Shown: piece after piece, positions 1 to 35,653 of the stretch
Layout of the letters: every line of letters starts with the position of its first letter
How positions within the stretch are numbered: position 1 is the first letter of the stretch
Source: Candidatus Methanoflorens stordalenmirensis
GTDB taxonomy: Archaea > Halobacteriota > Bog-38 > Methanoflorentales > Methanoflorentaceae
Direction: 5' to 3'
NCBI GenBank assembly: GCA_003139855.1
Contig: PLGY01000051.1
Location: 29,193 to 64,845, forward strand
DNA length: 35,653 bases
Position numbers and translations under genes: made by a program
Notes under the pieces: model-generated
Databases searched by the model: none
What the model was told of the DNA's origin: nothing
What the model saw: the letters and a program-made list of their open reading frames with translations, nothing else

Positions 1-184
1 AGCGCACCCGCAGGACTAAAGCGCGAGAGGCATCTCCATAGAATAGCTTCGTAACAAGAACCGACGCTTTTTTATCAGTCTCGAGTAGCATCAGCGAAAC
101 GTTGCCTGCTGCATACGAGTGAGTGGGTCAAGAAGCTCACTGCGAGTCTGAGCAGGATTATGTCACTTCAAAAAGTTATCCGCC
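1..184. other. Left-edge region, possible partial gene
   Basis: No complete gene is visible. On the minus strand a reading frame starting at an ATG at 91 stays open to the window edge (about 30 codons, beginning MLLETDKKASVLVTKLFYGD), so it could be the N-terminus of a gene that leaves the window. It has no clear ribosome binding site and I do not recognise it. Confidence 0.2.
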
Positions 185-634
185 TTAGCGCCTGAGCTCA
201 ACCAGTTTCAGTGATTTTCCCTCAGGGCACGCATCTGGTGTGTCGCCCAGTACTGAAGAAATCACGTACTTGTCATCGCGCCTGAGCCCGTTCGGATGGC
301 ACAGTTCGTAGATCTTACAGTCACGGACCTCGCAGTCGTTCTGCTTGTACACGATTCTCGAGCCCACAAACGCGCTTTTAGAGTCGATTGCTGCTATACT
401 TGGACTTTCGACCACTTCGACCGCTTTGACTCCAATATCGTGCAGTGCGCAGTCGTGCTTCATATTACCACGCACGCCGACTATCCTATAACGGCGCGCA
501 ATGTCTAGATTCAGGCACGTGTTCTTAAGTTTGCACGTCTCGCATTCATTTGTCGGTCCGTTGAATACGAACTCTACGCCGACCTTGGCCAAGCCCACGC
601 CGATTAGCGTTATGCTAGCGTTTCCTTTTGGCAT
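185..634 (-). CDS. UPF0179 family protein
   Basis: This 149-residue protein matches the archaeal UPF0179 family from memory of its conserved cysteine pattern. Four cysteines sit in the N-terminal part (CETCKLKNTC near residues 31-40, then HDC) and more follow in the C-terminal half (NDCEVRDCKIYELC, then DACPEG), so a metal or iron-sulfur site is plausible. The biochemical function of the family is not known to me. The protein is soluble, with no signal or membrane segment. A TATA-like element lies 66-75 bases upstream of the start. It follows egsA on the same strand after 87 bases. Confidence 0.8.
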   Translation of the reverse strand: MPKGNASITLIGVGLAKVGVEFVFNGPTNECETCKLKNTCLNLDIARRYRIVGVRGNMKHDCALHDIGVKAVEVVESPSIAAIDSKSAFVGSRIVYKQNDCEVRDCKIYELCHPNGLRRDDKYVISSVLGDTPDACPEGKSLKLVELRR

Positions 635-699
635 ACTATCAATCCTGTACCTGTAATCTACTGATGCGGAACTCTGCTACCAGTAGGTTACGCTGTCTT

Positions 700-709
700 G
701 TTATAAACA
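700..709 (-). promoter_or_regulatory. TATA box for the UPF0179 gene
   Basis: On the minus strand the sequence reads TGTTTATAAC. Transcription would start about 25 bases downstream, near 677, giving a leader of about 40 bases. Inferred from position and composition only. Confidence 0.45.
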
Positions 710-721
710 TATGAATGCGGC

Positions 722-1756
722 CTACTCGATTACCCGGGTGACCTTCGCCAACTCTTCAGCGGCTTTTCTCGTGAGCCCCTCCCCAAGGATGGTGTAACGT
801 TCAGGTCGCACGTTCTTTGCGTAAAGCAACGCTTCAACGATGTACTGATCCTTGATGCCCAAACCTCGAGCATCGACAGGCGCGCCAATGCTCTGGAGCG
901 ATTGTCGAATTCGTTGCCAGTCACCACCGTGCAGATAAGCCATCATAATGGTTCCAACACCGCACTGCTCGCCGTGCAAAGCCGGTTTGGGGGCTTTGAC
1001 GTCAAGCGCGTGACTGAACTTATGCTCGCTGCCTGAAGCCGGCCGGGACGACCCGGCAATACTCATCGCCACGCTGCTCGAAACCAATGCTTTCACTACG
1101 AGTCTGACAGAGTCCTCCAAATTCGGCTTAATTTGCGTAGCCGCGTTGAGTATGATCTCGGTCGACATGAGCGACAGCGCTGCAGCATACTCACTAAACT
1201 CTTCACCTCGCAGTTTCCTCGCGAGTTCCCAGTCCTTCACCGCCGTATAATTGGATATTATGTCGCCGCAACCGGCGGCGAGCAGCCTATGTGGCGCCTG
1301 AGCTATAATTCTCGTGTCTGCGATAACTGCAAGAGGGGTTTGAGCTTCGATAGATTGGGGGCCCTCCTTAAAACGTATAGAAGCCCGCATCGAAGCGATT
1401 CCGTCGTGACTTGCTGCTGTGGGCACGCTGATAAACGGCAAATTCGCGCTGACCGACGCAATCTTGGCGATGTCAATGGTCCTGCCGCCGCCGACTGCCA
1501 CTACGAAGTTCTTGTCCAAAGCGCGACTTGCGACCCGCTCGACTTCGTCCATCGAGGCCGAACCGACGATGAGCACCTCGGCTGGATATTCGTTCCCCAA
1601 GATGCCCGCTAATTGCTGCCCGAACGAACACGTATGCTGTCCGCAGACTATTAACCCGCTCCCGTCAAGTTTAAGTTCTCTAAGGACATCGGCAGTATCG
1701 CGTATAGCATCTTGTTCCATCACTACAATTCTAGGGAGCAGCATCCATCGTTTCAT
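722..1756 (-). CDS. egsA: sn-Glycerol-1-phosphate dehydrogenase
   Basis: This enzyme reduces dihydroxyacetone phosphate to sn-glycerol-1-phosphate, the step that sets the stereochemistry of archaeal membrane lipids. The 344-residue length is normal for the family. The NAD(P)-binding GGGRT motif is at residues 89-93 and TAASHDG follows near 114-120. The three expected zinc ligands are present: D165 in GCGDIIS, H249 in FSHALD and H261 in LHGEQ. The ATG at 1756 fits the family's usual N-terminus (a few residues, then LPR). Its ribosome binding site GTGATC is part of a palindrome shared with the divergent DUF63 gene. It is a strong marker of an archaeal genome. Confidence 0.96.
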
Positions 1757-1766
1757 CGGTGATCAC
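1757..1766. promoter_or_regulatory. Shared palindromic ribosome binding site between divergent genes
   Basis: The ten bases between the egsA start (1756, minus) and the DUF63 start (TTG 1767, plus) are CGGTGATCAC. GGTGATC matches the anti-Shine-Dalgarno end of archaeal 16S rRNA; read on the other strand it gives GTGATC before the egsA ATG. One short palindrome therefore appears to serve both genes, and each promoter must lie inside the opposing gene. Confidence 0.5.
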
Positions 1767-2606
1767 TTGTTCGATATAGGCAATCTTGTCAATTTTATCT
1801 ACCAGTACTATATAAACCCCATCATAAACGACAGTGGATATAATATATACAACACGATAACGTGGGCGATCCTTCTCGGGCTAAGCCTATTTGGAGTCGT
1901 TAAGCTTCTCAACAAGTTAGATCTAACCGTTGATGGGGTTTTTATAGCTGCGGTATCCCCTTATATCTTTGTGGGGGGTTCCCTGCGCGTGGTTGAAGAT
2001 GCAGGCCTAGTTGCCGCGCCACTGAAGTATCTCTTGATCACCCCCCTAATCTATTTCTTCATCTTTTTTGTGTGCGTGGCGATCCTGATATTATCTGTAG
2101 GATTAGAGCGCGTTTCGCGCATCAAGTATTACTGGCCCTTTGCGCTCGGCGGAGTGGCATGGAGCATTCTGAACCTCTGGCTCCTTTTCACGACGGCAAA
2201 ATCGTTTGACTGGACCATATTGGCGATCATATTGTCAGTTGGCGCGGCCCTGAGTTTCTTGGTCTTCGTGATTGGGCGCCTTTTTAACATCGCGCTTCTA
2301 AAGGATCGCGTCAACGCGTACGTACTCGACGGACAGCTGCTCGACGCCACAGCCACGTCGTTCGGCCTCACGCTCCTCCCGTATGCAGAGAAACACGTGC
2401 TTCCGAACTTCCTTATTGAAGCCACCGGCACGGCATTCATTATGTACCCGCTCAAGGTCATCGTAACGATTCCGGTGCTGTTCATAATAGATGAATATTT
2501 GAAGGGCGAATCAATAAATTTAACTGGCCTGGTGAAGCTTGCTATTCTCACGGTTGGCCTAGCGCCTGCAATCAGGGACACGTTACGGATGACCCTCGGG
2601 GTATGA
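1767..2606 (+). CDS. DUF63 family integral membrane protein
   Basis: A 279-residue polytopic membrane protein with about seven hydrophobic segments. The N-terminal pattern FIYQYYINPI followed by GYN and NTITWAI is typical of archaeal DUF63 proteins, whose function is unknown. A longer reading frame runs upstream to 1419, but that part is antisense to egsA. I place the start at the TTG at 1767 because GGTGAT at 1758-1763 precedes it and because family members begin just before the FI..YYI.PI motif. proS follows after 57 bases on the same strand. Confidence 0.82.
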   Translation: MFDIGNLVNFIYQYYINPIINDSGYNIYNTITWAILLGLSLFGVVKLLNKLDLTVDGVFIAAVSPYIFVGGSLRVVEDAGLVAAPLKYLLITPLIYFFIFFVCVAILILSVGLERVSRIKYYWPFALGGVAWSILNLWLLFTTAKSFDWTILAIILSVGAALSFLVFVIGRLFNIALLKDRVNAYVLDGQLLDATATSFGLTLLPYAEKHVLPNFLIEATGTAFIMYPLKVIVTIPVLFIIDEYLKGESINLTGLVKLAILTVGLAPAIRDTLRMTLGV

Positions 2607-2663
2607 CATCTTTTGGGAAGAGGCCACGTTCACATTCGCGCGTAACCGCATCGGAGTGGTAGA

Positions 2664-4052
2664 GTGAAGAGCGATAATTTCAGCGAGTGGTACAATGAGT
2701 TGCTGGTCGATGCGGAAATCATGGACGTGCGATACCCGATCAAAGGGTTGTATGTATGGTTTCCCTTCGGCTTCAAGTTGCGGAAACTGACGTACGACAT
2801 ACTCCGGTCGCTTCTCGATCGAGAGCACGAGGAAACTTATTTCCCTCTCCTCATACCTGAAAATGAGCTCCTTAAAGAATCGGAACACATCAAAGGATTT
2901 GAGGAGGAAGTCTTCTGGGTGACCCGAGGCGGTTTCACAGAACTCGATGTGCCGCTTGCTCTGCGGCCGACTTCAGAGACCGCAATTTATCCGATGTTTA
3001 GCATTTGGATACGCTCGCACGCAGATCTTCCGCTAAAGATCTACCAGATCGTCAACACTTTCAGGTACGAAACGAAACATACCCGACCGCTGATCCGCCT
3101 GCGAGAGATAACCAGCTTCAAAGAGGCCCACACCGCCCACACCTCTTGGGAGGACGCTAAGAAACAAACCGAAACTGCCGTGGCGCTGTACAAGGAGTTC
3201 TACGACAGGTTAGGTATCCCCTACGTCGTCTTGCGTCGACCGCCGTGGGACAGATTTCCCGGAGCCGACTACACGATCGCGTTCGACACGCTAATGCCCG
3301 ATGGGAAGAGCTTACAAATCGGAACGATTCATCATCTAAGCACAAACTTCGCAAAGACGTTCGATATCACGTACGAAGATCGCTCCGGCAACCAGCAGTT
3401 TGTCAATCAGACGTGCTACGGAATTTCGGAGCGCTGCATTGCTGCTGTCATTTCAGTTCACGGCGACGACAAAGGTCTGGTGCTACCGCCCGAGATAGCC
3501 CCTACTCAAATTGTTATTATCCCCATTTTCACTGCTCAAGCCGATTCCGAAGCGGTGTTGAAAGCGTGTAACGAACTCAAACACGAGTTGTCGCACTATC
3601 GCATCGTTCTTGACACGGCTGATGCCCGGCCGGGCGCCAAGTTCTATAAGTGGGAAAAACAGGGGGTTCCCGTGCGCATAGAGATCGGCCCCAGAGACAT
3701 TTCAAAAAGCGCCGTAACGCTCGTGCGGCGGGATACTGGAAATAAAGAGGTAGTAGAGCGTTCTAAACTGCAAGCGCGAGTTGCTGAAGTGATGACTGAG
3801 GTGCTCACTACCATGGCTAAAAGAGCACAAGCGGTCCTGCGCATGCACACTGTCGCGATAGAAACTCCCGAACAAGCAAAAGACAAGAAAGGCTTTTTTC
3901 AGATTTCGTGGTGCGGGTCCGAGTCCTGTGGCCACCGGCTGCAAGAGCTGAGTGACGCTGATGTATTGGGAGAGGCCGAGCCAATGGAGGGACGGTGCGC
4001 CATATGCAAAACGCGAACAACCGTAAGAGCCTTTTTAGCTCGGCCTTACTGA
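2664..4052 (+). CDS. proS: Prolyl-tRNA synthetase, archaeal/eukaryotic type
   Basis: Charges tRNA-Pro. The 462-residue protein has the class II synthetase core: motif 2 in the segment [15 protein letters not shown] followed by [19 protein letters not shown], and the motif 3 region [20 protein letters not shown] leading into the HGTP anticodon-binding domain. A C-terminal zinc-type domain has cysteines in SWCGSESCG and GRCAICKT. It ends in tyrosine, as archaeal/eukaryotic-type ProRS proteins do. The GTG start at 2664 has GGAG at 2653-2656 upstream. A proline peptidase gene follows on the same strand. Confidence 0.96.
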
Positions 4053-4220
4053 CGCAGTCTCTAGCTTATCAAGATCCATAGCCCCACATATCTCTCGAGA
4101 TTGTCGATTCGCTACACTCGATTTAAGCTTCCAGCAAAAATGGTTTCGTATCCCTAGCGGAAAAAAAACCCGACGCGAAGTGGCAAAGACTTTTTTCCAG
4201 ATAAAACAAAACCGAACCCG

Positions 4221-5372
4221 ATGAATATCGAAACGCTCGATCGAAAAATAACCGAGCTGCAACTCGACGGCTATATACTGTATGCGGCCTCGTCCCAAGA
4301 CGCGAATCTCTACTATTTGACTGATTTTCTGGCAGATGATCCGTTCTTGTTTTTGCGCGCCGGCGGGCAGTCGCTGCTCGTCGTATCGAGTATGGAGAGT
4401 GCGAGGGCGATTCGATCTTCGACAGCTGATCGGGTGCGCTCGCAAGAAGAGTTCCGAAGAGATTCGCACGTAATGGAAGGCGACCGAGCGACAATTGATC
4501 TATTTGTCTCAGTGCTAGAAGAGTACCACATTAAGCGCTTAGGCGTTGACGCAGCTTTTCCGATCATTTTAGCTGACGCGCTTCGGAGCGACGGTTACGA
4601 GTTACGCCCCATATCTGGTTTGATTGAACGCTTGCGCGCCATTAAAACAGCGCGCGAGCTGGAACTCATGACGACCGTACAACGTGCTTGCGAAAGAGCG
4701 TTCGATTCAGCCCTAGCCATCTTGCGGCGCAGCGAAATCATCGGTGATACGCTGCGTTATGATGGGCAGGTGCTTACGTCGGAGCGGCTAAAGGCCACAA
4801 TCGGCTGTTCACTCATCAATGACGCGTGTACCTCAAAAGACGTGATCGCTTCGAGCGGCTATGACTCTGCGTTACCTCATCTTACCGGTTCAGGGCCCAT
4901 CAAAGCCCATTCTGCGATAGTCCTCGATATTTTTCCTCAATCGATAGAATCGCAATACCACGCCGATATGTCCCGGACAGTGTTACGAGGTGACGCCCCT
5001 CGTGAACTCGCTGAGATGTTCACCGCAGTTCAGGAAGCGCAAGAACTCGCCGTTCAGAGGATCCAACCGGGCATCAGCGGAGCAGAAGTCCACTTGGCGG
5101 TCGCAGATCACTTCGAAGAGCGCGGCTTTCACACTGACCTCGAAAAAGGCATTGGGTTCATTCACTCGACAGGACACGGACTGGGGTTGGAGGTTCACGA
5201 ACTTCCGTATCTCAGCAAACGAGGGGGAATCCTGGAAAAAGGTAATGTAGTCACCGTCGAACCCGGCCTCTACTATCCGAATATCGGGGGGGTGCGCATC
5301 GAAGACGCAGTAGTTATTACTCATAACGGGAATAGAAGTATCACGCAGTCCAAAAAGGAGCTTGTGATTTAA
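4221..5372 (+). CDS. Xaa-Pro peptidase (M24 family)
   Basis: A 383-residue metallopeptidase that removes residues next to proline. The N-terminal creatinase-type domain covers about residues 1-130 and the catalytic pita-bread domain the rest. All five metal ligands can be placed: D in LDIFPQ, D in HADMSRT, H in STGHGLG, E in VEPGLY and E in GVRIEDAV. The ATG at 4221 has no obvious ribosome binding site. The next gene, a second M24 enzyme, starts immediately after its stop codon. The exact substrate (aminopeptidase P or prolidase) cannot be read from sequence. Confidence 0.88.
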   Translation: MNIETLDRKITELQLDGYILYAASSQDANLYYLTDFLADDPFLFLRAGGQSLLVVSSMESARAIRSSTADRVRSQEEFRRDSHVMEGDRATIDLFVSVLEEYHIKRLGVDAAFPIILADALRSDGYELRPISGLIERLRAIKTARELELMTTVQRACERAFDSALAILRRSEIIGDTLRYDGQVLTSERLKATIGCSLINDACTSKDVIASSGYDSALPHLTGSGPIKAHSAIVLDIFPQSIESQYHADMSRTVLRGDAPRELAEMFTAVQEAQELAVQRIQPGISGAEVHLAVADHFEERGFHTDLEKGIGFIHSTGHGLGLEVHELPYLSKRGGILEKGNVVTVEPGLYYPNIGGVRIEDAVVITHNGNRSITQSKKELVI

Positions 5373-6242
5373 GTGACAGAAGCCGAGGTCTTAGAGAAAT
5401 ATCGCGAAGCCGGGCGTATATTAGCAGAGGTTCGCACAGACGCCATTAAGACGATAAAAGTCGGAAAAAAATTGCTCGACGCAGCGGAAAGCATTGAAAC
5501 CTTAATTCAGCAAAAAGGCGGTGCTGTCGCTTTCCCGACGAACATATCCGTGAACGAGGAGGCAGCGCACGCCACTCCTTCCAAGGCAGATGCGTCAACG
5601 TTTGGGACTGATCTCGTCAAGCTTGATATTGGCGTGCATATAGATGGCTATATTGCCGACACCGCGGTCACCATCGACCTCGGCAACAATAAAGAGCTGG
5701 TCGACGCCTCGAACAGTGCTCTCGAGCGAGCAATTGAAGTCGTGCGTGCGGGTGTTGATTTGGCAGCAATCAGTGAAGTCATCGAAGACACTATCACGGA
5801 TTACGGGTACCTCCCGGTCGCCAATCTCACAGGCCACGGCCTCGAGCGTTACACACAACACGCGCCGCCCGCGATTCACAACCGACGAACTCAAAGCGGA
5901 GCGAAGCTCAAAGAAGGTCAGGTTGTAGCAATTGAACCTTTTTCTTCTGCCGGCAATGGTCGCGTGTACGAAACAGGCAAGGCGGAGATCTTCAGCCTCA
6001 TAAAGGCAAAGCCTGTGCGATCGCCTGAAGCTCGAGCCATTTTGAAAGATATTGACGCTTACAAAACACTGCCATTCGCCAAGAGATGGTTGCAAGGCCG
6101 TGTCGATTTGGGCTTGAAGCAACTTGAAACGGCTGGAATAATTCGCGCTTATCCGGTACTCAAAGACCGAGGATTCGTTTCGCAGGCAGAAGATACCCTG
6201 ATTGTAACGAACGACGGAAGCGAGGTTATAACCAGGATCTGA
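5373..6242 (+). CDS. map: Methionine aminopeptidase, type II
   Basis: Removes the initiator methionine from new proteins. The 289-residue length and the inserted helical subdomain near residues 205-265 fit archaeal type II enzymes. Metal ligands are D in KLDIGVHIDGY, D in IADTAV, H in LTGHGLERY, E in AIEPFSS and E in GKAEIF. The GTG start abuts the stop of the upstream peptidase; AAGGAG at 5355-5360 is 12 bases upstream. proS, the Xaa-Pro peptidase and map form a short plus-strand run linking proline charging and N-terminal processing. Confidence 0.95.
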   Translation: MTEAEVLEKYREAGRILAEVRTDAIKTIKVGKKLLDAAESIETLIQQKGGAVAFPTNISVNEEAAHATPSKADASTFGTDLVKLDIGVHIDGYIADTAVTIDLGNNKELVDASNSALERAIEVVRAGVDLAAISEVIEDTITDYGYLPVANLTGHGLERYTQHAPPAIHNRRTQSGAKLKEGQVVAIEPFSSAGNGRVYETGKAEIFSLIKAKPVRSPEARAILKDIDAYKTLPFAKRWLQGRVDLGLKQLETAGIIRAYPVLKDRGFVSQAEDTLIVTNDGSEVITRI

Positions 6243-6285
6243 TACATCCTTCGGACCCTTTTGGCCGTTTGCCCTCGACCTAATC

Positions 6286-6293
6286 TTTATATG
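6286..6293 (+). promoter_or_regulatory. TATA box for the AAA ATPase gene
   Basis: TTTATATG, a good archaeal TATA element, lies 46-53 bases before the ATG at 6339. Initiation near 6315-6320 would leave a short leader that includes AGGATG as ribosome binding site. Confidence 0.55.
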
Positions 6294-6338
6294 CTTTTCA
6301 CACACATGAAGTTCGCTTATAAATCAGGATGATGCTAG

Positions 6339-7622
6339 ATGGAAGATCCCGAAAATCAAGTCCTTGACATCATCGAGCTGGTACTCACCGCGCATATCTA
6401 CAATGATTTTGATCAGCTCGATGAAAATGACCTGCCCCCCCGTATCAGAAAGAACTATTGGAACTCCAAGGAACGAAGAGTGGACAGGCCTATAATCATC
6501 TCAGAAAACGCCGTTGACAGAATCTACGAGATTCCGCACGCATGGCGTTTGATCAAAACGTTGCCATTTGTAGTATTCGAGGAATTTGGCGCCCGGATCA
6601 ACCTTACGGTACTCGACCTGGCTGCCAAGTGGTTTGCCACGCAAGACTCACTATCTCGGATCAACCAAAATCCTGCCTTGGCTTTCTACTACTCAAGAAA
6701 TGACTCGCTGGACGTCGATTACGAACAGGTGCGTCGGCTGAACAAGCCTAAAGAAATGGACAGAGAGTGGATATTTTCTTTAATAGACGAGATCGCCGGC
6801 GAGGGAGAAGAAGCAGAAGACATGCTCAAGCTCGTCGCAATCTCTGCGCCTGAAGACGTTCGTGAGAGTCTCGACAAACTCGTCCTCACGCAAGAACAAA
6901 TAGACGAAATCGAGAAGGTCGTCAAGGCAATTCAGTACAGAGACTATTTGAGGGAGATAGAACTCTTCGAGATAGGGAAGCTCTTGTTTGTAGGCCCACC
7001 CGGAACCGGGAAGACGTCGGTCGCTCGAGCGCTTTCAAAAGAGTTGGGTCTTCCGTTTCTGGAGGTGCGACTATCGATGGTTACCTCACAATATCTTGGC
7101 GAGACGTCCAAGAACATCGGAAAAGTATTCGCTCTCGCCAAGCGATTAAACCCCTGCATCTTGTTCATCGATGAGTTTGATTATGTGGCCAAAACACGGC
7201 TCTCTGATGAGCACGGCGCGATAAAAAGAGCCGTAAACATGCTGCTCAAGAGTATCGACGACATCAGCCTAGTCGATGACGGAGTGCTGATGATCGGTGC
7301 GACTAATCACCCAAGCCTTCTCGATTCGGCCGCATGGAGGCGATTTGACAAGATCGTGCCGTTTCCACTTCCAGATGCCGCAATGAGAAAAGAGATATTC
7401 GAGAAGATCACGGCCCGCATTAAGGGTACGTTTGACACGCAGAAGCTGGCGGAAATGACCGATCAGTGCACGGGCTCAGATCTGAGGCTGATATTAAGAG
7501 AAGCCGTGCTCAAGGCGCTGTTTGAAGACCGGACGGACCTAACGCAAAATGATCTTGAGGAGGCTGTCAGTAACTTCAGCAAGCGATTTGAACTCAAGAT
7601 GAGTGAATACGAGAATATCTAG
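6339..7622 (+). CDS. AAA family ATPase
   Basis: A 427-residue protein with a single AAA domain in its C-terminal half. Walker A is GPPGTGKTS near residue 219, Walker B is ILFIDEFD, a sensor 1 asparagine lies in GATNHP and sensor 2 or the arginine finger region follows in [10 protein letters not shown]. The N-terminal 200 residues are acidic and unlike known adaptor domains that I can name. It resembles cytosolic AAA proteins of Methanosarcinales-type archaea, whose substrates are not known. The gene sits just before the aIF2-gamma operon but has its own TATA box. A remodelling or unfolding role is inference from the domain only. Confidence 0.85.
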
Positions 7623-7697
7623 TTGGACAGAGTCGCAACGAAGGCGACAGCATGAACAACCTGACTGCGTCACTGAGAACACAACCGCACGTCAGGC

Positions 7698-7703
7698 GGA
7701 GGT
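7698..7703 (+). promoter_or_regulatory. Ribosome binding site fixing the aIF2-gamma start
   Basis: GGAGGT lies 7 bases before TTG 7711. It decides the start: the frame is open back to ATG 7603, but that would overlap the AAA gene and add 36 residues unlike the family. Confidence 0.6.
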
Positions 7704-7710
7704 AGCAAAC

Positions 7711-8934
7711 TTGGAAGCTTGCGTAAACATAGGGATGGTAGGACACGTCGACCACGGCAAGACGACCTTGGTATCCGCCCTTTCGGGGGTGTGGACAGAT
7801 CAGCACAGCGAAGAAATCAAGCGCGGTATTTCCATCAGACTCGGATATGCCAACATAACCTTTAGAAAATGTCCGCAGTGTCCCGAGCCCGATGCGTACA
7901 CAGTCTCAGAAGTGTGCGGCGCGTGCGGCACGAAGGCAGAAACGCTGCGCACGGTGTCGTTCGTGGATGCGCCTGGACACGAGACGTTGATGGCAACTAT
8001 GTTGTCGGGTGCGGCGATCATGGACGGCGCAATACTTGTGATCGCGGCGAACGAACCGTGCCCCCAACCCCAGACCAAAGAACACCTCATGGCACTCGAT
8101 ATAATTGGCATTAAAAATGTAATAATCGTTCAAAACAAGATTGACCTTGTCTCCCACGACGATCTGCTCCTGAATTATGAACAGATAAAGGAGTTCGTGA
8201 AAGGGACGGTAGCAGAGCACGCTCCAATTGTGCCTATATCGGCCCAGCAAGCGGTGAATATTGACTTGCTTATCGAACTTATTGAAAAGGAGATACCGTG
8301 CACCGCGCACGACGCGACTAAGCCCGCGCAAATGTTTATCGCACGATCTTTCGACGTCAATAAGCCCGGGGCCGATATCACGAAGCTGCTGGGCGGTGTC
8401 ATCGGCGGCACGCTGAATCAGGGAGAGCTCAAGCTTAAGGACGAACTGGAAATACGACCGGGAAGAAGCGTCGAAGTTGGTGGCAAGACAGAATGGGTTC
8501 CCATTACCACGACTGTGTCGAGCATTGTTTCTGAGAAAGAAAAGCTGAAGGTTGCGACGCCAGGTGGGCTGCTCGGCGTAGGAACGAAACTGGACCCCGC
8601 CCTCGTAAAGAGCGATTCTCTCGTCGGGCAGATTGCCGGGACGCCGGGAACGCTGCCACCCGTGTGGAAGACCTTCACGATGGATGTGAAGCTTCTCGAT
8701 CGTGTCGTCGGGAGCTCCGATGAACTCAACGTCGATTCGATACACACGAGCGAGCCGCTCATGTTAAGCGTCGGCACCGCCACAACCGTCGGCGTCGCCA
8801 CTAGCGCGCGGAATTCGGCCGTCGAAGTAGCCCTCAAGAGGCCCGTCTGCGCGGAAATCGGGTCTCGAGTCGCCATTTCGAGACGGATCGGCTCGCGATG
8901 GCGGCTTATTGGAGCGGGAACGCTCGCCAAATGA
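7711..8934 (+). CDS. eif2g: Translation initiation factor aIF2 subunit gamma
   Basis: The GTP-binding subunit of heterotrimeric aIF2, which brings initiator Met-tRNA to the ribosome. The G domain shows GHVDHGKT (G1), DAPGH (G3) and NKID (G4). A zinc knuckle is seen in CPQCPEPD with EVCGACG further on, which is typical for aIF2-gamma. The C-terminal end RWRLIGAG is the family's usual ending. With the TTG start at 7711 the protein has 407 residues, the normal size, and begins [17 protein letters not shown]. The stop overlaps the PIN gene start as ATGA, so translation is probably coupled. It heads a long information-processing operon. Confidence 0.95.
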
Positions 8935-9290
8935 TCGCCATATTAGATACCAATGCGCTTCTGATTCCCTGGCATTTCAGGATCGACGTGTTAGAAGAAC
9001 TGCGCGGACTGGGATTTGTGCCTGCCACGATTGAACCAGTGCGGCGAGAACTGAGTGTTTTGATGAAGAGGGGCTCCGCAGGAGCAGGCGTCGCATTGCG
9101 TCTTTCAGAGAGATGCCAAGTCATCGAAACCGCGGATGGATCGACCGTCGATGACCAAATCGTTAACACTGCGCTTAAATACAAAGCAGCGGTTGTAACG
9201 AACGACAAGCTTCTGAAGCGAGACCTTCGTGAGCACAGCATCCGCGTCGTGCAGCTAAGAAACAAGAAGCACTTAGAGGTGGATATGTGA
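8931..9290 (+). CDS. PIN-domain nuclease, archaeal Fcf1/VapC9-like
   Basis: A 119-residue PIN domain protein. Acidic residues for the metal site are in ILDTNALL at the N-terminus, in the central part near EPVRREL, and in [11 protein letters not shown] and VVTNDKLL. I chose ATG 8931 because it overlaps the aIF2-gamma stop in an ATGA and starts directly at the first strand of the domain. Such a gene commonly lies between aIF2-gamma and rpoE1 in archaea, and the family is annotated as Fcf1-like rRNA processing or VapC. The fixed place in a translation/transcription operon, with no antitoxin nearby, argues for a housekeeping RNA-processing role. Confidence 0.85.
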
Positions 9291-9820
9291 TGAACCTGTG
9301 GAAAGACATCGAAACCGGACCCCGGCCACCGGCAGAAATATTCGTCGTGGTGGAGATTCCGAAAGGGAGCCGCAACAAGTACGAGTACAGTAAAGAGTGG
9401 AACGCAATTCATCTCGACCGCGTGTTGTATTCTCCGTTACACTACCCGGGCGAATATGGTCTCATTCCAAGAACCTATTATGATGACGACGATCCGTTCG
9501 ATGCGATCGTCATTATGGATGAGCCAACCTATCCTGGCTGCATCATCGACGCGAGGCCAATCGCATTGCTTAAGATGCTCGATTCAGGGGAAGCAGACGA
9601 CAAGGTGCTTTGCGTGCCGATCAACGATCCGAAGTACGCGGAATATACTGACATTAACGACGTCCAAAATCACTTCCTCAAAGAGGTCGCACACTTTTTT
9701 GAAGTGTACAAACGGCTCGAAGGCAAGGAAACAACGATACTCGGTTGGGAAGGAGCAGACGCCGCCAAAGAGCGGATACAATACTCGATGGATCTGTTCA
9801 AGAGAGTGATAGATGTATAA
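9290..9820 (+). CDS. ppa: Inorganic pyrophosphatase, soluble family I
   Basis: Hydrolyses pyrophosphate and so drives biosynthetic reactions. The 176-residue protein has the family I signature: EIPKGSRNKYE near the N-terminus, YPGEYGLIPRTY, and the metal-binding DDDDPFDAIV followed by DDKVLCVP. The ATG at 9290 overlaps the PIN stop by one base (TGATG), and GAGGTG at 9276-9281 lies 8 bases upstream; a GTG one codon earlier is also possible. rpoE1 starts 8 bases before its stop codon. Confidence 0.96.
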   Translation: MNLWKDIETGPRPPAEIFVVVEIPKGSRNKYEYSKEWNAIHLDRVLYSPLHYPGEYGLIPRTYYDDDDPFDAIVIMDEPTYPGCIIDARPIALLKMLDSGEADDKVLCVPINDPKYAEYTDINDVQNHFLKEVAHFFEVYKRLEGKETTILGWEGADAAKERIQYSMDLFKRVIDV

Positions 9821-10403
9821 AAAAGCGAAGCTGATCGACACGGTAAGGCTGCCGCCTGAACGACTAGGAGAAGAAACGATAGCGGTCGTAAAAGATCTCT
9901 TGCGAGATAAGCTCGAAGGTCGCATAGATAAGATGCTCGGATCCATAATCGCCGTTACCGACGTTTTGGATATCGGAGAGGGGCGCATACTCGCGGGAGA
10001 CGGAGCGATCTATTACGATGTCACTTTTCACGCGATTACCTTCAAACCAGAGCTCCAGGAGATACTAGAAGGCAAAGTCGTCGAAATTGTGGAATTTGGT
10101 GCCTTCGTGGGACTAGGGCCGCTCGACGGTTTGCTGCACGTGAGCCAAATAGCTGACGACTATATCTCGTTCGACGAAAAAAACTCGAGACTAGTCGGAA
10201 AAGAGACCGGAAGGGCCATTACGGAAGGCGATATGCTGCGGGCTCGAGTGGTCGCAGTAAGCTTGAACGAACGCGAGCCGCGAGAGAGTAAGATTGGCCT
10301 CACTATGCGACAAGCAGCCCTAGGCAAGGTCGAATGGCTTGCTGAAGCGCGAGAAAAAGCCAAGAAAGAGGAGGAAGAGCAAAATGCCGGAACAAGTGTG
10401 TAA
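9813..10403 (+). CDS. rpoE1: RNA polymerase subunit Rpo7 (RpoE1)
   Basis: The Rpb7-like stalk subunit of archaeal RNA polymerase, which partners Rpo4 and binds exiting RNA. The 196-residue protein has the N-terminal tip domain (MYKKAKLIDTVRLPP) and an S1 OB-fold domain from about residue 88, with the typical GKVVEIVEFGAFVGLGPLDG segment. The C-terminus is a charged helix (about residues 172-190). It overlaps ppa by 8 bases and spt4 by 20 bases, so the genes are tightly coupled. Confidence 0.96.
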   Translation: MYKKAKLIDTVRLPPERLGEETIAVVKDLLRDKLEGRIDKMLGSIIAVTDVLDIGEGRILAGDGAIYYDVTFHAITFKPELQEILEGKVVEIVEFGAFVGLGPLDGLLHVSQIADDYISFDEKNSRLVGKETGRAITEGDMLRARVVAVSLNEREPRESKIGLTMRQAALGKVEWLAEAREKAKKEEEEQNAGTSV

Positions 10404-10569
10404 AACTTGCCATCGATTTGTCGAAGGGCTCGTGTGCCCCGTGTGCGGATCGAGCTCACTTGGACGAGATTGGAGCGGATATTTGATTATTATCAATCCT
10501 AAACGCTCTGAAGTCGCCAAGCGAATGAACATCGACTTGCCCGGAAAGTACGCGCTCAAAGTGCGATAA
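10384..10569 (+). CDS. spt4: Transcription elongation factor Spt4 (RpoE2)
   Basis: A 61-residue zinc-ribbon protein that pairs with Spt5 and supports elongation. Cysteines are in VCKTCHRF and VCPVCGS, and the ending IINPKRSEVAKRMNIDLPGK is typical of archaeal Spt4. The open frame extends upstream to 10339, but the ATG at 10384 gives the normal N-terminus (MPEQVCKTC) and has GAGGAGG at 10368-10374. It starts inside the end of rpoE1. Confidence 0.95.
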   Translation: MPEQVCKTCHRFVEGLVCPVCGSSSLGRDWSGYLIIINPKRSEVAKRMNIDLPGKYALKVR

Positions 10570-10576
10570 GAAGCTC

Positions 10577-11086
10577 ATGCTGAACGACAAGCTCAAAGCT
10601 GAGCTCCAGAAACCGTTCGGTGATCTTTGCTCGCACGCAGATTGTGCAGAAAAGTTAAGAGCTTATAAAAAAATAGTCACAGTTGGAGACATAACGACCT
10701 ACACCGTGGTACAAGCCGGCATTGTGCCTGACGTGTGCATCATTGACGGCGTCACGATGAGGGCAAAGGTGTCCGATGAGATCTACCACGCGATCAGCAC
10801 CGAACCCCGCACCGTTTATGAAGTAGATAACCCCCCAGGCTCCATCTCTGAGCAGCTTCAAAACGCCGTAAGCGGATCGATGAAGGACATCGAGCGGTGT
10901 CTGCGCACGAGAATCATCGTCAACGGCGAAGAGGATCTGGCGGTAATCCCGGCAGTTATTGAGGCTCCTTTGGGAACAGCGATCGTTTACGGCCAGCCGA
11001 GCGAGGGCATGGTTATTATCGTTACAACGCGAGAAAAAAAAGAGAAAGCGAAACGCCTCTTGCGCGAGATATTGAAACAACGTTAG
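10577..11086 (+). CDS. GTP-dependent dephospho-CoA kinase (DUF359)
   Basis: Catalyses the last step of archaeal coenzyme A synthesis with GTP. The 169-residue protein carries the family motifs VGDITTY near residue 36, PDVCIIDGVTMR near 51-62, NPPGSIS near 85 and NGEEDLAVIPAV near 114-125, and ends with the YGQPSEGMVIIV strand. The former DUF359 family is regularly found next to spt4 and rps24e in archaea, as here. It starts 7 bases after spt4. Confidence 0.92.
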   Translation: MLNDKLKAELQKPFGDLCSHADCAEKLRAYKKIVTVGDITTYTVVQAGIVPDVCIIDGVTMRAKVSDEIYHAISTEPRTVYEVDNPPGSISEQLQNAVSGSMKDIERCLRTRIIVNGEEDLAVIPAVIEAPLGTAIVYGQPSEGMVIIVTTREKKEKAKRLLREILKQR

Positions 11087-11110
11087 CGACAAATAAAAGA
11101 TGGAGCTACC

Positions 11111-11422
11111 ATGCAGATCGAAGTTATCAAAGAAGAGAATAACGAATTACTCAACCGAAAGCAGCTGCAAATCAAGATCCAACACGAGGCGGCTACTCCG
11201 GCGCGGATAGAAGTCAGAGATCAGGTTGCGGCCGACTTTAAAATTGAGCCTGAGCGAGTGATAATCGACAATATGCGAACCGCTTTTGGCAAAAAAGAAA
11301 CTACGGCATATGTTAAAATATACGAATCCGCTGAAGCCGCCCAACAAATAGAACAAGAGCATATCCTGAAGCGGAACGCGCAGCCGACTCCCGAGCCACC
11401 AGAAGGGGGTGAAGAAAGTTAA
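11111..11422 (+). CDS. rps24e: Ribosomal protein eS24
   Basis: Small-subunit ribosomal protein of 103 residues. The N-terminal strand [18 protein letters not shown] and the motif [23 protein letters not shown] (given here as two parts: [12 protein letters not shown] and [11 protein letters not shown]) are typical of eS24. The C-terminal 20 residues are a low-complexity Pro/Glu tail. Its end overlaps the rps27ae start by 14 bases, the usual gene pair in archaea. Confidence 0.95.
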
Positions 11423-11567
11423 GGCAAGCGAGTTGTATGACGTAAGCGACGACAAGGTGCAGAGGAAGCACCAGAACTGTCCACGCTGCGGCGAAGGGGT
11501 CTTTTTGGCCGAGCACAAAGACAGGCTCTCGTGCGGTAAGTGCGGGTACACGCAGTTTAAAAAGTAA
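11409..11567 (+). CDS. rps27ae: Ribosomal protein eS31 (S27ae)
   Basis: A 52-residue zinc-finger ribosomal protein. The translation begins [18 protein letters not shown] and has the C4 zinc finger in NCPRCGEG and [10 protein letters not shown], ending KK. It starts with the GTG at 11409 inside rps24e. The archaeal protein lacks the ubiquitin fusion of eukaryotes. It is easily missed because it is short. kae1 follows 15 bases later, a conserved order. Confidence 0.93.
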
Positions 11568-11582
11568 CCGCCCAGTTTGCGA

Positions 11583-12560
11583 ATGACAGTCTTAGGCATT
11601 GAGGGGACCGCTTGGAACCTGAGCGCGAGCCTGGTGGATGACGATGAGGTTTTGTGTGAAGCGAGTTCAGCGTATATCCCTGCCTCAGGCGGAATACATC
11701 CAAGAGAAGCGGCACAACACGTTGCGAACAACATTGCCGGCGTCATTCGCCAGGTCCTGAGTTCGACAGACCCCCGTTTAATCGAGGGCGTTGCTTTTTC
11801 ACAAGGCCCTGGCTTGGGACCGTGCTTGCGCATTGTGGGCACAGCTGCCAGGGCGTTGTCTTTGCGGCTTGGCGTGCCTTTGGTTGGGGTCAATCACTGC
11901 GTCGCACATATCGAAGTGGGGCGCTGGAAAACTGATCTCGTGGATCCGATCGTTCTGTACGTGAGCGGAGCAAACTCGCAGGTGCTGTCGTACCGGCAAC
12001 AAAGGTACCGAATTCTCGGAGAGACGTTAGACATCGGCATAGGGAACTGTCTCGACAAGTTCGCTCGATCGGCCGGCTTACCTCACCCAGGAGGCCCCAA
12101 GGTGGAGAGACTCGCGCAAGAATCGCGAAACTACTTGCCTATGCCGTACGTGGTGAAGGGAATGGACTTCTCATTTTCGGGGATCGTTACCGCGGCTACA
12201 GAGGCGTTAAAATCAGCATCGCTTGAGGAAATATGCTATAGCTTTCAAGAGACTGCCTTCTCGATGCTCGTTGAAGTAAGCGAGCGAGCACTATCACAAA
12301 TGGACAAATCAGATCTGCTTTTGGCCGGTGGCGTCGGCGCTAACGCGCGACTCCAAGAGATGCTGTCGGTAATGTGCGCGCAGCGCGGTGCGCGATTCTA
12401 CGCGCCTAAGTCGGAATATTTGCAAGATAATGGCGCCATGATCGCGCATACGGGCCTGCTCATGTTGAGACATGGAATCCAAACCGCGATCGCATGTTCC
12501 GGCGCCAACCCGAGCTTCAGACCGGACGAGGTTGAGGTGCCGTGGATCGAGACACACTAG
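11583..12560 (+). CDS. kae1: KEOPS complex catalytic subunit Kae1
   Basis: Transfers the threonylcarbamoyl group to A37 of ANN-decoding tRNAs (t6A). The 325-residue protein has an ASKHA fold. The metal-binding histidines are in NHCVAHIEVGR; nucleotide-binding parts are GIEGTAWN at the N-terminus and LLAGGVGANARLQ, with the late motif YLQDNGAMIA. I prefer ATG 11583; a TTG two codons earlier (11577) is possible. It is not fused to Bud32, unlike in several methanogens where one polypeptide carries both. bud32 overlaps or abuts its end. Confidence 0.95.
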   Translation: MTVLGIEGTAWNLSASLVDDDEVLCEASSAYIPASGGIHPREAAQHVANNIAGVIRQVLSSTDPRLIEGVAFSQGPGLGPCLRIVGTAARALSLRLGVPLVGVNHCVAHIEVGRWKTDLVDPIVLYVSGANSQVLSYRQQRYRILGETLDIGIGNCLDKFARSAGLPHPGGPKVERLAQESRNYLPMPYVVKGMDFSFSGIVTAATEALKSASLEEICYSFQETAFSMLVEVSERALSQMDKSDLLLAGGVGANARLQEMLSVMCAQRGARFYAPKSEYLQDNGAMIAHTGLLMLRHGIQTAIACSGANPSFRPDEVEVPWIETH

Positions 12561-13129
12561 AGGTCGTTATGGGGGCGGAAGCGGTCGTCGCTCTTCGAGG
12601 CCATTCTGTGGTAAAGAAGCGCATTCCGAAGGACTATCGCATAGCTGAGCTTGACACCAAGCTGCGAAGAGAGCGCACACGACTTGAGGCGAAGATACAA
12701 TCCGATGCGCGACGAGCAGGGGTACCTACGCCTATATTAGAGGCAATCGACAGCTTTTCAATCACCATGGAGCGGATAGAGGGGCCGCCCGTGAGCAGTG
12801 TAATGAGCGAGGCGGTCGCTGAAGACATTGGCGCAGTGCTCTGTGCGCTTCACTCGGCGGGTATCGTCCACGGAGATCCAACGACGCGCAACATGATTCT
12901 TTCAGCAGGAAAGGTATACATGATAGATTTTGGCCTCTCCTCCTACGATCGGAGCCTTGAGGCCCGGGGCGTAGACGTACACGTCTTTTTCCAAACACTC
13001 CAGGCAACGGACGACAGGTTCCCTGCGCTCAAGGACGCATTTCTTGCTGGTTACGCGAGAAACTGCTCAAATGCCGCGCTGATCCTCGAAAAAGTGAACG
13101 AGATCAAAGAGCGAGGTCGCTACTTATGA
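12542..13129 (+). CDS. bud32: KEOPS complex kinase/ATPase Bud32
   Basis: A small RIO-type atypical kinase that supports t6A synthesis with Kae1. The 195 residues show GAEAVV at the N-lobe, the lysine in VVKKRIPKDYR, the catalytic loop IVHGDPTTRNMIL and the metal-binding MIDFGLSS. Start choice is uncertain: GTG 12542 overlaps kae1 by 19 bases, while ATG 12569 (beginning MGAEAVVALR, 186 residues) has GAGGT just upstream and no overlap. The stop overlaps the next gene as ATGA. Confidence 0.93.
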   Translation: MDRDTLEVVMGAEAVVALRGHSVVKKRIPKDYRIAELDTKLRRERTRLEAKIQSDARRAGVPTPILEAIDSFSITMERIEGPPVSSVMSEAVAEDIGAVLCALHSAGIVHGDPTTRNMILSAGKVYMIDFGLSSYDRSLEARGVDVHVFFQTLQATDDRFPALKDAFLAGYARNCSNAALILEKVNEIKERGRYL

Positions 13130-13665
13130 GAGCGTTCAGTTTCATCACGCAAAACCCCGGGAAGGTGGCGGAGCTGCAAGCCAAAGCTCACGAGTTCGGG
13201 CTAGAGATCGTCCACGTCAACGCATCCTACCCAGAGCTCCAAGCTGATACGCTCGAGGAAGTCGTCCGACACGGACTCAGCTACTGCAAGGAGAAGTTTC
13301 CACCCCTATTTATTATCGAAGATTCCGGTCTGTTCATTGATGATCTCCACGGGTTTCCAGGGCCGTACTCCTCATATGTGAATAAAACGATAGGGAACAG
13401 CGGCGTAGTCAAGCTCATCGGAGAGGGACGCCCAGCACGGTTCGAGTCTGCGATCGGAAGCTATTGCCGTGATTTCAAGCTGTTCCACGGACGTGTAGAG
13501 GGACGCATAGTGAGTTCGCGTGGCCATCGAGGCTTCGGATTCGATCCTATTTTCGAGTATGAAGGCCGGACATTCGCAGAGATGACGGTTGCCGAGAAGA
13601 ATGCACTATCGCACCGAAGCAAAGCCGCAGAACTATTCTTGGAATGGGCATCAACAATTATATAA
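13126..13665 (+). CDS. XTP/dITP pyrophosphatase (HAM1/RdgB family)
   Basis: Removes non-canonical purine nucleotides such as XTP and dITP before they enter nucleic acids. The 179-residue protein shows the family pattern: FITQNPGKVAELQ at the N-terminus, the catalytic-region IIEDSGLFIDDLHGFPGPYS, and RGHRGFGFDPIFEY, then MTVAEKNALSHRSKA. The ATG overlaps the bud32 stop by four bases. It is the last gene of the aIF2-gamma operon; a TATA element for rps15 lies at its very end. Confidence 0.95.
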   Translation: MRAFSFITQNPGKVAELQAKAHEFGLEIVHVNASYPELQADTLEEVVRHGLSYCKEKFPPLFIIEDSGLFIDDLHGFPGPYSSYVNKTIGNSGVVKLIGEGRPARFESAIGSYCRDFKLFHGRVEGRIVSSRGHRGFGFDPIFEYEGRTFAEMTVAEKNALSHRSKAAELFLEWASTII

Positions 13666-13666
13666 G
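13657..13666 (+). promoter_or_regulatory. TATA box for rps15
   Basis: ATTATATAAG overlaps the stop of the XTP pyrophosphatase gene. Initiation near 13688 would give rps15 a leader of about 45 bases, so rps15 is probably transcribed separately from the upstream operon. Confidence 0.55.
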
Positions 13667-13733
13667 AGGGGATCACAGACTAGCATACCTCACGGGTAGT
13701 CAGACCCGCCTCTAACAGGATAACGGAGCTTAA

Positions 13734-14186
13734 ATGGCGCGAATGTACGCACGAAGGAAAGGAGTATCGGGATCTACTAGGCCGCTGAAGAGTACGGTTC
13801 CCGTTAGCATGACGTCCGAGGAGGTTCAGAAGGTAATCGTGGAGCTACGGAACAGCGGACTTTCCTCAAGTCAAGTCGGGATCGTCCTGAGGGACACGTA
13901 CGGCATACCGAGCGTCAAGTCAGTCACCAAGAAAAGTCTGACCGAAGTGCTTAGCGACCATGGAGTCGCCCCTGAACTCCCTGAAGACTTGTTCAATCTC
14001 ATCACCAAAGCCCTGAAGCTCAGAGATCATCTTGAAGAGAACAAGAAAGACCTCCACAACAAACGCGCCCTTCAACTCACAGAGTCGAAGATTCGAAGGC
14101 TAGTCACTTATTACAAGAGCAGGGACGTGCTGCCTGAGGAGTGGTCGTACCGACTCGACACCGTCGAGATGCTGATCTCACGATAG
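13734..14186 (+). CDS. rps15: Ribosomal protein uS15
   Basis: A 150-residue archaeal-length uS15. The N-terminal extension MARMYARRKGVSGSTRP is typical of archaea and eukaryotes, and the conserved C-terminal helices include LTESKIRRLVTYYKSRDVLP and EEWSY. GGAG lies about 8 bases before the ATG. A hairpin with a T-run follows the gene. In many euryarchaea recJ, pcc1 and rps3ae follow; here only pcc1 is found. Confidence 0.96.
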   Translation: MARMYARRKGVSGSTRPLKSTVPVSMTSEEVQKVIVELRNSGLSSSQVGIVLRDTYGIPSVKSVTKKSLTEVLSDHGVAPELPEDLFNLITKALKLRDHLEENKKDLHNKRALQLTESKIRRLVTYYKSRDVLPEEWSYRLDTVEMLISR

Positions 14187-14212
14187 CACACGGTTCTTTG
14201 GCCGCTCGAAAG

Positions 14213-14236
14213 TGCGCGTTGCTGCGCAGCCTTTTT
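14213..14236 (+). terminator. Hairpin with T-run after rps15
   Basis: TGCGC and GCGCA form a short stem with a six-base loop, followed three bases later by CTTTTT. It lies 27 bases after the rps15 stop and fits a transcription terminator. Confidence 0.45.
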
Positions 14237-14292
14237 GAAAAGCTACTACTAGGCTGAAGTGGACCGAGCTGCTCCTTCTTACTCTACCACGC

Positions 14293-14505
14293 ATGATTAC
14301 TGCAATCCTCATGTACGAACATCCGCAGGCGCTCTCAATTGTCCAAGCTCTTCAGCCTGATAATACACCAGAGATAAAAATGATGGCGACAGGAAACCGA
14401 GTGGAGATAACAGTGAAAACGAAGAAACTACGAACCCTAGTAGCTTCCTGCGACGATCTACTTTCGAATCTCCAAATAGCCCAAGAGATGCTTAGCGGCC
14501 TCTGA
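14293..14505 (+). CDS. pcc1: KEOPS complex subunit Pcc1
   Basis: A 70-residue protein with the Pcc1 pattern: a beta-alpha-beta-beta-alpha order, HPQALSIVQALQPDN near the N-terminus, NRVEITVKTKKLRTLVASCD and the C-terminal helix DLLSNLQIAQEMLSG. Pcc1 dimerises and binds Kae1 in the tRNA t6A machinery, so three KEOPS genes (kae1, bud32, pcc1) fall in this window. Position after rps15 matches many euryarchaea. No clear ribosome binding site is seen before the ATG. Confidence 0.85.
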   Translation: MITAILMYEHPQALSIVQALQPDNTPEIKMMATGNRVEITVKTKKLRTLVASCDDLLSNLQIAQEMLSGL

Positions 14506-14597
14506 GAGTGAGTGACACCTAGAAACTCTCGGCGCGCGCGTCTACCCCACCAAGCGCAACGACGAGAGTGTACAAGCCAAGTATGCGCCAAAGCGGG

Positions 14598-15026
14598 TCA
14601 ACTGATCTTTTTTAGATAACTGAGCCACCTTTTTTGGGCTTCATTTCTGTCGATTAACGGAGCTTGAGCAGAATCAATGAGCTTGCCTTTCTCCAAGCCC
14701 CTCAGTTCAACGGCGGCGCGAATCAGACCTTGCGCTTCCGCGTACAACACAAGCGCTTCGCGCTCATCGATGTCCTGACTCCTAATTGTCGATTCGATTT
14801 GCCGTATTTTTCTCTCGATGGCCCCCCAAAGCCTTTGCACGGCTGCACATTCCTGAGGGGTGACCTCGTTCTTGTGATTGATCAGATGCCACATGACCTC
14901 GTGGAGCGCAACGACCTCTCCGTCGAGTTCGATCTCTTCTGGTATTTCCGTGCCGACGAACGTGAAGATTCGGTTTAGCTTAAACAAGAGCTCTTCTCGC
15001 TCTTTCCTTGTAAGAGCGCTGGCGTC
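14598..15026 (-). CDS. DUF5788 family protein
   Basis: A helical soluble protein of unknown function. The segment LTRKEREELLFKLNRIF, then GTEIPEEIELDG and VALHEVMWHLIN, and the C-terminal ALVLYAEAQGLIRAAVELR resemble archaeal DUF5788 proteins known from Methanosarcinales-type genomes. I prefer ATG 15026 (142 residues), which matches the family's usual start and has GGGGTG 8 bases upstream. The frame is open further, to ATG 15089 or GTG 15116 (172 residues), so a longer form is possible. Confidence 0.7.
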   Translation of the reverse strand, partial: DASALTRKEREELLFKLNRIFTFVGTEIPEEIELDGEVVALHEVMWHLINHKNEVTPQECAAVQRLWGAIERKIRQIESTIRSQDIDEREALVLYAEAQGLIRAAVELRGLEKGKLIDSAQAPLIDRNEAQKRWLSYLKKIS

Positions 15027-15275
15027 CATTAAATGAACACCCCACACCGTAACGTTGGGGTTTTCTGTCGCGCTTTTTTCGAGATCCATGGCCGTTCTTC
15101 CGCTAGCTCGTATCACTGGTTGTTAGTGCTCTCTCAACTTTAACCATTGCCCCGCCGGCGAGTATCAATGTGGCAACCCGCAAGAACGCACAGCGAAGGG
15201 CGAAAGAACTGGACAAAGATTATGAACCTTGAGCTAGATAAACTCGAAACCTGTAACATCACGCATTTTTGACAT

Positions 15276-15929
15276 ATGAATCGAATACCACGCCACGTAG
15301 GCATCATCCCTGACGGGAACCGTCGCTGGGCACTAGCTCGCGGTTTGCGGAAAGAGGCAGGCTATGAAGCTGGCTTGCCCCCCGGATTAGAATTGCTTAG
15401 GTTATGCAGTAGCGTCGGCGTCAAGGAACTCACGAGCTACGGCTTCACCCAAGATAACACGAAAAGAACCCAAGTGCAGAGAAAGGCCTTCCAAAAAGCA
15501 TGCATCGACGGCGTGGAGATTCTCAAACACGAAGACGCTAACCTGCTTGTCCTCGGAGATACAGACTCTCCGATGTTCCCAAAAGAGCTTTTCCCCTACA
15601 CAAAAAGAACTATATTTGGCTCAGGAAAAATAAAGGTCAACTTCTTGGTTAATTACGGCTGGCAATGGGACTTAAGTCCGCTCTTTGCCCAACCCAAAGC
15701 CACACTCGAGGGCGAAAACGTCACAAAGATGATTCGATCGCATGACGTTTCCCGCATGGATTTGATAGTTCGCTGGGGGGGTAGACGACGACTCAGCGGA
15801 TTTTTGCCCGTGCAATCGGTGTATTCGGATATCTATGTTGTCGATGCATATTGGCCGGATTTCAAGCCGGAGCACTTCTACGCAGCGCTCGATTGGTATA
15901 GCAAGCAGGATGTCACACTGGGTGGATAA
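15276..15929 (+). CDS. uppS: cis-Prenyltransferase (undecaprenyl diphosphate synthase family)
   Basis: Condenses isopentenyl diphosphate units in cis, in archaea to make the dolichol-type carrier for glycosylation. The catalytic PDGNRRWA motif is at residues 13-20; the family's GGRRRLSGFLPVQS and the downstream YVVDAYWPDF, where most relatives have a W-P-F pattern, are present. At 217 residues it is shorter than the usual 230-260, so part of the middle region (residues 110-140) seems reduced. The ATG at 15276 lacks a clear ribosome binding site and may be leaderless. Confidence 0.88.
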   Translation: MNRIPRHVGIIPDGNRRWALARGLRKEAGYEAGLPPGLELLRLCSSVGVKELTSYGFTQDNTKRTQVQRKAFQKACIDGVEILKHEDANLLVLGDTDSPMFPKELFPYTKRTIFGSGKIKVNFLVNYGWQWDLSPLFAQPKATLEGENVTKMIRSHDVSRMDLIVRWGGRRRLSGFLPVQSVYSDIYVVDAYWPDFKPEHFYAALDWYSKQDVTLGG

Positions 15930-15956
15930 CTAACCGCTCACAGACTCTCGCTAGCG

Positions 15957-15984
15957 AACCTCCGCCGAGCACGCCTGGGAGGTT
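15957..15984 (+). terminator. Inverted repeat after uppS
   Basis: AACCTCC and GGAGGTT, a perfect 7-base stem with a 14-base spacer, lie 27 bases after the uppS stop. There is no T-run, so it is only a possible terminator or RNA-stabilising hairpin. Confidence 0.3.
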
Positions 15985-16145
15985 TCACGTTGTATTCACT
16001 TTGCGGCAAAAACACCTTTCCTTGCAGAGACATACCCACTTAGAGCGACTGCGTTATACAAATTTTTACAGGTGAGCGAACCAAACGAATGCGCAGTTTG
16101 GCTGATGCCATAAAGACTAAATACGTAGGGCTTTTTCGGAGGATC

Positions 16146-16283
16146 ATGAAGCGCTACTTCCGCTGCACTGTTTGTGACGATATACACTACGGGGAAAATG
16201 CTCCCGAGATTTGCCCTACCTGCGAAACCATGGGTTCGTATGTAGAGGTCACAAAAGATGAGGCTAAGGAGTACTTCTTGTAG
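16146..16283 (+). CDS. Small rubredoxin-like protein
   Basis: A 45-residue protein with two CxxC pairs: FRCTVCDDIHYG and EICPTCETMG. This is the layout of the rubredoxin-like domain at the C-terminus of rubrerythrins, here as a stand-alone protein, so a mononuclear iron or zinc site is expected. GGAGG directly before the ATG at 16146 decides this start; the frame is open to 16089. Short redox proteins of this kind are common in anaerobic archaea. Confidence 0.7.
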   Translation: MKRYFRCTVCDDIHYGENAPEICPTCETMGSYVEVTKDEAKEYFL

Positions 16284-16405
16284 CCAAAAGACGCGGCAGT
16301 CTAAAACTGTTCAGTACGTTGCGTTACGCTTATTCTTAGTTCCAAAATAAGCGCTCTGCTAGGCGCCACCCGCACTAAAGATCTGCTGAAACTGGAAAGA
16401 GGGGG

Positions 16406-16429
16406 GCCACAGACAAAAACGTCTGCGGC
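16406..16429 (-). terminator. Hairpin after the thermosome genes
   Basis: On the minus strand CAGAC and GTCTG pair around a GTTTTT loop, with flanking GCC/GGC extending the stem. It begins 10 bases after the stop of the thermosome second half and may end that transcript. Confidence 0.35.
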
Positions 16430-16438
16430 AGCACGCGT

Positions 16439-17002
16439 TCACACTTGATCAAGCATTTGATCGGACATGCCTTCCATCTCGTCTTGCGAAGGCCCTTTCT
16501 CAAACGTAGCGGCTTGAATCACGTCGTCTATTCGAAGGATCATGTTCGCGGCTTCGGTGGCCGACAAGATGGCCTGCTTCTTCGTTCTGAGAGGTTCGAT
16601 CACGTCAGGCCACATGTCTGTTGCTTTTCCTGTCGAAATCTGGAGCCCCATCGTTTTATTTCCCGATTCGTGAGCGGTCCTCAAACCAACAAGCGAGTCC
16701 ATGGGGTCCAAACCCGAGTTTTCGGCAAGCGTTTTTGGAATAATTTCGATCGCGTCGGCAAAGGCGATGACTGCCAGTTGCTCTCTACCGCTGAGGGTCG
16801 ACGCATAGTCACGGAGTTGCATCGCGATCTCAACCTCCGGAGCGCTGCCTCCCGCGACGACTTTGCCATCTTCGATCGATGCTTGAACGACTCGAACCGC
16901 GTCGTACACAGCTCGGTGAGTTTCTTCGACGATATGATCGGCTCCCCCGTGAATCACGATACTGACGACGCGAGGGTTTTTACAGTCTTTGATTGTTATC
17001 AT
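16439..17002 (-). CDS. Thermosome, C-terminal half (split gene)
   Basis: This 187-residue protein is the C-terminal part of a group II chaperonin subunit: the end of the apical domain, the second intermediate segment and the second equatorial segment. It starts MITIKDCKNPRVV, which aligns with the CKNPKAV region found inside intact thermosomes. It keeps EDGKVVAGGSAPEVE, GREQLAVIAFADAIEIIPK, GNKTMGL and EAANMILRIDDVI, and ends with a Met/Gln tail, as chaperonins do. GGAGG lies 9 bases before the ATG. Its frame differs from that of the first half, which stops 14 bases upstream. Both halves look well conserved, so a working split chaperonin is possible; a recent frameshift or an assembly error is the alternative. 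Confidence 0.85.
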   Translation of the reverse strand: MITIKDCKNPRVVSIVIHGGADHIVEETHRAVYDAVRVVQASIEDGKVVAGGSAPEVEIAMQLRDYASTLSGREQLAVIAFADAIEIIPKTLAENSGLDPMDSLVGLRTAHESGNKTMGLQISTGKATDMWPDVIEPLRTKKQAILSATEAANMILRIDDVIQAATFEKGPSQDEMEGMSDQMLDQV

Positions 17003-17016
17003 TCCTAGGCCTCCGT

Positions 17017-18111
17017 CTAATCAATGCCGCAGGTGTCACAGCCAGATTCGATGTCAGTTGTTTCTTCGATTTCGCCCGCGTTGCCCAGGTCTGATGCGCT
17101 GAGATCATTCAGGCTGGACACCACTCGGGCGCCGCTCACCTTGGAAATCGTCTCAATGTCCTCGCGTTTCACGTTCTCCACTGCCATCACGTTATTACGC
17201 GAAAAGTGCCATTGGAGTAGATCGTCGATACCCTTCTGGCAAAAGACGACGTTAGCGCCGCTTGCCAAGATCTTGTCAGCCTTCTCGATCAGCGTTTCAT
17301 GATCGCGTTCCATGAAGAGTTTCATTTGCGTTGGATCTTTTATTTTGATTTTGGCATCGGTCTTTGTTTTGGTAAGCTCGAGTGGTTGGTCATACACAAG
17401 GATGCGCGCGTCGCATACTTTTCGCGGCATTCCCTCGGCCGCGCGCTCCTTGTCTACAACGATGCCTTCTACGAGTTCTGAATCGGAAACGGAACCGGAA
17501 ACCTTCTTTTCAATTCTGATGTCTTCCTCGTCGACCTTGTACGTGTTGTCGACTTTTTGCGCTACCATTTTCACCGCTTCAACAACGAGCTGCGGAAGTA
17601 TCTCAGTGCCCACGTCAGTGCCTTTGCCCGTGAGCGCCGTCTTTGCAATCTTTTTCAGCAGATCGTCATCGCGAATCGAAACGTTGCGCGACAGCAGTTC
17701 GGCGATCTCAATCGCTTTTTCTGCGGCGAGGCCGTAGCCTTTCTCTATAACCGTCGGGTGGATGTCTTGATCGAGCAATTCTTCTGCGTTTTTTAGCAGT
17801 TCCCCAGCCAAGATAACCGCCGTTGTTGTCCCGTCGCCCACTTCATCATCCTGCGTTTTAGCGACTTCAACCATCATCTTAGCTGCTGGATGCTCAATAT
17901 CCATCTCCTTCAATATCGTCGCGCCGTCGTTCGTTATAACCACATCGCCCATCGAATCAACGAGCATCTTGTCCATGCCTTTCGGTCCGAGCGTAGTTCG
18001 CACTGATTCAGCTACGGCCCTGCTCGCGGTAAAATTCATTGACTGGGCTTCCCTGCCCTTCGTCCTTTGTGTTCCTTCGCGTAGAATGAGAATAGGTTGA
18101 CCACCAATCAC
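17017..18111 (-). CDS. Thermosome, N-terminal half (split gene)
   Basis: This 364-residue protein is the N-terminal two thirds of a group II chaperonin subunit (ATP-dependent protein folding in a double-ring complex). It has [35 protein letters not shown] and the nucleotide-binding [16 protein letters not shown]. Normal sequence continues to [13 protein letters not shown]; the next 14 residues, ending GCDTCGID, are unlike chaperonins and lead to a stop. The start is GTG 18111 (giving [17 protein letters not shown]) with GGAGG 8 bases upstream and a strong TATA box. The frame is open another 140 codons upstream, but that part is a decayed MFS gene. The second half follows in another frame. Confidence 0.88.
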
Positions 18112-18145
18112 TGTGCTAGCCTCCAAAATTACTAGAGTTGTTGTT

Positions 18146-18156
18146 CTATATAAAAG
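18146..18156 (-). promoter_or_regulatory. TATA box for the thermosome genes
   Basis: On the minus strand the sequence reads CTTTTATATAG, close to the ideal archaeal TATA box. Initiation near 18125 would leave a leader of about 14 bases containing GGAGG before GTG 18111. It separates the thermosome from the upstream pseudogene. Confidence 0.7.
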
Positions 18157-18329
18157 TTCTCTGAGTGGGCACCGCGTCGGTGGAAAAACCGAACAAACTA
18201 CGTCCTTGAAAGCGCAAGTTAAAATGACCCGATCAGTAATTGCCTCCAAGACTTGCACGGTGATAGCATTGAGCTTCAATCGTGCTGGTATGGGATGCAC
18301 CGCAGCTGCGCGGCCACACGTCGTCGTTG

Positions 18330-18795
18330 CCAACTCGGCTACCGCGATAAGCGGGCAGATGATGGCTCCAAGCGTACCGAGAGAGCGTTCGAAGCCGAAT
18401 AACCTTCCCGTGCCGAGGCTCTTTGACTCAGAAACAATAGCATATACGCGCCCGTGGCTGACGCCCTCCAAGGCGATCAAACAACTGTCTTGCCAAGACT
18501 TGCTGCCACTGCCTTGCAGTTGATACTGCAAGCAAGGGCTTCGCGATCGCTGCGATGGTTTAGCCGGATTACACGAGGGACTCGCATTTCCCGAATCTGT
18601 CTAAGAGGAATACGGAAATTATCGTTGCATGCTTGCGGTGCTTTCGACGTATGCTATGAGGCCCACGTCAATGAGCGCCGCTCCCAGGACGTTAACAATA
18701 AAAGAGGAATGACCGGATAGATCTTCTCCGCGCTCATCGGCGAGCAGACTTACGATCCCAAGGATTGCGACGTTCAAACTAATGCCAAAAACGAG
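18330..18795 (-). pseudogene. Decayed MFS transporter gene
   Basis: Pieces of a major facilitator protein can be read in order on the minus strand, in changing frames. First, near 18782-18622, LNVAILGIVSLLADE and VNVLGAALIDVGLIAY, then VESTAS, as at the N-terminus of MFS permeases; this frame ends in a TAA at 18619. Then, from about 18607, LLDRFGKCESLV, a stop, SG, a stop, TIAAIAKPLLAVSTA and QVLARQLFDRLGGR, which correspond to the loop 2-3 motif and helices 3-4. Then, in a third frame near 18440-18330, GRLFGFERSLGTLGAIICPL, the following helix. At least two in-frame stops and two frame changes show that it is dead. The third piece is in frame with the thermosome gene and artificially lengthens it. 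Confidence 0.7.
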
Positions 18796-18928
18796 GGCTC
18801 CTTTAGAGAATCTCCCCCCTGAACATCTGCACAGCGCTTAGCTTTTCAGATTTGAAAACTGTCTAAGGATGAAAAGGCGTCTATTAGCGATAAGATTAAG
18901 ATTGTGCAGCATAAAGGATACTGGAATC

Positions 18929-20194
18929 ATGTTCGAAATCGAAGGAGTTTTAGGGAGACAAGTCCTTGATTCACGCGGAAATCCCACAGTGGAGGTAGAA
19001 GTTTTCACAGACTGCGGCTTTGGCCGGGCGATCGTACCGTCCGGCGCGTCCACTGGATCGAACGAAGCACTTGAACTTCGAGACAACGAATCGGATTTCG
19101 GCGGAAAAACCGTGTTACGAGCAGTCAATAACGTCAACACAGTAATTGCGGAAGAAGTCTTCGGCATGGACGTGAGGGCCCAGCGCAACGTCGACAAAAC
19201 GTTGAACGATCTCGACGGGACGCCAAATAAGTCAAATCTCGGGGCAAATGCCATTCTCGGGGTGTCAATGGCAGTTGCTCGAGCAGCGGCGAATTCCGCC
19301 AATATGCACCTTTACGAGTACCTTGGCGGCCCAAATGCGTGCACGTTGCCCGTGCCGTTAATGAACGTGATTAATGGCGGGGCACATGCGGGCAACGCTT
19401 TGTCTATCCAGGAGTTTTTTATTATACCAATGGCAGCCGAGACATTTTCTGACGCCCTCAGAATGGGCGTCGAGACTTATCACGAACTCAAGCACGTCTT
19501 ACAAGCACAGTACGGACAGGGAGCGTCGAACGTGGGAGACGAGGGCGGTTTCGCGCCGGCACTGTCCTCATCTTCTGAGGCACTTGACGCGATCATGACG
19601 GCCATCGGCAATGCAGGCTACGATCGAGAGATGCGCCTCGGCGTGGACTGTGCCGCGTCAGAGTTCTACGACAAGACGACACAAACCTATCTGATTGATG
19701 GAAGAAGGCTCTCCCCCGCTGAGCTGAGCGAGTACTACGAGGACTTGGTGGACCGATATCCGGTAATACTCATTGAGGATCCCTTTAACGAGGATGCGTT
19801 TGAAGACTTCGCCTATATAACCTCCCAACTCGCCGGCACTACCATCGTCGGTGACGATTTATTCGTGACGAACGTCGACCGACTTTCCAAAGGGATAAAG
19901 CTAGAGGCCGCAAACGCTTTGCTCCTGAAGCTGAACCAGATTGGAACAATGTCGGAAGCCTTCGACGCCGCGACCTTAGCATTTCGGAACGGATATTCGG
20001 TAGTCGTTAGCCACAGATCGGGAGAGACCGAAGACACGACGATTGCCGACGTTGCAGTTGCATTGGGCTCAGACTTCATCAAAACAGGTGCTCCGGCGCG
20101 GAGCGAACGCAATGCAAAGTATAATCAGCTTTTAAGGATTCAAGAATTCCTCGGAGATGCTGCCTCATATCGAGGTCGAAATCTGCAGACTTAA
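18929..20194 (+). CDS. eno: Enolase
   Basis: Interconverts 2-phosphoglycerate and phosphoenolpyruvate. With ATG 18929 the protein has 421 residues, normal size, and begins MFEIEGVLGRQVLDSRGNPT. Active-site and metal residues are in SGASTGSNEALELRD, NGGAHAGNALSIQEF (His and Glu), VDCAASEFYD, LIEDPFNEDAFEDF, VGDDLFVTN, LLKLNQIGT and SHRSGETEDT. The frame is open to 18869, but that extension does not fit the family. A phosphoglycerate mutase gene (apgM) lies 5 kb downstream, so both lower-glycolysis steps are in the window. Confidence 0.97.
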   Translation: MFEIEGVLGRQVLDSRGNPTVEVEVFTDCGFGRAIVPSGASTGSNEALELRDNESDFGGKTVLRAVNNVNTVIAEEVFGMDVRAQRNVDKTLNDLDGTPNKSNLGANAILGVSMAVARAAANSANMHLYEYLGGPNACTLPVPLMNVINGGAHAGNALSIQEFFIIPMAAETFSDALRMGVETYHELKHVLQAQYGQGASNVGDEGGFAPALSSSSEALDAIMTAIGNAGYDREMRLGVDCAASEFYDKTTQTYLIDGRRLSPAELSEYYEDLVDRYPVILIEDPFNEDAFEDFAYITSQLAGTTIVGDDLFVTNVDRLSKGIKLEAANALLLKLNQIGTMSEAFDAATLAFRNGYSVVVSHRSGETEDTTIADVAVALGSDFIKTGAPARSERNAKYNQLLRIQEFLGDAASYRGRNLQT

Positions 20195-20564
20195 TCGACG
20201 CCTTTAACACCTCGCAAGGGGGCGGCACACAACATTGCTCGAGGCGCACATCCTGCTAGTGTCAAAGCAGAGCGTCTCTGGGACCTATCGTTTCAGCTGA
20301 CCTAGTGGCGCTCTAGCAAGTCCGAAGCAATGCAACCTGTCAGGGGTCGTGAGCCAAGGGGGCCGTGGCAACACGTCCCGATTCTCGGACAAAAAGCGCA
20401 ATTAGTCTAAGTACGTGGTATTCTGCGAGAGATGCCCCGAACCGCACGCATCATCAAGTGGAGCTGCTCATCGGCGCCAGCGGTTGTTAGCTAGCGACGA
20501 ACGATACAGAGACCACATCGAAGGCTACTTGTATACTCAACACTCTTGTCCGAAGTGACAATCT
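20195..20564. other. Gap with no recognised gene
   Basis: About 370 bases between enolase and the membrane protein. I see no convincing open frame, tRNA or repeat here. Only a TATA-like element near its end is noted separately. Confidence 0.4.
20529..20537 (+). promoter_or_regulatory. TATA-like element for the membrane protein gene
   Basis: TTGTATACT lies 28 bases before the ATG at 20565. This spacing fits leaderless or nearly leaderless transcription, in agreement with the lack of a ribosome binding site. Confidence 0.4.
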
Positions 20565-21239
20565 ATGCCAAAACTAGCCGCGCTCCTTCTCGCAATCCTG
20601 TGTGTGGTGTTTCTTGCAGCATTCTGCGTGACGGCGGCTTTTTGGGCCGGAACGGCGCCGAGCAGCGAGTCATCCGCGCAGACTGTGGTCAACTCGCAGT
20701 CGAGTCACTTCACGAAAATGAGCGTCGCCGGCCAAACGGACAAAAGCCTAGAACCGACGCCCCGCATAAGCACGACTTCAGGGCTACGCGTGTTGGCATT
20801 GCAATCAGCTGCCACTAATAACGCTAGTCAAGTTAGTAACCTTCTGACGGCGAACAATACAACTCGCATCATCGTTCCAATTTCAACAGCCAAAAACGCT
20901 TCTAATGCAGGCGCGCAGAATAGCAACGGATTCACGTTTCCAGCCTGGTTATGGATCTGGGGACTGATTCTCATTCTCGTGATTGTTCTCACGTTTCTTT
21001 TGCTTCGACTCGTTCGCGAGGGCAACGGCGAACCGCCGGCTAGCAACACGCGACGCCCCGCCGCAACGCGATATCCGTCAGAAACCGGCAGAGCGCCACC
21101 GCGACAAATACCAATAGAAGGGACAGAAACTGACACCGAACTGAGAGACAAATCTGGCAGCCGTGCGAAAGATCAGAAGGTGAGGATACCTATAGAGACG
21201 CCTGACGAACCGCGAGAGATAGAAGAAAAATCAGGGTGA
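20565..21239 (+). CDS. Unknown two-segment membrane protein
   Basis: I do not recognise a family. The 224-residue protein has an N-terminal hydrophobic segment at residues 4-28, which may be a signal peptide or anchor. A Ser/Thr/Asn-rich region of about 95 residues follows, with several N-glycosylation sequons (NNAS, NNTT, KNAS). A second hydrophobic segment, FPAWLWIWGLILILVIVLTF, lies at about 127-146, and then a highly charged, proline-containing tail of about 75 residues. The layout suggests an external sugar-decorated stalk and a long cytoplasmic tail. It stands alone between enolase and the DUF362 gene. Confidence 0.6.
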   Translation: MPKLAALLLAILCVVFLAAFCVTAAFWAGTAPSSESSAQTVVNSQSSHFTKMSVAGQTDKSLEPTPRISTTSGLRVLALQSAATNNASQVSNLLTANNTTRIIVPISTAKNASNAGAQNSNGFTFPAWLWIWGLILILVIVLTFLLLRLVREGNGEPPASNTRRPAATRYPSETGRAPPRQIPIEGTETDTELRDKSGSRAKDQKVRIPIETPDEPREIEEKSG

Positions 21240-21700
21240 CACGCGATCTGAGACCGAAACAGGGATAGGACGATACCAGGACTTACCGGAATGGGAGCTC
21301 CGCCGATCGGTCAACCAGCGTGCCCCACCAATGCTAGTGAGCTACGGGCCGTCCGATGTGTGTGAGCGGTATCGCACCTCGAAGCCGTGACAAGGAAGAA
21401 AGTCCTTGTACCGCGAGCGAACGGGGTTACTTGTTGCAACAGAACGTGGAACGATGAGCTGCGTCTAGCCTGAGCAACAACCGGGGACTTACGCTTCTTC
21501 GCGCCCGTGCCATTGAGGGCTTATCGTACCACCCGTGCACGTAGAGTATCTGCAGAAGCCATTCTACGCTGTGAATCTCAGATGGGGGTACATCGATTTC
21601 GTCTAAAAGAGACAGCATTTCGCTGCGACACTTCCCGTGTTTTTTCTTACGCGGTCATCAAAAAGTAGTTTATTGCACGTGACAAATATGGTTTGGGAAG
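21240..21700. other. Gap with a perfect hairpin, no recognised gene
   Basis: About 460 bases. A perfect 7-base stem (ACAAGGA/TCCTTGT, loop AGAAAG) sits at 21389-21408. A 63-codon minus-strand frame at 21427-21618 has no ribosome binding site and no family I know. The bases before 21701 hold the TATA box of the DUF362 gene. I considered RNase P RNA because of an AAAGTCC string but could not build its fold. Confidence 0.35.
21668..21675 (+). promoter_or_regulatory. TATA box for the DUF362 gene
   Basis: GTTTATTG is centred about 30 bases before the ATG at 21701, which fits a leaderless or very short-leader transcript. Confidence 0.4.
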
Positions 21701-22535
21701 ATGTCGAGAGTCTTCAAGGAAACAGTAGATGGCGCCGCAAAGTACGATTTTGTAGCAAGGGCACTCGATCAATTCAGCGATGAAATCGCCTCAGCGTCGT
21801 CAATTTTCATCAAACCGAATCTTGTTTCGAAAGAGGCGTACCCGACCACCACCGATCCGCAGCTTCTCGATACGGTCCTACAGTACCTCCCTGACCACGC
21901 TATAACAGTAGGAGCTGATCCTGCGTTTGATGCCCCCCTAAACGCATTTTTCGATCGAAAGACGCGTGGCGTAACCAAGCATCATCCGCTGAAGCGCGTG
22001 TGCGATGATCACGGCGTTGACTTCGTCAATCTTAACAAGGGCCCGTTTGCGAAAAGGCTCAGCGACCGGGGGTTTAGCGTCTCTCTTTCTACAGTCCCGG
22101 GGTCGTTCGATTTGAAAATCTCACTGCCTGTGCTAAAAACGCACCCCATTTGCACGCTGACAGGAGCCGTGAAGAACCAATTTGGATTGGTTAGACCGAC
22201 AGAACGCGTCCGCTTGCACGCTAGCGGGCTTGAATCTGCACAAAAGCATCGCCGAAGCGGCGGTGCTCGAACCGTTCGATATCTTCATAGTCGATGCAGT
22301 AGAAACACTCGTCGATGCTCAAGAGCTGCGTCACGGCGGCAGGAAAGCGCATCTCGGCTACGTGCTTGCAGGAACGGATCCCGTAGCAATCGACTGCGCG
22401 GGTCTTGAGCTTTTGAGAACGGACGACGAAAGGCTGGCGGGCAAGACCATTGATAACATCCCCTATCTGGCTTTTGCAGAAAGTTATGGGTTAGGAGACA
22501 GGCGACACGAATGCGTGAGGCTAACGGGATCTTAG
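21701..22535 (+). pseudogene. DUF362 protein gene with a frameshift
   Basis: The first frame (from ATG 21701) gives a normal DUF362 N-terminus with IFIKPNLVSKEAYPTTTDPQ and LKISLPVLKTHPICTLTGAV, then KNQFGLVRPTERVRLHA. At about 22222-22226 the match moves to the +1 frame, which continues LAGLNLHKSIAEAAVLEPFD, IFIVDAVETLVDAQELRHGG and VLAGTDPVAIDCAGLELL to the stop at 22535. One base too many near 22225 explains this. Both parts are otherwise intact, so it is a very young pseudogene, a sequencing error, or a recoded gene. There is no ferredoxin domain. The function of DUF362 proteins is poorly known. Its end overlaps the RFC gene by 25 bases. Confidence 0.8.
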
Positions 22536-23557
22536 ATTTCTTTTGGGTGGAGAAATACCGGCCGCGATCGTTCGAGGAGATTCTGGGCCAACCGGTTGTC
22601 AAGATTCAGCTTCGGCGCATTGTCGACACCAAGAACTTGCCGAACCTGCTCTTCTTTGGCCCTCCAGGGACAGGCAAGAGTTCAGCTGCCGAAGTTGTCG
22701 CGAGAGAGCTTTTCGGAGACGTGTGGGAGGGCAACTTCACCGAGATCAACGCCTCAGACATCTTTGAACAAGGCCGGAAGTACCTCGAAGCGTCACGCAG
22801 CTTAGCGCGTTTTTACGACAAGCGCAAGGGTGTGCTCGATAATTTCAAGCTGATCATGAACCGGCTTGCCGGAATCGCTCCACTAGCTGCGCCGTACCGA
22901 ATTCTGTTTATAAACGATGCCGAATCCTTGACGCTGGACGCTCAGCAGGCTCTGCGAAGAATAATCGAACGGTACAATCGGACCTGCAAGTTCATCCTAG
23001 CTACCGCGCGTCCGTCGCAAATTATCGTACCCATAAGATCGCGCTGTTTGCCGCTGCACTTCACACAGCTACCCGCCGACATGATGGTCGACTTTCTGCG
23101 ACGAATCTCGACAAAAGAGGGTCACGCGTTGTCATATGAGTGCAGCCGCTCGATTGTGGGTCTTAGTGAGGGCAGTCTTCGAACAGCGCTGACGCTGCTC
23201 CAACTCGTGACAGAAGGCAATTCTTCTGAGGCTCACCCGCTCGACCTGAGCATGCTCGCCGAATGCGTGCACCCTAAAGGAGTTTCGGAGCTCTTGCAGC
23301 TGGCCTTACAAAACGATGCGCCCAAGGCCAGGCACGTGCTCGATCGTCTGTTGCTCGAGACCGGTCTAAGCGGCGGCGAAATTATCGCTCAAATGCGGAT
23401 TCAAGCCCGAAACATGTCACTAACTGAAGAGGCACTCGCTGAGCTCCTCGTACTCCTAGGCAACGCGGAGTACGCCCTTCTCGATGCGCTTAACGAGAGA
23501 ATTCAGCTCGAGGCGCTCATCTATGAAATCGCCTCCTCGGTGCCTACAATCGGCTAG
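22511..23557 (+). CDS. rfcS: Replication factor C small-type subunit
   Basis: An AAA+ clamp-loader subunit of 348 residues that helps load PCNA onto DNA. It has the RFC N-terminus FWVEKYRPRSFEEILGQ, Walker A in FFGPPGTGKSSAAEV and the arginine-finger SRC motif in IRSRCLPLHF. Walker B is unusual: FINDAESLTLDAQQALRR, where clamp loaders normally have FLDEAD, so the acidic pair is changed to N-D. A longer insert (about residues 80-120) follows INASD. This suggests a second-type small subunit (RfcS2-like) with weak or no ATP hydrolysis rather than the main RfcS. It starts inside the DUF362 gene end. Confidence 0.88.
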   Translation: MREANGILDFFWVEKYRPRSFEEILGQPVVKIQLRRIVDTKNLPNLLFFGPPGTGKSSAAEVVARELFGDVWEGNFTEINASDIFEQGRKYLEASRSLARFYDKRKGVLDNFKLIMNRLAGIAPLAAPYRILFINDAESLTLDAQQALRRIIERYNRTCKFILATARPSQIIVPIRSRCLPLHFTQLPADMMVDFLRRISTKEGHALSYECSRSIVGLSEGSLRTALTLLQLVTEGNSSEAHPLDLSMLAECVHPKGVSELLQLALQNDAPKARHVLDRLLLETGLSGGEIIAQMRIQARNMSLTEEALAELLVLLGNAEYALLDALNERIQLEALIYEIASSVPTIG

Positions 23558-23814
23558 CGCTTCGAATCGGCGCAGTTGACCTTAGAAAGTGCCGTGTCGC
23601 GGTCCGGCACGCCGACAAACTCCACTTTCTTATCGATAAGTGTAGTTGGAACGCTTCGGATGCTGTACTGGTGAATTAGTTGGAGGCCTTCTGGCGTATA
23701 GACCTCAATGTCCTTGTAGTCAAAATCACAGCTCTGGTGCAGTTCCTCCCAGAAGCTTTTCGCCATCGGGCAGACCGGGCAGCCTTTATGAGTAAGCAGT
23801 ATTACTTCTGTCAT
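23554..23814 (-). CDS. Thioredoxin/glutaredoxin-like protein
   Basis: An 86-residue thiol-redox protein. The active site is GCPVCPMAK near residue 11, and a cis-proline follows in RSVPTTLID. The size and CPVC site fit the small archaeal thioredoxin-like or glutaredoxin-like family. GGTGGAG lies 6 bases before ATG 23814; an upstream ATG at 23829 contains this site, so the shorter form is preferred. It converges on the RFC gene, their ends overlapping by 4 bases. Confidence 0.85.
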   Translation of the reverse strand: MTEVILLTHKGCPVCPMAKSFWEELHQSCDFDYKDIEVYTPEGLQLIHQYSIRSVPTTLIDKKVEFVGVPDRDTALSKVNCADSKR

Positions 23815-23909
23815 TTCGTGCTCCACCATGTACTACGCGATTACTTGGATATGAAACTTTCACCGGGGGGCGCGTCGCTGTCGTTAGACCGGCTTGGGCG
23901 CGGAACAAG

Positions 23910-25019
23910 TCAGAAATTTTGGCTGATAACTCGCCTGACGGCTTCCAGCAAGCGCGCGTTTTCCGCCTTTGTCCTAACCGCTATCCGTATATAGTCGTCT
24001 CCAGTCAATCGAAACGACTGACAGTCCCGTACCAAGAATCCGCACCGCCTCATCTCACGGGCAAAGTCAGTCGATGAGAGCGACGTGCCTGCGACGTTGA
24101 CCATAATGAAGTTGGCGTCGCTTTCGAGCGGCCGCAGCCCTGGTATTTTTTTGAGTTCACGAGCGAGCCAGCGCCGCTGTGCAGCTATTTTTTCGCGCGA
24201 GGCATCAAGGTAGGGTTTGCAATCCTTGAGGAGAGCGACCGTGACTCCATCCGCGATAGAGTTGAGGTTCCACGGAACCCGTATGCTGTTTAATACGTTC
24301 GCAAGCTCGGGGTTGGTTATGCCGTAGCTGGCGCGGATGCCAGGGATTGCGAACGACTTAGTGAGAGATCTAAGGACCAACGCTTCGTCGAGACTCTCAG
24401 TCGCGACGCTTTGTCGCGGGTCGGAGAGTTCGATGAAGACTTCATCAACGAGCAGGAAGGCGTTTGTCGCGTGACACTTAAGCGCGATATCGGTTACCGT
24501 CTCCCTTGCAAGCACTTTGCCGGTGGGGTTGTTCGGATTGCACAAGAATACCATTCGGACGTCTTCCTCAGCCAAAGCGCGGAAAAGGTCTCGTTTGAAT
24601 GCCTGCTCATCCCACGCAGGCACTATTAAGGGCTCAGCGCCGCTTAAACGGCACGCGAGCTCGTATTCACCAAAGGTTGGAGCGGGAACTATCACTTTGT
24701 CGCCTTTTTGAAGAAGCGCCCACGCACAGAACCGTATCAGTTCAGCGGAACCGTTGCCTGGAACTATCGCTTCAGACGGCACCGCGAGGTATTCGCCGAC
24801 GGCCTCTCTGAAACGCCTGTACGTGTGATCAGGGTAGTGATAGGCTCCTTTAAGGGCCTCCTTGACCGCAGACTTGGTGCGCGGGTGCAAGTATGGGTTG
24901 AAGCTTGCACTGAAATCGAGCACGTTCGGCATTGCTTCAGAGGCTTCTATGATTCTACCGCCGTGTTCACAGGGCTTGAAATCCCTTAGATCGTCTCGCA
25001 CGGAAACTCGCATGGTCAA
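23910..25019 (-). CDS. PLP-dependent aminotransferase/decarboxylase, CobD/HisC type
   Basis: A 369-residue fold-type I PLP enzyme. The N-terminus, CEHGGRIIEAS then LDFSASFNPYLHP, resembles L-threonine-O-3-phosphate decarboxylase (CobD), which makes the aminopropanol linker of cobamides; the general layout is shared with histidinol-phosphate aminotransferase. PLP-site residues are in PGNGSAELI, LCNPNNPTGK, LLVDEVFIEL and the lysine in RSLTKSFAIPGIRASYG. The TTG at 25019 has AGGTG at a suitable distance; ATG 25013 is the alternative. It begins 6 bases after the apgM stop, so the two are co-transcribed. I favour CobD but HisC cannot be excluded. Confidence 0.8.
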   Translation of the reverse strand: MTMRVSVRDDLRDFKPCEHGGRIIEASEAMPNVLDFSASFNPYLHPRTKSAVKEALKGAYHYPDHTYRRFREAVGEYLAVPSEAIVPGNGSAELIRFCAWALLQKGDKVIVPAPTFGEYELACRLSGAEPLIVPAWDEQAFKRDLFRALAEEDVRMVFLCNPNNPTGKVLARETVTDIALKCHATNAFLLVDEVFIELSDPRQSVATESLDEALVLRSLTKSFAIPGIRASYGITNPELANVLNSIRVPWNLNSIADGVTVALLKDCKPYLDASREKIAAQRRWLARELKKIPGLRPLESDANFIMVNVAGTSLSSTDFAREMRRCGFLVRDCQSFRLTGDDYIRIAVRTKAENARLLEAVRRVISQNF

Positions 25020-25025
25020 AAGCGG

Positions 25026-26231
25026 TTACACCTGTGATCGGGTAAGGAACGGCATGAGCTGCTTTCCGAAGAGGATATTCAGCCGCCCCTGTAGAGCAGA
25101 TTTCTCGTCATAATGCTGTGCGTGGTCTGCCTTCACCCCGGCCCCGCAGACCGCTATGGGTACCTCAGTGGTCATGTGATCGTGTGTCACGCATGAAGAT
25201 CCGTGATCTGAAAGGAGGGCAAAGCGGGTTTTTGCGATGTCCGTATGTTCGAGCAAAAGGCCAACCATCGCATCAATCTTCTCAATTATGATCAGTTTTC
25301 CTTCGACGTTGCCATCGTGACTGGCTTCATCAGTCCCTTCGACGTGAATCAGAACTATATCGTAGTTACCGAGGTTTTCGAGCGCAATTTTGCCTTTTGC
25401 TGCCGTGTCCGTATCGTATTCGCCAGTCGCGCCCGGTACGTCGACAATATCCATGCCGGAGTATTTGCACACGCCCTTTATGACCGGCGCGGCTGCGACG
25501 CACAGGCCCTTGCCATACTTCCTCATGGTTGGATTCATCCTCTCTATTTGTCCTACAGCCCACGGCATGACGACGTTGGCCGGTGGCTTCTGGTCGGTGA
25601 GACGCCGCAAATTAAGCGGGTGCCGCTTCAAGACCTCGTTGGTTTTCACCATAAACTCGTTGATCGTTTCTGCCGTGTGGAGCGCTTGGGAAGTTCCGTT
25701 CGCTGCCCGCGCCCATATCTGTCTGCCAACGCCATATTGGGTGGGCAAGCTTACGTCAACACTAAAATCGTCGTCGCGTAGCACGAGAGCGCCTTTAAAG
25801 CCCAGAGTTTGCCTAAAATCGAAAGAGACGGCGTCGAGTTCCACCATGTCGTTGACGGCGTGCTCGAGCTGCTTGGCTTCATCTCTGATCCGCCCTGCCC
25901 TGCCGTCAACGAGCGCGAATTGGTTATCTATGGTGGCGAGGTTCACCCGGAAGCCCACGTCTGTGGGGCCGAGGGTCAAGCCCGCCCCAAGCGCCTCATA
26001 CGCCCCACGGTTTGAAGAAGACAGGTTCACGTCTTGGCCGAGCATCGCCAAGTGGGCCGCGTCACTGTCAACCTTGATGCCAGGCCTTATCGCGTAGAAC
26101 TGACCTATCGAACCCGAACGCACGACGTCATCCATGTGTGGCGTCTCTGCATACTCGAGCGGAGTCTGGCCTCGGAGCGCCTCCAGCGGCTCATCTGCCA
26201 TCCCATCTCCGACAATAATGATCAGTTTCAC
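25026..26231 (-). CDS. apgM: 2,3-Bisphosphoglycerate-independent phosphoglycerate mutase, archaeal type
   Basis: Interconverts 3- and 2-phosphoglycerate. The 401-residue protein begins MKLIIIVGDGMADEPLEAL, with the metal-binding aspartate of the alkaline phosphatase superfamily. The phosphorylated serine is expected in the stretch VDSDAAHLAML. Further metal-site parts are HVEGTDEASHDG and LLSDHGSSCVTHDHM. I use GTG 26231 because this fits the family's N-terminus; a TATA-like element about 29 bases upstream suggests a leaderless transcript. The frame is open to 26285. It works with enolase in the window in lower glycolysis/gluconeogenesis. Confidence 0.94.
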   Translation of the reverse strand: MKLIIIVGDGMADEPLEALRGQTPLEYAETPHMDDVVRSGSIGQFYAIRPGIKVDSDAAHLAMLGQDVNLSSSNRGAYEALGAGLTLGPTDVGFRVNLATIDNQFALVDGRAGRIRDEAKQLEHAVNDMVELDAVSFDFRQTLGFKGALVLRDDDFSVDVSLPTQYGVGRQIWARAANGTSQALHTAETINEFMVKTNEVLKRHPLNLRRLTDQKPPANVVMPWAVGQIERMNPTMRKYGKGLCVAAAPVIKGVCKYSGMDIVDVPGATGEYDTDTAAKGKIALENLGNYDIVLIHVEGTDEASHDGNVEGKLIIIEKIDAMVGLLLEHTDIAKTRFALLSDHGSSCVTHDHMTTEVPIAVCGAGVKADHAQHYDEKSALQGRLNILFGKQLMPFLTRSQV

Positions 26232-26255
26232 ATCTAACGGAAGGCAAAAATCAAA

Positions 26256-26265
26256 CAAATACTTT
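26256..26265 (-). promoter_or_regulatory. TATA-like element for apgM
   Basis: On the minus strand AAAGTATTTG is centred about 29 bases before GTG 26231. The fit is weak in sequence but good in distance for leaderless transcription. Confidence 0.3.
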
Positions 26266-26582
26266 TGCATCAAGACAGTGACCACTGCACGGTCGTTCCT
26301 AGCTTTTTTAGTCCCGAAGCCGAGCAGTTAGCGTCTTGGAATCTGCGCTGATACTCACCTCAGTAATGGTCCGATGCAAAAAAAGAGGGGGTCCCGTGAA
26401 AATTGGCGCAAGCAAAGTGCAGGCTATCGACATCGAGTCGGTACTTGCACCAGCTTTCTGAAAAAGCGATTATGTTCGAACCAGCCGATCGATTAAAGTG
26501 ATGGTATTCCATACTGTTAGGTGCTGCGCGACGGTGTGCACGGGGCTTGAGGCGCCGTGAGCCAAAGAGGGAGGAGGGGTTT

Positions 26583-27245
26583 ATGCTTGAGTCACTGGTT
26601 CGGCAACTGAAAAGCAACGATCCAGCAGTCCGGACGAAAGCAGCCACGACCCTTGGAAATAGCGGTGAAAAAAGCGCAGTATCGTTTCTTGTAAGAGCGC
26701 TTGTCGATGAAAACAGGCACGTTCGCCGAGCCGCTTCTGCAGGCCTTGGACAAGTGTGGACGGATGAGGCTGTGACGCCCTTGTGCACGGCTCTAAACGA
26801 TACGGACTGGTTTGTCCGATGGAATGCTGCGCTGGCCCTAGGACTGATAGGCGATCCACGAGCCGTCGATCCTCTCATCGGGGCTTTGCACGACGCGAAC
26901 AGGTACGTGCGTCGAAACGCAGCCGAAGCTCTTGGAAACATCAAAAACAAGAGCGCGACCGGCCGGCTCATTGAGTCGCTTCAGGACCCAGACGTGGACG
27001 TCAGGTGGAACGCGGCTGACGCGCTCGGAAAACTGCGAGACCAGAACGCAACTGATCCTCTCATTCACGCATTGAGTGACCCGGACGAATTTGTGCGAGA
27101 GCGTACCGCGGACGCGCTCGGCAGGATAAGAGATGTACGCGCAGCGGCTGCTTTGCAAGCCGCGCTCAAGGACAGCCACGAAGACGTTCGAAAAACTGCG
27201 GCGGAAGCGCTCGAAAAAATTGAGCTAAGAGACGCGCGATCGTAG
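26583..27245 (+). CDS. HEAT-repeat protein (PBS-lyase type repeats)
   Basis: A 220-residue protein made of about seven tandem repeats of roughly 31 residues, each with the pattern D..VR..AA.ALG..... A.. L...L.D. Examples are DPAVRTKAATTLGN, NRYVRRNAAEALGN and DEFVRERTADALGR. Such alpha-helical solenoids bind other proteins; no enzymatic residue is visible. ATG 26583 is preceded by a purine-rich GAGGGAGGAGGGG. The frame is open to 26547. It stands alone and its partner is unknown. Confidence 0.85.
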   Translation: MLESLVRQLKSNDPAVRTKAATTLGNSGEKSAVSFLVRALVDENRHVRRAASAGLGQVWTDEAVTPLCTALNDTDWFVRWNAALALGLIGDPRAVDPLIGALHDANRYVRRNAAEALGNIKNKSATGRLIESLQDPDVDVRWNAADALGKLRDQNATDPLIHALSDPDEFVRERTADALGRIRDVRAAAALQAALKDSHEDVRKTAAEALEKIELRDARS

Positions 27246-27309
27246 TCGGGGTTAGGTGCGACAACCGAGTCAATAGTGCGAGATCAACGCGCGCTAAAGA
27301 CCTGCAACG

Positions 27310-27320
27310 TTTTTAAATAT
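27310..27320 (+). promoter_or_regulatory. TATA box for the small orphan gene
   Basis: TTTTTAAATAT lies about 33 bases before ATG 27348. Initiation near 27340 would give a very short leader. Confidence 0.5.
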
Positions 27321-27347
27321 GATTACGCTGTCACTACAACAGGAAGC

Positions 27348-27611
27348 ATGGCAGACACTCTGAGCACAATGGGAGAAGTGGACCGCGCCGTCGCAGCTAT
27401 CAAGCAAATAAAAGAGCGGACCGCGAAGTTGCCGCCAGTACTCGTAGAAGCTTATAGAGAGACTCTTGAATCGGCTAGCAGCGCAATCGTCCGTCGATTC
27501 TTTGAAGGTCTCGCGAATCAATGCCCCGACGCGTTGGAATACTTCATAGACGTAGACAAACAAAAAAAAGCCGACGACGAGAAGCAAACCAAACTCGATA
27601 CCATCTCATAA
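27348..27611 (+). CDS. Small helical protein of unknown function
   Basis: I do not recognise this 87-residue protein. It is soluble and predicted to be almost all helical, with two long amphipathic helices (about residues 8-25 and 29-50) and a Lys/Asp-rich end (DKQKKADDEKQTKLD). ATG 27348 is chosen from the TATA box 33 bases upstream; the frame is open to 27276. No neighbour suggests a role: the HEAT-repeat gene ends 102 bases upstream. Confidence 0.5.
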   Translation: MADTLSTMGEVDRAVAAIKQIKERTAKLPPVLVEAYRETLESASSAIVRRFFEGLANQCPDALEYFIDVDKQKKADDEKQTKLDTIS

Positions 27612-27951
27612 GAAGCTCAAACTGCGTCGGCGTTGTCAAGCACGAGGCACGCTAGATAAATGACCTTTTTTCAGTTGGGCGGCTTTTTGCACGGAACCCC
27701 GTCAGCATCAACAAAGCGAGCACTTCGCTCTCTGCCGGAGACACGTTCTCGGCCGATCCTTAGGAAACGCCGTAGCCAGAACCGTCCCGATGCACTCGCC
27801 TAGGCGCGAACAGTCTGGCTACGCAATGAGGCCTTGGCCCTTAACGCGCGTCTAAGCTGAAGTAATCTGTTATTGTGTCAATCAAGCCGATGGCGAAAAG
27901 AGATTTCGAGACTTGCAAAGTTGCCTTTTTCCGTTATTTTTTTAATCATCT
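27612..27951. other. Gap with T-runs and a nested inverted repeat
   Basis: About 340 bases without a gene. CTTTTTT near 27664 and GCTTTTTG near 27682 may end the upstream transcript. A 53-base nested inverted repeat (27771-27823) is listed separately. The AT-rich end (27925-27951) likely holds the promoter of the next unit. Confidence 0.4.
27771..27823. repeat. Nested inverted repeat
   Basis: CGTAGCCAGA at 27771-27780 pairs perfectly with TCTGGCTACG at 27814-27823. The palindrome CGCCTAGGCG lies inside. The element could form a two-level hairpin in RNA or a cruciform. No protein-coding frame explains it. Confidence 0.5.
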
Positions 27952-28134
27952 ATGATTGAAACGACAATGAAAAAGGTAAATAACGGCTTTTTGCGATATT
28001 TTGGAGATACGAAAAAGGCAAAACTCTTTAATAATGAAATCGATATTCTTCCGCTTTTGATCATCCTGACCGTATTTATCGTACTGCGACCACTTATGCT
28101 GGCAAGGAAGAAGAATGACATCGGTGGCTGTTGA
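27952..28134 (+). CDS. Small membrane protein coupled to modC
   Basis: A 60-residue protein with a basic N-terminal part (about residues 7-27) and one hydrophobic segment, DILPLLIILTVFIVLRPLML, followed by RKK. It probably has a single membrane span. The gene overlaps the start of the ABC ATPase by 20 bases, so translation is likely coupled. I know no family for it. It might be a start remnant of a membrane component of the transporter or an independent small protein. A second in-frame ATG at 27967 is possible. Confidence 0.45.
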   Translation: MIETTMKKVNNGFLRYFGDTKKAKLFNNEIDILPLLIILTVFIVLRPLMLARKKNDIGGC

Positions 28135-29203
28135 GGGGGCATACGCACGCCTCGGCGATTTCAGACTGCAGGATATCAGCGTCAGCGTCGAAAGTGGCGA
28201 ATTCTTTGTCATTCTTGGTCCCAGTGGCGCTGGGAAAACGGTCTTGCTCGATCTGATCGCAGGATTCATTTATCCACGACAGGGGCGGGTGCTCCTCGAC
28301 GGAACAGACATATCTTTTTTACCGACAGAGAGGCGGCATATCGGCTACATGTTCCAAAACTATGCTCTGTTCCCAAACATGAGCGTATACAAGAACATCA
28401 AATTCGGTCTGAGGTATACAAAGCTGGCCGATTACGGACGAAGAATCGAGGATATCATGGAACTGGTGGGGATTGCTAAGCTCAGAGACCGAACCCCTAC
28501 CACGCTGAGCGGTGGAGAGCAGCAACGAGTGGCTCTCGCTCGATCCTTGATTCTTGAGCCGAGCGTTCTCCTTCTCGATGAGCCCCTGAGCGCTCTCGAC
28601 AGTCGGTCACGAGATTTGCTTCGCGAAGAACTGCGAGATGTGATTGACCGGTTTGAGATTACGGCCTTGTTCGTGACCCATGACCAGACAGAAGCCCGGT
28701 TGCTGGCAGACCGGCTCGGGGTCATGTATGATGGCCGGCTCATACAAAGCGGTTCGGTGCATGAAGTCTTTGATAAACCGGAGGATAAACGGGTTGCCTC
28801 GTTTGTTGGGATGGAGAACCTTTTTGAAGGTACCGTTGTTGCTCAGAAAGACGGAATTATTACCGCCGATATAGGCAATGCCACTATTGAAGCCGTCGCA
28901 AACAATGAAAGAGGCGACAGGGTACTCTTAGGAATCAGACCGGAAAACGTTACCGTGATGCTCGAACAAGTTGTCAGCAGCGCGCGGAATACTTTCAACG
29001 GCACAGTCAAGCAGATATTCTACCTTGGACCTATCAACAAGGTGATCATCGACTGTGGGTTTATGCTGGCTGCGTACGTCACGAACATCTCCACAGAAAC
29101 GCTCAGACTCGATCGGGGCAGCGAGGTCAGCGTCGCTTTCAAAGCGACGGGGGTAAACGTGATCGGCGAAGGACAGCGGAGTCGCAAAACTATGCCACGA
29201 TAA
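28115..29203 (+). CDS. modC: Molybdate/tungstate ABC transporter ATP-binding protein
   Basis: The ATPase of a molybdate or tungstate importer (ModC/WtpC type), 362 residues. Walker A is GPSGAGKT near residue 36, the Q-loop is in YMFQNYALFP, the signature is LSGGEQQR, Walker B is VLLLDEPLSALD, and the H-loop is in LFVTHDQTEA. A C-terminal TOBE-type regulatory region begins near residue 235 and includes LLGIRPENVTV. AAGGA lies 6 bases upstream of ATG 28115. The substrate is inferred from this region and from mop, modA and modB nearby; other oxyanion importers share the ATPase architecture. It is 6-7 kb away from modA and modB, which is unusual. Confidence 0.85.
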   Translation: MTSVAVEGAYARLGDFRLQDISVSVESGEFFVILGPSGAGKTVLLDLIAGFIYPRQGRVLLDGTDISFLPTERRHIGYMFQNYALFPNMSVYKNIKFGLRYTKLADYGRRIEDIMELVGIAKLRDRTPTTLSGGEQQRVALARSLILEPSVLLLDEPLSALDSRSRDLLREELRDVIDRFEITALFVTHDQTEARLLADRLGVMYDGRLIQSGSVHEVFDKPEDKRVASFVGMENLFEGTVVAQKDGIITADIGNATIEAVANNERGDRVLLGIRPENVTVMLEQVVSSARNTFNGTVKQIFYLGPINKVIIDCGFMLAAYVTNISTETLRLDRGSEVSVAFKATGVNVIGEGQRSRKTMPR

Positions 29204-29215
29204 GGGAAGGAGCAG

Positions 29216-29380
29216 ATGCACTCCACTCATGCAAATAACAGAAGGCGGTCGCAGGCGGGTCGCATACGTGGTCTTGCTCGACAATCAAGTGAAACCCTCG
29301 CAGAAAAACTCGTCGGTTTCCTCGAGCCGCAGTTCCTGCACCCGCGGCTTGCGGAGAGAATACCCTTTTTGGACTCCTGA
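29216..29380 (+). CDS. Possible small protein downstream of modC
   Basis: A 54-codon frame that begins MHSTHANNRRRSQAG and ends LAERIPFLDS. It starts 13 bases after the modC stop and is preceded by GGAAGGAG at a short distance (3 bases to the ATG). It has a basic N-terminus and a helical, amphipathic C-terminal part. I know no family. It could be a small gene of the modC unit or a chance frame; its reality depends on conservation. Confidence 0.3.
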   Translation: MHSTHANNRRRSQAGRIRGLARQSSETLAEKLVGFLEPQFLHPRLAERIPFLDS

Positions 29381-29388
29381 TGCCGAAG

Positions 29389-30015
29389 TTACAACGATAG
29401 CAGCCGATCGCGATAGCGCTGTAACTGCTCTTCGCGCTCATCAGAAGAGAGCGATGGGACGCCATACGCAACAAACGGTGGCAAGACTTCGACGCCAGCC
29501 GTCCGGAACATGTTGCGAGCGAAGGTGAGCAGGACGTTAATATCCCCCGCTGGTCCTTCCGGAGCGTACATCGCAGCACCGCCCCCTGTTGTGCATGCTA
29601 ACAGCGCCTTCTTGCCCGAAAGGAGCGGGTCATAGGTCGCGAAGTTTACCGCTATACCATTGGCCAAAACGCGGTCGCACCACCCCTTCAAAATCGCCGG
29701 GAAAGACTGCCACCAGAGAGGAAATTGGAAAATGATGAGATTGGCCCAGTCAACTTTCTCAATTTCCTTCGTGATATCGTCAGCGAAGGTTCCTCTCATA
29801 GCAGCGTGGTACTGTTCGTTGGTCAGATCAAAGAAATTCGGATTTTGTCGCTCTTTGAAATCGTGCTCATCCAGCGTTGCCTTAAAATTCGTGGCATAAA
29901 GATCTGAGACCTGTACTGCGTGCCCCGCCTCGGTTAGAGCGTCGACGGCAGCTTCTCGCATTGCTGCATTAAATGAGCGCGGATTTGGGTGCGCATAGAC
30001 GATAAGTACGTTCAT
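29389..30015 (-). CDS. NAD(P)H dehydrogenase (quinone), flavodoxin-fold family
   Basis: A 208-residue flavoprotein of the NQO1/MdaB/KefF family that reduces quinones or similar acceptors with NAD(P)H. The N-terminus MNVLIVYAHPNPRSFNAAM is the FMN/FAD phosphate-binding start, and IIFQFPLWWQSFPAILKGW and LACTTGGGAAMY are the usual flavin-contacting parts. GAGGAG lies 10 bases before the ATG. The family is mainly bacterial, which, with its place in the accessory region, hints at transfer. It faces modC tail to tail. Confidence 0.88.
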   Translation of the reverse strand: MNVLIVYAHPNPRSFNAAMREAAVDALTEAGHAVQVSDLYATNFKATLDEHDFKERQNPNFFDLTNEQYHAAMRGTFADDITKEIEKVDWANLIIFQFPLWWQSFPAILKGWCDRVLANGIAVNFATYDPLLSGKKALLACTTGGGAAMYAPEGPAGDINVLLTFARNMFRTAGVEVLPPFVAYGVPSLSSDEREEQLQRYRDRLLSL

Positions 30016-30592
30016 TCTTTTACCAGCTCCTCGCGTGACTTAGCCTTATAATGGACTTGATTTTGCATAATATGTATAAAAAGACTTAGCACTTATTGTG
30101 GGGCTAGAGCTCCCTTCCTTTACGCTTTGCGGAGATCCTCCCCGAAAATAAAAGGTCAGACGTTAAGATGGACGAAATGGACGGCTTCGTTACAGAGCAA
30201 AGTTGACGCGGGCGTGTGTAGTCCTCTTCGCATTACTGCTTGCAACATCCGACTGGCAGTGCACGTCGCACCTGTAATCAAACCAGACGAATGCAACGAT
30301 CACTCACAGCTGCAAAAACAGTAAGCGTTGGCGTTTACAAAAATGGTGCAGCCACGCGAGATGACGACGAGCTCGGTTAGGAGCGCGCAAAGAACAACCA
30401 GTACAAGTTTTTTCGCATTCTTAGCTGGTCTTCTTTATTCATGGTCAGCATTTAGGAGGGAACGCCTTCCCGTGTGGCTACAAGTGCTTCACGACATTGA
30501 ACCGCGCATGTTCAACGGCGCTAAGCTGGTGAAATAAGCAACGATTTTGCTTCTCGCTGCTTGTACACAGCATGAGGGTGGTTATACTTAAG
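30016..30592. other. Gap between the quinone reductase and the mop unit
   Basis: About 580 bases. The first 70 hold the reductase promoter. I see no convincing gene in the rest; short open frames here have poor composition and no ribosome binding sites. The right end becomes AT-rich and carries a ModE-like operator. Confidence 0.4.
30074..30083 (-). promoter_or_regulatory. TATA box for the quinone reductase gene
   Basis: On the minus strand CTTTTTATAC lies about 60 bases before the ATG at 30015; initiation near 30052 would include the GAGGAG ribosome binding site. A second element, ATTATAAG at 30045-30052, would start too close to that site. Confidence 0.4.
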
Positions 30593-30616
30593 CGTTATTA
30601 CTAATTAGTCACAACG
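30593..30616 (+). promoter_or_regulatory. ModE-like operator before the mop unit
   Basis: An imperfect 24-base dyad, CGTTAT-N12-ACAACG, flanked by AAG and CTT that lengthen the symmetry. It is nearly the same as the element at 34800-34823. From memory, the Escherichia coli modA operator has the same form (CGTTAT-N12-ATAACG). It ends directly before a TATA box (30618-30625). Confidence 0.6.
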
Positions 30617-30617
30617 C

Positions 30618-30625
30618 TTTTATAA
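30618..30625 (+). promoter_or_regulatory. TATA box for the mop transcription unit
   Basis: TTTTATAA directly follows the ModE-like operator. Initiation is expected near 30645-30650, about 245 bases before mop. Confidence 0.5.
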
Positions 30626-30643
30626 CACAAATCACATGTTAGC

Positions 30644-30880
30644 TTGAGGCTTGGGATCCCCCAAACCTTATCTCCCAGATTTGTTGAAGAAGCAGCGGCA
30701 TATGCACGGCGTGTGCATATGTCATCTTCTTTGCCTAGCGATCGTTGGCTATATGAATTATGCTTTGTATTTGATTATGCATCTTTTCCTGAGCAATTGT
30801 TTTCAAGAGAGGTAACCGCGAAAGAAGATGGCCAAAGCAGTGCAAGGACAAATGATAAGAACCAACAGGTTAAGCTGTAA
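30644..30880 (+). CDS. Possible 78-residue leader protein upstream of mop
   Basis: An AT-richer frame between the operator/TATA region and mop, ending 13 bases before the mop ATG. It begins at a TTG near the predicted transcription start and has an internal ATG at 30719. The translation has a helical part (PRFVEEAAAYARRVHMSS) and an aromatic stretch (DRWLYELCFVFDY), then a polar tail. I know no family. It contains a 9-base inverted repeat. It may be a small gene, a leader peptide or untranslated leader. Confidence 0.35.
   Translation: MRLGIPQTLSPRFVEEAAAYARRVHMSSSLPSDRWLYELCFVFDYASFPEQLFSREVTAKEDGQSSARTNDKNQQVKL
30699..30721. repeat. Perfect inverted repeat in the mop leader
   Basis: CATATGCAC at 30699-30707 and GTGCATATG at 30713-30721 are a perfect 9-base dyad with a 5-base spacer. 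It lies about 50 bases after the predicted transcription start and could be an operator or an RNA hairpin. Confidence 0.5.
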
Positions 30881-30893
30881 AAGGTGATACAAA

Positions 30894-31100
30894 ATGCCTG
30901 TTAGCATACGTAATCAATTTCCCGGTACAGTCAAAGAAGTAAAGTTAGGCACTGTAATGGCCGAGATCATCGTGCAAGTTGGTGGTGGCAATCAGTTCAT
31001 TTCAGTTATCACTAAAGATGCCGCAGAGGACCTCGCACTCAAAGCCGGCGATGAAGTGACTGTGCTGGTGAAATCAACATCGGTCATGATTCAAAAATGA
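30894..31100 (+). CDS. mop: Molybdopterin/molybdate-binding protein (Mop, TOBE domain)
   Basis: A 68-residue molbindin that binds molybdate or tungstate in the cytoplasm as an oligomer. It begins MPVSIRNQFPGTVKEVKLG, which is the classical start (S-x-R-N-x-x-x-G-x-V), and continues with VMAEIIVQVGGG, ISVITKDAAEDLALKAGDEV and VLVKSTSVMI. GGTGAT lies 5 bases before the ATG. A ModE-like operator is found 280 bases upstream, so expression probably follows the molybdate level. Confidence 0.93.
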   Translation: MPVSIRNQFPGTVKEVKLGTVMAEIIVQVGGGNQFISVITKDAAEDLALKAGDEVTVLVKSTSVMIQK

Positions 31101-31268
31101 TATTGAACCCTGAAAAACCGACTTGACCTCAGTGCTAAGGAGAACGAGATACTCCGGATCCCCTAAACGAGATACGAAGCACATTTCGTCTAATCATATG
31201 CTCCAACCGCCACAGCTCACACGAGAACAAGTGGTGCTGATGAATCTCCAGGAGGGACGCTTGTAGCT

Positions 31269-32711
31269 GTGCCGAAGATGTTGATCTACGGCGAATGGGT
31301 TCCTGCGGCAGCAGGCCGTTCCATTAGCGTCTATAACCCGGCTACCGGCGAGGCTGTAGACGAGGTTCCCGCAGCATCGGCTGAAGACGTAGCCACCGCC
31401 ATTGGGGCAGCGCACTCCGCCTTTCCTGCTTGGGCGCACACGCCTGCTGTAAAGCGTGCCGAGCTGCTCGACAGGTCACGCGGTTTATTGCTGTCCCGCC
31501 GGGAAGAAATTGCGCGGTCCATTACAGAAGAATGCGGAAAACCGTTGCGCCAATCACGTTCAGAAATCAACGTTGCAGCTGATTTTATCCGTTGGTACGC
31601 TGAAGAAGGAAGACGCTCGTATGGTGAATGGATTCCCGATCCCCTACCAGATCGACGTTTGCTGACCATTCGACAACCGATAGGGGTCGCTGCAATCATC
31701 ACTCCTTGGAATTTTCCTGCCTATATGGTTGCGAGAACGGCCACCGCAGCCTTGGCCGCAGGCTGCACAGTCGTCATAAAGCCAGCCAGACAAACCCCCC
31801 TCACAGCATTTGCTCTGGCTCGCGCGTTTAACGACGGAGGAATACCTCCAGGTGTCGTGAACGTAGTCACCGGCGACGCAAGTGTCATTGGACAAGCGTT
31901 TCTTGAGGATCAACGCGTGAGAAAGATCTCCTTTGCAGGTTCGCCCGATGTGGGCAAACTACTGATGCGGGGAGCGGCGAATCACGTCAAGCGAGTTTCA
32001 TTAGAGCTCGGAGGTCATGCGGCCTTTATCATTATGAGCGATGCAGCTCTTGATCGAGCTATCGACGGTTTGATGTCGGCCAAATTCCAAAATGCGGGCC
32101 AAACGTGCATAGCTCCTAACCACGTCTATGTACATTCGAGCTTGCTTGAAACCTTCTTAAAGCTGCTGTGTTCCCGCGTCGAGAGACTCAAGGTAGGCAA
32201 CGGTCTTGATCCAGAGACCGACGTAGGTCCGCTTATAAATCGAGATGCACTCGAAAAAGTGAGTAGCCACGTCAACGATGCCATTGATCACGGAGCACGC
32301 CTGCTAACCGGAGGACATCAACTCACTGCGGATGCCCAAGCAGAGGGCAACTTCTATGCACCAACCATATTAGCGGACGTGGCCCCACCAATGCGCATAA
32401 CGTGCGAAGAAACCTTTGGACCGGTCATCGCAGTGACCGCTTTTGAATCCGACGACGAAGCAATCGACCGTGCGAACAGCACGCAATACGGACTGGCAGC
32501 TTATATCTACACACGCGATTTGAGCAAAGCAATACGAATTGCAGAGCGACTCGATGTCGGAATGGTTGGAGTGAACGATACACGAATCGCAGCCGTTGAA
32601 GCTCCCTTTGGAGGGGTAAAACTGAGTGGCATTGGTCGCGAAGGCGGTCGTGAAGGATTGGCAGCTTTCATGGAAACTAAGCAGTTAGCGCTTCGGATTG
32701 GGCCTGCGTAG
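31269..32711 (+). CDS. Aldehyde dehydrogenase, succinate-semialdehyde dehydrogenase-like
   Basis: A 480-residue NAD(P)-dependent aldehyde dehydrogenase. The cofactor and active-site motifs are TPWNFPAYM, VIKPARQTPL, FAGSPDVGKLL, LELGGHAAFI (catalytic Glu) and NAGQTCIAPN (catalytic Cys), then EETFGPV. The whole sequence is most like succinate-semialdehyde dehydrogenases (GabD type), but the substrate cannot be assigned with certainty. The GTG at 31269 has GGAGGG 12 bases upstream; ATG 31278 is the alternative. The family is mostly bacterial in distribution. It is not a molybdenum enzyme, so its place beside mop may be chance. Confidence 0.9.
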   Translation: MPKMLIYGEWVPAAAGRSISVYNPATGEAVDEVPAASAEDVATAIGAAHSAFPAWAHTPAVKRAELLDRSRGLLLSRREEIARSITEECGKPLRQSRSEINVAADFIRWYAEEGRRSYGEWIPDPLPDRRLLTIRQPIGVAAIITPWNFPAYMVARTATAALAAGCTVVIKPARQTPLTAFALARAFNDGGIPPGVVNVVTGDASVIGQAFLEDQRVRKISFAGSPDVGKLLMRGAANHVKRVSLELGGHAAFIIMSDAALDRAIDGLMSAKFQNAGQTCIAPNHVYVHSSLLETFLKLLCSRVERLKVGNGLDPETDVGPLINRDALEKVSSHVNDAIDHGARLLTGGHQLTADAQAEGNFYAPTILADVAPPMRITCEETFGPVIAVTAFESDDEAIDRANSTQYGLAAYIYTRDLSKAIRIAERLDVGMVGVNDTRIAAVEAPFGGVKLSGIGREGGREGLAAFMETKQLALRIGPA

Positions 32712-33005
32712 TGTTAGATTTTTAAACGTGAACAAGTATCTAGAGTCGAAGCCGGCAAGCTAAAGTCGGGCAGACTCTTTGATAGCGATGACGAATCGAG
32801 CACCCTCGGGGACCGCTTGAGGACGGTTGCAGGATCTCTGGATACTTTGGGGTATCTAGTGGGCATTACCGCTTTAACCAGCACCTTTTAGGCCTTTTTT
32901 CCGGAACCGGCCGAAGCCTGCCCTTCTAAAGGGTAAACGCACAGATATTTTGGGCGCAATCATTGCCAAAGATTCGCATAGCTTAAAGGACTGACGCAAC
33001 TCTTT
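32712..33005. other. Gap with a start-less open frame
   Basis: About 290 bases. A plus-strand frame is open from about 32725 to the TAG ending near 32889 with protein-like composition (for example DRLRTVAGSLDTLGYLVGIT), but it has no ATG or GTG start. It may be the 3' remnant of a lost gene. A CTTTTTTCC run lies near 32895. Confidence 0.3.
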
Positions 33006-33302
33006 TTAGATCCCGCCCGGCAACGCGGAGCGTCGTGCTTTGTCTCTTAATTCCTTACACGTCTTTCTAAGCTGCTGCGCTTTTTCATATTCGTTGAGGG
33101 CTATCAATTTCGCTGCCAAGGCTTCTCCCGCTTTGGCCGCAGCCATGTTGTCGCTCTTCTCCTCATTCAAGAAGAGTTCAATCTCTTCATTGCTGAGGGA
33201 CGACTCCTTCTTATTGGTGTCACCGATAAGAAAACGGACTTTAGCCAGCCGCACCTTAGTCAGCCTTAAATCTGCTGAATTTCCATTATAAGGCCTCGTC
33301 AT
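33006..33302 (-). CDS. Phage-like small protein
   Basis: A 98-residue protein. The start of the conserved part, VRFLIGDTNKKESSLSNEEI, then ELFLNEEKSDNMAAAKAGEA and LAAKLIA, resembles small proteins in the head/neck gene clusters of tailed phages (R-x-L-I-G-D-T ... L-S-D-E-E-I ... A-A-A-x-A). The C-terminus is a basic helix (QLRKTCKELRDKARR). It directly follows the decayed reading frame at 33305-33536. It suggests a remnant of a virus or provirus. No ribosome binding site is clear. Confidence 0.55.
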   Translation of the reverse strand: MTRPYNGNSADLRLTKVRLAKVRFLIGDTNKKESSLSNEEIELFLNEEKSDNMAAAKAGEALAAKLIALNEYEKAQQLRKTCKELRDKARRSALPGGI

Positions 33303-33304
33303 GC

Positions 33305-33536
33305 TTATTTGAGCATCTCTTCACTATTTACAGGTCGATAAAATATGCGTTCGAGCATATCAAAAAGCTCATTAAAAGCCCCCATGTCACCACTCGACTC
33401 ATCAATATTACCCGTAGGCCATTTTAGCCAATTTTTTGAGCTTCTGCGTAGAGGAATTTTTATCAGGGTGGTACTTGGTCACGAACCGAACAGGCGCCAG
33501 AAGCGCCAACCAGTCGAACAGCCGGTCTTGACCGCC
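33305..33536 (-). pseudogene. Frameshifted reading frame with an HPD motif
   Basis: On the minus strand one frame gives DRLFDWLALLAPVRFV and then TKYHPDKNSSTQKLKKLAK and MAYG before a stop. Removing one G from a GGG at about 33410 joins it to NIDESSGDMGAFNELFDMLE and RIFYRPVNSEEMLK, which ends 3 bases before the phage-like gene. YHPDKN is the hallmark of J-domain co-chaperones, but the upstream part is cut by stops at about 33537, so this identity is tentative. A TATA box lies upstream. A young frameshift or a sequencing error in the G-run are both possible. Confidence 0.4.
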
Positions 33537-33588
33537 TTAGTGCTGGCCGATCTAGGGTACTTGAAACTTCGTTGTAAACTGTTCTAAT

Positions 33589-33598
33589 CTATATAAGG
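33589..33598 (-). promoter_or_regulatory. TATA box upstream of the phage-like unit
   Basis: On the minus strand CCTTATATAG lies about 55 bases upstream of the decayed frame. Initiation near 33567 could drive both this frame and the phage-like gene. Confidence 0.4.
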
Positions 33599-33742
33599 AA
33601 GGCATCCTTCGTTTTGACTCTGCTCACCTCAATCGTTCGCACTCTAAAAAAGAGGCACCGCACCGCACGCGACGGCGGGTGCGATCAGGACGTATTGCCC
33701 CGAGCTTACTGCGAATGCTTTATTCGGGGCCTTTGCTCCTGG

Positions 33743-34624
33743 TCAGGTAGCAACAGCAGTAGTTGCGCTCTGCGATGCTGCTGATGACACGGCAGCAGTG
33801 GTCGTGTTCTGCGAAGTCGGTGAAATCATGAAACCGTAGCCCGACAAGATTGCTTGTCCTGCAGGCGAGGTGACATAGTTGACGAAATTCTGCGCGTCTT
33901 GAGCGTTCGGCGAAGCGCTTAACACCCCAATGTAGTAGGTAGCAAGGACGTTAACACTGTCAGGAATCGTGATGACCTGCACTTTACTCTGGTATGCAGG
34001 TGGAACTTGGGATTTGTATACGATACCCGCATCAGCCTCTCCAAGCGCGACTTTGACTATGACGTCGTTGACCTGCGTTTCCGTTGACACAACGTTTGAC
34101 ATGACGCTTTTCGCGAAGCCGGAACCGTACGTCGTGTTATTAGACGCTTTTGCGAGCATTTGCAGCGTGTAATTCCCGACGGGGACAGAACTGTTCGCGA
34201 TATCGAGTTTTATTCCTGGCTTTGCGAGATCGGCCAGACTGGTGATGTTTGCGGGGTTCGCTGTCGGAACGATAATGGCTAACTTGTTATATGCGAAAGT
34301 GGTAACGCTTGAGTTGTTCATCAACCCTGCATTCTGCACATTCTGCATTTGCGCTAGATTGGCTGACGCGAAAACGTCTGCGGTGCCCCCCTGAATTAGT
34401 TGGGTTGCCAAAACGTCACTACCAGCAAAGTTAAAGGTGACGTTGACGCCAGTATTATTAGCTGTAAATGCCGCACCTGTCTGATTAAAACAGTCGGTGA
34501 GCGAGTCTGCAGCATCGACCTTGAGCGTCGTGCTCGTAGTCGTAGTCGTGCAGCCACTCATGCTGACGACGAGCACGCTTACCAGTGCGCAAAGCACTAC
34601 GGGTATAATCTTCTTCTTAATCAT
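33743..34624 (-). CDS. modA: Molybdate ABC transporter substrate-binding lipoprotein
   Basis: The extracytoplasmic molybdate-binding protein, 293 residues. The N-terminal signal has a basic start (MIKKKIIP), a hydrophobic core and a lipobox, SMSGC, with the cysteine at residue 25 as lipid anchor. A Thr-rich linker follows. The binding domain includes VDAADSLTDCFNQTGAAF, FNFAGSDVLATQLIQGGTAD and VALGEADAGIVYKSQV, typical of the ModA family. The C-terminus after about residue 265 is a Ser/Thr/Ala tail. GGGAG lies before the ATG. It is transcribed away from modB, and the shared intergenic region has a ModE-like operator. Confidence 0.93.
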   Translation of the reverse strand: MIKKKIIPVVLCALVSVLVVSMSGCTTTTTSTTLKVDAADSLTDCFNQTGAAFTANNTGVNVTFNFAGSDVLATQLIQGGTADVFASANLAQMQNVQNAGLMNNSSVTTFAYNKLAIIVPTANPANITSLADLAKPGIKLDIANSSVPVGNYTLQMLAKASNNTTYGSGFAKSVMSNVVSTETQVNDVIVKVALGEADAGIVYKSQVPPAYQSKVQVITIPDSVNVLATYYIGVLSASPNAQDAQNFVNYVTSPAGQAILSGYGFMISPTSQNTTTAAVSSAASQSATTAVAT

Positions 34625-34689
34625 CTGTTACTCCCTTGTTAGTCATCCGTATCCTCCGTAACTAGCGCTTGCTAGCCAGCTTTTAGTTT

Positions 34690-34763
34690 GTCGGAAATGG
34701 TGTCCATACCATCGCTCCGGCTGTTTTCACGGCCACAAGAGTGGCGCACTAGCCATTTCCGAC
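34690..34763. repeat. Long inverted repeat in the modA leader/promoter
   Basis: GTCGGAAATGG at 34690-34700 and CCATTTCCGAC at 34753-34763 are perfect 11-base arms separated by 52 bases. The inner sequence on the modA-sense strand can form a smaller CAC/GTG hairpin. Depending on the true start site this is either an RNA structure at the modA 5' end or a DNA element. Confidence 0.5.
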
Positions 34764-34772
34764 TTTACCGGA

Positions 34773-34780
34773 CTTATAAT
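34773..34780 (-). promoter_or_regulatory. TATA box for modA
   Basis: On the minus strand ATTATAAG lies 20 bases downstream of the ModE-like operator. Initiation near 34750 gives a leader of about 125 bases. Confidence 0.45.
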
Positions 34781-34799
34781 GCTTTCGCAGATACTTAAA

Positions 34800-34823
34800 C
34801 GTTATGAATAGTTAATCATAACG
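34800..34823. promoter_or_regulatory. ModE-like operator between modA and modB
   Basis: A perfect dyad: CGTTATGA and TCATAACG around an 8-base spacer, that is CGTTAT-N12-ATAACG. It has the same spacing as the ModE site I remember from the E. coli modA promoter, and it shares most of its bases, spacer included, with the element at 30593-30616. Confidence 0.65.
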
Positions 34824-34924
34824 CTTTAAGATCCACTTCAATCAAATTTGACGCGCTGTTTTCTGAACGAAGCTCAAAAGGGCAGTTTTTTATTAAATCG
34901 CCTGTGGAAATAACTGGCAATAGA

Positions 34925-34933
34925 TTTTTATAG
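34925..34933 (+). promoter_or_regulatory. TATA box for modB
   Basis: TTTTTATAG lies 102 bases downstream of the ModE-like operator in the modB direction. Initiation near 34955 is expected. Confidence 0.35.
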
Positions 34934-35096
34934 CAATAAGCTGTTCGTCTGTAATTAGCTGGGAATTTGAAGCTGGAAGTTCTTATGCAGTCCGTTCGCT
35001 TCGTAGAGGGGTAACCTCCAGCATGAAGAACGCAAAACTCCTAGAGAGTCGAAAGTGCGGCTGATCATCTAGAAATCCTCGGTGCGAGAGAGACTT

Positions 35097-35653
35097 ATGC
35101 AGTCTTCAAGAGAGCCCCGCAGTAAGTTTTCATCTTCCCGCACTGCAATGGTCCAATTGACTGGGACGCTTAGTAGAACTATTGCGTTCGTGATCTTTTT
35201 TTTAGCATTTGTGGTAGTCGTAACATTTGTCGGCCTGCCTCTCGTGGCGCTCTTTGCGTACGGGACTCTCTCCGGCTTTCTTAACTCCCTCTCGTCCCCA
35301 GTGCTAGTGCAGGCCCTCCAGCTAAGCTTGGTGACGACACTGACGACCCTATTGCTTGTCATCACATTTGGTACACCGGTGGCATACTTTAACGCGCGCC
35401 ACAGCTACCACGGCAAGAGAATGATAGAGACTCTAATCGATCTTCCAATCGTCTTACCTCCTGCGGTGGCAGGTATCGCGCTCTTACTGGCATTTGGCCG
35501 ACGAGGATTGCTTGGTCAGTACTTCGGCATCCTGGGAATCAACATCGCCTTTACTACAACCGCAGTCATACTAGCGCAAACATTTGTGTCGTCTCCTTTC
35601 TATATCCGGCAAGCAACAACGAGTTTTGAAGACGTCGACCCCGACTACGAACG
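35097..35653 (+). CDS. modB: Molybdate ABC transporter permease (partial, runs off the window)
   Basis: The membrane subunit of the molybdate importer; 185 codons are visible and the gene continues beyond the window. It begins MQSSREPRSKFSSSRTAM and then shows hydrophobic segments, for example IAFVIFFLAFVVVVTFVGLP, LVTTLTTLLLVITFGTPVAY and IVLPPAVAGIALLLAF. LIDLPIVLPPAVAG and the final ATTSFEDVDPDYER are the ModB-type motif and the beginning of the EAA loop that docks on the ATPase. The start is not certain: there is only a weak GAGAGA before ATG 35097. The neighbour modA is divergent. Confidence 0.9.
   Translation, partial: MQSSREPRSKFSSSRTAMVQLTGTLSRTIAFVIFFLAFVVVVTFVGLPLVALFAYGTLSGFLNSLSSPVLVQALQLSLVTTLTTLLLVITFGTPVAYFNARHSYHGKRMIETLIDLPIVLPPAVAGIALLLAFGRRGLLGQYFGILGINIAFTTTAVILAQTFVSSPFYIRQATTSFEDVDPDYE

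What the first reader, a model, noticed from the sequence alone, without database searches (positions are those of the whole stretch)
16439..18111. Thermosome subunit split into two reading frames, the second with its own ribosome binding site
The chaperonin gene is interrupted in the apical domain. The first half ends in a 14-residue non-chaperonin tail containing CDTC; the second half starts 14 bases later in another frame with GGAGG and ATG. Compared with intact thermosomes, which have about 21 bases between the VEE and the M before CKNP, this gene has 59, so a net insertion of about 38 bases caused the split. No other damage is visible in either half, and equatorial, intermediate and apical motifs are all kept. 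A two-piece chaperonin subunit would be new; the simpler options are a recent mutation or an assembly error.
Basis: partly seen in the sequence, partly recalled or inferred. Interest (0 to 1): 0.8.

Follow-up and report, generated by a model that had tools for sequence, protein, structure and literature searches.

The report
Conserved two-piece archaeal chaperonin subunit
In a genus of uncultured methane-producing archaea, one of the genes for the barrel-shaped protein-folding machine is cut into two adjacent genes at exactly the same place in every species examined, with both pieces kept intact by selection, so the folding machine probably uses a subunit built from two separate chains.

Summary
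The split is real and is neither a recent mutation nor an assembly error. All 7 held genomes of the genus (6 species; the window's own in two independent assemblies) carry the same break in the same loop. In each, the N-half ends in an extra tail, ES(S/G)CDTC(G/A)I, and a stop codon. The C-half starts 14-15 nt further on, at ATG-ITIK(D/N)CKNP, behind a Shine-Dalgarno-like motif. The stop (TAG or TGA) and the relative frame vary, no pyrrolysyl-tRNA synthetase is found, and the tail evolves as protein-coding sequence. This argues against readthrough, frameshifting and an intron.

Both halves are under strong purifying selection (dN/dS about 0.03-0.13), close to the two intact paralogs (0.02-0.09), while the neighbouring transporter gene has decayed to a pseudogene in the window's species.

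The ATPase site needs both pieces: GDGTT is in the N-half, the Asp equivalent to Mm-cpn D386 in the C-half. The break falls in a beta-hairpin turn just apical of the apical-intermediate hinge, near the engineered GroEL permutant CP376, which stays active.

Best reading: a fixed two-chain group II chaperonin subunit. The pieces have not been seen as proteins, their assembly is inferred, and the role of the CDTC tail is unknown.

The parts
17017..18111 (-). N-half of the thermosome subunit (GTG start, 364 aa, TAG stop): N-terminal equatorial part, intermediate part and most of the apical domain with the lid region
   Evidence: Pfam PF00118 positions 1-318; NCBIfam thermosome_alpha/beta positions 1-348; dN/dS 0.05-0.13
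17020..17061 (-). Clade-specific C-terminal tail of the N-half, [14 protein letters not shown], replacing the 6-7-residue loop of other thermosomes
   Evidence: conserved in 7 of 7 genomes of the genus and absent from the 387 others sampled in the phylum; up to 8 synonymous and 0 nonsynonymous differences, P = 2.6e-6 under neutrality
17029..17040 (-). CDTC motif in the tail
   Evidence: invariant in all six species with synonymous changes
17010..17014 (-). Shine-Dalgarno GGAGG of the C-half, pairing with the 16S end CACCTCC
   Evidence: duplex energy -9.5 kcal/mol; the genome's own 16S ends GGATCACCTCCT; the core stays while the rest of the spacer varies
16439..17002 (-). C-half of the thermosome subunit (ATG, 187 aa, TGA stop): last apical strand, intermediate part and C-terminal equatorial part
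   Evidence: Pfam PF00118 positions 324-489; dN/dS 0.03-0.09
17821..17838 (-). GDGTTT nucleotide-binding motif, on the N-half
   Evidence: invariant in the 43-sequence alignment
16901..16903 (-). Asp codon equivalent to Mm-cpn D386 (ATP hydrolysis), on the C-half
   Evidence: ungapped phmmer alignment of C-half residue 34 with Mm-cpn 386; invariant column; D386A blocks hydrolysis (PMC5019054)
18120..18124 (-). Shine-Dalgarno GGAGG of the N-half, 8 nt before its GTG start
   Evidence: the same GGAGG and GTG occur in L006-L009

Best explanation
This is a group II chaperonin (thermosome) subunit encoded as two adjacent cistrons that became fixed in the common ancestor of the genus. One transcript would give two polypeptides: the ribosome stops after the CDTC tail and the C-half is started at its own Shine-Dalgarno 14-15 nt downstream, probably by coupled re-initiation. 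The two chains would fold together without a peptide bond. The equatorial domain and ATP site are completed by both chains (GDGTT from the N-half, catalytic Asp from the C-half), and the last apical beta-strand from the C-half pairs with the strand that ends the N-half, so the chain is broken only at the tip of a beta-hairpin. The subunit would join rings, alone or with the two intact paralogs. One of the two strands that link the apical and intermediate domains is thereby freed from one end, which should loosen the coupling of lid movement to ATP hydrolysis. SHOWN here: the split, its conservation, the frames, the SD motifs, purifying selection on both halves and the tail, and conserved catalytic residues. 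INFERRED: co-transcription, coupled translation, co-assembly, altered coupling, and any function of the tail.
For: The same break and tail are in 7 of 7 genomes (6 species) of the genus, at 81-95% protein identity. An independent assembly of the same species agrees. dN/dS of the N-half is 0.05-0.13, of the C-half 0.03-0.09, of both together 0.05-0.11, against 0.02-0.09 for two intact paralogs. The tail has 8 synonymous and 0 nonsynonymous differences between L007 and L009, P = 2.6e-6. In the spacer between stop and ATG only the GAGG core is kept and the rest varies, as expected of a ribosome binding site. It pairs with the genome's own 16S end. The adjacent MFS gene is intact in G001-G004 but is a wreck in both assemblies of the window's species, so this locus does show decay where selection is absent. 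All ATPase motifs are kept and divided between the two chains. The read-through model (pLDDT 83, pTM 0.78) has the normal group II fold (TM 0.85-0.89 to 3rus/1q3s) with the break between strands 343-354 and 368-377 in a disordered turn. The engineered GroEL permutant CP376, cut at the apical-intermediate hinge, assembles and keeps ATPase and folding activity (PMC3196576).
Against: No transcript or protein data. All genomes are MAGs. The split subunit is not the only thermosome (two intact paralogs), so it could have taken on another role. Its omega is slightly higher than that of the paralogs, its stem branch is long (0.92), and it departs from otherwise conserved residues, including GGG to GGS at 423 near the nucleotide site and RRVKKSD to ENVKRED at 312-318. 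The model is of a joined chain, not of two chains, and says nothing on ring assembly.
Confidence: 0.8

Rival explanations
1. Recent mutation or assembly/sequencing error in one genome.
For: MAG with 76 contigs.
Against: The split is in 7 of 7 genomes of the genus from separate assemblies, including a second assembly of the same species; both halves are under purifying selection.
Confidence: 0.01
2. One polypeptide made by recoding: pyrrolysine or other stop readthrough, or programmed frameshifting.
For: In G001-G004 the frame behind the TAG is open into the C-half.
Against: In G000/G060 and in G005 the C-half is in another frame; G005 uses TGA. The residues between TAG and ATG vary freely (TEVLG, REVPT, REVQA) and are not conserved as protein. 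No PylS above cut-off in 7 genomes. The ATG has its own SD in all. No single recoding event works in all species.
Confidence: 0.03
3. An archaeal bulge-helix-bulge intron of 35-39 nt that is spliced out.
For: Excess length of about 35, 38 and 39 nt is compatible with removal to a constant exon; short archaeal introns in protein genes are known (cbf5, from memory).
Against: The extra stretch evolves as coding sequence of the N-half; the region does not fold better than shuffles (z = +1.2); the consensus fold has no supportive covariation (+1.16 kcal/mol term, one compensated pair); an intron would not need a conserved SD and ATG.
Confidence: 0.02
4. The two pieces are both made and selected, but they no longer act as a ring chaperonin subunit; the N-half and/or C-half has been repurposed.
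For: Long stem branch, departures at conserved apical and nucleotide-site residues, two intact paralogs present.
Against: Each half covers an interrupted, non-autonomous part of the fold (equatorial and intermediate domains are each built from both halves), and both remain adjacent, undamaged and constrained; catalytic residues are kept in both halves, which is only expected if they meet in one ATP site.
Confidence: 0.12
5. Decaying pseudogene in an early stage in which both ORFs remain open by chance.
For: A split reading frame next to a decayed MFS gene.
Against: dS reaches saturation between G005 and the others, while dN is only 0.08-0.17; no further stops or indels in either half in any species; the neighbouring MFS pseudogene shows what real decay looks like.
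Confidence: 0.02

Closest known systems
Archaeal thermosome / group II chaperonin (e.g. Mm-cpn, Thermococcus KS-1 alpha, T. acidophilum thermosome)
   Same: Full-length homology across both halves, 52% identity and TM 0.85-0.89 of the joined model to solved structures, catalytic motifs and lid region present.
   Different: The subunit is two polypeptides, with an extra CDTC-containing tail at the break and clade-specific changes in the apical segment 300-330.
Circularly permuted GroEL CP376 (engineered; PMC3196576)
   Same: Chain ends placed at the apical-intermediate junction; assembled, ATPase and refolding activity kept, apical movement uncoordinated.
   Different: Engineered, group I, one chain with joined native ends; here a natural group II subunit is cut into two chains a few residues to the apical side of the equivalent position.
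Circularly permuted Sulfolobus HSP60 beta (linker/ends moved to the apical region; cited in PMC11596651)
   Same: A group II subunit that tolerates new chain ends in the apical domain and still forms rings.
   Different: Engineered and still one chain; the new ends lie at another apical site.
Split archaeal genes such as rpoA (RNA polymerase A'/A'')
   Same: An ancestral single gene fixed as two adjacent genes whose products assemble (general knowledge; split rpoA is mentioned in PMC4084955).
   Different: Affects a chaperonin subunit; restricted here to one genus; a new conserved tail has appeared at the break.

Membership tests
Group II chaperonin (thermosome) | Sequence homology over equatorial, intermediate and apical domains | tested here: met
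   PF00118 positions 1-318 and 324-489 in the two halves; NCBIfam NF041082/NF041083
Group II chaperonin (thermosome) | ATPase residues ([16 protein letters not shown], catalytic Asp equivalent to D386) | tested here: met
   the third Gly of GGG is Ser (423), a departure
Group II chaperonin (thermosome) | Built-in lid (helical protrusion) in the apical domain instead of GroES | tested here: met
   The N-half aligns without deletion to the lid region of 1q3r; low local confidence in the model at 249-254
Group II chaperonin (thermosome) | Subunit is a single polypeptide of about 540 residues | tested here: not met
   Two ORFs of 364 and 187 codons in all genomes of the genus; so it is filed as a variant, not as an ordinary member
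Group II chaperonin (thermosome) | Forms 8- or 9-fold double rings with ATP-driven closing | not testable with these tools
   needs protein work
Pyrrolysine-containing protein (TAG readthrough) | PylS in the genome and open frame behind TAG in all orthologs | tested here: not met
   no PylS above cut-off; frame not kept in G000/G060/G005, TGA in G005
Archaeal BHB intron in an mRNA | Stable bulge-helix-bulge structure, intron sequence non-coding | tested here: not met
   no structure beyond shuffles, no covariation, extra bases coding

The most novel reading that the evidence does not exclude
A natural two-chain chaperonin subunit in which the conserved CDTC tail at the break, next to the conserved Cys of CKNP on the other chain, acts as a redox- or metal-controlled clasp that joins or frees the apical domain and so tunes the folding cycle.
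Probability: 0.15. Interest if true: 0.88.

Novelty: new variant of a known kind. Interest (0 to 1): 0.68.

Why it matters
Chaperonin subunits are treated as single chains whose two hinge strands carry the ATP signal to the apical domain. A lineage in which nature has cut one of those strands and kept it cut across six species is a natural experiment on which links are needed. It gives a testable system: two chains whose joining can be restored or changed. It also shows that a chaperonin subunit can evolve into a two-gene product, as RNA polymerase subunits did. It matters for annotation too, since such loci are normally flagged as frameshifted pseudogenes.

Tried and rejected
Assembly error and recent mutation: rejected. 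Pyrrolysine or other readthrough and frameshifting: rejected by variable frame and stop, absent PylS and non-conserved spacer residues. Intron: no significant fold, no covariation, coding evolution of the extra bases. Rfam and tRNA scans of the window: nothing. Bacterial-type promoter scan is not informative for archaea. Paper searches for split chaperonins or thermosomes gave no precedent; the library lacks most subscription journals, so this is weak evidence of novelty. The record PMYA01000057 could not be looked up for annotation.

Full report
OBSERVATION. On the minus strand the window holds a thermosome gene in two pieces: an N-half of 364 codons (18111..17017, GTG start, TAG stop) and a C-half of 187 codons (17002..16439, ATG start) in another frame, 14 nt behind the stop and preceded by GGAGG. 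The halves match positions 1-318 and 324-489 of the 490-position Pfam model PF00118, so nothing of the chaperonin is missing. Homology of the N-half to solved thermosomes stops at residue 351; the last 13 residues, [13 protein letters not shown], are extra. Other thermosomes have a short loop at this place. The same MAG (2.06 Mb, 85% complete) has two intact thermosome genes elsewhere.

CONSERVATION. A search of 60 related genomes showed that every genome of the same genus has an N-half that ends at the same point. Reading the loci and a motif search over 394 genomes of the phylum gave 7 genomes of the genus (six species, the window's own twice), all with the split. The tail reads ETTDIES(S/G)CDTCGID in five species (one I for T and one E for D) and ETTDVESGCDTCAI in the most distant, G005. 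The stop is TAG in all but G005, where it is TGA. The spacer from stop to ATG is 14 nt in the window's species (both assemblies) and in G005, and 15 nt in the others. None of the other 387 genomes has the tail motif, and the intact thermosomes listed for other families are single frames except those cut by contig ends. One locus in the named collection (L035, Euryarchaeota archaeon fen_29, PMYA01000057) equals G003.

SELECTION. Nei-Gojobori estimates: N-half dN/dS 0.05-0.13, C-half 0.03-0.09, both together 0.05-0.11; the two intact paralogs of the same genomes give 0.04-0.09 for near pairs and 0.02-0.04 for more distant ones. The split gene is thus slightly less constrained than the paralogs but far from neutral. 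Against G005, dS is saturated while dN is 0.08-0.17. The tail by itself has 8 synonymous and 0 nonsynonymous differences between L007 and L009 (P = 2.6e-6 if neutral). The spacer behaves otherwise: TEVLG, REVPT and REVQA if read in frame, with only the GAGG core kept. An internal control lies next door: between enolase and the split gene, G001-G004 have an intact MFS transporter, whereas both assemblies of the window's species hold only fragments with frameshifts. Decay in this place is visible when selection is absent, and the split gene does not show it.

WHAT IT IS NOT. Readthrough and frameshifting need a fixed frame relation; there is none, one species has TGA, and no PylS reaches its cut-off in the genus. 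An intron is disfavoured because the extra bases evolve as protein, the region folds no better than shuffled sequence and the consensus structure has no supportive covariation.

ANATOMY AND MECHANISM. The break lies in the turn of a beta-hairpin (strands 343-354 and 368-377 of the read-through model of L006, made only to place the break; pLDDT 83.1, pTM 0.78, turn of low confidence). The model matches Mm-cpn and Thermococcus chaperonins (TM-score 0.85-0.89). In GroEL terms it is just apical of residue 376, since the C-half aligns to GroEL profiles from about position 376 at its residue 13-16. Equatorial and intermediate domains are each built from both halves, so neither half can make them alone. 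The GDGTT motif is on the N-half, the Asp equivalent to Mm-cpn D386 on the C-half; D386A blocks hydrolysis in Mm-cpn (PMC5019054). Both halves have SD motifs that can pair with the genome's own 16S end, GGATCACCTCCT. The likely process is therefore one message, stop, re-initiation 14-15 nt on, and assembly of two chains into one subunit. This is inference; transcripts and proteins were not available.

FUNCTIONAL HINTS. Of the columns conserved in at least 90% of intact thermosomes, the split clade departs from 9 of 16 in residues 300-330 but from 15 of 169 elsewhere (Fisher P = 1.5e-5); five other clades show no such cluster. The region was chosen after seeing the list, so the P value is optimistic. 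The changes (for example RRVKKSD to ENVKRED) are in the apical domain and suggest adaptation there. GroEL CP376, with chain ends at hinge 2, assembled and kept ATPase and refolding activity but its apical domains moved without coordination (PMC3196576). By analogy the split subunit should be active with altered lid coupling. The CDTC tail could form a disulfide, bind metal, or merely cap the strand; a clasp with the Cys of CKNP on the other chain is a guess.

ORGANISM. The genus carries McrA, so it is a methanogen. The closest named record is a fen MAG. It may be the Methanoflorens lineage (GTDB genus Bog-38 according to PMC10805028), but I could not test that.

NOVELTY. Searches for 'split chaperonin' and related terms found no report, within an open-access library only. 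I rate it a new variant of a known kind: a group II chaperonin with a fixed two-chain subunit.

Noticed in passing
window 18337-18819 (minus strand): Decayed MFS transporter gene between enolase and the split thermosome (42% identity in fragments to the intact copy in L035); intact in G001-G004, broken in both assemblies of the window's species.
   Followed up: yes
C59 and C45 of the same genome (L126, L121): Two intact thermosome paralogs; type A carries a long GGM-rich C-terminal tail, type B and the split subunit do not.
   Followed up: partly
window 16901-17838; residues 312-318 and 423 in L006 read-through numbering: Clade-specific departures from nearly invariant thermosome residues: RRVKKSD to ENVKRED in the apical domain and GGG to GGS near the nucleotide site.
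   Followed up: partly
G000:C62:76475-76510: 3' end of a 16S rRNA gene on the same contig as the window, with the canonical anti-Shine-Dalgarno; could be used to place the organism.
   Followed up: no

Follow-up and report, generated by a model that had tools for sequence, protein, structure and literature searches.

The window, that is, the whole stretch of 35,653 nucleotides from Candidatus Methanoflorens stordalenmirensis that was analysed, carries the following genes and putative operators toward its end.

28115-29203, plus strand: modC-type ABC ATPase with a C-terminal TOBE domain (PF00005, PF03459)
30593-30616, plus strand: putative operator 1, in the mop promoter, CGTTAT-N12-ACAACG (the orthologous sites of G001 and G004 are perfect dyads)
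30894-31100, plus strand: mop, a 68-aa molbindin with a single TOBE domain (TIGR00638, E 6.9e-21, above cut-off; PF03459; PDB molbindins)
31269-32711, plus strand: succinate-semialdehyde-dehydrogenase-like aldehyde dehydrogenase, 3' of mop (PF00171; TIGR01780 below cut-off)
33743-34624, minus strand: modA, molybdate-binding lipoprotein (TIGR01256 above cut-off)
34800-34823, unstranded: putative operator 2, in the modA/modB intergenic region, perfect dyad CGTTAT-N12-ATAACG
35097-35653, plus strand: modB permease, running past the window end (TIGR01581/TIGR02141 just below cut-off)

Beyond the window end, modB is followed by fmdE on the minus strand and by fwdBDC, and mcrA is present in the genome. 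The pair formed by mop and the succinate-semialdehyde-dehydrogenase-like gene (31269-32711) is kept in G001 and G004; to our knowledge, the latter gene has no known tie to molybdenum.

The sequence bears out the two dyads and their flanks as described by the first-pass annotation, and profile matches confirm the neighbours that it had named, with mop after site 1 and divergent modA and modB around site 2. The first site reads CGTTATTACTAATTAGTCACAACG and the second CGTTATGAATAGTTAATCATAACG; they are identical at 19 of 24 positions, and each has TACTTAA(G/A) on its 5' side and CGCTTT on its 3' side. Operator 2 is a perfect 6-12-6 dyad, and operator 1 has a single arm mismatch, ACAACG where G001 and G004 read ATAACG, so the CGNTAT-N12-ATANCG inverted repeat is exact at the modA/modB site and has one mismatch at the mop site. 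Judging from sequence, we consider it very probable that the single ModE of this genome reads the two dyads as operators belonging to a molybdate regulon, as such sites occur in the promoters of genes for molybdate transport and molybdoenzymes and are conserved in relatives.

How far the sequence pattern itself can be trusted depends on its form. The bare pattern (CGTTAT-N12-AYAACG, at most 2 mismatches, with the reversed pattern as control) gave 3 matches in the window versus 0.88 expected, a number reached by 4 of 100 shuffles, and 56 matches in the 2.06-Mb genome versus 77 for the control. Because it is genome-wide no commoner than its reversed control, the loose pattern is no proof and was discarded as evidence. 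The full 28-base E. coli consensus, which matches 13/20 and 11/20 specified positions at the window sites, a chance score, was also discarded. The 34-base flank-extended pattern (at most 3 mismatches) had 12 matches in the seven genus genomes, all of them in mod, mop, fdhA or frhA promoters, and its reversed control had 0 matches in the same genomes at the same threshold. The suggested scan of the genome and its relatives with the pattern therefore failed for the loose form (56 vs 77) and succeeded for the extended one (12 vs 0). A 44-column matrix was then trained on congener sites only, leaving out the window's own genome, and it ranked the two window sites first and second with 48.5 and 42.7 bits, while the next window position scored 0.5 bits, and the top score among 200 dinucleotide-shuffled windows was 14.1. 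The extended site is thus highly specific, unlike the bare pattern. The notion that the dyads reflect chance or promoter-sequence likeness with no regulator involved can point to the unenriched loose pattern and the chance-level score of the E. coli consensus, but it is contradicted by the outcome of this matrix, and the specificity of the extended site, its recurrence before molybdenum genes and its conservation in congeners, the paralogous modA2 included, make it a negligible prospect.

Across the seven genus genomes, the exact CGNTAT-N12-ATANCG repeat has 20 matches, versus 7 for the reversed control. Mo/W genes adjoin 14 of the 20 (mod, mop, fwdB, fdhA/frhA and, in G003, tup), and the remaining 6, which are not at Mo/W genes, are at about the background level. 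The conservation before mod and mop genes that had been predicted for relatives was found in congeners, and it extends to sites before fwd and fdh genes. In the organism's own genome, surveyed by pattern searches, six sites have at most one mismatch, of which those on C8, C53 and C65 have no neighbouring molybdenum gene and were counted as background. One site lies before fdhA (C16:9621-9644; FdhA scores above the TIGR01591 cut-off) and is conserved in the same-species genome G006. Just past the window, the interval between fmdE and fwdB holds a diverged site (C62:65872-65895) that is conserved in G001, G003 and G004; the same interval of G003 contains two exact sites, and G002 has one exact site before fwdB. 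The proposal that two dyads define a molybdate regulon is therefore supported as to the regulon, but not as to its size, since fdhA and fwdB also carry sites. The molybdate regulon most likely also covers formylmethanofuran and formate dehydrogenases.

The genome G003 offers several further observations. A tupBCA-type tungstate transporter is preceded, at a distance of about 380 bp, by a site of the form CGATAT-N12-ATATCG (L040:14161-14184). Two operators (L041:6114 and 6330) lie between divergent fdhA and the F420-hydrogenase gene frhA, each abutting CTTTTATA toward its gene, which suggests molybdenum-linked control of a NiFe hydrogenase. In the same genome mop is missing from this place, but the mop operator has been kept upstream of modA together with part of the mop leader (L040:7734-8000), so that modA of G003 has two operators.

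The first-pass annotation had also expected that the regulator is encoded outside the window, and this was confirmed, as the sole ModE-domain protein of the genome is encoded at C47:35288-35623, between moeA and moaD. This 111-aa protein matches TIGR00637 with E 9.3e-23 and 80 bits, versus a cut-off of 98.5, below which most archaeal ModE homologues in the phylum also score. It aligns to PDB 2ijl and to E. coli ModE (1o7l/1b9m), with a winged HTH and the GGKxGGGAxLT motif. HTH_1 is its only Pfam domain, with no C-terminal TOBE in the 111 residues; TOBE domains were found only in Mop and the ModC-type ATPase. Because TOBE domains are absent, we class the regulator as an HTH-only ModE. A conserved half-site, ATCGTTAT, lies at the start codon of moeA, in the stretch between this gene and modE (L008:4246, L046:1392, L047:1316), and is possibly a weak autoregulatory site.

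At the level of the phylum, 38 of 247 genomes contain the exact CGTTAT-N12-ATAACG, 37 of these 38 carry a ModE homologue, and such a homologue is present in 155 of the 247 (Fisher p 1e-7 for site and ModE, in a test that ignores shared ancestry). The reversed control pattern has no significant association with the presence of ModE in the 247 genomes (p 0.22). Relatedness inflates the Fisher p value, and gene linkage is independent of it: modE lies within about 3.1 kb of an exact site in 12 phylum genomes. The gene adjoining the exact phylum sites is mostly that of a ModA/WtpA binding protein, and in G157 it is FmdE. It is quite improbable that the sites serve another Mo/W-responsive regulator while ModE acts elsewhere. 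That ModE lacks a TOBE domain and lies on a different contig, and that close linkage between modE and the sites is seen only in other families, would fit such a regulator; the joint occurrence of site and ModE in 37 of 38 genomes argues against it, as does a core geometry that fits the E. coli-type ModE consensus (PMC545781, PMC2700814). Binding of ModE to the sites, and repression from them, are what we infer from the sequence evidence. As a separate observation, the loci L066 and L069 (family f2, genus g27) have, between a DUF34/NIF3 gene and a ModD/NadC-like gene, an exact site of the ModE type (CGTTATGTTCATTCATACATAACG, in either orientation), which ties DUF34/NIF3 to a molybdate regulon. 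This arrangement recurs in further g27 genomes.

The promoter boxes near the operators were assigned from conservation, AT-rich boxes being present on both flanks of the sites.

30617-30626, plus strand: CTTTTATAAC, presumed TATA element of mop, directly adjoining operator 1 (invariant in three genomes; the same box follows the G003 fdhA and frhA sites)
34790-34799, minus strand: TTTAAGTATC, presumed TATA element of modA, directly adjoining operator 2 on its modA side (the upstream regions of five modA genes share an invariant YTTAAGTAT)
34925-34932, plus strand: TTTTTATA, candidate TATA box of modB, lying downstream of operator 2 at a distance of about 100 bp (invariant in three genomes)

Site 1 had been placed directly before the mop TATA box, and CTTTTATAAC, invariant in three genomes, indeed adjoins it. 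The placement of site 2 between modA and modB also holds and can be refined, as this site abuts the modA promoter box (YTTAAGTATC right after the operator, invariant in five sequences except for the last base) and modB has a conserved candidate TATA box of its own about 100 bp further on. The same order of operator and then TATA-like box is found at fdhA and frhA, and at fwdB with a few extra bases between them. The order is opposite in nine family-f4 loci (L053-L061), which run from TATA box to operator to the start codon of a binding-protein (WtpA/ModA) gene, so the operator has shifted relative to the TATA box between clades; in f4, just downstream of the TATA box, it occupies the classical repressor position.

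The two CGTTAT arms begin 18 bp apart, under two helical turns, and would both be contacted by a ModE dimer. At modA, the bound operator may block the loading of TBP and TFB under ample molybdate and thus switch uptake off; this is the likeliest mode of action there, because the operator lies against the TATA box and overlaps the BRE position. We give ModE repression at modA through a blocked BRE/TATA roughly even chances. Through the sites at mop, fwdB and fdhA, the signal that acts on uptake would also reach storage and the Mo/W enzymes. Possible, though a weaker proposition, is that ModE activates instead of repressing: positioned immediately 5' of the BRE/TATA, it would recruit TBP/TFB in the presence of molybdate at the genes for molybdenum enzymes and mop. 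This view concerns the sign of regulation only and leaves the identity of the sites unaffected. In its favour, the operator lies immediately 5' of a TATA-like box at every assigned promoter in the genus (it is downstream in f4), and storage and molybdenum-enzyme genes would be poor targets for molybdate repression. However, modA shares this geometry, and molybdate activation would be counterproductive there; moreover, the operator arm covers the BRE.

Molybdate may reach the HTH-only ModE through another TOBE protein such as Mop. We speculate that the sensor may be split, with the HTH-only ModE on the operators and the stand-alone Mop supplying the molybdate-binding domain in trans, an arrangement that we regard as rather unlikely. 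If true, it would form a feedback loop, as Mop itself would be made under a ModE operator, and this loop would also set the expression of fwd (the first methanogenesis enzyme) and fdh (formate use) in peat methanogens.

Between operator 1 and mop, the long leader contains one further element.

30699-30721, plus strand: CATATGCAC-N5-GTGCATATG, a further conserved dyad, located in the long leader of mop (perfect, with invariant arms and a variable loop)

In an alignment of three genomes, the mop upstream region, with its leader of about 250 bases, reaches a mean column identity of 88%. The dyad occurs once per genome, only in the mop leaders of G000, G001 and G004, and was accordingly discarded as a second multi-copy operator; it may form a hairpin in the leader (-16.7 kcal/mol) or serve as a binding site. 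A conserved leader ORF before mop was discarded as well, since the frames break between genomes, and we regard the leader as non-coding because reading frames are not preserved. An Rfam riboswitch search of the window, mop leader included, gave no match at the gathering threshold.

Control of formylmethanofuran dehydrogenase by molybdenum has a precedent among methanogens in the Methanothermobacter fmdECB operon, which is under molybdate control with the DNA-binding protein Tfx; Tfx belongs to another HTH family than ModE and binds downstream of the promoter. Studholme and Pau reportedly predicted ModE elements in archaea in 2003, and the present lineage is not known to be among those covered. 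The sites described here resemble these elements in the DNA element, the domain of life and the target genes, whereas in the present lineage the targets also include mop, fwdB, fdhA/frhA and tup, and the conserved flanks (TTAAG/CTTTA) are longer. As archaeal ModE elements were already predicted at that time, the regulon is of a known kind. The modABC genes of Methanosarcinales have likewise been described as under ModE control, with reference to Studholme and Pau 2003 (PMC9765008).

The E. coli-type ModE consensus, ATCGNTATATA-N6-TATATANCGAT, contains CGNTAT-N12-ATANCG (PMC545781, PMC2700814). Accordingly, the claimed resemblance to the bacterial ModE operator holds for the CGNTAT/ATANCG arms and their 12-base spacing, but the full E. 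coli consensus fails to single out the sites. The E. coli ModE/modABC system shares these arms and this spacing, a homologous winged HTH, and molybdate transport and molybdoenzymes as targets. It differs in the inner ATATA/TATAT half-sites of its operator, absent from the window sites, in the two molybdate-binding TOBE domains of its ModE, which the archaeal regulator lacks, and in its promoters, the window sites lying at archaeal BRE/TATA promoters. Because only arms and spacing are kept, we consider the window sites an archaeal form, not an E. coli-type one. Desulfovibrio also has a single-domain, HTH-only ModE, whose molybdenum sensing is unexplained (PMC545781); it resembles the present regulator in a DNA-binding domain without TOBE and a regulon at mod genes, but its sites are CGGTCACG-N14-CGTGACCG, whereas the window sites keep E. 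coli-like CGTTAT arms (PMC545781).

Less expected features are the reach of the regulon to fwd, fdh and frh, the combination of an HTH-only regulator with a separate, ModE-operated Mop, and the order of operator and TATA box. These sites form a clean set with which to address molybdate sensing by an HTH-only ModE, a question that Desulfovibrio had already raised. For this uncultured peatland methanogen lineage, the analysis provides a concrete and testable molybdenum regulon, in which trace-metal supply would be tied to formylmethanofuran and formate dehydrogenases, both of which catalyse steps of methane formation.
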